Origin: Hyaloraphidium curvatum
Lineage: Eukaryota > Monoblepharomycota > Hyaloraphidiomycetes > Hyaloraphidiales > Hyaloraphidiaceae
Assembly: GCA_025558095.1 (NCBI GenBank)
Contig: JAIVFI010000012.1
Span: forward strand, 558,001 to 622,000
Length of the DNA: 64,000 bases
Reading direction: 5' to 3'
In this document: positions 1 to 64,000 of the stretch, piece after piece
How the letters are laid out: every line of letters starts with the position of its first letter
Position numbering within the stretch: position 1 is the first letter of the stretch
The notes under the pieces: model-generated
Database searches by the model: none
Seen by the model: the letters and a program-made list of their open reading frames with translations, nothing else
What the model was told of the DNA's origin: nothing
Position numbers and translations under genes: made by a program

Positions 1-1
1 T

Positions 2-373
2 CGGGTCATGGAGGTGATCGTGGACTCGGTCGACGATTTCAAGCCGATCGACGGCCCCTGCGTGCAGGCAAAGAAACTAACTGATCGCATTCTCGACGTC
101 GACTCCTCCGCCAAAGCCGGCGTCGGAAAAGCCCTCGATTCGCTTCCGGGCGCGGTTCTCGCCGCGCAGCTGCTCCGCGAGCCCACGGACAAGGACAAGC
201 TTGCGATCCCGTTCTTCGGCGAGGTCCTCGGTGGCGCCTTCCTTGCGGCCATGGAAGCTCTGGATCCGCAACCGCCATCCGAGCCGTACACGCGCGTGGT
301 CCGGGGGTGCGCTGATCTCTGCACCCGGCTCGGCCGTGCGGGGCAGGCGTCGCGGTTCGCGGCCAAGATCTGA
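2..373 (+). CDS. 3' end of an unknown protein gene (cut by the window edge)
   Basis: The frame is open from the first base to a TGA at 371-373, so this is the C-terminal part (about 120 residues) of a protein that starts outside the window. It contains an alanine/leucine-rich, probably helical stretch (around LDSLPGAVLAAQLL) and ends in GQASRFAAKI. No motif or family is recognisable. GC-rich third positions suit a real coding exon. An ATG sits at position 8, but nothing marks it as the true start. Confidence 0.4.
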   Translation, partial: RVMEVIVDSVDDFKPIDGPCVQAKKLTDRILDVDSSAKAGVGKALDSLPGAVLAAQLLREPTDKDKLAIPFFGEVLGGAFLAAMEALDPQPPSEPYTRVVRGCADLCTRLGRAGQASRFAAKI

Positions 374-406
374 TGGTCTTTGTTGTTATCTCACATTTTG
401 AACGCA

Positions 407-895
407 ATGGGATCAAGTCCTCAATCGAACGGGCTTCCACGTGAAAGAAGGAAGGCGGAGCTCGGGTCATCATTGACCCGGGCGGACTTGGGACTCACCT
501 TTCCAGCGAAAGCGTGCTCGTTTCCCGCCAACACCAGCGTCCCAAACCATGGAGAATCTTTCCGTGCCCTCTGCCCCGTCCCCCACTTCGGCAGAATGTT
601 CCGTCAGCTGCACAGGCCTCGCGACAACGTTGTTCGGATCGAGAGGGACGGAAAGATCCCCAGGGGCAAGATCGGGATCCGAGGCAGCGGGACTGTCACC
701 ATGAGCGTTCACTTTTTCCGCCCCCCGACCCCCGGGTCCCGGTTCATCCTTATGGACATGGAGAGCAGCATGATGCAGGGAATTGCTGACCACGCGATTT
801 ACCTATTCGACGCCGGGATTGCACGTCAGATTCAGCACATGTGGGCTGTCCAGAACCCGGAGGACGAGGCCGCGGGCATCAAGCCCAAGCTCTGA
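407..895 (+). CDS. hypothetical protein
   Basis: Open frame of about 160 codons starting at ATG 407 and ending at TGA 893-895. The N-terminal third is basic and low in complexity. From ATG 596 onward the sequence looks more protein-like (RGSGTVTMSVHFFRPP, then FILMDMESSMMQ) and ends GIKPKL. I do not recognise a family. It lies 34 bases after the preceding stop on the same strand, so it could also be a downstream exon of the same gene. An unrecognised intron in the first half is possible. Confidence 0.3.
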   Translation: MGSSPQSNGLPRERRKAELGSSLTRADLGLTFPAKACSFPANTSVPNHGESFRALCPVPHFGRMFRQLHRPRDNVVRIERDGKIPRGKIGIRGSGTVTMSVHFFRPPTPGSRFILMDMESSMMQGIADHAIYLFDAGIARQIQHMWAVQNPEDEAAGIKPKL

Positions 896-1175
896 TACAG
901 GGCTGTGGTTAGGCCGTCTCTTGTAAGAGACGCCTCTCGGGCACGGCAGAGGACGATGGATTGTTGACTCGGACGTCACGCTCTAGGAGAGACACAGATT
1001 GCTTGCCATTTGTGCTAGAATTGCCATAGAATGAGACCATAGAATCAGTATGGAATCTCGCTCAGTGTCTGGACCCCGGATGGCATAGAGGCCATCGGGC
1101 TTTTTCGCAGAGCTTCGAACTTCCTCAGCAAGTAAACGAACAAGTCGCAATCTATTGATAGAGCTGGGCTGGAAG

Positions 1176-2108
1176 TCACTTGCTGCCGCCGAACCACGAC
1201 ATGGTCCACTCGTACCCTGCGAGCAGAGCGTCAAGCAAGTCGACAAGATCAGCGCCAGAGATCACTCACAAGTCCGACCCTGCTTCTCGGCGTCCGCAAG
1301 GGCCTTCTTGAACTTTTCCTCCACCGTCGGGTCGTCGAAAAGCTTCTTGCCCTGCGCCACGGCGTCATCGTAGGCCTTGCGGGCGCGCGCTACGAGCTCC
1401 TTCGAGTCGAGGTTGATGGACTTGGCGAATGCATCCAGCTGCTCGCTGCCCTCGGCCAGCAGCGAGGAAATCTTGCCGTCGAGGTCGCCGGCAGAGAGCA
1501 GCTCGTTGACCTTTTCCTTGCCGGACTTGAGCGCGGCGGCAATCTTGTCGTCTGTTGGGCGCGGGGCGGTGAGCGGTCGATCATTGTGCGACGTGGTGGC
1601 CCCTACCGATGTCGAGGCTGCCGAGGAACTCCTTGACCTTGGCCGTGCCGTCCTCAAACAGTGCAACGGCCTTCTCATCTGCGCAAGCGTCGCCATTTGA
1701 GCGGTGGCGGCAGTCCTAGCCCCTCAACTCCAACGCACCGAGATCGGTCTTGTCCAGCAACTCCTGAGCCTTGCCCTTTGCCGCCTGAAGCGCTGCCACG
1801 GCCTTTTCATCTAGATCCGTAGAGTCAAGCACCTAGGGGGCCCGATTGAGCACACGCCCGCATCCGCAGGACTGCTTGCACACCTGCTTGACGTCGGCAT
1901 CGACTTGCTTTTTGTTTACGTAGTAGTAGTAGCCTGCGCCTGCGGCGATTGCGAGAACGGCGATCCGGCCGGCTCCTCCGCCCCCGCCGCCGCTCTGCGA
2001 CGCATAGCCGCGCGCGACCTGCCGCGAGGGCGCCGCAACGCGCGATGACCGCGATGCAGCGCGGGCGGTGGCGATGGAACGGCGGAGGAGGACGCGGCTG
2101 GCCGACAT
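1176..2108 (-). CDS. mitochondrial-type membrane protein with exon-encoded helical repeats
   Basis: Five exons (1884-2108, 1739-1832, 1607-1678, 1270-1551, 1176-1216) join through four GT-AG introns of 51-60 nt into one open frame. The N-terminus is Arg/Ser/Ala-rich with no acidic residues (MSASRVLLRRSIATARAA), typical of a mitochondrial presequence. A Gly-rich linker and one membrane segment (IAVLAIAAGAGYYYYV) follow. The rest is a charged amphipathic helix of repeats of about 25 residues, each opening with D-[LI]-D-[ED]-K-[AI]; introns two and three cut the second Asp codon of a repeat. The C-terminus is WYEWTMSWFGGSK. Lipid-binding or membrane-shaping roles are guesses; the family is not recognised. 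Confidence 0.6.
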
Positions 2109-2325
2109 CGTGTGTGGTGTCAGCGGGCGGTGGGATCAGGGCCTGTGTTGGACGCGTGATCGACCGCAGCGTGGTCCAAGCGTTTTCCTCCCGCCCGTTT
2201 CCCAAACTGTTCCGCGACCAGAGCTCTATGGAAACAGTTCTACGTACAATGCAGACGGAGAGTGGGCACAGCAGCCCTCCTTTTTCGACCGTAGCACCAC
2301 AAGCCAAGGCACGATCAGTGGACGA

Positions 2326-2666
2326 TCACTTCGATATCTTCGACTTGAGCTCGTCGACCGAGGCAGCGGCCTCGTCCTTCAGCTTCTTCACGGCCCCCTT
2401 AATCTCGTCGATGTTGCTCTGGCTGAATGTGCGCGCCTCCCACTCCTTCAGGGTCTCACCGGCCGGCGTCAAACGGACGAGGCCGTAAATGATTGCCACG
2501 TTCAAGGCCAGGATGCCTGCGACCATGGCGTACTGAGTCCAGGAGAGCTTTGAGCTCTAGTGTCGCGAGACAAGCCGTCCGGGAAGGTAATCACGGCGCC
2601 CAAGAGCGATCCGCGAACGGAGTTGACCGAGCGATCCGAAGGTCCAAGCAAACGAATCGGAGCCAT
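2326..2666 (-). CDS. small single-pass membrane protein
   Basis: The main exon encodes SSKLSWTQYAMVAGILALN, continues through a hydrophobic span (about 20 residues) and ends in a charged helix (IKGAVKKLKDEAAASVDELK) with stop TGA at 2326-2328. An acceptor CACTAG just upstream joins it to a short 5' exon; I place the start at ATG 2666 (MAPIRLLGPSDRSV). The donor is ambiguous, as several phase-0 GT sites would give introns of 38-71 nt. A further ATG at 2717 is possible. The layout (short N-terminus, one TM, charged helix) echoes the neighbouring minus-strand gene. No function is assigned. Confidence 0.45.
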
Positions 2667-3136
2667 CAGCAAGACAAAACGAGCCGAAGAGAGTGAGCCC
2701 GCATCGCAGAGAGCCATCAGGCGTCAAAAAGCACCCGGATGGCGCGAAATCGGAGTTTGGCGGAGGGGGATCGCGTCAGCTCGAAACCGCGGGAGAATCG
2801 CAGCGGAGGTCGGACCTTGTCGCCTTTGTCGCTCATCTTGACGGTAGTGGATCCTTACGAACGACGCACCAGTCTTTCGGAAGGTCGTGGCGCCGGTGTG
2901 GATGAGGCGAGGCGCGCGCGCGCGGGCGGAATGTCCTTCGGCACAAATCGATCCGTGCCCAAGTGCACAGCGCTTTCGTGAGCCCGGGAAAAGCGGGTTT
3001 GCGGGCGCTATATATTCTAGCGCTTGCTGCGCTCCTGTACCAGTGCATGGGAAGCGTCTTTTCGTCGAACAGACCCGCTGGACCGCCGATCCTGCCGATG
3101 AGCGAGACCGCCAACGGAACGACCCAGACCGGAGAT
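2667..3136. other. intergenic spacer with msrA promoter
   Basis: No credible coding exon is seen on either strand. The spacer separates the divergent small membrane protein gene (-) and msrA (+), so it should carry both promoters. A TATA-like element lies in its right half. Confidence 0.5.
3005..3023 (+). promoter_or_regulatory. TATA-like element inside a 6-bp inverted repeat
   Basis: GCGCTA and TAGCGC flank the loop TATATTC, giving a short palindrome whose centre reads as a TATA box. It lies about 115 bp upstream of the msrA start codon. A role as core promoter is inferred from position and AT-richness in an otherwise GC-rich spacer. Confidence 0.4.
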
Positions 3137-3979
3137 ATGGCACTGCAGAAGGCAACGTTTGCTGCGGGATGTGGGTGTCCGTGATCTGCAACGCAGCGTT
3201 GTGTCCTTGAGCTCGTGGGCCGACAGGTTTCTGGGGCACGGAGAAGTTCTTCCAGAAGGAGTTCGGCAAGGGCATTACGGTGCGTTGAGGCACATTCAGA
3301 ACCGCAGACGGGATCATTGGGCAGAGATCTTTGAGGAAAACGTTGCCGGCGATTCTCCCGGTGGTTGCAGGAGGCGATTCTCACCTGGGAAGACGCGAGA
3401 TCTCGTCTGCGCGGGAGACCCCCCATCGCAGCCGCTGACGCCCGCTGCCGCCGGCAGAGTATCATGGTCGGCTACACCGGAGGCCACACGCAGAACCCTA
3501 CCTACCGCGAGGTGTGCTCGGGCACCACGGGCCACGCCGAGGCCCTGCTGTTCGAGTACAAGCCCGACCTCGTGAAGTACGAGGACCTGGTCCACTTTTT
3601 CTTCAAGTTCCACGACCCCACGACGCCCAACCGCCAGGGCAATGGTGCGATTGCTTTGTTTGCCGGAGAGGACGCGGGTTTGGAGAGCTGACAATGTCGC
3701 CTCCAGACGTCGGCACCCAGTACCGCAGCGCCATCTTCTACCACACCCCGGAGCAGAAAGTGATCGCGGAAAGGGTCATCCCCGAGGCGCAGAAGAACTG
3801 GAAGCGCAAGATCATGACGGAGATCTCCCCCGCGACGGTGTTTTGGCCGGCGGAGGAGTATCACCAGCAGTACCTGGAGAAGAACCCTGGCGGCGTAAGT
3901 CCCCCAGCCTTCCCCCTCGCCCCCGGACGTGTCTAACAGGCGCTTTACACAGTACTGTAACCACTATTCGCGTTACTAA
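3137..3979 (+). CDS. msrA: peptide methionine sulfoxide reductase A
   Basis: MsrA reduces methionine-S-sulfoxide in proteins using a catalytic cysteine. Five exons are supported: 3137-3170, 3227-3279, 3458-3644, 3707-3894, 3953-3979. Spliced, the protein opens [20 protein letters not shown] with the GCFWG active site, then shows [21 protein letters not shown] and [12 protein letters not shown], all MsrA hallmarks, and ends [10 protein letters not shown]. The first intron splits the catalytic Cys codon (T|GT). Intron 2 is long for this locus (178 nt). There is no targeting signal, so the protein is probably cytosolic. Length (about 180 residues) fits the family. Confidence 0.92.
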
Positions 3980-4396
3980 ACAAACAAGGACAAGAGCGCA
4001 GCGGGCAACGGGGCAGACTTCGAACGGCGCTGGTGCGACCTCTTCGATGGATCAGTCTTTTGTTTCTCAATACAACATTGCCTTCGATGAAGCATATTCC
4101 ATATGCGAGCTATACCAGCTAAAGCAGGCCAAGATGTGTCGAGTAGAATGGATCCATTTCGATGTCCTTCGGCATAAACGGGACACCGTTTGGCAGACCG
4201 CTAAGGTCAATTTGCTGCAACCTATCTTCCCACAACATCAATCATGGTTCACAGTTGATTTCGAATCGTAACCTTGAGGTATCTGCCACAACATCCTTCC
4301 CTAGTCCCCCTCCTTCCGCTACACCACAGCGCGCCAACGTCCCAGCTCTCCCTCCTCGGTGGTGTGCAACCAACCGCCCCGCTTTGGTATCACGAA
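3980..4396. other. convergent intergenic region
   Basis: This lies between the 3' ends of msrA (+) and RAD16 (-). The frames here have no recognisable protein features and poor codon character. It presumably holds the two 3' UTRs and polyadenylation sites. Confidence 0.5.
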
Positions 4397-7300
4397 TCAC
4401 AGAACGAAAAGAAACTGGCACGGCATGGCACGCGTCAGGCACCAAGGCATTACGGAGGGCGCGGCCAAAGGCGCACCTTGAGATCATCCTCGGTCAGCTT
4501 CGCCAGTGCGTCCATGTCCTTCCCGACCGTGCTCTCAAATAGCAGCTTCTTCTTTTCCTGGAGCTGGAGGATCCGGCTCTCTATCGAATTTTCGATGATG
4601 ATCCGCGTTATTCTAATCGAACGGGCGGTTAGATCGAGGCAACGACAGCTGCGGCCAAACGCACTTTATCGGACGGTGCTGGCCGAGTCGGTGAATGCGG
4701 TCCATCGCTTGATCTGCCAAGGAGACCACAGTCAGCTTGCGTCCCGCCCGAGGCAGCAATCGACATCGCGCACCCTCGACCGCCGGGTTCCACCAAGGGC
4801 TGCAGAGGTTCAATCAGCACAAGCAAGGCTACCAGAGACGGGCTCCACTCACTCGAGCATGAAGACGGCGGACGCCTCGGTCAGGTTGAGCGCGATTCCT
4901 GCGACGTCGGTTTAACAAAGCGTGAAGCGGACGTGCCGGAAAGACTCACCTCCAGCCTTGAGGCTGATCAGAAAAACGGTGATCTTCGGGTCCGTGTTGA
5001 ACGCGGTGATGATGTTGGCCCTCTAAAGAAAAAACGAAGCAGGCATTAATGCCGAAGAGCGAACGCGACCTGAGCGCGCAGGTTTCACCTGCTGCGGACT
5101 CATGCGGCCGTCGAGTTTGACGCAGGTAAACCCGGACCGCTGCAGCCTCCAGTGCACGAGGTCTAGGAAGTTGGTGAACTGGGAAAAGCAGATGGCCTTG
5201 ACCGTGGCGTCGTTGGACCGCAGGTTCTGGAGCTCCTCGACCAGGGCCTCGATCTTGGTGCTGCTCCTCCAGCGCGAAAAGTCCAGGTAGTTGACGATCG
5301 AGGCGCGCATTTTCTTGTCGGCCTCCGCGGCGTCCGAGAGCTGGACCCCGGGCTGCGACAGGTCGATGTTCAGGTTCCTGAAACACACTGCAGGTACGGG
5401 TCGCTCAAGGGGATGAAGACGGGGAGTCCAGCCAAGGGCCACCAACCGGGGCACTTGGGCGTGGGGTCGGCGCAGCCCTCCATGTACTGCGAGACATCCT
5501 CGCGGCAGAAGGTGTGCTTGCACGAGGAGACAACCGCGTCCTCCGCCGGCTCGTGGCCTGCAAACACCGCGGTCAGAAAGTAGGCAAGAGGACTGACAGC
5601 ATGCTTACAGATTCCGCAGACCAGGGCGTTGACCTTCTGGTTTCCGGAAACCAAGGCCTTCTTGGTGACGAGATCGGGATGGTTCGACGCCTGGCGCATC
5701 CGCATCAGCAGCTCGAAGATCTAGACGCAAAAGTCAGATCGGCTCGCGCAGCACCCTTTCGGTGACGGCAAGCTCACGTTCGCGTAGTTGTTCAGGACGC
5801 GATCCTCCGCCACGTAGGTATCGAACTTCCTCTTGGCGTCGCCGTAGAGGCTGTTGTACAGGTCCTCCTCCTCCTCCCCGAAGTAGTCGCGGCGGACGAT
5901 CACGACCCGCGGGGGCAGGCCCAGGTCGGCGGCGCGTTCCAGCTTGGTGCGGCGCAGCATGATCTTGTCGAGCAGGTGGGAAAGCTTGCGGAACGCAACT
6001 TGGCTGCGGTGGATGGCATGTCAGATCGATGGTCGATTCGATAACGAGAGCAACGAACCCGTCTTCCTGCTCCCCGCCGTAGTTCTGGATGGGCTTCAGG
6101 ATCTCGCGGTTCCACCAGCAAAAGTGGGCCATCGGCTTGTGCCCGCAGTCGTCGCAGTTCCGCCGGTCCGAGAAGGCCCAGGAGAGAGACTTGCAGCTGC
6201 ACCCGCTGCAGAAGTAGTATGCGAACGGATCGCACCTGGGGAAGGGGAGGTTCAGAATTGAGGCCGGACCGGCAGCGAATACCAATACCACTCACTTCAG
6301 GAAGCGGAGCAGGCTGTAGAGCTCCCCGACCCTGTTCTGCAGCGGCGTCCCCGACAGGCACCACTTCTTGTCGCACTGGAGCGCAAACACCGCGCGCGCC
6401 GTCGAGCAGCTCCTGTCCTTGATCGAATGCGCCTCGTCCAGCACGATGCGGTCGAACGCGATCGAGTGCAGGAGCGACTTCTCCTTGACCAGCTGCCCCT
6501 TGCGCCGGAAGCCGTAGTGCTGCTTGCGGTGCGAGGACTCGACGATCGAGTAGGTCGAGAGCACGACGTCGCAGGACGTCAGCTCCTCCGCCGTGGCCGG
6601 CCGGTCCGAGCCGTGGTAGACCATGACCTTGAGCGTGCCGGGCAAGGTGTGCTTGAGGATCTCCTCGTTCCACTGGAGCAGCGCCACGGTCGGCGTCAGG
6701 ATCAGGTTGGGTCCGAGCCGTTCCTGCGCGACCAAGAGGGCGATCGTCTGAATGGTCTTGCCCTGTTGAAGAGTCGACAGGACGGGATCAGTGCGAACTC
6801 GTTTCCTGGACTCGAGCCGTCAACGTACCATGCCCATCTCGTCCGCCAGGATTCCGCCCTTGAAAGCAGAGTCCTCTTGCTGCCTCATCCAGGCCAGCCC
6901 TTCGAGCTGGAAGGGCAGGAGCTTCGTCGTCAAGGCGGGCGGTTGGGAGGACGCCTCGCGCTTGGTCTTCGCCTTGCGATCGTATCGCACCGACAGGTCC
7001 ACGGCCGACCACACCTGGTGCACGGGACGCATCAGCAAAAGGAGATGGAGCTCCGCCACCACGAATTACCTCCTTCAGCTCGGGGTGGTGCTTCTCGACC
7101 TTTGCCTTGGTCGTCGCCTCCCTCTTCCGCCGCGCCTCTTCGAGCTTCTGCCGCCGGGCCGCGGTGTCGGCAGGAGTAGCCCTGGCCCTCGGTGCAACAC
7201 GTGCGACTCGCTCCTCCTCCCCCGATTCGCTGTCCGACGAGTCGGTGCCAGTGGATGAGCTTTCTTCGCTCGACGATGAATCCCCCGAGTCCGAGTACTC

Positions 7301-7711
7301 GGAAGCCGAAGTGCCCGCGCCGTCCGCAGCCTTCCTGCCTCCGCGAGCAGACTTCGCAGGGCTCTTTGCAGTCTTGCGCGGCGCATCGGGCTTCGCCCGC
7401 TTCTTGTGCCGATCCACCGGGCGCTCGGAGCCGGACGAAGATCCGCTGTCGTCCTCCGCCAGGCTGCGCTTCACGCCCTTGGCAGCCGCCGAGGATGCTT
7501 TGCGTGCGGCGACCTTCTTCTCCCGCACGCGCTTCTCGACCCCGCGGTAGGCCTCGATGGAGCTGCTCGATTCGGAATCGGAGCCCGACGTCAACGTGCT
7601 TTCGTCCGACGACGCCGTGGACGCGTCCCGCGCGGCCGCCTTGCCCGCGGCGCGTCCGGCGCCCTTTTTGGAAGCGCCCGCGGCAGTGGCCGCGCCATCG
7701 CGGCGGGGCAT
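4397..7711 (-). CDS. RAD16: Rad16-type SWI2/SNF2 ATPase with RING finger
   Basis: Rad16 works with Rad7 in global-genome nucleotide excision repair. The start is ATG 7711. The first ~220 residues are a Lys/Arg and Ser/Asp/Glu-rich disordered tail. The ATPase follows: [18 protein letters not shown] (Walker A, split by an intron), DEAHSIKD (motif II) and [10 protein letters not shown] Rad16-typical Cys-rich insert [10 protein letters not shown]...NCDDCGH comes next, then LRRTKLERA. The RING is assembled over two introns (CGIC, SCKHTFC, KCPVC). The helicase C domain has [22 protein letters not shown] and [15 protein letters not shown] final intron joins LTEDDLK to FLFVL and a stop at 4397-4399, matching Rad16 C-termini. 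There are at least nine introns. The first-exon/second-exon junction near 7.03-7.06 kb is the least certain. Confidence 0.9.
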
Positions 7712-7828
7712 CGCGATGGCAGTGGGACGGGCGGCACGGCACTGTTTGTGTGGAGTCGGTAGCGTCGAGCGCGCGCATCACTCCTAGCCCGGCAACATCT
7801 CCGCGCGCGCGACTCAAGCCGGGGCACG
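7712..7828. promoter_or_regulatory. bidirectional promoter, RAD16 / insulysin
   Basis: Only 117 bp separate the start codons of the divergent RAD16 and insulysin genes, so both promoters and 5' UTRs must share or overlap this spacer. It contains CG-rich alternating runs (ccgcgcgcgcg) and no clear TATA box. Regulation is inferred from geometry alone. Confidence 0.55.
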
Positions 7829-10800
7829 ATGGAAAAGGAAAACGCGCCGGGTCCCGATATGGTGGTTTCGAACGGGCCCGGGGAGCCCGCGGCGGCGGAC
7901 GGCCCACCTGCGAGGCAGGATCTCGCCGAGAAGCTCGCCGCCTTGGGCATCGGCAGGGACATTCGGGTCGCGGACTACGTGCGGAAGCCGGACGTGGACG
8001 ACAGGCAGTACCGGTTGCTGGAGCTGCCGAACGGTCTCGAGATCCTGCTGGTCCACGATGCCGAAACTGAAAAGGCGGCCGCCGCCCTGGACGTGAACGT
8101 GGGACACCTCGCAGACCCCGACGAGTGGCAGGGTCTTGCGCACTTCCTCGAGCACCTCCTCTTTATGGGGACGGCCAAGTACCCGCAGGAGAACGACTAT
8201 TCGGACTTCCTGGCGAAGCACGCAGGCTACTCGAACGCGTTCACGGGCCCCGAGGACACGAACTACTACTTTGAAGTTTCTTCCGACTTTCTCGAGCCGG
8301 CCCTGGACCGCTTCGCGCAGTTCTTCATCTCGCCCCTGTTCAACGCGTCGGGTGTCGACCGGGAGATGAATGCCGTCGACAGCGAGCACAAGAAGAACCT
8401 GCAGAGCGACCCGTGGCGGCTGCATCAGATCGACTGCTCGCTTTCGGATCCCGGTCACCCGTGGTGCAAATTCGGGACGGGCTCCTTGGAGACCTTGAAG
8501 AGGGAAGGGCAGGACATCCGGGAAGCTCTGATCGCTTTTCACGCCAAGTGGTATTCGGCGAACCTCATGAAGCTCGTCGTCCTCGGCAAAGGTGGGGATA
8601 CTGTAACCGATTCCTTGTCTTGATCTAACGGAGTCTGTCTCGCTAGAATCTCTCGACGAGCTCACCCTGATGACGGTGCCGCTCTTCCAGACAGTGCCCA
8701 ACAAGAACCTTCATCCTCTCACCTTCTCCACGAACCCCCTGACGACGTACTTTCTCCTCAAGCGCGTGCATGCGCGTCCAATCAAGGACCTGCGGACACT
8801 GGAGCTCGTGTTCCCATTTCCCGACACCACCTCCCAATACCGGGTGCAGCCGGCCCGCTACCTTTCCCACCTCATCGGGCACGAAGGCGCTGGCTCGCTC
8901 CTGTCGTACCTTAAGACAAAAGGCTGGGGAATGGGGCTGTCGGCCGGCGAGGGACGGGGCGCCGCGGGTTTCGCGTTCTTCAGGATCCACATCGAATTGA
9001 CGCCGGAAGGACTGGAGAAGTGGCGCGACGTCGTCCTGGCCTGCTTTTCGTACATCGCCATGCTCCGTCGCGAAGGCGTGCACGAGTGGATCTGGCAGGA
9101 GACGGCGCGGTTGGCGGAGATCTCGTTCCGCTTCCGCGAGAAGAAGCAGCCGTCCTCGTTCGCCTCCCGGATCGCCGGCCAGATGCAGCTCTACCACGGC
9201 GACGAGATCCTCTCGGGACCGTACCTGATGCACGAGTTTGACCGCAAGGCGATCGAGGAGTGCGTGGAGGCCCTGCGCACCGATTGCTGGAGGGTCGTCC
9301 TCGTTTGCCGCGCGGACCTTCCCGACGACGGGGCGTTCGAGAAGGAGAAGCACTACGGCGTGGAGTACGCCGTGGCGGACGTTTCGGACCTCGTCAAGGA
9401 GATCGACGGGCTGGCGCCGGATCCGGCGTTTTTCCTCCCGATAGCCAACGAGTTCGTCCCGGACAACCTCTCCGTCGGGGACCGCGCCGAAGGCCGCCGG
9501 ACCCCGCGGCTGCTCCTCAACACGGACCGCTGCATGCTCTGGCACAAGAAGGACACGACGTTCCTGGTTCCCAAGGCCAACGTCTACATCCTCTTCCGAA
9601 CCCCGCTGGCGTACCTGGATCCTTTTGCGTCGGCCGCCGCGAGGATGTTCACGGAACTTCTGCGCGATTACCTGAACGAGCGCGCCTACTACGCCGAGGT
9701 CGCCGGCCTGTCCTACTCCCTCGAGGCGCAGGTCGACGGGATCGTGCTCTCGCTGCAGGGATACAGCGACAAGCTCCACGTGCTGCTCGCCCGCGTGCTG
9801 GAGGCGATCAAGTCCCTGGACTTCTGCCCGCCGGATCGTTTCAGCCTCGTCCGCGAGCAGCTTGAAAGGACCTTTGCCAACTACAAGCTCAACGCGCCCA
9901 ACTCGCACGCCATCTACAACCTCACGCGGATCGTCCAGGACGTTCTGTGGATGCACGAGGAGAAGCTGGCCGAGGTGCAATCCGAGGGCTTCACCCCCGA
10001 GGCGATGCGGGCCTTTGTTCCCCGGCTGTTTGAACGGTGCTCCGTGGAGATGCTGGTGCACGGGAACGTTGACGAGGAAGGAGCGCGGAAGCTCTTCGAG
10101 GAGGTGGACACCATCCTGCCGGGGAAGCCGCTGCCCGAGGCGGAGAGGAAAAAGAGCTCGCGCAGCATGGTCCTTCCGGACGGACAGAGTTGGACGCTCC
10201 AGCTGGACGTGCCCAACGTCGACAACCCGAGTAAGTCTCTGGTTGCGCCGTTGGAAGATGTGTTGCTGATTCGTTCCCAAGACTCTGCGATCGAGTACTA
10301 CGTCGAGTGCGGCGATCCTTACGACGTGGCGCTCAGGTGCCACGTCCAGATGCTCTCGCAGATCGCTTACGAGCCTTGCTTCGACCAGCTTCGGACCAAG
10401 GAGCAGCTGGGCTACCTCGTCTGGAGCGGTTCGCGCCGGCAGGCCGGCACAGTGGGCTTCCGTATCGTGGTGCAGAGCGAGAAGGAACCGACGTACCTGG
10501 AGACGAGGATTGAGGCCTTCCTGATCCAGCTCCGGACACTGATTGCCGAAATGTCGGACGAGGACTACGAGAAGCATGTCCAGGCGCGTGTGCTCTCGCT
10601 GCTCGAGAAGGACAAGACCCTGGCCGCGGAGTCGTCGCGTTTCTGGTCCCACATCGAAGGCCAGGGTCGGGCGTACGAGTTTGAGCAAGGTGGGTTTCGC
10701 GTCGCTATGTTTGCTGCTTGTCGGCGCTAAGTCCTATGGTGCAGAGCGTACCGACGCCGAGTTCCTCAAGAGCCTGCCGAAATCCTCGCTCCTGACCTTC

Positions 10801-11007
10801 TACGACGAGTACATCATGCCCTCTCCCGCGTCGCCGAAGCGACGGAAGCTCTCGGTGCACATGCGCTCGCAGCTTGCCAAGCCCGAGGAAGGGGCTGCGC
10901 TGCCGGAGGACACTCGCTTTATCAAGGACGTGGTGGACTTCAAGACTTCGCTGGCCATGTCGAAGGGGTCCACGCCGGTCAAGCCATTGGAGGAGTACAT
11001 GGCGTGA
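7829..11007 (+). CDS. STE23: insulysin-type M16 zinc metalloprotease (Ste23 / insulin-degrading enzyme)
   Basis: Four exons (7829-8591, 8647-10230, 10282-10689, 10745-11007) give about 1,005 residues, the usual length for insulysins. The M16 inverted zinc motif HFLEH is followed by LLFMGTAKYP and the glutamate-bearing segment SGVDREMNAVDSEHKKN. PEDTNYYFEV, the central YVECGDPYDVA and EQLGYLVWSG regions follow the insulysin family. Family members degrade short peptides; yeast Ste23 processes a-factor. There is no signal peptide, and the N-terminus is acidic and Ala/Pro-rich. Introns are 50-55 nt. The last intron falls before ERTDAEFLKSLPK. The extreme 3' end is tandemly duplicated (see repeat). 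Confidence 0.93.
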
Positions 11008-11038
11008 TGTGCCATTGGAGGAGTACATGGTGTGATGT
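10983..11038 (+). repeat. 28-bp tandem duplication across the insulysin stop codon
   Basis: Positions 10983-11010 and 11011-11038 are the same 28-mer with one C/T difference. The unit carries the last codons (PLEEYMA) plus the TGA, so the second copy is an out-of-use duplicate of the gene's 3' end. Confidence 0.9.
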
Positions 11039-11122
11039 GCTCTTTTGCCGGCATTACTGGAACATGGTGGATGACGTGACAACTACAACTTTTCTTGACA
11101 CCTCCGCGTCCACACCGCGCAC

Positions 11123-12846
11123 TCAGACCGACGCGGAAGGCTCCCCGCTTCCGATTTCGGCCGCCGAAGGAGATGTGACCACAACCTCGGGGGCATCATT
11201 GGGTGCCGCTGGGGACAGGGTTTCTGCATTCGCCGGCGCCGCAAGCACCTGGATCTCGTTTGCGTCCTCGTTGGTCGTGCTTAGAGTCTTGGCCGTCGAA
11301 GGGCTCGGACCAGGCTCGGAGTTGTCGGCCGCCTTGACTCCTAGCTTGGCGCCGTCCTCGGTTGGCTTCACGCTGGGCTTCGCGCTGTCCTCCCTCATCT
11401 CGGCCGTCTTGGCGATGGCCGCCTCGTGCATGGATTCGCGCTTGTTGGCTTCCGCGATCGTCTTTTGCCTGTCCGTGCGCGAGGCCACCGAGGGAGCCTC
11501 GCTGGGGCGGCGCGAGGCGCCCTCGGCCTCGGGCTTCTTTTGCTTATCCTTCTTCAGCAGCGCAGGACCGAACATCATGATGGCCTGGAGGGTGCCCAGG
11601 CCGTTCATGAAGGACTTGAACGAGATGAGCCAGAAAGTGTACCCGGGACCTTGGGGCGAAGAAAGGGAGCCAAGACCCCACAGGAACAGGGCAAAGTTCA
11701 TCGAGGCGACGATGATGGCCGTGCCGAGGGTCTGCTTTCCGGCAAAGCGGCGGAGCTGCGTGCGAAGGAGCTTGGTCAAGCACTTGAACGCGCGGACCTG
11801 CAGGGCGATTCACCTCCATGGCCTTGGCCTGCATCTTGTCGTAGGCGCTGCTGCTCTTTGCCCCGTTCTGCTCGCCGCTGGCCGGCTGGCCGGCGTTGGA
11901 GGTAGCGCGCGACCGGCCGCCCATCTTCTCCACAGTGTCCAAAATCATGTCTGCGAGCATGTAGCCGTACCTGGCAACACCGTCAGGTGGAGCATCTGGA
12001 CCTCGCCTTCGATGGGACTCACTTGACGACGAAGAACGAGAGGGTGAGCACGGACATGGCGGTCCATCCGTGCACGATCGACATTCCCGCCGTGGTCATT
12101 GCGTAAGCCGTAACGGCCTGGGGCACGGATCCCAGCGAACCCGCGTTGGCCTGCGCGGCGGCGTCCAGCTCCGCAGGCGGGATGTGGTGGAAGATGGTAA
12201 GGCCCGCCCCCGCGACGGCATATCCCACCAGCGAGACGATGCCGGTGCTGGCGATGACGATGCGCGAGCGTTTTCGCAGCTCGATGAGAACCTTGCCCGT
12301 CATGTCCTGGATGTTGGAGCCCGCAGAGCCCTTGGTGCCCTCGAGGGACTGGAACCAGGACTCGGAGGAGAGGTACAGGCCGTACTGCCCGAGCGTGGAG
12401 GAGATGGACATGAGGATAGGCGAGACGACGGGGTGCGGGTGGAAGAGGTAGAAGAAGTAGGTGATGGTGAAGACTGGGGAGGTGCGTAAGGTGAGTCGTT
12501 GTCGCGCCAGGGTGCCTCGGCACGCACCTGTCCCGCAGAGGGTGAAGAAGAGGAGGGTCTGCGCGGTGACCTTTTTCAGGAAGGAAAAGTCGCGGGTCTT
12601 GACCCAGAAACTGTAGATGGAGTGCCAGCCGATGCAGGCGGCGGTCCCGAACATGCCGAGGAGGACAGAGTACGTGGCAATCCTGACGTCCGGGAACGGG
12701 TCAGCGTACAACTGATGCGCCGATGCAATCTATGCGCACCTGCCGCTTGTCGGCAGGCAGCTCCCGGTGAGGTAGAGGTCATCCTCCCAGCTGTAGCCGG
12801 TCGGCTCCAGGAAGTTGTAAATCTCGCAGTCCGGGTGCACAATCAT
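11123..12846 (-). CDS. seven-transmembrane protein with long Ser/Ala/Glu-rich tail
   Basis: The start is ATG 12846 (MIVHPDCEIYNFLEPTGYSW). Four introns of 51-58 nt are supported. The 57-nt first intron joins LPTSG to RIATYSVLLGMFG, and the last (GTGAAT...GCACGCAG) joins KAME to LRRFAGKQTLG. The product has about seven hydrophobic spans, including IATYSVLLGMFGTAACIGW, IASTGIVSLVGYAVAGAG, AYAMTTAGMSIVHGW and TAIIVASMNFALFLWGLG. A hydrophilic tail of about 130 residues rich in Ala, Pro, Glu and Ser follows, ending GSGEPSASV. There is no signal peptide. A short Cys-containing N-terminus, seven spans and a long tail resemble a receptor, but I recognise no GPCR family motif. Confidence 0.65.
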
Positions 12847-13185
12847 CCTGGCGGTGCCTTCCGGGGACGGCCGCCGCGATGCACAGTCTTAGCTTCCGGT
12901 GCTTGCGTCGGAAGGCGGCCGCGGGCTCGGGTCGCCGGGAATTGCCCGCGGAATTGAGCAGGTGTCCGCGGAGTGTTTATTTCAACCAGCTTCGCCGGGC
13001 CGGGCGGCCATAAACAAACGTCACATCCCGCCCGCAGTTAACGTCGGAAATGACTAGTGACTATCAAATGTACTTAGTGGGTGGTGGGTGCCTGCATCTG
13101 AAAGTGGAAGAGCATTTCGCGCTCCACCTACGCCGCGGGCATGACCGCGGTGAAGCTAGCTCCACAACCAAGATAGCATTGACGA
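12847..13185. other. intergenic region upstream of the seven-TM gene
   Basis: No convincing gene is present. A 62-codon plus-strand ORF (from 13050) lacks recognisable features. The Rossmann-fold half expected upstream of the dehydrogenase fragment is not found here in any frame. Confidence 0.4.
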
Positions 13186-13197
13186 ATCACACTCGAA

Positions 13198-13739
13198 ACG
13201 GCTGCAAAAGCAGCAATCGTCTCAATCGGGACCATTAGTCGCGCTCTCGCCTCTAAGCGGCGGTGTCTCCCAGCCTCTGAGCCATTCGCTGCAACGCCAT
13301 CTGCCCCGCCGCCGCGACCCGCAAGAACGACGCGTTGTTTAAGCCCGGCGACGAGAAGAAAGCGTAGGTCGGGTGCCGCCGCGCAGGCGTCAAAGCTGAT
13401 AGATGCCTCCAGGGAATGGGTCACCCCGCTCGTTGCGTACCTTGCGAGCGATCTCTGCGATGCCACGGGCGGGCTGTTCGACACCGGGTTGGGGCAGGCG
13501 GGCGAGCTACGGTACCTCAAATCCCGCGGAGCATGTGGGTCCTTTGCACCGCGCCTTGATCGCAATCTGATTGCGGGCTGGCAGATTTCGATCCCGCGGG
13601 ATTCACCGCGGAGGATGTGCGGGATCGGTGGGGCGAGATCGAGGGCTTCGCCGGGGTGGTGCCGGCGTACACGGAGCACGGGAACCTGGAGATAATCGCG
13701 AGGAATCCATGGGCAAGAGGTGGGGCGGCGAAGATTTGA
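13198..13739 (+). pseudogene. 5'-truncated fragment of MFP-2 (Fox2/HSD17B4)-type SDR domain
   Basis: The stretch encodes the second half of the 3-hydroxyacyl-CoA dehydrogenase domain of peroxisomal multifunctional enzyme 2. It shows AAKAAIVSIGTISRALASKR, RCNAICPAAATRKND, EWVTPLVAYLASDLCDATGG, LFDTGLGQAGELRYLKSRGA and FTAEDVRDRWGEIEGF, ending at TGA 13737-13739. Two normal 49-nt introns restore the frame in the second half. The first junction (near 13264-13281) would need an implausible 17-nt intron, and no GxxxGxG nucleotide-binding half lies upstream. I therefore read it as a gene fragment. The similarity to MFP-2 is established-family knowledge; loss of function is inference. Confidence 0.5.
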
Positions 13740-13876
13740 GGGCGTGGGAATAAACTGCTTTGCAGCTCGATTTAGGGGGGATTGCTGCTTGTTGCAAGCT
13801 TGATTGCGATGACTGTCCTGGTGGCTGGCTGCGAACAACACGACAAATCCCCATCCTCTGCTCGCCGTCGTCGGCC

Positions 13877-15060
13877 ATGAGTGGCCACAGCGACGACGAA
13901 GCCGCCACGATGTATCCGATTGCCGTACCGGAATCCGGCCAGCATCGTGCTCCCCCGATCCTGGGCGGCGATCCCGCACAGTCCTGCGACGGCCCGCGTC
14001 GCTGCTCGCAGGCCCAGGACGGCCCGAAACGGGGTTCTCCCTCCCCGGACGGAGGAAATGGGCGAAGAGAGCACATGGTGGTCAACTGGAGGGAACACGA
14101 GTGGCGATGGTGAGGACTCCGCGGTCCCCGAAGCGTCTGAACGCGGGCTGACGTGTCACTCCATGCTGACCCAGGTGGATCACCGAGGCTTTGGGCACGT
14201 TCTGGCTCGTATTTCTGCATGCTGGGCTCTCCATCATCTCTAGGACCGACGCGAATCCCGATCCCGTTCGGCGGCTGTCCTTTGGGGGGCAGGCGATGGG
14301 GGTTGGTTTGAGTCTGGTGCTGCTGATCTACTCGTACGGCGGGTTGAGCGGCGCTCAGTGGGTTCCGCGGCTCGGCATGATGTATGTGCCGACCTGATGG
14401 CTGCCGGACGCCTCGATTACCCTGTCGTTCGCGCTGGCAAATGACTTTCTCTCCGTCAGGTAAGACCCGAAGCCGAATTCCGCGGATAGCTGCCTGTGCT
14501 CAACTCCATTGCACCAACCAGAGTGCCTGGGTATTGGCTATCTCAGGGCGTCGGGGCGATGACCGCCGCCGGCGCCTTGTGGGGCTTCTTTGGGGGCGAC
14601 GACGTTGGTGTCCGATCGCCCTCCCCGCAAGAACCGTTTCACTCCGTTCGCCTTCACTCAGGCCCAACTCGGCTCCAACTACCCGGAAGGCCTCCTCAAG
14701 GGTTCACCCGAGCGGTGCTTCTTCCTCGAGTTCCTCCTCTCCTTTCTCCTCCAGTCCGTCGCCCTCCTCACTGCTTCCCGCGCCATGAGCGTAGGCGCCA
14801 ACGCTGCGCTGGCTGTGGGCGCCACCTTAGGCGTGTGCACGCTGGTGGGCGGGCCGTTCGGTGGGGGCTCGATGAACCCCTGGCGGTCGTTCGCGCCGGG
14901 GATCCTGGCGCCGAGGTACAGGGGTTGGCTGTGGATATACTGCTGCGCGCCCCTCGCGGCGGCACCAGTCACGGCGCTGGTGCGGATTGTGTTCAGGGAG
15001 GGGAAGGTGGAGGACGGGGAGAGGACGGCGGCGACGGGAGAGGGCGAAACCGAGCCGTGA
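13877..15060 (+). CDS. aquaporin (MIP)-like protein, atypical and possibly disabled
   Basis: Exon 1 (ATG 13877) is hydrophilic and joins through a 60-nt intron (GTGAGG...CCCAG) to WITEALGTFWLVFLHAGLS, the MIP first helix. Next come QAMGVGLSLVLLIYSYGG and SGAQ, where the first NPA box should follow. Instead there are 13 extra codons with an in-frame TGA (14395-14397), then LPDASITLSFALANDF. A 62-nt intron leads to RVPGYWLSQGVGAMTAAGAL, another to FFLEFLLSFLLQSVALL, then GGPFGGGSMNPWRSFAPG (second box NPW) and the last helix. So box 1 reads LPD and box 2 NPW instead of NPA. Membrane channel fold is secure; activity is doubtful. Confidence 0.6.
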
Positions 15061-15252
15061 TCGGGGGCGAGGTGGCGCGTGGGTGCTTGGTGCTGGGTTC
15101 CGCGTGTAGCTGCGGAGAGGTAGTTGCTTTGACATGTACATTCGCGTGTACTTGCCGACGGTTCTCGGCAATAGTTTTTCCGATGACCCAGTCGGAGTTT
15201 TCGCCACGTCACTCCCACCACTTCAGACAACTCCGCGCCCGCTCCGCAAACG

Positions 15253-15675
15253 ATGCCGCCCTCCATCCCGCCCATCGGCTTCCGCCTCCTCTCCCGCCGC
15301 CTCATCAACACCCCCTCTCCCGCCACCCCCCCGCGCCCCCCCGCGCAGGCCCCCGTCACTACGGACGTGCCGCCGCAGCCGTCGCCGACCAGGGAACGCA
15401 TTGCCGAGGCGTCGAGCGGGCCCGGTGCCGGTGCAGCCGGCTAGAACGGACACGGGCTGGTGAGTCGGCCGTCCGTTGTGCGTATGCGGAGCGCGGATGC
15501 TGACGTGTGCGCGCGCTCCGGCAGGTTCGCGAAGATGGCGGCCGGCGCGGCGTTCGTGGTGGGTTCCTTCCCGCACGGTCATGGAAAAAGGGAAATTGCT
15601 AACGGCAGGACGCCACGCTTGCTTCAGATGGTGGCGATCTATGTGGGAGTCCGCCAGCGCGAGGCACGCAAGTGA
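15253..15675 (+). CDS. possible small mitochondrial-type protein, gene model unresolved
   Basis: ATG 15253 opens MPPSIPPIGFRLLSRRLIN, a presequence-like N-terminus, in a 63-codon frame ending at TAG 15442-15444. A good donor (GTGAGT, about 15461) and acceptor (TCCGGCAG) lead to an exon with WFAKMAAGAAFVVG, a likely membrane span, and basic ending QREARK. The two exons are not in the same frame, so a junction is missing or the start lies elsewhere. I do not recognise the protein. Confidence 0.25.
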
Positions 15676-15883
15676 AGATTCCGGCGCCTGCGGCTGCCCA
15701 CGCGCGGCTCTGCAATCTAGTCTCTGAATCTTGGAATCTCTAGCACGAAATTGACGGCATATGCGGTCTTCGAGCAGGCACATGCACAAGTCAGAGTCTG
15801 GTCCGCCGGTGCGAAACTCCGTCTTCCACCGTCTCCCTCCATATGATGGAGCCATGAAGTGTCCTCATGCGAAACGCCAAGCA

Positions 15884-18675
15884 TCAAACGTTGCTGATGT
15901 CCAGCACCGTGACGGTGTTCGAATTCGCGTTGCTGACAAACAGGCGGGTCCCTGCACCATTCGCGGCCACACCCCAAGGTGAAACGCCGACGGAGAGGCT
16001 GGTAAGGATGCTGTTCGTGGTAGCGGCGATCACTGCGACCGTGTTGGCCCCTGAGTTGGCCACAAAAACCCGGTCCTTGACCACCGTCAGCATCACCGGG
16101 TAGGTGAATCCAGCGATGGTAGCGAGCAACGAGTCCGTCGAAGTGTCGACGACGGCCACGCTCGATTGGTAGTTGCTGACGTACGCGCGCGTTCCAACGG
16201 CATCGACCGCCACGAACTGCCCGTAGTTCATGCCCCCAACTTGACCGGCCACGGAGTCCGAGGCGGAGTTGATCACCGCCAGGTTGGTCGTGTATCCGTT
16301 GGCAGCATAGGCCTTCGAAATAACCGGGTTGAACGCCACGCCTTGGGGATACCAACCAACCCCAGTAATGGTTGAAACAACGCTGTTGGAGGCGGTGCTG
16401 ATCACCTTGATCCAGTTGCTGGCCGAGACCACGTCGTTTGCAACGGTGATGTAGACCTTGCTGCCATCAGGGCTGATCGCGACGCCGATCGGGGAGTTTC
16501 CAACGGGAACGGTGCCGACCACCGAGCTGGTCGAGGTGTCGATCACAGACACTGTACCCGCGCCCTGGTTGGCAACGTAGGCAAAAGCCGCGCCCACGGC
16601 CACCCCAATCGGATTGCTGCCCACCGGGACGTTGGTGAGAATGGTAAAGGCAGAGTTGTCAATGATAGACACTGTGTTCGAGCCCCCGTTGGTAACGTAG
16701 GTGCGGGTTCCGTCTGGGCTGACCGCGATGCCGCGCGGATCGTTGAACACGGGAATCGTGACGGGAAAGGTTTGGGTGGTCATGGAAGACGTGAAAGATG
16801 TCGAGGAAGTGTACGAAGTCGTCGACTGGCTTGGCCGTCAACACGTGCGGCCAGCGTGCCCGGCGATCGGCTCACCGGAGTCTGGGTCTCGGAAGTGGAG
16901 CTGCTCGTGTAGCTGGCCGTCGAGCTAGTCTGGGATTCCGAGGTCGTGGATGACGTGAAGGACGTCGAGGAGGTGTACGAGGTCGTCGACTGGCCTGGCC
17001 GTCAGCCGGAACCGCCTTTCACCGTCAAGCGGATCGACCCACCGAAGTCAGGCTCTCCGAGGTCGTGCTGCTGGTCAAGCTCGCAGTGGACGATGTCTTG
17101 GTGTCGCTCGTCGAGGACGGAGTAAAGCTGGTTGTGCTTGAGGTGATCGAGGTGCTCGACGGGGTGAAACTCGTGGAGCTCAGAGTCTCCGATGAGGACG
17201 TGAAAGAGGTGCTGGATGGCGTAAAGCTCGTGGAACTCAGAGTCTCGGATGAGGAGGTGAACGAGGTGCTCGACGGGGTGAAACTCGTGGAGCTCAGAGT
17301 CTCCGATGAGGAGGTGTAGGAGGTGCTCGAGGGCGTGAAGCTCGTGGAGCTCAGAGTCTCGGAAGACGAAGTGAACGAGGTGCTGGATGGTGTAAAGCTC
17401 GTCGAGGTCCGAGTCTCGGATGACGAGGTGTAGGACGTGCTGGACAGCGTAGAGCTCGACGCCGTGAACGAGGAGCTCGTGAGCGTTTCCGAGGAGCTCG
17501 TCAGGGTTTCCGAGGTGCTGGACAGCGTAGAGGTCGACGCCGTAAAGGAGCTGCTGGTTGCCGTCGCGCTCGAGGAAGTGAGCGTGACGCTGGAGCTCGT
17601 GATGGTTGACGAGGTCGCAGTCCTCGAAGAACTGGACGTGCTCGCCGACGACGTCCTCGCCGCCGCGATGGCCACATCCAGGGTCACTACCTGCCCATTC
17701 GCAGTGAAAGTCTGCAGCACCGTGCAGTTCGGGAACCTGAGCTCCAGCCTCGTTCCCGCGGGCTGCGCGGGGAACGGGATGCCGAACAGGCCCGAGGCGT
17801 CCGTGGTCCCCTGCCCCAGCGCAGGGGGGCAGATCGGGGCGCGCGCGACCTGCTGCCGCGAGACGACGAGCTGGGCAAAGGCGAGGGGGATGTCGACGCC
17901 GGGGACGTAGTCGGCGGACGCGGAAACGTCGAAGAACACGCTGATTCGGGGATGGAGGGGTGGATGGGTGGCAAGTCAGCGACCAGAAGCTAGCCAGAAC
18001 GGTCGAGGCACCCACCGTCCCTTCACAGTCTGCCTCGGTGCCTTGGAACTGGTCACCGTCCGCGTCCGCGTGACGCGCTTCGTCGACGTGACCGTCCTGC
18101 GCTTCGTGCAGCACCACGCCGCGTTCCCGGTGCCACCGTTGGCGTTCGCCTTAGGAAGAAGCCGAGCGCCGGTGGGGCAGATGGGGCACAAGTGGTTCGG
18201 CACCAGCTCGCGGGGCTCCAAGGCACGCAGGGCGGCCCGTTCGCCGTGGTCCAAGTCCGCCGCGGCGGCGACCAAGTCCCCCGCCCCGGATTCCGCATCC
18301 TCGCGAGCAGCCAGTGCGCGGACGCGCCGGCGCACGGTGACCGTCCGCGTCGCCGTCAGGGTCTTGTACTTGACGGCGGGCCGGGCGTTCCCGGGCGGAC
18401 AGCAGCATCCCGAGACCTTGCGCCACGCAGTCAGCATCCCTGCATCGGCCAAACGCACGCAAGTAAACCCACATAAGAAGCTCCGGGAGTACTATTCCGC
18501 GGGATGAGGAGGGCGGCGAAAGCACCCGTCAGCGCCGGCGAACTGCGGCGACGCGGGGAACAAACCATGCCGGCGCCGCCGCCCACGACGGACTGGACCC
18601 CGTGGTCGGCACACACAGCGACGCGGCCAAAACGGTCGCGGCCCACAGCGTCAAGAGGAAGCGGGGGCCGGCCAT
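15884..18675 (-). CDS. secreted Ser/Thr-rich protein with YVTN seven-bladed propeller
   Basis: ATG 18675 opens a signal peptide (MAGPRFLLTLWAATVLAASL). After an unresolved first intron come Cys-containing segments (CPICPTGA, AWCC) and TVT/RTRTVT tracts. A 70-75-nt intron then joins to GRVFFDVSASADYVPGVDIP, which looks like a Cna-B/SdrD-type fold. A Ser/Thr stalk of 19-residue repeats follows. Two more introns split further STTSYTSSTS segments. The C-terminus is a propeller of seven repeats of about 40 residues (DPRGIAVSPDGTRTYVTN type), ending VTVLDISNV with stop at 15884. It is probably a heavily O-mannosylated wall or matrix protein; the propeller ligand is unknown. YVTN propellers are commonest in bacterial and archaeal surface proteins. 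Confidence 0.7.
17149..17433 (-). repeat. five 57-bp tandem coding repeats (19-residue Ser/Thr stalk)
   Basis: The motif GAGGTG (plus strand) recurs at 17149, 17206, 17263, 17320 and 17377, exactly 57 bp apart. Each unit encodes a variant of STSFTPSSTSFTSSSETLS on the minus strand. Imperfect copies extend on both sides. Confidence 0.9.
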
Positions 18676-19369
18676 CGAGCGGCGGTTCGGGCCGCCACCA
18701 CGATTCGGGGGCAGGGCGCTTCGGGCGGCGGTCCCGTCCTCCTCCGTCCGTCGCGGGCCAGCGTCTGTCCGATTCCGCACCCGACGTGCCTCCTTCCTCG
18801 TCCCCTCCATGGGCTCAGGGGGATCATCGGCGAGTGAATCAGAACCCGCGATCGGTTTCCTTGTTGCCTTGCTTGATCGGACCCGCGAATCAGCCGGATC
18901 CACTCCTGATTGAGCATCTGAACAAGTCGTCGTCGCATCCACCTCATCGCCCGGGCCGCAATCGGTTCAAGAAGAGCTCGACTTCTTCCATGCAGACTCT
19001 GTCCATGTCCTTGGATCGGATTCGGCGAAGCGGGGGAGTTCAGAATCATCTGGCCTCCTCATCCCGTCAATGTCATCCCATATGCGCTTGTAAGCTAACA
19101 GAGGACGACGTGCTCGATCGGCAGATTGTGGCAGCCCACGTAGGCGTCCGCAGCTCGAGGCGTGCAAGTGAGGGACTCGAGGGGGCTGCGGGCCTCAAAC
19201 GGCGGGGGGTGGAGCCGGCAAGCACGGCATTCCATTCTAGCTTTTGATTTTCGGCAACCGGAATACGGAATAGACGGCAGGTGCTGACATCGAGTTGAGT
19301 CGGTCGCCGCGCAAGTCGCGGGTTGGCAGGGTGGCGAAAACTCCGGCTCTCTCCGTCTCCCCTCCCACG
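18676..19369. other. divergent intergenic region
   Basis: It separates the starts of the propeller gene (-) and the F-box/LRR-like gene (+). Open frames exist on both strands but are Arg/Ser/Pro shadows without features. It probably holds both promoters; no clear TATA box or repeat is seen. Confidence 0.4.
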
Positions 19370-20530
19370 ATGGAGCCCGCCGAGCCCGACGCGCCGGTTC
19401 TGCTTCCCGAGATCGTCGCGCTGATCGCCGACGCGCTGGCGGCCCGGGGCCTGCGGCGCACGCTCCTCCGTCTGGCGCTGTCGAGCCGGGAAGTGCACGC
19501 CAACGCGATGCCTTCGCTGCTGCGGGAAGTCACCATCGCCGCGCCGGCGTTCACCCCGCGGCGCGCAGCCGCGTTCTTAAACGACTGCATGGCGGCGGGC
19601 GGGTCGGCGGGCCGCGCGGATTCGCAGCACGGAGAGGGGTTCCGTGAGGAACATGGAGGAGGCCAATCCACGGAAGGCACGCTATCGAAGTTCCGGCACG
19701 TGCGGCGGCTGCGGATTGCGCCGACCGGCTACGAGGGCGAGCCACGGTTCGAGTGGCCGGCCAGCTACGCCGCCCTGCTCAAGGCCTGCCTCCCGTACGT
19801 CCGCCACCTCTCGGTGCGCTTCTTCCGCCGCGACGCACAGCTCCTCCGCGATTCCCTGCTCTGCAAACCCGGCCCCGACGGCCCGGTCTCCCCCGCCCCC
19901 AACCTGGCCCACCTGGACCTCGCCTGCGTCTACGTTCACAACCTGATCGCAGACGGATCCCTCCTCCCTCCGACCCTGCAAACGATGGACCTCGAGCTCG
20001 ACTCGGACCTGGACGCCTCCCCCCTCCTTTCAACCATGGACCGCGCCCCGCGCCTGGCGCAGGTCCGCCTCTGGGGCGCGTGGTGGCCGCACTGCGTGGA
20101 CCTGGCCCGCTTCCCGTCGCTCGCGGCGCGCGTGGTGGCGCTCAGGGCGGACTGCGAGGTGTTCCAGCGTCCGAGGTTGCTGCCGCCGATGCCGCTCAGG
20201 GAGCTGTCGCTCGCGGGCGCGGGCATACTGCACGGGGAGGACAGAGCGTGGCTGGCTTCCCTGGGTTCGCTGGCAAGGCTGGAGCTCATGGGGCTGTCGA
20301 CTTCCGATCCGATCCTGCGGGACCTGCCGCCGAATTTGGAGAGGCTGGTGTTGGTCAACCCCGCGTGCGGGGTGGGATCGCTTTCTGAATCGGAGAGGAG
20401 GGACCTGAGGCGGAGCGCGGCGCGGGTGCGGGCTGTGGTGATCCGGTGCAGGGCCGGGTGGGGGGACGCGGAGGAGAGGAGCTTCTGGGCGCTGCTGGAG
20501 AAGCCGCCGCGGTTCGAGATCGTGTACTAG
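19370..20530 (+). CDS. F-box-like / leucine-rich repeat protein
   Basis: A single exon of 386 codons from ATG 19370 to TAG 20528-20530. The N-terminal LLPEIVALIADALAARG followed by TLLRLALSSREVHANAMPSL has the spacing of an F-box-like helix bundle. The rest carries irregular leucine-rich segments (HLDLACVYVHNL, LQTMDLELDSDLD, LRELSLAGAGI, LARLELMGL, LERLVLVNPACG) typical of fungal F-box/LRR proteins. Such proteins act as SCF ubiquitin-ligase adaptors. The F-box is weak, so substrate-adaptor function is tentative. No introns are needed. Confidence 0.6.
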   Translation: MEPAEPDAPVLLPEIVALIADALAARGLRRTLLRLALSSREVHANAMPSLLREVTIAAPAFTPRRAAAFLNDCMAAGGSAGRADSQHGEGFREEHGGGQSTEGTLSKFRHVRRLRIAPTGYEGEPRFEWPASYAALLKACLPYVRHLSVRFFRRDAQLLRDSLLCKPGPDGPVSPAPNLAHLDLACVYVHNLIADGSLLPPTLQTMDLELDSDLDASPLLSTMDRAPRLAQVRLWGAWWPHCVDLARFPSLAARVVALRADCEVFQRPRLLPPMPLRELSLAGAGILHGEDRAWLASLGSLARLELMGLSTSDPILRDLPPNLERLVLVNPACGVGSLSESERRDLRRSAARVRAVVIRCRAGWGDAEERSFWALLEKPPRFEIVY

Positions 20531-20810
20531 GGCGCTCAATTGCACCGTCTGTTTTTCCAAGCACGTCGTTCGGCACAAGTCCGGACGGTGATAGAGCAGA
20601 CCGTTCCTTACGAAAGAGCTGCCCTTCGCATCGGAGCTGTATCCGTTCTGCCGGCTAAAGTGCCGTCCTCTTGCTCTTTTTGCGGGATCCGTATTGCCCC
20701 CTCGAAAGTGACAGTGGGCAACGTCCGATCGGGGGATGCGCACAGCCGCGCGGGTCCGCGCATCAGGCGCCCGCCGACACGCCGCAGCAGCGGCAACCCC
20801 GCCCCGCACG

Positions 20811-22064
20811 ATGCGCCCCCGTGGGCCGCTGCTCCTTCTGGTGTGCCTCCTACCGATATTCCATGCGCCGCCCGCCGCGGGCCAGCTCCCCGCCGGGCTG
20901 CCCCGCGGCGTCTCGGCGCGGCTGCTCAATGCGACGCTGCGGGGCCCCACCTCGGCCTGCCTCTTTTCGCCCTCGCCCGCCGGCCCGCGCGACACGCACG
21001 CATTCATCACCACGCAGCGCGGCGAGCTGTTCCTGCACGATGGCGCGGCGGGGTCGACGCGGCCGTTCGCCGATTTGAGGGGGCGGCGGAGGATCGACGA
21101 GACGAACGAGATGGGGCTGCTGTCCTGCGCCGTCGACGGCTCAAACGTCATCCTGTTCTATTCGGTGCCCGGGGCGCACATCGTCAGCCGAGTGCCGTTC
21201 ACCCTCGCCCCGCCGGTGCTGCAGCTCTGGCGGGAGCGGGTGCTCTTGCGAATGCCTCGCACGGACACCGCGAGGCACGCTGGGGGCTCGCTGGCGTGGC
21301 AGACGATCGGAGGAAGAAGGATGCTGCTGATAGGCAGGGGGGAGGATGCGGCTTGCGACTACAGGCAGGCGGGGTGCAACCTGACGCTGTCTACGAACGA
21401 CTACAGGGGCAAAATCCTCAGGAGTGCGTGTCTACCATGCGCCGGGTGCAACCACATTCTCACTTTCCTCCCCAACGCAGTCGATCCCGCGACGGGCGCC
21501 GGCGTCCCCGCCAACCCGTTCTACTCCGCCCGCGGCCCAAACTCCCCCGCCTCGCGCATCTTCCTCATGGGCGTGCGCAACCCCTGGGGCATCGCCCCCC
21601 TCCCCGCGTTCCCCGCCCGCGTGGCCGTGTTCGACCCCGGCGATACGCGCCGCGAGTCGATCCGGCTGCTCGGCAAGGGGGAGTTTGGCGGATGGCCGTG
21701 CTTCGAGGGCACCCTCCCTTACTTGCAGGGCATGTGCTCCCCCGCGCTCCTCCGGGCGCGCAGCACGCGGACGGTCGATTATCCGCACAGGAACGAGGAC
21801 TCGTGCATCGCGGGGGGCGTCTTCGTACCCGCCTCGTGGCGCGCCTCCCTGGGTGGCCGGATGCTGTTCGCGGACTACGGCTCGGGGGTGCTCCGGACGG
21901 CGGGCATCAGCGCGACGGGGTCCGCGGGGCCGATGACGGTGTTTGCCAGGGGCGCCTACGGCGTCGTGCGGGTTTCCAGCGGGGTGCTGGGGAGGGTATG
22001 GCTGATGAGCTTCTCGGCGTCGGGGATCGTGGAGCTGGCAGACACACAGCCCGGAGCGGGGTGA
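20811..22064 (+). CDS. secreted glucose/sorbosone dehydrogenase-like beta-propeller enzyme
   Basis: ATG 20811 opens a signal peptide (MRPRGPLLLLVCLLPIFHA). The body follows the soluble aldose-sugar dehydrogenase family: NEMGLLSCAVD, GGSLAWQTIGG, LSTNDYRGKILR, DPATGAGVPANPFY, SRIFLMGVRNPWGIA, EFGGWPCFEG, and near the end GGRMLFADYGSG. One 61-nt intron (GTGCGT...CAACGCAG, about 21421-21480) joins GKILR to IDPATGAG; reading through it inserts a non-conserved Cys-rich stretch. Bacterial relatives are PQQ-dependent sugar oxidoreductases. Cofactor and substrate in this fungus are unknown. It should act outside the cell or in the secretory pathway. Confidence 0.75.
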   Translation: MRPRGPLLLLVCLLPIFHAPPAAGQLPAGLPRGVSARLLNATLRGPTSACLFSPSPAGPRDTHAFITTQRGELFLHDGAAGSTRPFADLRGRRRIDETNEMGLLSCAVDGSNVILFYSVPGAHIVSRVPFTLAPPVLQLWRERVLLRMPRTDTARHAGGSLAWQTIGGRRMLLIGRGEDAACDYRQAGCNLTLSTNDYRGKILRSACLPCAGCNHILTFLPNAVDPATGAGVPANPFYSARGPNSPASRIFLMGVRNPWGIAPLPAFPARVAVFDPGDTRRESIRLLGKGEFGGWPCFEGTLPYLQGMCSPALLRARSTRTVDYPHRNEDSCIAGGVFVPASWRASLGGRMLFADYGSGVLRTAGISATGSAGPMTVFARGAYGVVRVSSGVLGRVWLMSFSASGIVELADTQPGAG

Positions 22065-22326
22065 TTGGAAGCAACCGGTGATGCGGAGCTGCAGATCGCC
22101 TAGAATAGACATCGTGGCTTGGATGGACGCCGGGGATTCGGAGGGAGGCGTCCTCGTGATGGTTGCTCGGGCCGCCGAAGACCCTACGCCAACCACCCGC
22201 TTTTGACCCCGGCCGCACGCGCCGCCGCGCGTCTTTGGCGCCTTCCGCCGGGGCTGGCGCGACAAGGGGCTCGCTTTGATTGACTCTGCGGGCCGGCTCC
22301 GCGCCCAGCGGCCTTCCGGCCACGCG

Positions 22327-23478
22327 ATGCCCATTGGCGGGCGGACGCTCCCGCTGCTGGCCGTCGGCGCCCTCCTCCTCCTGTTCTACTTCTTCTTCCC
22401 CTCCGAGCCGCTCCTCGACGTGCGCACCGCGTCGGGCTCCGTCAAGTGCCCCGCCGGCCCCTCCCTCCCCGGCTCGGCGCCCTCCAAGGTCCACATCGCC
22501 TCCGCGTTCGACGCCGTGTACTCCAAGGGCCTCTGGGGCAAGGAGGGCCGCGGCTCGGGCGACGGCTCGTCGCTGGCCTTCACGCAGGGCGGTAGGGCCT
22601 ACCTGGAAAAGTTCGTCCGGCGGAACCGGATCAGGACGTTTGCCGACGTGCCGTGCGGCTCGGCGCACTGGATCCCGCCGCTGCTCGAGGCGATCAGGAA
22701 GTTCCAGCCGTGCTTCGCGTACCTGGGGCTGGACGTGGTGCGGACCGTGATCGAGGAGAACAGGAGGGGGTACGGGGACGATCCCCTGGTGCGATTCGAG
22801 GTGGCCGACGTTTCGCAGCAACCGCTGCCAAGGGTCGACATGATCCTGTCGAGGGACGCGCTACAGCACCTGCCGCTGGCGGACGCCATCAACGTGCTGG
22901 AAAACATCGCCAGGGCGCAGCCAAAGTTCCTCGTCGTGGGGAGCTACGTCTCGGTGGGCCGGCCCCCGCGATCACTGGCTTATTTTGGGGTTCGCTGACC
23001 CCTTTCCGGCAGCGGAGAAACAAGAACGTGGCAGCGGGGGGCTACTACGACATCGACCTCCTCGCGCCGCCATTCAACCTCCCCTCCCCGAGCGAGATCA
23101 CACCAGAGTGCTGCAACCCCACCACGCAGCCCCACCCGCAAAAGTACTTCTACACCTACACCACTGTACGTCCCCCCACCGCGCAAATTCCGCTCTCCCG
23201 CGCTCATCGCGCCTCCCCCCGCGAAACAGGCGCAGCTCCGAACCTTCGACTTCAAAGCCATGCGCAAGTCCCTCGCCGACGACATGGTCAACGGCGCCTT
23301 CGGCCCGGACCCGTCGCTCTTGGCGGCATTCGTGCCGCCCCCGAACATCGACGCCTCGCAGTTCGAGGACCACGCCAAGAAGCTGATTGCCAAGGAGGGC
23401 GCGGGCGCGCAGCCGGCAAACTGGGCGATGGGGGAGCCGGAGGTGGCGGAAAAGGGCAAGGAGGAGGAGGAGAATTGA
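22327..23478 (+). CDS. membrane-anchored class I methyltransferase-like protein
   Basis: ATG 22327 starts a short cytosolic tail and a strong signal anchor (LPLLAVGALLLLFYFFFP), a type II topology. The lumenal domain has a SAM-methyltransferase fold: FADVPCGSAHW (motif I variant), YLGLDVVRTVI, VRFEVADVS and MILSRDALQHLPL. A 60-nt intron joins GSYVS to RRNKNVAAGGYYDIDLLAPPF. A second intron (about 23166-23229) joins FYTYTT to AQLRTFDFKAMRK. The C-terminus is hydrophilic and ends in a Glu run before TGA 23476-23478. Substrate is unknown; a Golgi or ER glycan or protein substrate is a reasonable guess from topology. Confidence 0.65.
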
Positions 23479-23602
23479 ATCCTCGGCGCGAAAAAGGCCC
23501 GATTTGTGTGCCGCACGCAATGTTCTTGAGCATGGTGTATGGAGCCGTGTACTGGCCTACAGTAGAGAGATCTTGATGACCACGGAGCCGGACAAAGGAC
23601 GC

Positions 23603-24265
23603 TTAGCTCTTCTGCTGAGCGCGCAAACGGTCCAGCACCGCCCTCTTGGCCTTCGAATCCGCCAGCCCGGCCGCGGAAACGCCCGCAGTCTGGGCCACCG
23701 CGTCCCACTCCTCCAATGGCGCGTCGAACCGCGCCCTGTCCCGGGAAAAGGCCTCCCTGGCGACGGGATCCCTTCCTAGGTCGGGAACGGCGGCGAGGCG
23801 GGACAGTTCGGCCTCGATCGGGGCGCGCTTGTCGGCGGGGAGGGAGGCGATGGCGGTGCGGAAGTTCTCCAGGGCGCCCGCGCGGTCGGCCCCGGGCATG
23901 TCCAGATCGGATGAGTTGAGGTATCTGCATTCGAGGGCGGGACTGTGAGCTGCCGGCAAGGCAGCACGGCGGGCAATGCGCTCCGACCTCTCTCCGGGCG
24001 GGTTCCCCGGCGGCCCCGCGAAATACTCCGACCTGGCGTTCAGAGCCCGCTCGATCTCCTCAACCGTCCCGCCGAGGAACAGCGGCAGCTCCCCCGGTAC
24101 CTTGTCCAGCAGCCAGTGGACGAAGAACGTCAGGTTGTCGGTGGACTGTCCCGAAACCCAGTCCGCGGGCCGGAGGCACTCGGCGACTGCGGCCCACCAG
24201 CCCCACAGCTTGTTGAAGAGCAGCGTGGCGGCACGGTCCAGCTCGTCGGGCGGGCGGGGGGGCAT
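23603..24265 (-). CDS. hypothetical protein
   Basis: Single open frame of 220 codons from ATG 24265 to a stop at 23603, convergent with the methyltransferase gene. It is Ala/Arg/Leu-rich and largely helical. Features are LFNKLWGWWAAVAECLRPAD near the N-terminus, NLTFFVHWLLDKVPGELPLF, and a C-terminal helix ending VLDRLRAQQKS. There is no signal peptide, membrane segment or known motif. Codon usage matches neighbouring real genes, and the frame is much longer than expected for a shadow with no gene opposite. Confidence 0.5.
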   Translation of the reverse strand: MPPRPPDELDRAATLLFNKLWGWWAAVAECLRPADWVSGQSTDNLTFFVHWLLDKVPGELPLFLGGTVEEIERALNARSEYFAGPPGNPPGERSERIARRAALPAAHSPALECRYLNSSDLDMPGADRAGALENFRTAIASLPADKRAPIEAELSRLAAVPDLGRDPVAREAFSRDRARFDAPLEEWDAVAQTAGVSAAGLADSKAKRAVLDRLRAQQKS

Positions 24266-24724
24266 CGCGGAATGGGCGACGGGGTTCCGTGCTCAGGGCT
24301 CGCCGTCCCTTGTTGAGGGCTCTATTGAAGTCGACGGACCACCGAATCCCGCCTCGCACGCCGTGCTACGACAAAAGAGAGCATTTGCAACGCCACATCT
24401 TGCCGGCGAGCGTCTGTCCGGGCGTGCGAGCTGCCGCATCCCTCGGCCGTGGCGTGCAAAGCATCCAGATCGAGATCCAATCGAGATCCAGCAAGGCGCC
24501 GAATCCCCGAATTACGTGTGCGGCGCAAGCAGGCTTAGCTGCGGCACGGTCGGCGGCTGATCCCGTTTTTCTGCTCCGGGGGAGCGGCCGTGGGGCGCTG
24601 TGAGGCTGAGCGGGGACCCAACTCCGCCCGGACTCGGTCCCTCCGCAATAAAAGGCGACCGGCCATCGATGGCCGCGTCCGGTCACCTCAGCAACGCGGC
24701 ATCGAAGCGATCTCATACGCTGAC
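24266..24724. other. divergent intergenic region, LPMO promoter
   Basis: No supported coding exon. It separates the starts of the hypothetical gene (-) and the LPMO-like gene (+). A TATA-like element lies near its right end. Confidence 0.4.
24646..24655 (+). promoter_or_regulatory. TATA-like element upstream of LPMO-like gene
   Basis: CAATAAAAGG is an AT-rich island in GC-rich sequence, 70-79 bp upstream of ATG 24725. A core-promoter role is inferred from position. Confidence 0.35.
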
Positions 24725-26007
24725 ATGCGATCCGCTCCCCGCACGATGCGATTCGCCACCGCCCTCGCCGCCGTCGCCGCGCTCGCGCTCGCGCATACCG
24801 CCGACGCGCACATCTCCATGTCCAGCCCGATTCCGCGGGGCTCGCCGCTGGGGCCGTGGCCCGAGAGCCAGAGGGACTACTCGCTCATGTCGCCGCTCGA
24901 CAACGGCGGCGTGGGTAGGACCTATCCCTGCCAGGGGAAGGTGGGGGGGCTCGACATCCCGGGATCGAAAAATGTCTGACCATCGCCCTCTTCTGTCCAT
25001 GCCTGCAGCCCAAGGGCGTCAACACCGCCAAGTGGACTGCCGGCCAGCAGGTCACCGTGACGTGGTCCGGCACGGCGACGCACGGCGGCGGGCACTGCCA
25101 GCTCGCCGTCTCGTACGACGCCGGCAGCACCTTTGTCGTGCTCGACACCATCCTCGGGGACTGCCTGATCCGCGGCATGTCGCACACCTTCACGCTGCCG
25201 GCCGATTTGCCGGCTTCGCCCTCGGCCGTCTTTGCCTGGACCTGGGTGAGTGAATCGATGCCGCATGTCAAACATCGGCTAACCTCACTCTGCGTCCTCC
25301 GTGCCCGAATCTCTCGACGTAGATGAATGCCATAGGTAATTCAGAAGCCGGAGTTTAGAAACTCGACCTAATAGTCCCTACCAATCAGGAAATCGCGAGT
25401 ACTACATGAACTGCGCGGACGTCGAGATCGTCTCTCCAACCTGCGGGCCCTTCACCGCCCCCCGTCTCTTTGTCGCCCAGGTCGTCCCGCCCTCGACCCA
25501 GGTCTTCCCCGAATGGAGCGCGACCGGCTACGACTACCGCAACGAGCTGCTAAACGGCAGGCCGATGACCACCGTGACGGGGGACGGGTGCGGGGCGCCG
25601 CCTCCGCCCGCGAGCTCGCAGACGCCGGCGAGCACCGCCCGCCCCGCGACCTCGACCGTCAGACCGCCAGCTGCAACCACCACCCGCGCAGCCAATCCCG
25701 TGACAACTGCCCTTGCCAGGACCTCAACCCGCCGCACGCAGACATTCACCGCCGCCACCCCCGCCGTAAGCCCGTCGCATCTCACCTCCGCTTCCATCTA
25801 ACCCGCCTTTCCACCGCACAGCCCCAGCCCACCGGTGGTCCCCTACCCCCCTGCACCCTCGCCAACAACGGGCAGCAGGCGTGCCCCGCTCCCCCCGGCC
25901 AGGGATATCTGTGGTGCGTGAATGGCGCATGGATCGAGAGGCCGTGCCCGGCGGGGACCAAGTGCAGGGCGCTGAGCGCGACGGACGTGGTGTGCGATTG
26001 GGTGTAG
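24725..26007 (+). CDS. secreted LPMO-like (chitin-active type) protein with CBM19-like module
   Basis: The signal peptide (start ATG 24725 or 24746, FATALAAVAALALA) should be cut before HISMSSPIPRG, leaving the N-terminal His that forms the copper histidine brace in lytic polysaccharide monooxygenases. The catalytic domain continues with YPCQGK|PKGVNTAKW, THGGGHCQLAVSYDAG, VFAWTW|MNAIG|NREYYMNCADVEI and ends near TVTGDGCG. A Thr/Ala/Pro linker leads to a Cys-rich module (CTLANNGQQACPAP, WCVNGAWIERPCPAGTKC) resembling CBM19 chitin-binding domains. Four introns are supported; one separates out a 13-nt micro-exon at 25323-25335. The likely role is oxidative attack on chitin or wall polysaccharide. 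The exact AA family is not settled. Confidence 0.75.
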
Positions 26008-26209
26008 TGTGCGCGGGTGCGATCGGGGTGTATTTGGACACCATCGTGGGGAATCGGAAGTGTGAAGCCACAAGCGAGTGTCAATTGTAGCACCTGTGGT
26101 CAAGCGTCCGCCGATTCCTGCCCAGCTGATGCGCTCGTAATGAATCGAGTAAGACAATTCGGGCAATGAAGACATGAAACAAGAACCCTTCACTTTCATT
26201 CCCGTGGCC

Positions 26210-29200
26210 TCAGACTGCGTAACCCATGTCGCGGAGCTCCTTCTGCACCTTGTCCCAGCCCTTTGCGATCTTCTCGTCCAGCTCCCAACCCCGCCTCTCT
26301 CGCATCCTCTCCAGTTCCCTCAACACGACGGGTCCAAAGAACGTGAGCGCGAGCCCGTGCTGCTGCTCGTCCATCAATGGGGGCAGTCCCGCCCACAGCC
26401 TGTCGAGCACGGCGGGGAGCGCAGCGAGCCCGAGCTCGAGATCGATCGGCTCCCGGCCGCCCGAGGCGCGCCGCACGAGCTCGCATGCCGAGGCTGCCAA
26501 ATCACGAAAGTCCTTGCGATCGTCGATCCTGACGCCGATGATCTCCATCGCGGCCGCCAGAGCCTTGATGGCGCCGAGAGCCTCCCTGTTGGAGGGTGCC
26601 GAGGGACCTTTGTTCGGGCCCGGGCCCTCTGGAACGGCGACCTCCGAGTTCAGCTCATCCCGCCGCGCCTTGCCGAGTAATGAAACCGCCTGGGCGAGCT
26701 GCCCGTCCGTCAACACCTGAAGAACCAGCCCGCCCTCCTTCTGCAGCCACTCGATTGTGGGGTGATGGGGGTCCTGGATCCACACAACAGCGGCGTTCCT
26801 GCAACGCGTCATAAGGACAAGCCACGTCGTGAAGCCATCGCGACACCGATCCCGTTCGGCTTCGGCCAAATCTTCCCCGTTGTCCAGCTTGCGGATCAGC
26901 TTCGCGTCCGTGCCCAAAAAGGGCTGGTCCAGCACGCACAGCGTGTCAAATTCCAGGCCGCGGCAGTCTTCCAGCCCCAGCACTAGCAGCGGCTTGATCT
27001 CGGGGTCGTCCACCAGGACCGGATCTGGGGCTCCGGGCCCGTGGAGCAGGAAGAAGTTTTGCTGGCTGAGCTTGAGCAGCTTCTTGGCCGCTTCGGCGTC
27101 CGGGCACACCAGCACGGGCGGTGACTCCCACAGCGACGAGCGGACGACCTTGTCCACCGAGAAATCGTCGAACTCGGCCTTGAAGTGGCGCTTAAGCCAC
27201 CGCTGGAGCACCGAGTCTACGACTTTCAACACGCCGATCGGGCACCGGAAGTTGATGCTCAGCACAATGCTGCTGTGCTGCAGCGCAACTCCGGCCACGT
27301 CGCAGGCCTCGACGACAGCGGGACGGACCCCTCTCCGCCTAGCCGCCGTTTCTTTGCCGACGCTTTGCTTGGAATCAAGTCCAATGACGACGGATTCCGG
27401 GTGGCCGCTCGACAGGGCCAGAATTTTAAGCTGCACCGGCGTGATGGACTGCGCCTCATCGATCAGAAGGGGGCCGAAGTGCTTGCGCAGGGCCTCCATG
27501 TGCGCGGGATCGCCGAGCCCGGTGCGGTAGCCTTCCCAGATCCCCTTGAGGTGCTCCCAGAGATCCTCCTCGTCCTTCAGCCCCTCGGTCTTCTTCCAAT
27601 GCCGGTACCAATTGACTTCACCGGCGTCAAGCCTGTTTGCCCACATGCGTTGTAGCTTCGCGGGCGTCGCTTTTCGGTCCCTCCGCCGGGCCGCCTTCTC
27701 GAACTCGCACTGCGTGACCGGTTTTCGCCATTCCGAAGGCCACAAGAGGTCAATGCGGTCCTGCACCGTCACGGCATCGACGTGGTAGGTACGGCTGATC
27801 TTCTCCCGCAGCCGCGGTGTAGGAACAATGATCCTTGCGCCCGGGGTTGCACGAGCGATTTCTGACAGCACTGGTAGACATTCCGGTGCGTCAATTGGGT
27901 ACACATGCGGTATCGCGAAGCTTGTGCTCACCCGTTGTTTTGCCGTTGCCCGCGGACCCCTTGAGGAAAAGTGCCACCTGCTGCGATCTCGCGAGCTTGA
28001 TCGCCTGCGGCGGTCAAAACTGTTAGGAAGGATAATTCCGTTGACTGCGGGTGTCCAGCAATGCAGACCTCCAACTCCTGTCGAGTGAGAACCGGCCGGC
28101 TCCGCCCAGTTCCGAGATCGGTCTCGATCAGCATGTCGAGGTTCCCCAGGAACCTCCGCGGCAAGAAGAACCCGTCTCCAAGTTCCGGATTTGCAGAGGC
28201 TTCGCGCTTGAAAGCAAGCGCAGTGTCCCGCATGGCCACCGCCAGCAGACGGTCGTGGCGGAGCCCGTCGGCGTCCAGTTCCGCGGCAGTCGCGTCGCGG
28301 TCGTCCGACGCGAGGAAGTTGGGGCCCAAGCGGTCGATCGCATCACGGATTTCTGCTGCCCGATCGATGACGCGGTTGAAGCCCTGGATGGACGGGGAGA
28401 ATAAGCGCCAGTTCACGCGGATCTGGTCCGCGCAACCGACCTTGTGATCCAGCTTGATGGAAGTGATGAGGAACACCCCAGGTTCCAGCTCCACGTAGAA
28501 GACCCGTTCCTGCTTATTCAGCCGTCCCTCGAACGTTCGGTCGCGGACCTTCTTGCGGAATTGCCTGTCAACGACGTCAGTGATCACGGTTGAGAAAGGA
28601 GGCAATGCTAGACATACAGCTTCTGACGCCCGGAGAAGATGTCCAAGACCTTGCTCTTGATGTTCAGGCTCTCGATCAGCCTGTGTACCTGAGCCCGCAC
28701 AAGGATTCGACCCCGCGGGAGCGACAATGCAGCCTCTTCGTCGTCATCCGGAAGAGATTCTAATCCGCTGGCCGCAACACCGGGAATTGGCGTATCATCT
28801 GGCAGCTTCCAGTCCGGAAAGAGTGCCTTGAGCAGGTATTCTGGAGGCATCTCCCCCGTGATACTCTGATCCAGGGCCGCGAGCCACTCCTCCAGACAAG
28901 AAACGAATTGCAACTCGGTGGAACGCGATGCTTCTTCCGCCGAAAGGGGTCCCAGAACCGAAACAGGGGCCAGAGGGGCGACCGCCTTCACCGTCTCCCA
29001 AATGTCGACCCGGAGAACGACCCGAGCGCGACCTGCAAGGGGACGGTCTGCATGCCTGGGCGGCCTGCGCTGGCTCGATAGGGGACGCGTCCACCGAAAC
29101 ATCCAATCCATATCCTCGGCCGAAGGGCTGCTGCCAAGCGGGATCGGGCCCGTGAGACTCGCCGTCCGGTGTTGCGCCGCTGCGCCCGCTTTTCGCCGCT

Positions 29201-31690
29201 GTCGACCGAGAAGGCAAAGACATGCACCTCAAGTTCAGCAATCGGCTCGATCGGAACGATCTGGAATGACCTCGAAGCACCCTTGCCGGACACTTCCAGC
29301 TTGAGGCGCAGGTCCTTCCATTCCGCTTCAGGCAGATTCGGAGAGACCGTCGAATGCCCGCCGCGAGCGGCAAAAAGAACGTCGAACTCGACCCCGCGCT
29401 CATCGATCTTGACGGGGTCGACATCCGGCCACGGGGCCGCCCTGTACTCGAGCCACCGCTTGCGGTCGCGCCAGCGAGGCCACCGGCGCTCCAAAAAGGC
29501 GACCACGAGACGAGCCCTTGGATGCGAGACAAGTCGGGCCAGGCGCTGCTCCTTGAGCCTCCGACGGATCCGAGCAAGGTAGCGGGAAAAGACGGCGGCC
29601 CGATGGATCCTGAACGCCATCGCCGAGACCCTCGCGAACTCGTCCTTTCCCAGGCCCGCGAACTTTGCCCACGCCTGCTGCCGGCGGATGTCCTCCATCA
29701 GGCGGGTCACGTAGCCGTCGTCCGCGCTGGCGGGCATGTGGAGCTGCTCCCTGATCTGCCCGACCGTGCCCTCGAGCCGCGCCCGCATGTGGATGCGGTA
29801 GCACGAGTCTGCGATTTTCCCAGCCTCCGTCGCCAGTTCTTCGGAAGCTTTCCGGCCCAATGCGCCGTCAGCTCCCCCAGAAGCTTCGCAGAGAAGCGCG
29901 ACGTGCTGGGCAACGCGCAGGGCATGTTTTGTAGCCGATTCCAGCTCACTCAGCCTGTCCTTTGCACGGCCCTTTGCTGCGGATTCCGACAGGAGCGCGT
30001 CTGGTTTCTCGGCGAGCATGACCTCGACCAGCGACAGCACGCCGGAGACGGCCCTGCAGGCCTCGAGCAGCTCGACCTCCGGGACGCGGTCCAACGAGCC
30101 GTACGCCTTCTCCAACACCTGAACGTAGAGATCCGCCGTGCCGAGCAGGTCGCGGAGGAGCGCGCGCTCCGATGCGAGCACGCGGCGGGCTCCCTTGGTT
30201 TCGGCCAGGCCGGCCAGGTGCCCGCAGAGGGAGAAGCACACGGCCTGGAGCATGCCCGAAGCGAGGAGATTCTCGGCGTGCTCCACGGTGAGGCGGGCCG
30301 CGTCGACGATCTGGGAGCCGGAGAACCAGGTCCTTTTGGGCACCGCGCCGAGGAGCTCCACGAGCTTGCCGCCCAGGGCGGCGCCCGCGAACTCCTTGAG
30401 CAACGGGAGCCCCTGCCTGGCGAACCGCTCTTTGGCATCGTGGTAGAACGCTTGGTCCTCGTCCGTTGGAAACAGGTGTGGCTCCGCACGTGTGGTCTCA
30501 CCGCGGAAAGGGACCGAGGGAAAGCAGTCCTTCAGCTCCCTGGATCTGGGCAACTGCAGCAACGAGGCAAAAGGGTGCGCACGCGTCGTCAGAACCTTGT
30601 CAAAGTTACCCAGTTCCTCTCTGAAAGCACGCAGCCGCGATATCCTCGTCATCTGAGCCTTCTCCGTCTCGGTGGCAACGGGATCGTCGGTATCGACCGC
30701 GCTCCGGGTCGGCTTCTCCTGTCCGGCGGTCGCGGATGCCTGCCACGCTTCCTTGGTCGACTCGAGCTTCTTCCGCATCTCCGTTGCCTTGGCAGTTGAA
30801 TCCGTGAGCTGCGTCTCCGCTCTCGCTTTCGCCTCCGTCGCCCTGGCTACGGCATCCTCGGCCTTCTTCAGCCTCTCCGAGCTCTTGGTCGCACCGTTGA
30901 CCTTTGTATCCGTCCGTTTGCCGCCCGGATGATCCGGTGAAGGAGAACCGGCGCCGTCGGGCTTCGCCTCCGACGGCTTCCCGGCTTCGTCCGCATCCAG
31001 CTTCTTCAGCGCTTCCAGCTTCGCCGCCGCGTCCGCCAGCTTAGCCGTGGCCCTCTCCAGCTGCTGCTTGTGCTTGGCGACCGCCTCGTCCGCCCCGGCG
31101 ACGGTCACCCTCTTCTGCAGCTCCTCCTCCTTTTTGTTCCACGCCGTCTTCGCGGCCTTTTCGGCACCCTTCTTCGTTCGCTCCGCGTCGGTCTTGGCCT
31201 CCGCCTTCCGCATCCTGACCGCCTCCTCTCTGCCCTTCCTCTCCCGGTCGAGCCGGGGATCGATCGCATCCAAGGCCGCGGAGGCGTCCCCCAGCACAGC
31301 GACGTAGGCATCCGAAGCGTTCCGCGGGTCCAGATCCTGCCACGCGCACGTCGTGGCCCTGATCTCCGCTTCGGTTTTCTCCCTCTTCTTGTCGACCTTG
31401 GGCCTTTTGCGCGTCGGTTCGGGCCAGAGCGCCCCGGCCGCCCCTGAAACCGCCGACGCGACGACCTTCGCCACGCCCCAGACGCCCCCGGCGACCCGCT
31501 GCACGAACGACGGCCCGTCCGCTGCGCCGTCTCCCGGCTGGGTGGCGCCGGGGGCCGGCTCGTCCTCCGCCGCGGGAACCCGCCGAGCGTCCCCCGAGGG
31601 CCCGCCGCCGGGCTCGGACGCCCCCTGCTTGGGCTTGTGCGGCCGTCGCCGGCGGGGTGGCCGCGTCGGACGCGGAGACGCGGCGTCCAT
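26210..31690 (-). CDS. giant UvrD/Rep-like SF1 helicase with long novel N-terminal region
   Basis: One multi-exon gene of roughly 1,750 residues from about ATG 31690 (MDAASPRPTRPPRRRR). The N-terminus is basic and disordered, followed by a charged coiled coil (31.4-30.7 kb) and a long helical region. An intron with donor GTCTCA near 29.1 kb, then a consensus GTATGT intron (53 nt, about 28.6 kb), lead to QFRKKVRDRTFEGRL and FYVELEPGVFLITSIKLDHK. The C-terminal third is a complete SF1A helicase: LKGSAGNGKTT (Walker A), LLIDEAQS (motif II), VIGLDSKQ (III), LSINFRCP (IV), CRGLEFDTL (V), LVLMTRCRNAAVVW (VI). The stop is at 26210. Helicase motifs are seen directly. What the first ~1,100 residues do is unknown; DNA/RNA processing or defence roles are speculation. 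Confidence 0.7.
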
Positions 31691-32071
31691 GGCCGGAAAC
31701 GGGGGGGTCGCACTTGCGGCGCGCGCACGCGTCATCACTCGGGCTGTCGATCGCCCCCGCGGTGCCTGTCGGACAGAACACGTCCCTCGACTCCCATTCG
31801 GCCATTCGTCTCCATTCTTTATTGGTCGACTTTGGCCACGATCGGGCACGATTGCCCCGATTCCATCGGTTAGAGGCGTTCCCATACCAGGTCGCCCAAG
31901 AATGGGCCCATCCACACAATCGAGGTCACAACAAATGCCAGCAGATGCGATAGAGCACTCTTGGCTTCGACGAGGTGCCACGGCTGGGGGAGTCAGCTAT
32001 ATCTCGAACGTGGTGACGCGGGACGCCCCGTGATCGCGGCCCGGGAGACCCCTCCACCAACAACGGCCGCC
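31691..32071. other. divergent intergenic region, helicase / OTU genes
   Basis: Both starts flank this spacer. In-frame ATG codons exist upstream of each chosen start (for example 31735 on the minus strand), so 5' ends may extend into it. A TATA-like site lies near the OTU gene. Confidence 0.4.
31995..32004 (+). promoter_or_regulatory. TATA-like element upstream of OTU gene
   Basis: GCTATATCTC lies about 70 bp upstream of ATG 32072, an AT-rich island in GC-rich DNA. A core-promoter role is inferred. Confidence 0.3.
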
Positions 32072-33064
32072 ATGCCGGGCAAGCCGCGGCGGCGGCAGCG
32101 CGAGCCCTCCGCCGACTCGTCCGCGCTCGCGGCGCAGCTCGCCACCCTCGGACTGGAGCGGCGCGACGTTGCGGGCGACGGCAACTGCCTCTTCCGCGCG
32201 CTGTCCGACCAGCTGCACGGCCACGACGGGCTGCACGCGCGGCTGCGCGCCGACACCGTGCGGCACATGCGCGACCACGCGGGCGACTACCGCGCGTTCA
32301 TCGACCCCGACGTCGACGCCGGGCTCGGCAGGAAGGGCCGCCGGAAACACACCGGAGACCCCGCGGAGAGCGGCTTCGCGCTGTACCTCGAGAACATGGC
32401 CCGCGACGGCGTGTATGCGGGCAACCTGGAGCTCGTGGCGTTCGCGAAGGTGGCCGGGAGGGACGTGGTGGTGCACCAGCTCGGCCAGGCGCCGTGGGCG
32501 ATCCGGTGCGAGGGACCGAAGACGGGGCCGGCGCTGCACATCGTCTACCGCGACTGGGAGCACTACGAGTCCGTGAGGAGCATCGCCGGGCACGCGGGGA
32601 AGGAGGGCGGGGTGGAGTGGCGGGACGTGGCGGATCCCGCGGCCCGGAGGGCGAGCGCCGAGCGGGAGGGACGGACAAAGTGGGGCCAGCCGGTGGCATG
32701 GGGCACCGACGACCCCGATGCCGAGGCGGAGGAGGTCGACGTGTCGGCGCTCATGTCCTCGTACGGCGAGGATTCGCCGTTGGAGGAGGACGTGCCGGCG
32801 CGGAGGGATTCGCTGGAGCACTCGCGCGGCCTGCCGCCGCTCCCGCCGCCGGAGTCGGCGCCGCCCGCGGGGAAGGAGAAGCGGCCGTCGAAGCAGCAGC
32901 TGCGCGAGGCCAAGAAGAGGGCGCAGAAGGAGGCGGCGTTGGAGAAGAAGCGGGGGCGGAGCTCCACGAACGCTTCGGACGCGTCGGCGTTTGCCCCCAC
33001 GGGGAGGGGCGACGCGGATGGGATCGAGGAGCTCGTGGGCGGGATGAAGGTCGTCTGCATATGA
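32072..33064 (+). CDS. OTU-domain deubiquitinase (OTUD3-like)
   Basis: Single exon of about 330 codons. The OTU cysteine protease domain occupies roughly residues 15-170. DVAGDGNCLFRALSDQLHG carries the catalytic Asp and Cys, an Asn-Leu-Glu-Leu stretch (YAGNLELVAFAKV) precedes VVVHQLG, and HIVYRDWEHYESV carries the catalytic His. Family enzymes cleave ubiquitin chains. After the domain there is a Lys/Glu/Pro-rich tail with AKKRAQKEAALEKK, probably a helix or nuclear signal, ending GGMKVVCI. ATG 32072 is chosen because it places a short basic leader before the domain; an upstream in-frame start would be non-ATG. Confidence 0.85.
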   Translation: MPGKPRRRQREPSADSSALAAQLATLGLERRDVAGDGNCLFRALSDQLHGHDGLHARLRADTVRHMRDHAGDYRAFIDPDVDAGLGRKGRRKHTGDPAESGFALYLENMARDGVYAGNLELVAFAKVAGRDVVVHQLGQAPWAIRCEGPKTGPALHIVYRDWEHYESVRSIAGHAGKEGGVEWRDVADPAARRASAEREGRTKWGQPVAWGTDDPDAEAEEVDVSALMSSYGEDSPLEEDVPARRDSLEHSRGLPPLPPPESAPPAGKEKRPSKQQLREAKKRAQKEAALEKKRGRSSTNASDASAFAPTGRGDADGIEELVGGMKVVCI

Positions 33065-33312
33065 GTGCTTTTGTTGCTGTGCACGGTCGGGGACACGGTC
33101 GGTGATGTACAATGGCCATGAATGGGTTGATTGATTGCCGGGAATGGGCCTCGAACCATGAATCTCCCTCTCCAGCAAGAGACGCTCCTTCTCCAGCAAG
33201 AGACTGCTCGCTGGAAGGACCCTTCCTCGCCACCTGAGTGGACGAGGACGCGCCACGCACAGCACTTTGTTACAACTTTGAGACGGCCCAACCTCCACAT
33301 TCGCCGTCCGCC

Positions 33313-35105
33313 ATGGCGTCCGCCTCGGCCCTCCTGGGCCGCCACGAGTCCTCCCTCGCGCGGCTCAAGCGCAGCGACCTCCCCGCCGTGCTCTCCTCGC
33401 GGCTCGAGTTCAACACGCACCGCGGCGCGCTCGACGCCGAGCTCTCCATGTCGGCGGCCAACGCCCCCTACAACTCCCTCCGCAAGAAGCTGGTGGAGAT
33501 GCAGCTCGACGTGTCGTCGGTGGACGTGCCGCTGGACGACCTGGGGTTGCAGGATCGGAGGAACAATCTGGTGTTCGAGGTGCTGGAGTGCCTGCAGGAG
33601 CTGGACGACCTGCGGCTGGACCAGTTCGAGGAGCTCGCGGGGGGCGGGGCGGCGCCCGAGAAGGAGCCGGTGCAGGAGACGGAGTTCGAAAAGGCGCAGA
33701 GGCTGCGGGCCGAGGCGAGGGCCAAGCGGGACAGGGAGACGCTGGAACGGCGCAGGAGGGAGATGGCGGAGGACGCGCCGCCCGCCGGACCGAGGCGCAC
33801 GCCGACGCCCAAGGAGGAGCCGAAGCGGACGCCGACCCCCAAGGAGGACGACGCGGAGCTCAGGGAGCTCGAGCGGCTGCGGCAGGAAGCCGCGCGGCGG
33901 CGCGAGGAGATCGAGCGGCTGCGGCGCGAAGCCGAGGACCTCGAGAGGGCGGAGCGGCGCCGCGCGGAGGACGAGGCGAGGCGCAGGGCGGAGGAGGAGG
34001 AGAAGCGCAGGCGGAGGGAGGCGGAGGAGGCCAAGCAGAGGGAGGAGGAGAGGCGGGCGGCGAAGCTCAAGGAGCTCGAGGAGGCCGGGCGCAGGGCGGT
34101 GGAGGAGCTCCGGCTCGCGGAGGAGAGGGAGCAGCTGGACCGCGAGGAGGCGGAGCGGCGCGCGCTGGCGGAGCGGTGGGAGCGGGAACGGCGCGACCTG
34201 GAGCGGCGGGAGAAGGAGCGCAGGGACAGGCTGCTCGCGCAGCAGGCCCTCGCGCAGGAGGAAGCCGAGCGCAGGGAACGCCAGCAGCGCGCCGAGGCCG
34301 AAAGGCAGAGGCTCGAAGCGGAGCGGCGGCGCGAGGCGGAACGGCTGGAAAGGCAGCGGCGCGAGCAGATGGAGGAGGAGAGGAGGATACAGGAGGAGAT
34401 CGCGCGGCGGGAGCAGGAGCGGCGCGAGCGGGAGGCGCGCGAGGCGGCGGCGAGGGCCGCGAGGGAGAACGAGCGCAGGGAGGCGGAGCGGCTGGCTGCG
34501 ATGGCGAAGCCGCCACCTCCGGTGGTGGGCCGGGTCGGGTCCGGCGGCGTGAGCCCGATCTCTCCTTCTCCGAGCCCCAAGGCGCCGGAGCTCTCTCCTG
34601 AGGATGTGGAGAAGATCAAGGTGGGCCGCGTGGCTGCTTCCATCTCCGTTCGCTTCTGAAATGTCCTTTCCAGGCCAACGTCGCGAAGTGGCGCGCGCTC
34701 CGGACGAAGATGCCGAGGGAGGAGCAGTTCACCCGGGCCAAGAAGTTCATCGAGGAAGGCAAGGGCATGAAGAAAGCCGGCCACGGTCACCTGGAGGCCA
34801 ACAAGCTCGGCGAGCAGCTCCTGGAGGAGGGCTTCATCTGGATGCGGGACCTCGTCGTGATCAAGAAGGGCGAGCAGATGTTCGTCCCCGCGGTCCTGTA
34901 CCTCGCCAACGAGTACAGGGCCGACAACTTCAAGAGCATGGTCTCGCTGCTGACCTACTGCGCCGAGAGCACCGGCGACCCGGAGTGCTGCCGCCTCGGG
35001 TACGAGGCCTACATGAAGGGCGGACCCGGCGTCCCGGCCAACAAGCGCAAGGCCGAACAGTTCAAGCGCTGGGCCGGGAGCAAATGGAAGGCGATCATTA
35101 TGTAA
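33313..35105 (+). CDS. BAG-like / coiled-coil / Sel1-like repeat protein (paralogue A)
   Basis: Two exons joined by a 53-nt intron (GTGGGC...TTTCCAG near 34.62-34.67 kb), joining VEKIK to ANVAKWRAL. Residues 1-110 (RGALDAELSMSAANAPYN, then LVEMQLDVSSVDVPLDDLG, RRNNLVFEVLECLQELDDL) form a helical domain with BAG-like spacing, shared with the gene at 38.5 kb. About 250 residues of Glu/Arg-rich single alpha-helix or coiled coil follow. The C-terminus has Sel1-like helical repeats (AVLYLANEYRADNF, ESTGDPECCRLGYEAYMKGG). BAG domains bind Hsp70; that assignment here is tentative. The protein is probably cytosolic. Confidence 0.65.
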
Positions 35106-35151
35106 CCGGCCGGCCCCTACGGGCCTATCTAGTGGATCTATTGTTCGCTTC

Positions 35152-36498
35152 CTACTCGTCCACGGCATCTTTGCCGAGCGGCGGCTCGGGAAGGCATCCG
35201 AGCCTCACCTTCCCGTCCGGCCCGCGGATGCGCACAACCTCCAGGTAGTGCGGCGGCCTCAGCGGCCCGATGACCCGCCTGTTGCTGTACGGCGCCGGCC
35301 CCGCATAGGTCACGATCGCCCAGTACGTGTCCGGGTTGGGCCCGGGGTCCGAGTAGGCCGGCCACGCCGACTCGTAGTGCGAGTCGCTGAGCTTGCCGTC
35401 CTCGCCCCGCTCGAGCACGCGGAGCGTGTCCATGCTGCCGATGTCCTCCACGCCGATGAGGAGGGAGAGGTCCTGCGGCGCCGTGCCGTTCTCGCGGCCC
35501 TCGACGCGCTGCCCGTCCTCGCCCACGAGCTCCGCAGAAAGCATGGTGTCCTCGTCCCGGTGGAACACCGTCATGCCCCGCGAAAACCCCTCGTTCGACT
35601 CGTGGATCATCTTGAGCACGAACGAGAGCTCCGAGGCGGGCGGCATCGGGGCCGTCAGGGGGGGTACCTGGATGCTCTCGCACTTTTCGACGAGCCCGCG
35701 TTGCACCATCTCGGCGCCGATGCGCTCAAACTCCCTGGCGTGTCCGGGGCGGTCCTCGTAGATGCGCAGCTCTTTGGCCGAGGGGAATGTGAGGGCCAAT
35801 GCCTCCAGGAATGTCTTTTTGAACATCAGGGTGCCCATGAAACGCTGGACGCGCTCCCCCGCCTTGACTTCGTGCGTATACGTGAGCTTCTCCGGGAACT
35901 TTTTGGCCACCGCCACGGGCTCGAAGGGCAGGCTCCATGACCCGGTCGCGGGGTCGTTCGGCGGCTTCAACCCGAGGACATCAAACTCGAAGTTCCTCGA
36001 CTCGCAGAGCCTGCGCACGAGCTTGTTGAACTTGAGGTGCCCCCGGCCGGTCAGGAGCACCGTGAGGGCCTTGGGGTCGGCCATCGATTCGTAGACCTTG
36101 CCCGCCGTCTCCGCCGACCACCTCGATTCGTCCCAGACCCAGCCGCCATCGCGATCCCAGCCTTCGTCCCGCATCCCGACGAGCGATCTCGGGTCGGTCC
36201 ACCATCCGATGGCCGGGACGTATGAGCCCGTCAGGACGCGGAGGATGGTGCCGTCCCAGAGGTCCCGCGACGGCAGCGGGCTCCCGAATATGGTGTTGTC
36301 GAAGTCGAAGACGTTGATCTTTGAGATTTCGGCCGCGGCGCTCGCGAGCTGCGCCGCAGAGCCGTTGGCGAGGGCCGAAGAGTGCGTGGCTGCGACAGCC
36401 GACAGGGGCGCGCCGGAGAGGCCCGCGGGGCGCGCGGGGGGGAGCGCCGCGCCGTGCGACATTGCAAATGCTGCCGTGAGCTGCTGGACACGCTTCAT
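35152..36498 (-). CDS. Swiss-army-knife RNA-repair-like HAD protein (HAD_SAK)
   Basis: Single exon from ATG 36498 (MKRVQQLTAAFAMSHGAA). The HAD domain begins KINVFDFDNTIFGSPLPSRD with the nucleophile DxD motif. It continues with GWWTDPRSL, ESRWSAETAGKVYESMADP, LTVLLTGRGHLKFNKLVRRL, FEFDVLGLKP, KKTFLEALALTFP and LRIYEDRPGHAREFE. That order matches the fungal HAD_SAK_1 family, proposed from domain context to be RNA end-repair phosphatases. The C-terminal half (YLEVVRIRGPDGKVRLGC region) is conserved in fungal members. A second ATG 36 bases downstream (36462) is an alternative. The 3' end is only 46 bp from the convergent BAG-like gene. Confidence 0.8.
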   Translation of the reverse strand: MKRVQQLTAAFAMSHGAALPPARPAGLSGAPLSAVAATHSSALANGSAAQLASAAAEISKINVFDFDNTIFGSPLPSRDLWDGTILRVLTGSYVPAIGWWTDPRSLVGMRDEGWDRDGGWVWDESRWSAETAGKVYESMADPKALTVLLTGRGHLKFNKLVRRLCESRNFEFDVLGLKPPNDPATGSWSLPFEPVAVAKKFPEKLTYTHEVKAGERVQRFMGTLMFKKTFLEALALTFPSAKELRIYEDRPGHAREFERIGAEMVQRGLVEKCESIQVPPLTAPMPPASELSFVLKMIHESNEGFSRGMTVFHRDEDTMLSAELVGEDGQRVEGRENGTAPQDLSLLIGVEDIGSMDTLRVLERGEDGKLSDSHYESAWPAYSDPGPNPDTYWAIVTYAGPAPYSNRRVIGPLRPPHYLEVVRIRGPDGKVRLGCLPEPPLGKDAVDE

Positions 36499-36698
36499 AG
36501 GGGCCCCAGGCTCCCCTTCGCAGGTGTGCTGACGGAGGATCGGATTTCTTCCCGGAACTACCGCCAACCGGCCGGGGCATCACTTCGCTCGTCACGATCG
36601 GCTCAAAAGTGCTTCCAAAACCGCGGCTTCATACTTGCAACTGATTACATACTCAATAAGAAAGCATATGGATCCGGTCGAACGATTTCGACCGCGCG

Positions 36699-38284
36699 TC
36701 AGGCATCCGCAGGCAGGTCCAACGTGTTGCCCATGTTCATCCGAGAGAACGAGGCATACCTGTGATGAGACGCCGTCAGCTCCGAGATCGGAAGACAGAG
36801 ACGGGTAACACTCACATCGAATCGTTGGTCGACTTCATCACCTGCTGCAAGAACGCCGCGTAGTCAGGCACCTGGTTCGCCTGCGCCTCGAGATGGATGA
36901 CATTGAAAACGCCGTCGTGAATGGTCTGCACGTGCTTGGCAAAGAGCTCCTCGGTCCCTCTGGTAGTTTTGTTGAGGGGGAAGAAGAAGTAATGGACCTT
37001 CTTGATCGCGCAGAGCTCGCTCAAGATGTCGCGGTAGTCGGAGGGCTTGATCCCGGCGGGATCCGGCTTGTCGTCTTCATAGTACCTGTCTGCGGATCTG
37101 CCGACGTCCCTGAACATCTTGCCGTGCGGCGGAGCATCCAGGATGTGGATGAGAACCCGCGCCAACGAGTCACTGCGCCAGTCCAGAGCGATCGCCTTCT
37201 TGAGGCCGCCGAGGACATCCTCGGCCCAATCACCACCGAATCCCGAGAGAGCCTGCACGCTCTGCAGCTGCGGCGCGACGGCCTCGACCGTTCCGAACGG
37301 GATGACTTCGTAGTTCGGCCTCCCGCGATCGTCAAAGTCCCTGTAGCCGATGAACGCCATCCGAACGTTCACGTGAGGGAAACTCTTCTGAAGCTCGCCG
37401 AGGAGTTCGCTGACGATCTTTTTCGTGTAGCCGATGAGAGTCGTCATTGATCCCTGGTTGGTGGAAGCGACGGATCGTCAGTTTTCGGCAGTCCGTAAGG
37501 AATCTGCGCGGGAACGAACCGTGCAATCGACCATGAAGGCAATGTCGACGGTCACGTTCATGCTCGTTAGAGTTCGCGACGTCCGGTAATCCGCAAGGGC
37601 CTTCTTCAGGAAATCGCGTATGTCTCCATCCTCCATGGTCTTGACCGCCTCTTTGAGCTTCCTGATCTCGTCCGATAGCTTGTTGAACGGGACCTGGAGC
37701 TGAATCGCGAGGTTCTCGCGTCCCCCCTCTTCCATGCCATTCTTCCGCTCCCGGGCAACCTGCAACCATTTCTCCTCGTCCTCGGCAATGGCATCCTCCA
37801 TTCTGTCTGCCGCTGCCGTAAGGTCGTCCTCGAGGTTGTACATCTCCTGCCGCAGTCTCCGGCTCGCGTCATCTCCGTGCTCGGTCGCGAAGCACATGGT
37901 CCTAATCAGCTCCTTTTGGATCGCCATCTGAATCTCTGCGATGCTCTCGTGCTGGATTTTCCTTTGCCGCATATCGTCCGCGAGGTTGAGGAGGTTCTCC
38001 ACCACGTTCCGCGGCTGCAGCGACGTCAGGTACTTGAGTGTGACCTGTTGCGCGCTGTTGAGCCGCATGAGGCCACCGCGGACGGCGCTCTCGGCTTCGG
38101 GATCCATGGAAATGCCCTGCTGCTGGAGCTTCAACATCTGGGCCTCGAGGGTCCCGATGCACTCCGCCCATCGGTTCGCGAGCTGGAGGCACGACTTCTT
38201 CGCACCGGTGATGAGGTTTGCAACATTCTTGATGACCCGCGACGAGCTGCTGAGTGACTTGAGCGTTGCAAGAGGGTCGGCCAT
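36699..38284 (-). CDS. von Willebrand A domain protein (vwkA-like VWA, no kinase)
   Basis: Three exons. Exon 1 (ATG 38284) encodes about 255 residues of amphipathic helices and ends VDIAFMVDCT. A 65-70-nt intron joins to GSMTTLIGYTKKIVSELL, restoring a MIDAS-like DCTGSM. The VWA fold continues with VRMAFIGYRDFDD, LSGFGGDWAEDVLGGLKKA, RVLIHILDAPPHGKMF and VHYFFFPLNK, as in the VWA domains attached to alpha-kinases. A last 55-nt intron joins STNDSM to YASFSRMNMGN and a stop at 36699-36701. No kinase domain follows. MIDAS domains bind divalent metal and protein partners. Role unknown. Confidence 0.75.
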
Positions 38285-38534
38285 CCTTTCTCCTTCCTAT
38301 AGTCGGGCGAACCGCTCCCGCCTCGACGACGCCGCTTTCTGTCCCGCAGACCGTCACTGATAAGCGTCAGGATAACAATCGCGGTCCCAAAAGGCCGCCG
38401 ACAGCGCGAAAGCGGGCCCGACGCGTAATCAATCGAGCAGGTGTCTCGTCAGGGCGCGCAGAACCCGCGCGCGCGCCCCCCGCGTGCCGCGCTACTGCGA
38501 CCCGATCGTTCCATCGCCCGCGGCCGGAGCGGTC

Positions 38535-40637
38535 ATGGCGCCCGCCGATGACGATCTGCATAAGCTGCGTTCGCGTCTCGATGGCCTGCGGACGTCGGAA
38601 CTCCGCGCTGCGCTCGCATCGCCGCTCGATTTCCGCGTCGGCCGTGGCGCGCTCGATGCCGAGCTGACCAACTCGCCGATGGTGAGCCATCGCGCCTTCG
38701 GAACGTTCTCAAGAGGGGCTAAATGCGCGTCCAACCCGCAGAACGCGCGCTTTTCGAATTTGCAGCGGTCCCTGAACGACGTGCAGATGGAGCTCGCCGG
38801 CCTGGACATTCCTGTGGACAACCTGGAGCTGTTGGATCAGCGGACGGCTCTGATGGAAACCGCGCTGGACGCGCTGCAGAAGCTGGACGACTACAAGGAC
38901 AAGCAGTTCGGGGAACGGGGCAGTTCCGCCGGCGATTCACCCCCAAAGACTCCCGAGACAAGGTCCGCGGCCCCCAGCCCGCCGAAGGCCAGCAGCAGCA
39001 AGGACAAGACTGCGCCGAAAAAGAACGCCGCGGGCAAGAAGCTCGATGATGAGAATGATTTTCTGCGGCAGGACCACGAGAACTACCTGCGGTCTTACGA
39101 GCGGCAGAGGGAGCAAAAGGAAATCGAGGCGGAAGAGCGGAGAAAGCACGACGAAGAAAAGCTCCGGAAGATGAACGAGGAAAAAGCCCGGAAGCAGGCC
39201 CAGGCCGCCGGCAAGCAGGCTCTCGCGCCGCCGCCCAGTAGCGCATCCGCTCCGCTGACAGCGCAACAGAAGGACACCGCATTGGCCGTCAGCGCGAGCG
39301 CTGCCCTGAAGGGCATTGATCTTGCTACGTCGGCCGGGGGCACAGCTTTTACGACCAAGGGAGATACCGCTCCTCCCCGGAGCTCACTATCTGCTCCCTT
39401 GTCGAGCTCCCTCGCGAAGCAATCCGGATCCGGATCCGGTTCTGTTTCCTCTTCGAACATTGAGAAGTCTGTCTCAATCCCACGGCAACCGGATCCAACA
39501 GTGCCCGTCACATCCCCGGTATCCCCGGATGCCTCTTTGAGTCTAAAGTATACGTCTGCCTCGACGACGTCGTCTTCGACCAGCTCGGGTTACTCGGTGC
39601 CATTCAACGACGAGCCGCCTTCTTCCAGCGCGCTTGTGGAGAGTGCAGCTGCCCGGTCGGCGCTCGGTTCCCGTATCTCGGTCACGCCGCCGACCGTCCC
39701 TGCCGGTGCCTTGGCGACCAGTGTGTCTGCTCAGTATCCTCTGTCGAACAGCGTGACTGCTCAGTATCCTCCGTCGAACAGCTCGGCATGGGCGCCGCCT
39801 AAATCGACGCCGTCGGCGCCATTGGTCGCGCTGGCGAAACCGCAGAGCACTGAAGACTTTGGCCTGCGGCCCCCGTCGGCTCCCCCCGAACCCAAAACGG
39901 AACCTGCGATGAGCCAGCTGGTGCCAATGCTGGACAACCCCGACGCAAGAGCACTCTCGGTTCCCGGGCCCAGCGGTGCCCTCGGATCCACCGGCACGGT
40001 GGCCGATCGTCCGCCCATCCGGACCTCGTCTCTCCCTTCTTCCCCCTTGGGTGCTCCGCCACGAGCGGCAGACGGCCTTCCGGAGCCGCCCAAGGCCCCG
40101 CCAAAGGATGTGGGAGGTACCGTCCTCATGGATCCAAGAGTAGCGCAGGAACGGCGCGAGGTGCTCAAATTGCCGCCAAACAAGGTCTATGCGCGGGCGA
40201 TGGAGATGCGCGACCAGGCCGCGCGCCTCGCCCGGGAGCCCGATCCGGACGGCCGGAACGCGCAGACGATCCGGGTGCTCCAAGGCGAGGTCCAATTCTA
40301 CCTCGAGCTCTCCGCTTTGGACCAGAAGAGCCCCCATCTGCCCGCGGTCCAGTACCTCGCGGAGCTGTACCAGAACACGGGGCACACCAAGCAGGCGCTG
40401 ACCTTTTGGGAACACGGGGCAAAGTGGACCGGCGACCCCAACTGCGTCAAGAAGGCGGCGGACATTTGGGAAATGGGGATTCCGGGGCAGCTGCAGGCGG
40501 ATCCGGCGAAAGCCAAGGAGATTCGGAAGTGGGAGTCCAAGGGCGGGGATCCAAATCGGTTTAAGGAGCTGAAAGCCAAGCCGAAGAAGGACGAAGGCGC
40601 GACGGACACGCTCAAGAGGATGTTTAAGAAGGGTTGA
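38535..40637 (+). CDS. BAG-like / Ser-Pro-rich / Sel1-like repeat protein (paralogue B)
   Basis: ATG 38535. The N-terminal domain (VGRGALDAELTNSPM, then LNDVQMELAGLDIPVDNLEL, QRTALMETALDALQKLDD) aligns with that of the gene at 33.3 kb. That alignment exposes a 60-nt intron at 38682-38741 (GTGAGC...CCGCAG) which is itself open in frame. A short charged helix is followed by about 300 residues of Ser/Pro/Ala low complexity. The C-terminus has Sel1-like helices (HLPAVQYLAELYQNTGHTK, WTGDPNCVKKAADIWEMG) and ends TLKRMFKKG. It shares architecture with paralogue A but swaps the coiled coil for a disordered linker. Confidence 0.65.
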   Translation: MAPADDDLHKLRSRLDGLRTSELRAALASPLDFRVGRGALDAELTNSPMVSHRAFGTFSRGAKCASNPQNARFSNLQRSLNDVQMELAGLDIPVDNLELLDQRTALMETALDALQKLDDYKDKQFGERGSSAGDSPPKTPETRSAAPSPPKASSSKDKTAPKKNAAGKKLDDENDFLRQDHENYLRSYERQREQKEIEAEERRKHDEEKLRKMNEEKARKQAQAAGKQALAPPPSSASAPLTAQQKDTALAVSASAALKGIDLATSAGGTAFTTKGDTAPPRSSLSAPLSSSLAKQSGSGSGSVSSSNIEKSVSIPRQPDPTVPVTSPVSPDASLSLKYTSASTTSSSTSSGYSVPFNDEPPSSSALVESAAARSALGSRISVTPPTVPAGALATSVSAQYPLSNSVTAQYPPSNSSAWAPPKSTPSAPLVALAKPQSTEDFGLRPPSAPPEPKTEPAMSQLVPMLDNPDARALSVPGPSGALGSTGTVADRPPIRTSSLPSSPLGAPPRAADGLPEPPKAPPKDVGGTVLMDPRVAQERREVLKLPPNKVYARAMEMRDQAARLAREPDPDGRNAQTIRVLQGEVQFYLELSALDQKSPHLPAVQYLAELYQNTGHTKQALTFWEHGAKWTGDPNCVKKAADIWEMGIPGQLQADPAKAKEIRKWESKGGDPNRFKELKAKPKKDEGATDTLKRMFKKG

Positions 40638-40674
40638 GGCGCATTACATTGCGCCGGCCACTAGTATATGTTGT

Positions 40675-42468
40675 TCAGAGTTTGGCCTGGTATAGATCTC
40701 CGTATTTCTGCCTCAGGTAGCCGAGGAAAACGTCCGCGTCGGCCTCGGTTCCGCACACGCGCCGGCACAGTGCGTCGATCCCGCCGTCGGCGCCGCCCCA
40801 GTCCCAGATGCGGTCGCGCAGCCAGTCCCGGATCGGCGCAAGATCGCCCGCCGCGATCTTGTCCAGGAGGCCGGGGATCTCGGCTGACGCACGCTGGAAG
40901 AACTGTGCGCACAAAATGGCCCCGAACGAGTAGGTCGGAACTTTAAACGGATTGGGGCTCGTTAGGGTGATCGGGGAGACGCAGGGAAGGCAATGCTCAC
41001 AGTAGCCGAAAGACCCGCTGCTCCAATGCACATCCTGCAGGCAGCCCAAAGTGTCGGTCGGGACTTCCACGCCGAGGTATTCCTTCATCTTGGCGTTCCA
41101 AACGGCCGGCACGTCGGCCACAGCGAGGGAGCCATCCATGAGCGCCAGCTCGATCTCGAACCGGAGGACGATCTGGGGTTCCACAAGGTCAGAAACACGA
41201 ATACATAGGCAGTACGGCTCTGCCTCACATGCAACGGGTAGGTAACCTCGTCCGCCTCCACGCGGATGAAGCCGGGCTTAACGTGGTTGATGCCGCGGTA
41301 GAACGCGTCGGCGTCCCAACCTTCCACCTCCACGCCCTTGGCCTCGAACGCTTTCCTGATCCCGTCCCAATCCCCCGCCGGCCCGGCCCAGAACTCCTTC
41401 CGGAGGCCGATCATGCGTTCAAAGAAGAGACTCTGGCTCTCGTGCGCGGCCATGCCCGCCGCCTCGCTGATCGGTTGCAGGTCGTTCCGGCGGCCCTGCT
41501 CGTAGAGGGCGTGCCCCGTCTCGTGCGTGGTTCCGGTCAGGGATTCCGCGAGCGACTCGGGGTCGTATCGCGTGGTCATCCGCACGTCGGTCGGGTGGGA
41601 AGGGCCGCCGGTGAAGGGATGCAGGGATTTGTCCAGACGGCCACGAGCAACGTCGAACCCGAGGCGGGTCGCGAGGGCGTCGTTGATCTCCTTCTGCAGC
41701 TCGACATCGAACTTGAGCTTCGTGCCATCGGGAGCGGTGAGAAGGGGGCGGGAGGAGGCATGGGCGGGGGAGGAGGTGATGGTCTTGATCCTGAATGTTC
41801 ACAATGAGGCAACGGAAGATGAGTAAAGTCCAACGGGCATCAGGTCGAGCTCACATCGGTATGAGCTCCGCCTTGAGCGTCTGGAACACGCTCCGCACGC
41901 GCTCGGTGGTCAGCCCGCGCTCGTACATGTCCAGCAGGAAGTCGTACACCGGCATGTCCGGCTCCACTAGCCGCGCCTGCTCCCTCCTGAGGTCCACCCA
42001 CTCCTGCACAATCGGCGCGAACTGTGCCCACGAGTTGCCCGCCCTCGCCTCAGCCCAGACCTCGTACCCGCGCGACTCGAGCTCGGCCATCTTCGTGGCC
42101 AGCGACCTCGGCGTCCGGATCAGGCGAAGATAGTTGCGCCGGGCCAGCAGCACGTTGGCGCGCTCTCGCTCGCCAAGCGCGTCGGCGTCCTTGGCGCACT
42201 CCTCGAGCAGACTGCCCAGGGCCGGGTCCGCGCTCTTGTCGTACGCGATGCCGGCGATGGCCTCCATCTGCTTCGATCGCACGTCGGCAGCCTTGGGCGG
42301 CATGTCTTTTCGGCGCGTCAGCGGGGATCCGACACGTCCAAAGGCGGTATACGTACAGGTGAGCTGGTCCCACGACAGGAGGCCCGAAACGCCGGAAAGA
42401 AGCGTCAACTCGGCAAGCTTCGCCGTCAATGCCGCGTAGGACGCGCGGACAGGTGCGGTGGCGGCCAT
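40675..42468 (-). CDS. M32 family metallocarboxypeptidase
   Basis: M32 enzymes remove C-terminal residues with a zinc ion. Five exons: ATG 42468, then introns joining LLSWDQLT to YMPPKAADVRSKQ, ELIPM to IKTITSSPAH, DEVTYPLH to IVLRFEIELAL, and SGSFGY to FPTYSFGAILCAQ. Family motifs are HPFTGGPSHPTDVRMTTRY, HETGHALYEQG (HExxH, His-Glu-His zinc site), HESQSLFFERMIG (third ligand Glu), GFIRVEADEVTYPLH and GYFPTYSFGA. Length is about 500 residues, as usual. There is no signal peptide. M32 peptidases are mainly prokaryotic with scattered eukaryotic cases. The gene's 3' end is 37 bp from its convergent neighbour. Confidence 0.9.
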
Positions 42469-42603
42469 TGCGACGGGAGACCAATGTTGTTTGTGTGCCT
42501 CTCCACGACGCGACTTTCGCCCAGCCTAGCAGCTACCGTGAATCAGGCGAGGCGTCTCCGACCAGTACGCCAGCATTCAAAGCAGAAGTGGCCCCAACAG
42601 AGA

Positions 42604-44058
42604 TCACTTGATCCCGAGATTCGCCATCCCCGGCTCGAGCCCCTCCTTCATCCTCGCCATCTCCTTGCCCAGGTCCCGCACCTGCCTCCTCAGCGTCCTG
42701 ATTTCGGCATCCCGTTCGGATATCTCGGCGCGGTGCCGCTCGATCTCGGCGGCGGGGAGCGCATCCACGGGCGTTGGTGCCTTGCGGGGCTTTTCCCGCT
42801 GCCCCTTGAGGGCCTCGTCGCGCTCCTTGACGGCGGCGTTGCGTTCCTTTGCGGCGGCGTCGCGATCGCGGACGGCCGATTCCCGCTCCCGCACCGCCGC
42901 GTCACGATCTCGCTCCGCGGCGGCCCGATCTCGCACCGCCACCTCCCGCTCCCGTTTCGCGGCGTCCCGCTCGCGCACTGCGGCGTCCCGCTCGCGCACG
43001 GCGGCATCCCGTTCGTGTGCCGCGGCGGCGTCCCGCTCCCGCCGGACCGAGTCGAGCTCCCGCACCGCGGCCTCCCGCTCCCGCACGGCCGAAGCCAGCT
43101 GCCCCGCCAGCCGATCGCGCTCCGCCTCGGCGACCCTCCTTTCCGCGACCAGCGCGTCGCGCTCCTTGGCGAGGAGCTCCCTGTCCCTGTGCCCTGCGTC
43201 CGATCCGCGGGCGAGGCGGTTCCTCAGCTCGTCGCACTTGGCCCGCAGCGCCGCGGCGTCCCTCTTGGCGTCCTCCGCGGCCAACAGCGCGGCGTCCCTC
43301 TCGCGCTCGGCGGCGGCGGCCCTCGCGAGCGCGTTGCCGGCGTCCGTGCCCCGCTGGGCCTGCTTGAGCAGGCCATTGTAGGCCACGCGGAGCTGCTCGT
43401 ACTGGGCCTCGAGCTCCTCGTGGTCCCGGAGCAGGTCGTTGTGGTTCCTTTGAAACACCCTGAATTGCTGGGTTTCCGTGCCCTCCTGCAGCATGTGGTC
43501 GATCGCCGCGCGGATCGAGGACGTCGGGGCCAGGAAGTCCGCCGGCGCCTTGCCCTGCTTGTTCAGGATCGCCGGATCGATGCCCGGGGCACGCAGCAGC
43601 ACGTCTGCGACATCCTCCCGCCCGTTCTGGCACGCCGCGTGCAAAGCCGTATCGCCCGTGTGCTTGTTCTTCAGGTTCAGGTCGACGCCGCGCTCGCTGC
43701 ACACGGCCCTGACGACGTCGACGAAGCCGGCGCGGCACGCGATCATGAGTCCCGTGTCGTCGTGCTTGTCGCGGCGGTTCGCGTCCGCGCCGGCCTTGAC
43801 GAGCAGCAGCGCGCAGTCAGGCGAGCCGGCGCCGCAAGCCGAGATGAACGCCGTGGCGCCGCCCACATCGGCGGCGTCGATGTCGCACAGCCCTTTGCGC
43901 GAGAGCAGCAGCCGCAGCACGCCGGCCTGGCGGTGGCGCGCCGCCGCGAGGAGCGCGGGAGCCGCGTCGCGCCGCGCCGCCGGCGTGTCGAGCAGCCGCC
44001 GCACGGCGTCCTCGCGGCCCGCAGCGCACGCCGCAACGAGTCCGCTGGGGTCCGCCAT
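42604..44058 (-). CDS. ankyrin-repeat protein with long heptad coiled coil
   Basis: Single exon of about 484 codons from ATG 44058 to TGA at 42604. The N-terminal 190 residues hold about five ankyrin repeats (GLVAACAAGREDAVRRLLD, ATAFISACGAGSPDCALLL, TGLMIACRAGFVDVVRAV, GDTALHAACQNGREDVADVL). The rest is coiled coil. A central stretch repeats a seven-residue unit of the RERDAAV type, followed by IERHRAEISERDAEIRTLRR and ending GMANLGIK. Ankyrin repeats bind proteins, and the coil suggests self-association or a scaffold. No enzymatic domain is present. Confidence 0.75.
   Translation of the reverse strand: MADPSGLVAACAAGREDAVRRLLDTPAARRDAAPALLAAARHRQAGVLRLLLSRKGLCDIDAADVGGATAFISACGAGSPDCALLLVKAGADANRRDKHDDTGLMIACRAGFVDVVRAVCSERGVDLNLKNKHTGDTALHAACQNGREDVADVLLRAPGIDPAILNKQGKAPADFLAPTSSIRAAIDHMLQEGTETQQFRVFQRNHNDLLRDHEELEAQYEQLRVAYNGLLKQAQRGTDAGNALARAAAAERERDAALLAAEDAKRDAAALRAKCDELRNRLARGSDAGHRDRELLAKERDALVAERRVAEAERDRLAGQLASAVREREAAVRELDSVRRERDAAAAHERDAAVRERDAAVRERDAAKREREVAVRDRAAAERDRDAAVRERESAVRDRDAAAKERNAAVKERDEALKGQREKPRKAPTPVDALPAAEIERHRAEISERDAEIRTLRRQVRDLGKEMARMKEGLEPGMANLGIK
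42826..43056 (-). repeat. 21-bp coding repeats (seven-residue RERDAAV-type units)
   Basis: About ten imperfect 21-bp units in the ankyrin/coiled-coil gene encode R-[ED]-R-[DE]-[AS]-A-[VA] variants. The unit equals one coiled-coil heptad, so copy-number change lengthens the coil without breaking frame. Confidence 0.7.
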
Positions 44059-44649
44059 GCAATGGAGGCGCAATATGCAGTCGCCTGCCTCCTGTGTCCG
44101 TGACTGACTGATTTCCCCGGCCTGAGTTCTGGGAGGCGACGCCGGCGATGGACCCACTCTTTTCCTCCGCCCAACGTGACGCTGTCGGCCGACGATGTCT
44201 TGGAATCTTCATTCAGCGATTCACATCACCGGATTCCAGCAGTCAAGCACTGGATGGATGATGGCGACGGAAGGAAGTAAGCAACTTGCGATGCTCAAGG
44301 CCCGCATTCACAAGACAACCATGAGAGATTCATCAAAAACAGGAGCCTCGATGACTGATGCCTTGCCTGGTTCTCTTTGCGCCGGATTTCTGGCCCGGAT
44401 TTCGGAGTTTTGGCCACATCAAATGCCGAGAATCGATATACGGCCGCAGTTCTCAGTTCTCCATCGGTGGAGCGGGGATAGCTCCCGGACCTAGAATGGC
44501 AAGGAACACTTCGACCTGATCTCAATCCGGCTGCTGAAGTATTCCCTACCCATGAGAGAACCGTCCGGGGGACCGCAAAGAGTTGGGCCTACATTTTTCC
44601 GACCATCACGTCGGTCTGCCTGCCCATCCCCGAGCTCAGGCCACCTACG
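44059..44649. other. divergent intergenic region
   Basis: About 590 bp between the starts of the ankyrin gene (-) and the Nma111 gene (+), locally AT-richer than coding DNA. No gene, repeat or clear motif is recognisable. It presumably holds two promoters. Confidence 0.4.
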
Positions 44650-47600
44650 ATGCCGCCTCCGCAGCTCGTCGCGGCGCCGACGCCGCCCAACACGCAGGTC
44701 GCGCGCGGCGGCGACGCGGACGAGGAGGCGTTGGGCCGCGCGAAGCGCCGCCGCGCCGAGAACGGCGAGCCGCCCGGCGCCAAGCGGCCGCGCGACGACG
44801 AACCGCCGCCCGACGAGATCGACGCCGAGGGCGAAATGGAAATGGACTATTCCGACGGCGCGTCGGAGGAGGGCGCCGGCGGCGCGCGAAGGCCGTCGCT
44901 GTCGGGCGCCGTGCAGCCCATCCCCGTGCCCGAGACGCAGCCGCAGTGGCTGGAGACGCTGGAGCGCTGCGTGCGGAGCATCGTGGCGATCAGGTTCTCG
45001 CAGGTGGCCGCGTTCGACACGGATCAGGCCGGGAACAGCGAGGTGGGTCGGGCGGGCAGGATCCCAACGAGTTTCGGAGGCCGCGAGGGCCAGATCTGGG
45101 ACATCGACCGTTGCGGCGTCGATTGAAATTGGTCATGGGCCCGTGGACGATTTTGACGCGGTGCTTCGCGTCTCGGATGGCTGCGGGAAGTCGATGCGGC
45201 ACCGTTGTCAGTTGCCCCGGACCATCCTGGCAATCCTGGCCTTGAGAACTGCCGATTCGCGTTGTTTGCCCCTTTCAACGCCACTCTTGTGGATCTGGCG
45301 TGTTGTTTCATGGGGATTCTTCCCTGTCTTGCGGAATCGCTCGCTGACAGTTTCTCCTTGCTCTCGCCCGTTCTCACCATTAGGCCTCTGGCTTTGTCGT
45401 CGATGCCGAGCGCGGCATCATCTTGACCAACCGTCACGGTGAGGGAAGCCAGCTTGGCGCCAAGTTCCGTTCTGATGCGCCACTTTTGTCAGTCGTCTGC
45501 GCTGGTCCGTTTGTCGGCGAGGCCGTTTTCCACGATCACGAAGAGACGGACGTGTGGCCGATCTACCGGGATCCCGTCCATGATTTCGGGTTCGTTGCGT
45601 CGTTTTCCGAGCTTTGCTTCATTTCTGAACCCAGCCGCCGGCAGCTTCCTCCGCTTCGACCCCTCCAAGATCCGCTACCTCCCCCTCGCCTCCATTCCCC
45701 TCCGCCCTGACCTCGCCCGCGTGGGCCTGGACATCCGCGTCGTGGGCAACGACGCGGGCGAGAAGCTGTCGATCCTCGCGGGGAGCATCAGCAGACTGGA
45801 CAGGAACGCGCCGGACTACGGGGAGGGGACCTACTGCGACTTCAACACGTTCTACCTCCAGGTGGGGACAGGCACCGCCCGTTCAGCTTGCTTGTTTGCT
45901 GAACAAATTCGTGATCTTCTCCACAGGCCGCGGCGTCGACCTCTGGCGGATCCTCGGGTTCGCCCGTCATCGATATCAACGGCAACGCCGTGGGCCTGCA
46001 GGCCGGCGGCGCCACCCGGGCCGCTACGGACTACTTCTTCCCGCTGGACCGCGTCAAGCGGGCCCTGGAGATCGTCCAGAACGGCGGCCACGTTACCCGC
46101 GGGACGATCCAGGCCCAGTGGTAGTGAGTGTCCCTTGCCAGCTAGCGTTTGTCTTTGGTTGACAACCGCGTCTAGCCACCGCCCCTTCGACGAGATCCGC
46201 CGCCTCGGTCTCCGCCCCGAGACCGAATCTAAGGTCCGCTCCCTCTTCCCGACCGAGATCGGCATGCTCGTCGCCGAGACGGTGCTCCCCGGCGGCCCGG
46301 CGTCGGCGTTCCTCGAGGAGGGCGACGTGCTGGTGAGCGTCAACGGCCAGGTGTGCACCAAGTTCGTGCCGCTGGAGGAGATGCTGGACACGAACGTCGG
46401 GGGGAACCTCAAGTTCGTCATCGAGAGGGGAGGAGAGGAGATGGAGTTCGACATCGCGGTCCAGGATCTGCACTCCATGTGAGTTGCTCGCAACGGCTCG
46501 ACGGTCGCAAGATTGCTGATGAGTTTGCAGCACGCCCAACCGCTTCGTCGAGGTCGGCGGCGCCAAGCTCAACGACCTCAGCTACCAGCTCGCGCGGCAG
46601 TATTGCGTCCCCGTCTCGGGCGTCTACGTGGCCGAGGCCGCGGGCATGTTCCGCCTAGAGGGTGCCGACTCGGGCTGGATCATCACCAGCGTGGACGTGC
46701 ACCCGACGCCCAACCTCGACGCCTTTGTCGACGCCATCTCGAAGATCCCCGACCGCGAGCGGGTGCCCATCACGTACTACTCGATTGCCGACGTGCACAC
46801 GCAGTCGGTCGCCATCGCTTCGATGGAGAGGCACTGGAGCAGGTTCAAGATGTGGACGAGGGTGGACGACGTCAACATGGGATACTGGACGTGCAAGGAC
46901 CTCGGGGAGCCGCTGCCGCCGCGGGAGCTGGCGCCCGTGACGGCGCACTTTGCGGAGCTGGACGAGAGCCTCGGCAAGGCCAAGGATCTGATCCGGAGTC
47001 TGGTCAAAGTCTCGTACTACATGCCGTGCAGGTGGGTCGGACCGTGCTCGTTAGTTCCGTTTCTGACTCTTGTTCGGTGCCATCCCACAGAATGGACGGC
47101 TTCCCCAAATCCCGGAAAACCGGCGCCGGCCTCATCGTCGACGCGGAAAAGGGCCTCGTCGTCGTCGGCCGCAACATCGTGCCATTCGACATGGGCGACG
47201 TCTCGCTCACCTTTGCCGACTCGATCATCATCCCCGGCAAGGTCGTGTTCCTGCACCCCACCCACAACTTTGCCTTCGTCTCCTACGACCCAAAGCTGAT
47301 TGGCGAGACGCCGGTGACATCCGCCGTGTTCAGCAAGGCGCCTTTGGGGCAAGGTTGGTCGCCTTTACCTTTCGTTTGCCGTCAGCTCAACTCAATCGCT
47401 TCATTTGCCAGGCCACCACGTGACTCTCGTCGCCTTCAACCACAACCACCGCCCCATCTGCGTCGAGACCGTCGTCACGGACGTCTCCGCAGTCACCATT
47501 CCCCAGTCTGCCACCCCCCGCTTCCGGGCCGTCAACTTTGACGCCATCACCCTCGACACCCCGCTCGCGCAGCAGTGCTCCTCGGGCGTCCTGGCCGACA

Positions 47601-48568
47601 AGGACGGTCTGGTGCAGGGCATCTGGATTTCCTTCCTCGGCGAACGCTCGTCGTCGGGCCACGACAACGAGTACCACCTCGGCGTGCACGTCGACCGGAT
47701 CGCCGAGGTCGTCGAGCTCCTCAAGAAGGGCAGGACCCCCGTCCTTCGCGGCCTGACGATCGAGGTCATGCCCGTGCCGATTGCGCAGGCGCGCCACATG
47801 GGGCTGACCGAGGAATGGGTGGCCAAGGTCGAGGCCGCGAACCCCTCGCGGCGGCAGGTCTTCCTCGTCCGCCGCGTCGAGACGGGCACGAAGACGGCCG
47901 AGGTGCTCAAGGAGCTGGACCTGATCCTGAGCATCGAGGGCAAGACCATCACCCGGGTCACGGAACTCGACGTCGGGGCCGGTTGGAAGGAGGAGGTCGA
48001 GATGGTCATCATCCGGAAGAAGGAGGTGCTCACGCTCACGGTCCCGACAACGGAGCTGGACGGCGAGGGAACCAAGAAGTGCGTCAGCTGGGCTGGCGTT
48101 CTGCTTCAGGGTTGGTGTCGTACTCGCAGCGTTTGTTCTTGAAACGGGTGCTAACGGACCGTCTATAGAACCCCACAAGGCGGTGCTCCAACAGTCCAAG
48201 CACCTGCCCTCGCGCGTTTACATCTCCGGCCGCTCCAAGGGCTCGCCTGGGTACATGTACGGCTTTATCCCGACCCAGTGGATCCTTGCTGTCAACGGCA
48301 AGCGGACTTCGACGCTCGAGGAGTTCCTGGAGGCCGTCAAGGGCGTCAAGGACAACAGCTACGTCAGAGTGAAGACTATGTCGTTCGACCAGGTGCCCTG
48401 CATGCTGAGCGTCAAGATCAATCGCCACTACTGGCCCACCGTGCACGTGAGTTGGCGGTAGCAGTGCTGGGACGAGCGCAGGCGGCTGACTGGAACTGTC
48501 AGATGGTGAAGGACGCTTCGTCTCCCAACGGATGGCAAATGATCGACGTGGAGGAGGACAAGAGCTAG
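44650..48568 (+). CDS. NMA111: Nma111-type nuclear HtrA serine protease with PDZ domains
   Basis: ATG 44650. An acidic/basic N-terminal tail with [12 protein letters not shown] and GAKRPRDDE (likely nuclear localisation) precedes the HtrA core. Its segments are split by many short introns: [18 protein letters not shown] (catalytic His), a helix-strand region with VHDFGF (Asp region) and [20 protein letters not shown] (catalytic Ser). A PDZ domain follows ([30 protein letters not shown]). As in yeast Nma111, the C-terminal half is a second degenerate HtrA copy ([20 protein letters not shown] lacks the His) with more PDZ-like modules. The end is [12 protein letters not shown]. Family members act in stress response and apoptosis-like death. 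Confidence 0.88.
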
Positions 48569-48751
48569 GCTCGATCGTCTCCACACAGAACTGGACATGT
48601 GTACCCTGATACCGCTCACAGCCGCTCTGTCCAATCGCGATATAGAGAGAAAAATGAGAGTGACCGCTATGCTTGTCTCGGTTTCCTACCGACGCCTTGG
48701 TGAGGCGCTGAGCGGTGATTCGCCGGACGCTCCGCAAAAGCCCCCGCCGAC

Positions 48752-50580
48752 ATGGCGCGCACAAACACCCTCGCCGCCGCGGCGAGCAGCGCTCTACTGC
48801 TCATTTTGGTTGCCGTGTTGTTTGAAAGGCGATTCTGCGCCTTTTCGCCGTGCTTTGTCTCTCCAAACGAGCACTCGGCTCCTCAGAGAGGCGCCGCCGC
48901 CGCGGCGGGCCCAGAGCCATGGATAGACCATACGCCGGCCACTCCTGCGGTCCAAAAGGCGGTGCGGGTCAGCGACGACTTCGACAAGACGGCCGAAGCC
49001 CCGAGGGTTGCCTCAGCGACTGAGTTTCGGACCGAACCTCCGAAACCTGCGGCAGCGGCCGACGACGTCTTGGCTTCTCCGGAGGACGTTCCCGAGTCCA
49101 AAGCGGCATCGATGCTCCAAGCTGATAGGCGCGGATCGCACATGGCGACGGACATGATGCGTGCTACTGACTTGCAGGTCGGTGACGTGGCGCAGCCCGG
49201 CCTCAGTTTCCCTGACTCCATGGTCACTGCTGGCATCTACCTCCTCCTGCGAATAAACGCTCTCTTTGGGTTCTCTCCTATTCTCTTGCTTGGTCTCTGC
49301 GCTTCAGGTCCCATTCACTCGGGACTCTTCTGCGAAGGGCGCCTCGCCCGAAGCCAACGAGGGGCGCAAGGCGAACGCCACCATTCTGACTTTGGCGCGC
49401 AACAGCGACCTCGGCGGTGTCGTTCATAGCATTCGGCAGTTCGAGAAGACCTTCAACGCCCGGTTCCGATACCCGTACACCTTCCTCAACGATAAGCCTT
49501 TCACGGCCAGCTTCGTGTCCTCGGTCAAGGAGGCGATCGCGGAAAGCCGGGGCGTCGGTGCGGCCGAGGTCGTCGACGGCGTAGACATCGAGTTCGGATT
49601 GATTCCTTTCGAGCACTGGAGCTATCCGTACTGGATCAACCTCACCATCGCGGACCAGTGGCGGCAGGATATGAGCCGGGCCGGGGTCATCTACGGCGGT
49701 TCCGAGTCGTATCGGCACATGTGCCGATGGTTCAGCGGCTTCTTTTTCCGGCACAGCCTGATGAGGAAGTACAAATGGTGAGCACCTACAGGTCGAATCC
49801 GTTCGCGCAGTCTCATTTTGGACGCCACAGGTACTGGCGGCTCGAGCCCGACGTCGACTACTACTGCGATCTCGATTACGACGTCTTCAAGTTCATGGAG
49901 GCGAACAAAAAGCGGTATGGCTTTAACATGCTTATGAGGGAGATTCCAGAGACTGTGCCGTCGCTTTGGTTGGGGAGCGATCAGATCCCGCGAACGCCAA
50001 CTGACTTTCGCACAACCGGACGCCCCGCAGGCCCCTCAGCCTTCATTTTGCCAAGTACCGCGAGATCAACTCGACGCTCATCCGCTTTTTTGTCGATCCC
50101 AAGACGCTGGACTACAACTTCTGTCACTACGTGTGTGTTTCGCGCGGCGCATTGTTACCTCATCCCCTGATTCCTCGCTGCAGTGGTCGAACTTCGAGAT
50201 CGCCGACATGGATCTATGGAGAAGTCCTCAATACCTCGACTATTTCGACTACCTGGATAAGTGGGGCGGCTTCTTCTAGTGGGTTTCGTGGCCGCGATAT
50301 GTGCCGATCGCTGCGCCTGATGAACTTCGTCCGCAGCGAGCGGTGGGGCGACGCTCCCGTGCATTCCCTCGCCGTCGGCCTACTCCTCCGCAAGGACGAG
50401 GTCCACTTCTTCGAGGACATCGGCTACCGCCACACCGAGATGGTCCGTTGCCCGTCGGATCGGTCGAAATGCCGCTGCCCGACGAAGATGAAGAACTTTG
50501 ACTACTCGTCGGGGAGCTGCTTGCCGGCGTGGAACAGATACGAGCCGGCGGCGTTCTTGCCCGCAATTTCGAGGCAGTAG
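48752..50580 (+). CDS. GT15 alpha-1,2-mannosyltransferase (KTR/KRE2/MNT1 family)
   Basis: Type II Golgi enzyme using GDP-mannose to extend O- and N-linked mannans. ATG 48752 starts a short tail and signal anchor (SSALLLILVAVLFE), then an Ala/Pro/Glu-rich stem. An intron joins ATDLQ to VPFTRDSSAKG. The catalytic domain shows NATILTLARNSDLGGVVHSI, FLNDKPFT, IPFEHWSYPYWIN, YRHMCRWFSGFFFRHSLM, YWRLEPDVDYYCDLDYDVF, LDYNFCHY, FEIADMDLWRSPQYLDYFDY and, across an intron splitting the Tyr codon, FYERWGDAPVHS with the GT15 catalytic Glu. The end is CPTKMKNFDYSSGSC and a short tail. At least five introns. GT15 is essentially a fungal family. Confidence 0.9.
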
Positions 50581-50787
50581 TTCTTGTTGAGGACTATGGA
50601 TGGTTGGGCAAGTAGCTGGTCGCTTCATCGGCTCCGAATCTTTCGTCCTTTCCCCACCGACGAGTCCGGCTCAGAATGGACGCTCGACAACCAGGCGCAT
50701 GGAGATAGAAAACAAGCTTGATTACGTAGCCTTACATAAACCCCCGTTTGACCTTCCCAAACAACGCACCACGACCGACGGTAACGC

Positions 50788-53727
50788 CTAAGCCAGCTGC
50801 TGCAGCGCCAACCACCTCACCCGCGCCGGCGCTTTGCCGGCCAAGACGAGGTGCACCATGGGCGGGAACCCGCGGATCGCCGTGCCGCACTCGACGCCGT
50901 TCTTGCGGAACGCGAGCGTCTTGTGGTCGAGGTCCACGTCGACCATGATGACGTCGCCGTCCTTGAAGGCGCCGCCTTTGGCGCGCGAGTAGGGCACCGG
51001 CATGCCGTTGACGGAGACCATGTCACGGCCATCCCACGCGCAGCAGTCTGGAATCGACGGTTAGGGCGGACGCTTCCCGATCTCGGCCAACCGACTCACT
51101 TTTCTGCTGCCTCAATCCAACGCTAGGGTCGAAATCCCCGCCGATGAGGATGCCGACGTCCGGGAAATACGCCTCGGCCTTCTTCTTCCCGAACGGCATC
51201 GCCGTCCCTCCCCCGGTTCCCACCGTCTTCTCCATGAGCACCACCCACCGCCACGTCCCGCTCGTCAGCGGCACCGGCATCCTGATCGACCTCACGTTCT
51301 CCCCCGGGAACCCGAGCGAGTCGGCCAGCGGCTGCAGGTCCGGCGTCGTCTCCCACCCCGAGAAGCCGGGCAGCGGGAGCGGGCCCATGTTGTCCCCGGG
51401 CGTGCGCGCCGCGGCGGCGGCGCTGGCGGTCGCGACGGGGGGCGAGGTGCCCTGCGCCTGGGGCGAAGGCACCTGCTGGGGAGGGGCGTAGCCAGAGGGC
51501 GGAGGAACCTGCTGCGGCACCGGGATGATCTGGGCCTGGATTTGCTGCTGGGGCTGAGGGGGCACGGGGGAAGCCGGCGGCTTCTGCTGCTGCTGCTGCG
51601 CGGCCTGCTGCTGCTGGGCAGCCTGCTGCTGCTGCTGCGCCTGCACCGCCGGCGGGATCGCCGAGAGCGGCATCGTCTGCCCCGGCGGCGGCGGCTTCCC
51701 AGAGAAGATCGGGGGCACGACGACCGGCTGCGGCATGGCCTGCTGGGGCTGCCCTATCTGCTGGTTCGGGATGCCGGCGGCCTCCATGCTCGGGGAGGGG
51801 AACTGCTGCTGCTGCGGCGGCTGGCCCTGGGGCATGCGCTGCTGCTGCATGGGCAAGTTGGCCTGGCTCGAGGCCGCGGAGCCGCCCTGGGGCATGCCGG
51901 CCATGGCCGGCATCGCGAGGTTGGTCTGCGAGGGCATCTGCGAGCCGGCGAGGTTGCTCTGGCTGGGCATGGCCGAGGGCATGGTGCTGTTGGTACCGGT
52001 GCCGGGCACCTGCGGCATGCCTTGCGACGAGGTGGAGCGGTTCATAGCCGACTGCGCCCGGAGCCGTCGGGCCATGAGGGTGTACTGCCGCATGAGACGC
52101 TGCACGGGGACGATTCCCGAGGGCTGCGCGGCGTATGTACAAGTGAGCGAACGAACAGAAAGCGAGCCGCGGCGAACCCACCTCGACTTCCCGTTCCATA
52201 TCGTCCAATCCAATTCCTTCGAGATCAATGAGCCCGTCCAAAACCTGCCTCTCCTGCTCCCCAGCAGCGTTGCCCTCGGCCCAAGCCCGGATGAACCTGA
52301 ACTTCTGTATCTCCCCCCCGGGGAACTCGCTGCCCTTGACGGCCGCGACAAAAGTGTCCAGATCCACCCCCTCGAGCAGCCCCTGCAGCACGCTCCCCCC
52401 GTTCCGCCGCGCGTGGGACATGAAGAGCGGCATGCACCTGTCCAGGGTCTCCTTCATCCCCGTGGTGTTGAGCCGGGCGATGGCTTTGCCCGCCAGCTCG
52501 CTGTCCAGCGAGCCTGTGAGCTGTGCTTCCAGGTGCAGCTTGAGCTGCTCCAGGCGGGCGCGGTCCTGCGGGGCGCCCTGGCCGAAGTGGTCTGCCGCGC
52601 GGAGGCATTCGACCGCCATGAGGGGGTCGCCGCGGCAGTCTACGGCCTGGACAAGGCCGGTGTAGAAGTACCGCAGGAGGAGCTTGACCGCGGGGGGATG
52701 CAGATGGGGAAGGTTGTAGGGGAGAGGGAGAGAGTCGGGGTCTCGGGCGATTAAGAGGCGAAAGTGGTTCGATTGCGCGGCGAGGATAGCTCTGCGGGAG
52801 AGATGAGCACACGTTGTTAGAAATTGTTTGCCGTAGGCAAGGAACCGAAGGCCAGGACGCCAATAGGAGGCGGGGACAGACGAGAGACCCGCTCCGTCGC
52901 CGACCGCAATCTCAGGTGCCCGAACATCCTCCCAGCGGCCACGAAAAATCCAGCCATGCGACCGGCCCATCGCTGGCATTCCACATCGCCGCCTCGATCG
53001 GTTGTCCAGCGCCCGGAACCCCTGGGAAGACCGTGGCGGCGTCTCGCGCGAGAGCGAAATCCGCTGCGGCGAGATCCCCCACAGCCGAACAGGGGCTTCC
53101 GGACGCCCCCAGCGCGACCGACCGCCACCAATGGGTTCCAAATAGCCGCAGAATGCAGCTCTTCTGTCCCATTTGGCGTTTTGCGGGCCGGCGGATGGCT
53201 GCCGACGCCCATGGAAGGTCCAGGGTCTCGCCAACCGGACACCCAAGAACCCACACCAGGGGCCACCAAAGCCCCCCACCCGGCCCAATCCCGTGTAGTA
53301 GCACCAGAATGCCGGATAAAATCCCAAACGCCCCGGCCCGTGCTTTTTGGGCGTGGCCGCCCGAAGCTCACCTGTGCGCGCCAATCTCCTCGCCCTGCGG
53401 GCCCACGGTCATCTCGACGTCGGTCAGCGCCTGCTCCTCCAGCAGCTCCAGGAAGCCCTCGCGGAACGGGTCCATGGCCTGGCCCTGCGCGGGCGGCTGC
53501 TGGGGCGGCGGCTGCTGGGGCGCGGGGGCCGGCGGCTGCGCGGCGAAGTTCATCTGCGGCAGCGGCGGCATGCCGCCCATCTGCGGCGGCGCGCCCATCT
53601 GCGGCATCGGCGGCAGGAACGCCGGCGGCGGCATCGCGCCGGGCATCGGCGGCATCGCGCCCATCGGCATCATCCCGGGCAGCGGCACTCCGCCCGGGAC
53701 GCCGTTCGGCATGTAGCCCGGGTTCAT
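50788..53727 (-). CDS. BTB-BACK-polyQ-SPRY-like protein
   Basis: ATG 53727. The N-terminus is Pro/Met/Gly/Gln low complexity, then a BTB domain (EEQALTDVEMTVGPQGEEIG, AHR|AILAAQSNHFRLL, LLLRYFYTGLVQAVDC) split by an unusually long 577-nt intron. A BACK-like helical region follows (LDRCMPLFMSHARRNGG, VDLDTFVAAVKGSEFP). A second intron leads to about 200 residues rich in Gln, Pro and Met with pure Gln runs. The C-terminus is SPRY-like (GKKKAEAYFPDVGILIGGDF, DCCAWDGRDMVSVNGMPVPY, DGDVIMVDVDLDHKTLAFRK), split by one intron. BTB proteins often serve as Cullin-3 adaptors and SPRY domains bind partners. Function inferred only. Confidence 0.7.
52792..53368 (-). other. 577-nt intron inside the BTB domain
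   Basis: Donor GTGAGC and acceptor CCCGCAG join the two halves of the BTB domain (GAH|R) in frame. This is about ten times the usual intron length here. It contains no recognisable domain on either strand, although both strands stay open over long stretches. Confidence 0.65.
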
Positions 53728-54866
53728 CGTGGTACTGGGCTGCCTCGTAGACGCCAAATAGACAGCTTAAGCGGCACCGGCTACCGGCGCCGGCGCGCCA
53801 TCGGGTGCGGGGAGGTGGGGTTGTCTGGCGCTTAGGACCGAGCCGGCCGGGGGCCGCGGGCGGCGGAGGGGGTCAACGATCTCCGGCACACATCCCTGCG
53901 GGCTCATCCAGGTGGCCAATAAATTGCCAACGTGCAACCAGCAGGACCAATAAGCAGTTTCTCACGCTCGGAAGCGAGCCCGAAGCGGATGGAGACTTGG
54001 AGGCAGCACCGCGCGCCGTCGGCCACCTGCCATCCGCTCTCGCCCGCCTAAAAGTCAAACTGGGCGCCATACGACACATAATCCCGCGTTCAATAAGAGC
54101 CCAGGTAGCCATCGGGGCCCAGAGCGGGCGAGATGTGCGCGAAATCCGACCGCCAAGCGATCCCTCAAAGCGGCAAAGCTAGCCGCCGCCAGCAGCAACA
54201 CCAGCAGCCAAAAGACGTTTTGATTGCTCCGTGGGCACTTGCATCCATTTGGTGGATCATACCGACGTAGCATCCGCTGCGATTGACGCTCTGGCGGCAT
54301 TCCACAGGGAGCGTTGGACGAAACCCGCCCCGCCATGATCATTGCAAACCTCGACATAGTCACCCTGTCCGTTCGGGTTTCCTCGAGCCGCCATTCGCTT
54401 GACCTTGAAGAGCCCCGCTCTGGTATCGAAAGTCATCATGTCGTGGAGCACCGTCCAGGTTGCCTTTTTTTGTCGACGACGTCAATCGCCAGCTCAATTC
54501 CTCGACTCGGACCTGCTTTTCCAACTGGCAATGTCCGGCTTTCGATCTGCCCGGCGTGTCGGACAAGGATGCGCGCGCCGGCTTCCTCTCGAGGAGCGGC
54601 TTCCGCGTCGATCGCTTCGAGCACATGCTCTGGAATCCCACGTTCGCATCACGTTAAAATTGGCTGTTAATGAGAGCCGCGGTGTAATCGGGGCTCTTTG
54701 GCGCCGGCTCGCCGAAGACACCGGCAGACATCGACCTGCCGGAGGGCTTGGCCCGATGCCAACCCCTCTCTCGTGAGGCTTCTCGCGACCGAACGGTGGC
54801 CGGAAACGGCCGCCACGGACGACTTCCGGATGGCGTTCTACCACGTTTCAACCCTCATAGCGCAAT
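53728..54866. other. 1.1-kb stretch without a resolved gene
   Basis: No secure gene. On the minus strand, 54624-54257 holds two frame-shifted pieces that look coding (IELAIDVVDKK and TFDTRAGLFKVKRMAARGNP, then DYVEVCNDHGGAGFVQ), and 54240-54055 encodes a hydrophobic span (NVFWLLVLLLAAASFAAL). These may be exons of one small membrane protein gene or decayed remains. The rest, including the region upstream of the BTB-SPRY gene, shows nothing recognisable. Confidence 0.35.
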
Positions 54867-55292
54867 ATGGCGGTCGTCATTTCGGAGCGCCCCACCCCGT
54901 GGCGCCGCAGCGTCGTTTCGTCCGGGCCGTCGGGGGCGCAAAGCCAGTCGGACGAGCCGTTCCGGAGGGCCGCGGCCGCCGCGGAGGAGACTCTCCCGCG
55001 TTGCGTCCCCATATCCCGGCTCGAGGAGGTCGACCTGGGGTTCTACGTGCTCGATCGCGCCAACCAGCAGCTGTTCGGTGCCATCCGCGTCGGGGATCCG
55101 ACGCAGATCCTGAAGCGGGACCAACAGCAGAACGTCACCACAGACGAGGACATGTGCGACCGATGCGGGAAGCTGCAGAGAGGCGCGAGGAAGCTGATGC
55201 GGTGCGGGCGGTGTGCGATCGCGAGGCGGCGTGGAAAAAGCACAAGAGGGTCTTGTATGCCGTGGGGCAGTTTGGGAAGATACCGCTCTTAA
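54867..55292 (+). CDS. MYND zinc-finger-like fragment, frame broken
   Basis: ATG 54867 opens a frame with SRLEEVDLGFYVLDRANQQL and then MCDRCGKLQRGARKLMRCGR, the first two CxxC pairs of a MYND zinc finger. The expected second half appears immediately downstream in another frame (CDREAAWKKHKRVL, the Cys...HK part). About 8-10 residues between them are missing, and no intron repairs the shift. It is either a degraded gene, an indel in the assembly, or a truncated protein ending at 55292. MYND fingers mediate protein-protein contacts. Confidence 0.35.
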   Translation: MAVVISERPTPWRRSVVSSGPSGAQSQSDEPFRRAAAAAEETLPRCVPISRLEEVDLGFYVLDRANQQLFGAIRVGDPTQILKRDQQQNVTTDEDMCDRCGKLQRGARKLMRCGRCAIARRRGKSTRGSCMPWGSLGRYRS

Positions 55293-55789
55293 AGTCAGCG
55301 CTCCTCCCCAATGTAACAAAACTCAGTGGATGGCGGGTGGTTCCCGTGAGCTTGGCGAGGGATCCATATGCGAGAGGGGAAGGGATCGGAGCCGCCTGCG
55401 ATGCTGCCGCCGCGCGGTTGACAATAGGCAGCCGAACCAGTGTGACTTGCAACTCGCATTCATTGGGCCAGGTGCTGCGCAGGTCGGAGGCGCCGGAGGA
55501 TGTGGGATGGGGATTGAGGGATGGGAACAAAGGGACGGGATGAGGATGAGGGAACTGAGGGATGCGGCTTCCTGGAACTCAAGGGCGAAAGCGCGCGGAT
55601 CGCAGCAGCGCCTGCCGAGTGAATCTTCGTCGACAAAAGCGACTCTGCAACGCCTGAAGCCGCTGCGCCTGTTCGTTGGACCCTGCTGCGGGCTAGCCGA
55701 ATCGCGGGACTAAAGCCGCCCGCCAAGTCTTGCCAGGGCCCCGCCCCATACCCCAACCCACACCCGACAGCCCCACGCCCGCCGACACC
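55293..55789. other. intergenic region upstream of carbonic anhydrase
   Basis: Apart from the frame-shifted continuation of the MYND-like fragment at the left, no gene is recognisable. The right part should contain the carbonic anhydrase promoter; no clear TATA box was found. Confidence 0.35.
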
Positions 55790-57279
55790 ATGAAGGTCAC
55801 TCTCGCCGTCGCCGCGCTCGCCATCGCCGCCGCCGCCGTCCCCGCCGGGGCCCACCCGCACGGCAGGCACGCCGCGGACGTCATGGGGCAGCACAACTGC
55901 ATGGCGGATGTCATCACCGGCCAGCGGATGGGCGCGCTGAGGAAGAGGGCCGAGGCAAGAGTAAGTGTCTCGCGGACACTTTGCGGAGCAGCCGGAGCGC
56001 CGCCACGGCGTTGGCGCCGCTGGCGGGCGAACGGGCGAGCTATCCCCATTTGGGGGACAAGTGACTCGGTGGCGTCGTTGACAGGAAGCTGACCCATTCC
56101 GTCCTTTCCCTACTTCTTCGCGACGTTCAAGGTGTGGAGTTACTCTGCCAACGTGGGTCCGGCCTCTCCGGCTCTCCGTTCGACGCTTAAATTACACCGA
56201 CGGTTCTTCCGCCTCCCCACCCCACCCAATCACAGACCGGCCCTGCCTTCTGGGGCTCCCTCAAGGACACCTGTGGGTCCAGCGCTCCTGTCGTGACCCG
56301 GAAGCTGACGGCGCTTTCCGGCTCCAGACAAGCAGTGCTCGCTCGGCAGCAAGCAGTCCCCGATTGACTTCGGGAACAACGGGGACATCGTCGTTACCGA
56401 GACTGGCTCCACCCCGTGCGTTTCCTTCGACGCAGCTCCATAGCACTCTGCTAACGCCTCGTTCGACAGGTTCGTCTTCCAGTGGCCCGCCAAGCTCGAC
56501 GCCCCCGAGTTCGAGAACCTCGGTTACACTCTCGAGGTCGTCCCTGACACTTCCGCGTCCGGTGGTGTGCTCTACAACGGCAAGTTCGTGGGTGTCACCG
56601 CCTGCCGCTCTCGCTCAGACGGAGCTGATAGTTCCCGCCGCCTCCGCGAAACTGATCACCCCGACTGAACGGCCATTCGATCACTTCGCGCGCCGCGCCA
56701 TTCCGACAACCAGTTCGCGCTCCAGCAGTTCCACTACCATTTCGCCTCGGAGCACCGCTTCAACGGCCACGCCCACCCCGCCGAAGTCCACTTCGTGCGT
56801 CCTCTCGGCTCCTTTCACTGATCGTGCCCACTGACCCCTTTTCCGCCACGCGCAGGTCCACAAGGCCGCTGACGGCGAGCTCCTCGTCGTCGGCGCCCTG
56901 CTGGAGCTCGTGGACAACTCCAACGGCGCGAACAACGGCGCCGGATGGCAGGACTTCCTGATCGCCAACACGCCCCAGATCGAGGAGGAGGAGCAGAAGA
57001 CCGAGCTCGCCGCCGTGTGGATCCAGGGCGCGCAGCAGGCCATCCAGGCCGCCGGAGGGTTCCGCAACTACAAGGGCTCGCTGACCACGGTGGGTTGCCC
57101 GTTCGCCGGTGGCGGCGGAAGGCTGACGCGAGGAAAAGCCCCCCTGCACCGAGGGCGTCAACTGGTTCGTAGCTAAGGAGCCGATCCCGCTCAGCGTGCC
57201 CCAGTTCCGCGCGCTCTACGAGACCATGCCCTTCAACGCCAGGTTCACCATGCCTGGGCCCCTTGTCAAGTCCGGCTGA
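55790..57279 (+). CDS. secreted alpha-class carbonic anhydrase
   Basis: Interconverts CO2 and bicarbonate with a zinc held by three histidines. ATG 55790 opens a signal peptide (MKVTLAVAALAIAAAAVPAG). The gene is broken into short exons by about seven introns. Family motifs are KQCSLGSKQSPIDFG, FQWPAKLDAPEFENLGYTL, NQFALQQFHYHFASEHRFNG (two zinc His and the Glu), AHPAEVHFVHK (third His region, intron-split) and FRNYKGSLTT|PPCTEGVNWFV. The end is MPGPLVKSG at TGA 57277-57279. Exons between 55.97 and 56.27 kb are the least certain. Extracellular or wall location is expected. Alpha-class enzymes are patchy among fungi. Confidence 0.85.
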
Positions 57280-57443
57280 ACGGCTTCGGAGGATGTATTC
57301 AATAGCTCTGTCTTTCTATCGTGTTTGGACGTTTAGCTTAGTCTTCCAGTGTGCGCGGACCTCTGACTCGAAGGTCGCCCATCAAGAACCTTTATTTACC
57401 GGAATAACAACCGTCTACGACGTAAACCCCGCCCTTGCACCCA

Positions 57444-59175
57444 TTACTCGAAGCACGCCGCCGGGAGCACCCCCCTCGCCCCCGTCCTCGCGTTCCGCCC
57501 CTTGCACCACCCGTCCTCGTAAACGCTCTCGATGCTGACCGAGTCCCCCGGGCGCACCTCGATCTCGTCGTTCTCCCGCGGCAGGTAGCCCTTGGTCGCG
57601 ATCGCGACGGTGCCGGGCTCGATGACCACTGGCTGCGGAGGCGACGGGGCGATGGTGGGGATGGCGAGGGTTGGCATGGCCACGGTGGCGAGGGCGGCGG
57701 GGTGGTCCAGTCCCGATCCCTGGCCCGCCGCGGCGGCCGCGACGGGAGGGTCGGGGACGGGGATGGAGGGGGGTACCTTGTAGCTGGAGACGGTGGCCGA
57801 GTTGGGGGAGAGGCTGGCGCCGCGCTTGAGGGTGACGACGCGCGGAGGCACGGTCTCGTCCGAAGGGAGCGGCAGGGCGGTGGGGATCGGGGGAGGTGCG
57901 ACGGGAGGGGGAAGTGAGGGGGCGAGGGGCGGGAGGGCGGCGGGCGGAGGGAGGGCGGCAGCGGGCGGAGGGAGGGCCGCGGCGTTGGCAGATGCTGTGG
58001 CTCCAGCCGAGTAGCTGAGCCCTTCGGCAGGGGTGCCGTTGAAGGCAGTTGCGGGGGTCGCCGCAATATCGCTCACGGGCACCGGCGGCGGAGGGACGGG
58101 AGGGTAGCCCGGCGCCGGTTCCACAGATGCGGCGGCCACCATCTCCGGGCCCTTGCCTTCCTCGACGTAGACCGGTCCCGCCGACTTTTTCTTGTTCCGC
58201 GAGACGAGGAACCATGCCAGCCCACCGAGCAGCGCGACGCCCGCCAGCGCGCCGATCACGATCCCGACGATGGCTCCGGTGCTCAGACCGTCAGACGACG
58301 GTCCGGGCGTCGGCGACGCAGTCGGTGTCACGGTCGTGAGCCCGTTGACGGTGGCCGACCACGCGGCCTGGGCCGAGGAGCACGGTCCAATCTGCGCCGC
58401 GTTCCCGGCCGTCGTCACGACGCAGCTAGTCGGGGACGAGGCCACTTTAAGGCGCGAGGAGCCGTCCGATTCCTTGTCAAGGGTGAAGAGCTGGCGGTCC
58501 GCGACGGTAGAACTGCACTCCTGGAGAAACACGTTGGTCCGCGCCGCGTCCACGGTCATGCAGCCCGTGTCGTTGACGAGGTTGAAGGGCGTCGTGGCCA
58601 GGCCGGCCTCGGTGGGGGGCAAATTGCCGCTCGGGGCGCGGAGGCCGAAAGCCGAGTTCGGGTCGGCGACCAGCGAGCAGGAGCCGAGGTTGTAGGAGCA
58701 CGCGAGGGCCGCGGTGGCGTTGCTTCGGAGGATCATCTGGGCCGAGCTCGGCGTGGCCGTCGGCGAGCCCGTCGTCGTCGTGGTTGTCCCGGAAGTCGTA
58801 CTGGCCGCCGTCAGAGACGTCGTCAGAGAGCTGGCCGTGGTCGTCTGGGTCGTGGTCTGCGCCGTGGGGATGCAGAGCACGTTGCCGATGTCGAGGTTCT
58901 CGCAGGTGCCGGGCGGGTTCGCCGCCACGAGCTGTAGGGCGGGAAAGGCCAATCAGAACACCACTCTAAACGGAGTGCCGGTGACCCACCTGAGCGAGGG
59001 TGACCCCGAACCGCGTGGCGATGTCGAAGCAGGTGTCCCCGCGTTGGACCGTGTACGTCGTCCCCGCGCACTGAGCGGACACCGGCGACGTGGCAAAGAG
59101 AAATGCGGCAAAGATCGCTGCCAGCGCGGCGAACATCGCGGGCCGCCGCCCCGATAGACGCTCTTTGCGGGCCAT
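57444..59175 (-). CDS. LysM - transmembrane - SH3 membrane protein
   Basis: ATG 59175 opens a signal peptide (MFAALAAIFAAFLFATSPVS) followed by a LysM domain: TTYTVQRGDTCFDIATRFG, VTLAQ|LVAANPPGTCENL, NVLCIP. A 56-60-nt intron cuts the LysM. A Thr/Ser linker leads to a Cys-containing domain of about 120 residues (CSYNLGSCSLVADPNSAFG,CMTVDAARTNVFLQECSS), perhaps ricin-B-like. A single membrane span (AIVGIVIGALAGVALLGGLA) is followed by stop-transfer SRNKKK, a Pro/Ala-rich cytoplasmic linker and a C-terminal SH3 domain (PRENDEIEVRPGDSVSIES, DGWCKGRN, GVLPAACFE). LysM binds chitin or peptidoglycan, and SH3 binds Pro-rich signalling partners, so a surface sensor is a fair inference. Confidence 0.85.
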
Positions 59176-59182
59176 CGTGTCA

Positions 59183-61935
<2,753 letters not shown>

Positions 61936-62218
61936 GCTGCGGGACGGTGAGCGGGCGCGCGGGGGGCGGGCTGGGCGACGCACCTGCTGGGGGGGCACGC
62001 GGGGACGGCGGAGGCAGGAGACGAGGGCGCGGGAACGAGTGGCCGGTCGGGGAAGGAGCTTGCCACGATTTTGTCGGGTCGGGCCGTTCGGGAGTCGATC
62101 CAACGCCCAACTTGTCTCCCGGGCCGGCGCACACTCGCTCGCATCACTCGCCGATATGTCCAGGAGACAGCCATATCCAGTGTCTATCAAAGCCAGAATA
62201 AGGACAATGAAGTGCCCG

Positions 62219-63502
62219 CTACATGAATGCCGCCGCGATGGCCGCCGCCGCCAGCGCCCAGACCATGCCCCCCGCACCTGCCTCCCTCCTGGCGGACGAC
62301 CCGATCTGGTCCACCAACCCCCCGGGAACCCCATCCAGCGCACCAGGGCGGCTCCTCGATGCGGTGCCCGTTGGCGCAACCTGCGTCAGCCTGTTCGGCG
62401 CGGTGGTTGTCGACGTCGGCCTGCCGAGCGACAGCGTGCGCCGCGTGCTCCGCGAGGTGGTCTCCACCGCACCGGTCGGTTCCTCCTCCGCCACCGTCGG
62501 CGCGGCATCCACCGAAGGGGAGGGCTCAGGAGGCCCCGAGGGCAGCTCGGTGACCGCCGGCGCCTCGCTCGTCGTCGTCGTCCCTGCACCGTCTTCGGGC
62601 TGCTCCGTCTCGGGCCCGGCATCGAACCCATCCGGCCTCACGCCAAGCGGCACCACCACCCTGCCCACGAACCCCGTGCAGCCGTCCGTTATCGACCCGT
62701 CGCCGTACACGGTCGCGCACCGCCCTCCGCACTGCGCCGCGGCGCTCTCGGCGATGTAGAAGAACCCGCAGGCGTCGGCGCAGGGCATGTCCAGGGGCGA
62801 GGGGCCGAAGACGGCGTCGCAGAGCGTGGCGACGTCGGCGAACTCGGCGGGGATGTCGGGGGTTGCCGAGGGGACGGTGGGGTCAACCGCTGGAGAGGTG
62901 GGCGTGGGGAGCAGGGTGGCGTCGGTGGTGGCCTCCGAGGTCGGTTCCTCCGGCGCCGGTTCGGGGCTGGGTTCCGGTGCGGGCTCCGAGGTGGCCTCCT
63001 CGGCGGGCAACGTCTGCGTGGCCTCGGCGGGCAGCGTCTCCGTAGCTTCGGCCGGCAGCGTCCCCGTCGCCTCCTCCCCGACCGTCGTCGTGGTCGTGTG
63101 CGTCTCGCTAGTCGTGCTCGTCGTCGCCGCCGTCGTGGTGCTCGTGGTCCGCGTCCGGGTGGGGAACCGCGTCCGGGTGCGGAACGACCTCGACGTCGTC
63201 GCGGCTGTCGAGCTCGAGGTCGACCGCGTGGCCGTCCGCGACAGCGAAGAAGACGTGCTCCGCGTCGACGAGGTCGCCGAGGTGGTCGACGGGCCGGGCG
63301 CGAGCTGCGTGGCAATCTGCCGCCGCGCGACGGCGACCTCCGCGGCGGCACCGCCCGGCCCCGCGGGGTCCGCGGCCCCGCTGGCGGCCCACGACAGCAA
63401 AGCAAGCAGCGCCGCCAGCAGCCGCGCGAGCCGCACGGTCCGCTTGCCCGCACCGCCGCGCGCCGGGCCGGCCTGCCGTCCGCGCAGCCGTCGGGTACTC
63501 AT
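62219..63502 (-). CDS. secreted Thr/Ser-rich GPI-anchor-type cell-surface protein
   Basis: Single exon of about 427 codons from ATG 63502. After a basic tail a hydrophobic signal (ARLLAALLALLSWAASGAA) follows. A Thr/Ser/Arg-rich region and three Pro/Ala/Glu units of the ETLPAEAT type come next. A compact Cys region (TLCDAVFGPSPLDMPCADAC, CGGRCATVYGDGSITDGC) follows, and a second Thr/Pro-rich stretch. The C-terminus ends in a short hydrophobic tail (GMVWALAAAAIAAAFM) with no cytoplasmic residues, as for GPI-anchored wall proteins. The Cys module could be a small disulfide domain; I do not recognise the family. O-mannosylation is expected. Confidence 0.7.
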   Translation of the reverse strand: MSTRRLRGRQAGPARGGAGKRTVRLARLLAALLALLSWAASGAADPAGPGGAAAEVAVARRQIATQLAPGPSTTSATSSTRSTSSSLSRTATRSTSSSTAATTSRSFRTRTRFPTRTRTTSTTTAATTSTTSETHTTTTTVGEEATGTLPAEATETLPAEATQTLPAEEATSEPAPEPSPEPAPEEPTSEATTDATLLPTPTSPAVDPTVPSATPDIPAEFADVATLCDAVFGPSPLDMPCADACGFFYIAESAAAQCGGRCATVYGDGSITDGCTGFVGRVVVPLGVRPDGFDAGPETEQPEDGAGTTTTSEAPAVTELPSGPPEPSPSVDAAPTVAEEEPTGAVETTSRSTRRTLSLGRPTSTTTAPNRLTQVAPTGTASRSRPGALDGVPGGLVDQIGSSARREAGAGGMVWALAAAAIAAAFM

Positions 63503-63905
63503 CGCGTCCTCCTGCCCGTCTGCCGACCCCGATATCCGATGAAGCAACCGCAGCGATTACAATGTGCTCCACGCAGTGCTCGTTAGAAGGTCAACGCGGC
63601 AGACGGAGCCGCGAGAAGCGCATGTGGGAGCAGGATCTCTCGCTGAGGCGAAGCCCGGGCTGGGGAGCGGCCAACCTTCCGCAGCTGGCTTCCCTAAACG
63701 GCGGGGCGCGACAAGGCCCGACCGGCGCGCGAGACCGAGGGGACCATGCGAGGTGCGAGTGGCATGCATGATGTAGGTGTCGTCGGCCCGGGGAAGCGAA
63801 ACGGTCGGGCACGGAGAACCGGCCCGCCTCCCCCCCCCGTGCAAGCCCCTCGCCAGAGCTGCCGACGGGGGCCTGGAAAGTCTTCTCCAATAAACACGGA
63901 CGAAG
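63503..63905. other. intergenic region
   Basis: About 400 bp between the start of the GPI-type gene and the stop of the next minus-strand gene. Open frames here have no recognisable features. It should contain the GPI-type gene's promoter and the neighbour's 3' UTR. Confidence 0.35.
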
Positions 63906-64000
63906 CTACACCTTCGCCAACCACTTCCCGCCCGACATGTGCATCCTCAGCGCCCACGCAAACCCCGCCGCCACCAGCATCACCGCTCCCGAGAACGCCA
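63906..64000 (-). CDS. C-terminal end of a membrane or GPI-anchored protein (cut by window edge)
   Basis: The minus-strand frame enters at base 64000 and ends at TAG 63908-63906. It encodes AFSGAVMLVAAGFAWALRMH and then MSGGKWLAKV: a hydrophobic span followed by a short basic tail. This could be a C-terminal membrane anchor. Only about 30 residues are visible, so the identity is unknown. Confidence 0.35.
   Translation of the reverse strand, partial: AFSGAVMLVAAGFAWALRMHMSGGKWLAKV

Follow-up and report, generated by a model that had tools for sequence, protein, structure and literature searches.

A predicted SF1A helicase with a long, variable N-terminal half in Hyaloraphidium curvatum

Introduction

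What is a UvrD-type helicase motor doing at the end of a protein of about 1,730 amino acids, and what is the long N-terminal half that precedes it? This is the question raised by a minus-strand gene in a stretch of 64,000 nucleotides from Hyaloraphidium curvatum (the window). An earlier note on the locus, made from the sequence alone, had described a giant helicase with an unrecognised N-terminal half and considered it a candidate for an undescribed system of conflict or genome defence. To our knowledge, little is known about genome defence in early-diverging fungi. The features discussed below are collected in Table 1.

Table 1. Features of the helicase gene and of the neighbouring paralog in the window
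Feature	Position	Strand	Remark
Whole gene, ATG to stop	26210..31690	-	~1,730 aa
N-terminal ~380 residues, with a basic disordered tail and a charged coiled coil	30553..31690	-	Read from the sequence; outside the significant hmmsearch match
Helical region through first MATH strands	29282..30457	-	Homologous to N-half of P0003/P0004/P0005
MATH/TRAF-like domain	28960..29461	-	First strands 29461-29279 supported; second half in another frame, by eye
Frame change (intron without good donor, or frameshift)	29040..29190	-
Conserved module (KKV...FEGR...R.F...HKGF) before helicase	28333..28715	-	46-49% identity to P0003, L026, P0005
Intron (GTATGT...CAG)	28565..28617	-
Intron	28384..28440	-	Position common to L025 and L026, absent in L027
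Intron	28005..28068	-	None seen at that place in L025, L026 or L027
Intron directly 3' of Walker A	27871..27931	-	Position common to L025 and L026, absent in L027
Core of the SF1A helicase, from Walker A to motif VI	26740..28004	-
Walker A GSAGNGKTT	27959-27933	-
LLIDEAQS	27469-27446	-
VIGLDSKQ	27388-27365	-
LSINFRCP	27262-27239	-
CRGLEFDTL	26965-26939	-
LMTRCRNAAVVW	26815-26780	-
C-terminal tail, kept across the family	26210..26739	-	Window 30-37% identity to P0003, L026, P0005
3' end of subtype-B paralog L027 (starts left of the window)	1..370	+

Results

One gene with an irregular junction

The start and stop codons given by the earlier note were correct, although an in-frame ATG upstream, near 31735, may serve as the start instead. 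The gene has four clean introns, and our splice model of the paralog L025 is identical to an annotated H. curvatum protein. The irregular part lies at about 29190-29040, where the coding potential leaves the first reading frame and restarts in another, with neither a good splice donor nor a clearly coding frame in between. That first frame ends at 28991, and this end and the poor junction could point to a pair of neighbouring genes that meet near 28.6-29 kb. In the relatives P0003, P0004 and P0005, however, the N-terminal half and the helicase are found in one protein, which disfavours a boundary near 28.6 kb and upholds the single gene of the earlier note; we regard two genes as very improbable.

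The helicase motifs are intact

All six of the SF1A motifs quoted in the earlier note were located in the last third of the gene, and the Walker A, the DE-Q Walker B and motifs III-VI follow one another in order. With the Pfam family UvrD-helicase (PF00580) the gene scores 27.3 bits, above the cut-off of 23 and in agreement with the proposal of a UvrD/Rep-type motor on a long extension; among P0001-P0006 this cut-off is passed by P0003 alone (34.1). The predicted product of the window gene is an SF1A helicase of the UvrD/Rep type in which the motifs are intact. When the family profile was compared with 20 single sequences, E. coli UvrD ranked first (E 8.8e-6) and Rep, which is also an SF1A helicase, was a poor match (0.0043). 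UvrD, Rep and PcrA chains also headed the Foldseek list obtained with the relative P0006, none of them below E 0.001 and from a poor model (mean pLDDT 44.6), which served only to judge helicase affinity and, with due caution, how the elements of the module are ordered. A phmmer search of the PDB with the window helicase gave no sequence match, and the family profile A1 gave an AAA ATPase at E 0.15 and nothing else. The C-terminal block of the window gene is about 50% identical to its paralogs; since its frame is open throughout and its motifs are intact at such a distance, it is likely to have been under selection for a long time.

A conserved module before the motor

Some 100 residues upstream of Walker A ends a module that is conserved across the family. 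The earlier note had placed a beta-rich segment directly before Walker A; MATH-like strands do exist, but they lie far upstream (about 29.46-28.96 kb) and are distinct from the module and from the residues that follow it. Pfam matched nothing in the module of four members, save BESS at E 0.7 in that of the window. As a hypothesis, the module may be RelE/ParE-like. The order of elements predicted for it in P0006 is helix-helix-four strands-helix, in a part of the model with pLDDT under 50. HMMER searches for module homology, run both ways, gave weak matches, above the inclusion threshold. In HHalign, the probability against 13 distinct RelE sequences (from 14 of 36 loci) was 0.3%, and the score against 83 distinct N-domains of bacterial UvrD-type helicases, which weakly resemble Gp49/ParE, was 17.08, a value attained in 4 of 150 column shuffles; segments of those bacterial proteins wholly outside the N-domain scored up to 17.1, and one partly overlapping it 17.7. 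By sequence and by profile, the similarity of the module to either group is weak and close to what chance gives.

The N-terminal half is homologous to that of relatives

The first 900 residues (the N-half open reading frame) matched no Pfam family up to E 1, nor again up to E 5; the extension matches no known housekeeping family, in keeping with the earlier note. The N-half is nevertheless not wholly unrecognisable, since in relatives it has a pair of MATH/TRAF folds together with TPR repeats and a CCCH-like finger. A search of the organism's own genome with the window N-half found itself alone at E 0.01; the uniqueness that this seemed to indicate is ruled out by hmmsearch, which joins the helical region to the N-half of P0003, P0004 and P0005 with E 3.5e-10, the sole match among 648 window ORFs. 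BLASTP with the window N-half found P0005 (E 3e-7), P0004 (6e-5) and P0003 (0.013).

The two MATH/TRAF beta-sandwiches are predicted from a model of P0005, a relative and not the window copy, built from four sequences with a mean pLDDT of 65. The first strands of the window's own MATH region are matched at an i-Evalue of 1.6e-4 in a two-sequence profile search, which did not find the second half (0.68). The CCCH-like pattern is present in P0003, P0004 and P0005 and missing from the C-terminal part of the window protein; the Pfam CCCH models stay below their cut-offs, P0003 included. A MATH_2 match in an open frame of 22,913 residues on C9 was discarded, because the long frame is an artefact: N fills 5,000 of 10,000 bases beside the match.

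A small family with a constant C-terminal block

The H. curvatum genome holds four full-looking copies, the window gene among them, and one copy (C14) that is a 3' fragment only. In subtype A, a helical, an IQ-like, two MATH, a TPR and a CCCH segment precede the module, the helicase and the C-terminal tail, and in subtype B the same block follows a MYND-like finger and a GGS...DVD segment. For the stretch GGS...DVDIFLYGL of the subtype-B paralog L027 there was no useful PDB match, and the Pfam matches were weak. The family's architecture is a constant block behind a variable N-half. Among P0003, L026 and P0005 the mutual identity is 61-64% in the module and 57-64% in the helicase, against 22-32% in the helical region, 24-28% in MATH1 and 22-35% in MATH2. 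Fast divergence is not true of the whole N-half, because the short CCCH stretch is 45-48% identical among relatives. For the window copy, identities from the global alignment of full proteins were kept for module, helicase and tail only; everything between its helical part and the CCCH was out of register, and those values were dropped. Profile A2 found 64 PDB matches, mostly TPR proteins, which concern the paralogs and not the window copy, and profile A4 found two (0.41 and 3.2).

The window copy, without the MATH2, TPR and CCCH of its relatives, looks like a shortened member of subtype A. It may even be a decaying paralog that has lost these three parts and suffered a frameshift in MATH1: the frame change inside the MATH region could be a sign of decay, the junction has no clearly coding frame or good donor, and C14 is already reduced to a fragment. 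The four other introns are clean, however, and the helicase frame and its motifs have remained intact at the distance given above, and we consider decay unlikely.

Protein searches of limited sensitivity returned six proteins in all, and two peptide patterns gave 52 matches in genome_contigs, none of them relatives; the 32 pattern matches in viral_contigs included no relatives either. As far as these searches reach, the family would be small and lineage-restricted, confined to Hyaloraphidium and a few other contigs.

Discussion

We give about an even chance to the view that the window gene encodes an SF1A helicase directed at nucleic acid and fitted with interaction modules that can be exchanged, as predicted from its sequence. 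The N-half, with its helical region and MATH/TRAF-like fold, would form a protein-interaction platform and bring the protein to its partners or onto a nucleoprotein target; the ATP-driven motor would then work on RNA or DNA and either hand the nucleic acid over to the module or draw it through the module, where RNA may be bound or cut. We infer the recruitment by the N-half, the type of nucleic acid and any role in silencing or defence. A preference for RNA is suggested because relatives carry the CCCH-like finger, which the window copy lacks.

An alternative explanation is a lineage-specific factor of RNA surveillance or DNA maintenance with no role in conflict. The affinity to UvrD and the CCCH-like finger and TPR repeats of the paralogs are consistent with it, but conservation as wide as a housekeeping helicase should show was not seen within the sensitivity of the searches described above, and we hold this explanation to be somewhat unlikely.

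The family could also provide a genome-defence or antiviral effector. Its variable N-halves would then serve for sensing or docking and a RelE-like module for cutting RNA, with the helicase supplying the module, much in the manner of ZNFX1, TRANK1 or the Schlafen proteins. Several observations point indirectly this way: the constant C-terminal block that bears differing, diverged N-halves, the restricted distribution within the searches made, the predicted order of elements in the module of P0006 and the existence of bacterial helicases with an N-domain weakly like Gp49/ParE. With PADLOC, P0006 matched Nhi (6.5e-9), AbiO (1.3e-8) and GajB (1.8e-5, at residues 626-887), and it alone among P0001-P0006 passes the cut-off of SLFN-g3_helicase (PF09848; 26.5 against 24). 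Against this, the Nhi and AbiO matches lie around the P-loop (485-608), those of P0003 (1.2e-4, GajB) and P0005 (5.5e-5, Nhi) are weaker, and SLFN-g3_helicase matched neither the window C-half, at E values up to 1, nor anything in the organism's own genome. The low HHalign probability of the module against RelE, the score against the bacterial N-domain, which some column shuffles and outside segments also reach, and the low pLDDT of P0006 in that region also speak against it. The neighbourhood of the window gene has no recognisable defence signal. An effector of this kind is in our judgement rather improbable.

More doubtful still is the full reading as an undescribed conflict system, in which a constant effector, a RelE-like ribonuclease module fused to the SF1A helicase, would be combined with exchangeable, fast-evolving sensor halves. 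The sensors would be MATH/TRAF, TPR and CCCH in one subtype and a MYND-like finger with a nucleotidyltransferase-like segment in the other, and the whole would correspond, in a eukaryote, to bacterial helicases whose N-domain is RelE-like.

In its constant motor and variable front half the family resembles sensor-effector families. A narrow literature search, which is weak evidence, found no description of a MATH domain with a superfamily 1 helicase, nor of a UvrD-type helicase combined with MATH/TRAF, TPR and a CCCH-like finger. Should the module turn out to be a nuclease, it would connect the large helicases of fungi with bacterial ones that have a toxin-like N-domain, and would offer a testable entry into the genome defence of early-diverging fungi.

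Comparison with known systems

The window family shares motifs I-VI with the UvrD/Rep/PcrA helicases, and differs from them in the large MATH-bearing N-half and in the 90-aa module. Bacterial helicases of about 700 aa have the same order of parts: a small conserved N-domain with the motif WVDHHDEAY comes first, and a UvrD-type helicase after it. In 85 of their 90 loci the Walker A lies in the same frame. Their helicase profile matches that of the window family (93% probability, E 2.5e-7), yet in a comparison of single sequences they are no closer to its helicase than UvrD is, and the three that were scanned have no MATH, TPR or CCCH among their Pfam matches. The MATH/TRAF domains of SPOP, USP7 and TRAF2/6 are about 13% identical to those of the family, in which they are fused to a helicase. 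TRANK1, ZNFX1 and the Schlafen proteins can be likened to the window family in that they too are large proteins in which an SF1 helicase is joined to accessory modules.

Gene structure and homology of the N-terminal half

The earlier note had described an SF1 helicase motor on a very large gene with an unrecognised N-terminal half. The motor is borne out by a complete and intact set of SF1A motifs and by a C-terminal half that scores above the curated cut-off of the Pfam UvrD-helicase model. The minus-strand frame stays open for ~830 codons from its ATG at 31690, and codon usage supports this first frame to ~29190 and a different frame from ~29040 on; between 29190 and 29040 it marks no clearly coding frame, and among the many weak GT-AG pairs possible there none is outstanding.

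Positions in the window of the helicase gene, its introns and neighbouring genes
Feature	Coordinates	Strand	Remarks
Helicase gene	31690-26210	-	ATG to end of stop; four clean introns
Intron 1	28617-28565	-	clean
Intron 2	28440-28384	-	clean; same point (between HK and GF) in paralogs L025 and L026
Intron 3	28068-28005	-	clean
Intron 4	27931-27871	-	clean
Subtype-B paralog L027, last exon	1-370	+	3' end of gene, ending at ~base 370
OTU-like cysteine protease	31874-33061	+	45.9 bits vs cut-off 23.3
PF10307 protein (HAD domain of 'Swiss Army Knife' RNA repair proteins)	35155-36579	-	strong match, 143.5 bits
Ankyrin-repeat protein	42607-44208	-	Ank_2, 81.3 bits

The protease gene lies head to head with the helicase gene, its probable ATG near 32072 being ~380 bases from the helicase ATG, and the PF10307 gene is ~3.5 kb away.

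The N-terminal half is unrecognised in that its first 900 residues match no Pfam model, but it is homologous, on sequence comparison, to the same half of the related proteins P0003, P0004 and P0005. A profile of these three, run against 648 ORFs of the window, matched nothing but the N-terminal half, which is thereby shown not to be unique to this copy; the alignment (E 3.5e-10) spans the helical region and reaches into the beginning of the first beta-sandwich. BLASTP with the N-terminal half gave P0005 (3e-7), P0004 (6e-5) and P0003 (0.013); searched alone against its own genome it found only itself.

Members of the family

In the genome of H. curvatum, a member of Monoblepharomycota (31.9 Mb, 55 contigs), the C-terminal half matched contigs C11 (50%) and C9 (49%), C12:555.9-558.0 kb on the opposite strand, ~26 kb from the window gene, and a 3' fragment on C14 (56%). 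Since P0006 and P0003, used as genome queries, brought up nothing beyond these, we count four full-looking copies and one fragment. Our independently built splice model of L025, on C11, is identical in every residue to the annotated DFJ74DRAFT_705017 (1,847 aa), and that of L026, on C9, equals DFJ74DRAFT_532297 through residue 1,736, beyond which the C-tail differs. L027 reads through, without an intron, at the point where L025 and L026 carry intron 2. About 6 kb from the C14 fragment (L028, C14:203500-213400) is a frame that by eye resembles a Ty3-type integrase with chromodomain. An apparent open frame of 22,913 residues on C9 (L165) was rejected as an artefact of a run of N, which fills 5,000 of the 10,000 bases at 241001-251000.

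Among 5.8 billion proteins, P0001, P0002, P0005 and P0006 were found besides the two annotated paralogs (2 matches in 7,994 scored candidates, 1 in 861, and 4 in 7,979, the last including the query). Distant relatives may have been missed, because these searches require shared five-residue words and the sets of 7,994 and 7,979 are the candidates sharing most words. Prokaryote and viral contigs, searched with two peptide patterns each, yielded no relatives.

Two architectures with a common module

Subtype A (P0003, P0004, P0005 and, in shortened form, the window copy) comprises a helical region, IQ-like helices, two beta-sandwiches, TPR, a CCCH-like finger, a conserved module, the helicase and a C-tail. 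The TPR assignment is based on TPR_9 in P0004 (1.8e-5, below its cut-off) and on PDB profile matches; IQ scores of P0004 and P0005 fall marginally under the cut-off. All three relatives have the CCCH pattern, which was not found in the C-terminal part of the window copy. Subtype B (L027 and P0006) has module and helicase as in A and a different N-terminal half. In L027 the end of that half is MYND-like (PF01753 at E 0.26, under the cut-off), and the half contains a segment, AGGSVL...SGDVDIFLYGL, that by eye resembles a nucleotidyltransferase signature.

The module, ~90 residues conserved in both subtypes (KKV....FEGR.....R.F...L...L.T...L.HKG), shows 61-64% identity among P0003, L026 and P0005, which is on a level with the helicase and clearly exceeds the values for the helical region and the MATH parts. 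In the P0006 model it is predicted as helix, helix, four strands, helix, an order that recalls RelE/ParE, at pLDDT <50.

Interpretation

Our data establish the motor motifs, the homology, the folds on a relative and a constant block of module, helicase and C-tail joined to a variable N-terminal half. The MATH and helical parts would anchor the protein to its partners or to an oligomeric scaffold, the motor would travel along nucleic acid, and the module would bind or process it; we give this general reading an even chance. The CCCH-like finger of the paralogs hints that the substrate may be RNA. Divergence of the N-terminal half, together with the unrelated-looking half of subtype B, fits a sensor on which the pressure keeps changing, but a loosening of constraint would produce the same pattern; for this reason we go no further than even odds on the general reading and regard a role in defence as rather unlikely. 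The interpretation proposed earlier is supported in part: the motor is of a known kind and its architecture is apparently new, but this does not yet amount to evidence of a defence system. The finding is real and more than an annotation gap; the family is small, and its distribution as known so far is restricted.

Comparison with known helicases

P0006 gave the strongest PADLOC and Schlafen matches among the relatives, with the defence helicases Nhi and AbiO matching near the P-loop and GajB over the mid-motor.

A motif search gathered 90 bacterial loci, with Walker A in frame with the motif in 85 and frames of 88-238 residues in the other five. These UvrD-type helicases (L066-L155), often ~700 aa, carry a conserved small N-domain ending WVDHHDEAY. 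Three scanned with Pfam all contained UvrD-helicase, and two had Gp49 or ParE-like matches below cut-off. Helicase profiles of the family and the bacterial set matched (93% probability, E 2.5e-7); in a third alignment, a weak one, the modules fell into the expected register. Compared directly, module and bacterial N-domain reached a score equalled by 4 of 150 shuffles and by windows outside the domain; the module did not match RelE itself, and its HMMER E values stayed above the inclusion threshold. Statistically, these results do not bear out a RelE/ParE-like module linked to the bacterial N-domain, which we keep as a hypothesis.

When the family profile was compared with 20 single sequences, E. 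coli UvrD ranked first (8.8e-6). Behind it came an SF1 fragment of H. curvatum (L161 at 9.1e-5), two of the bacterial helicases (1.8e-4 and 2.5e-4) and L158, also from H. curvatum (3e-4). Rep (0.0043), HelD (0.0045) and the remaining four bacterial helicases (0.0018-0.027) matched weakly. The bacterial WVDHHDEAY helicases resemble the family in having a small conserved domain before a UvrD-type motor.
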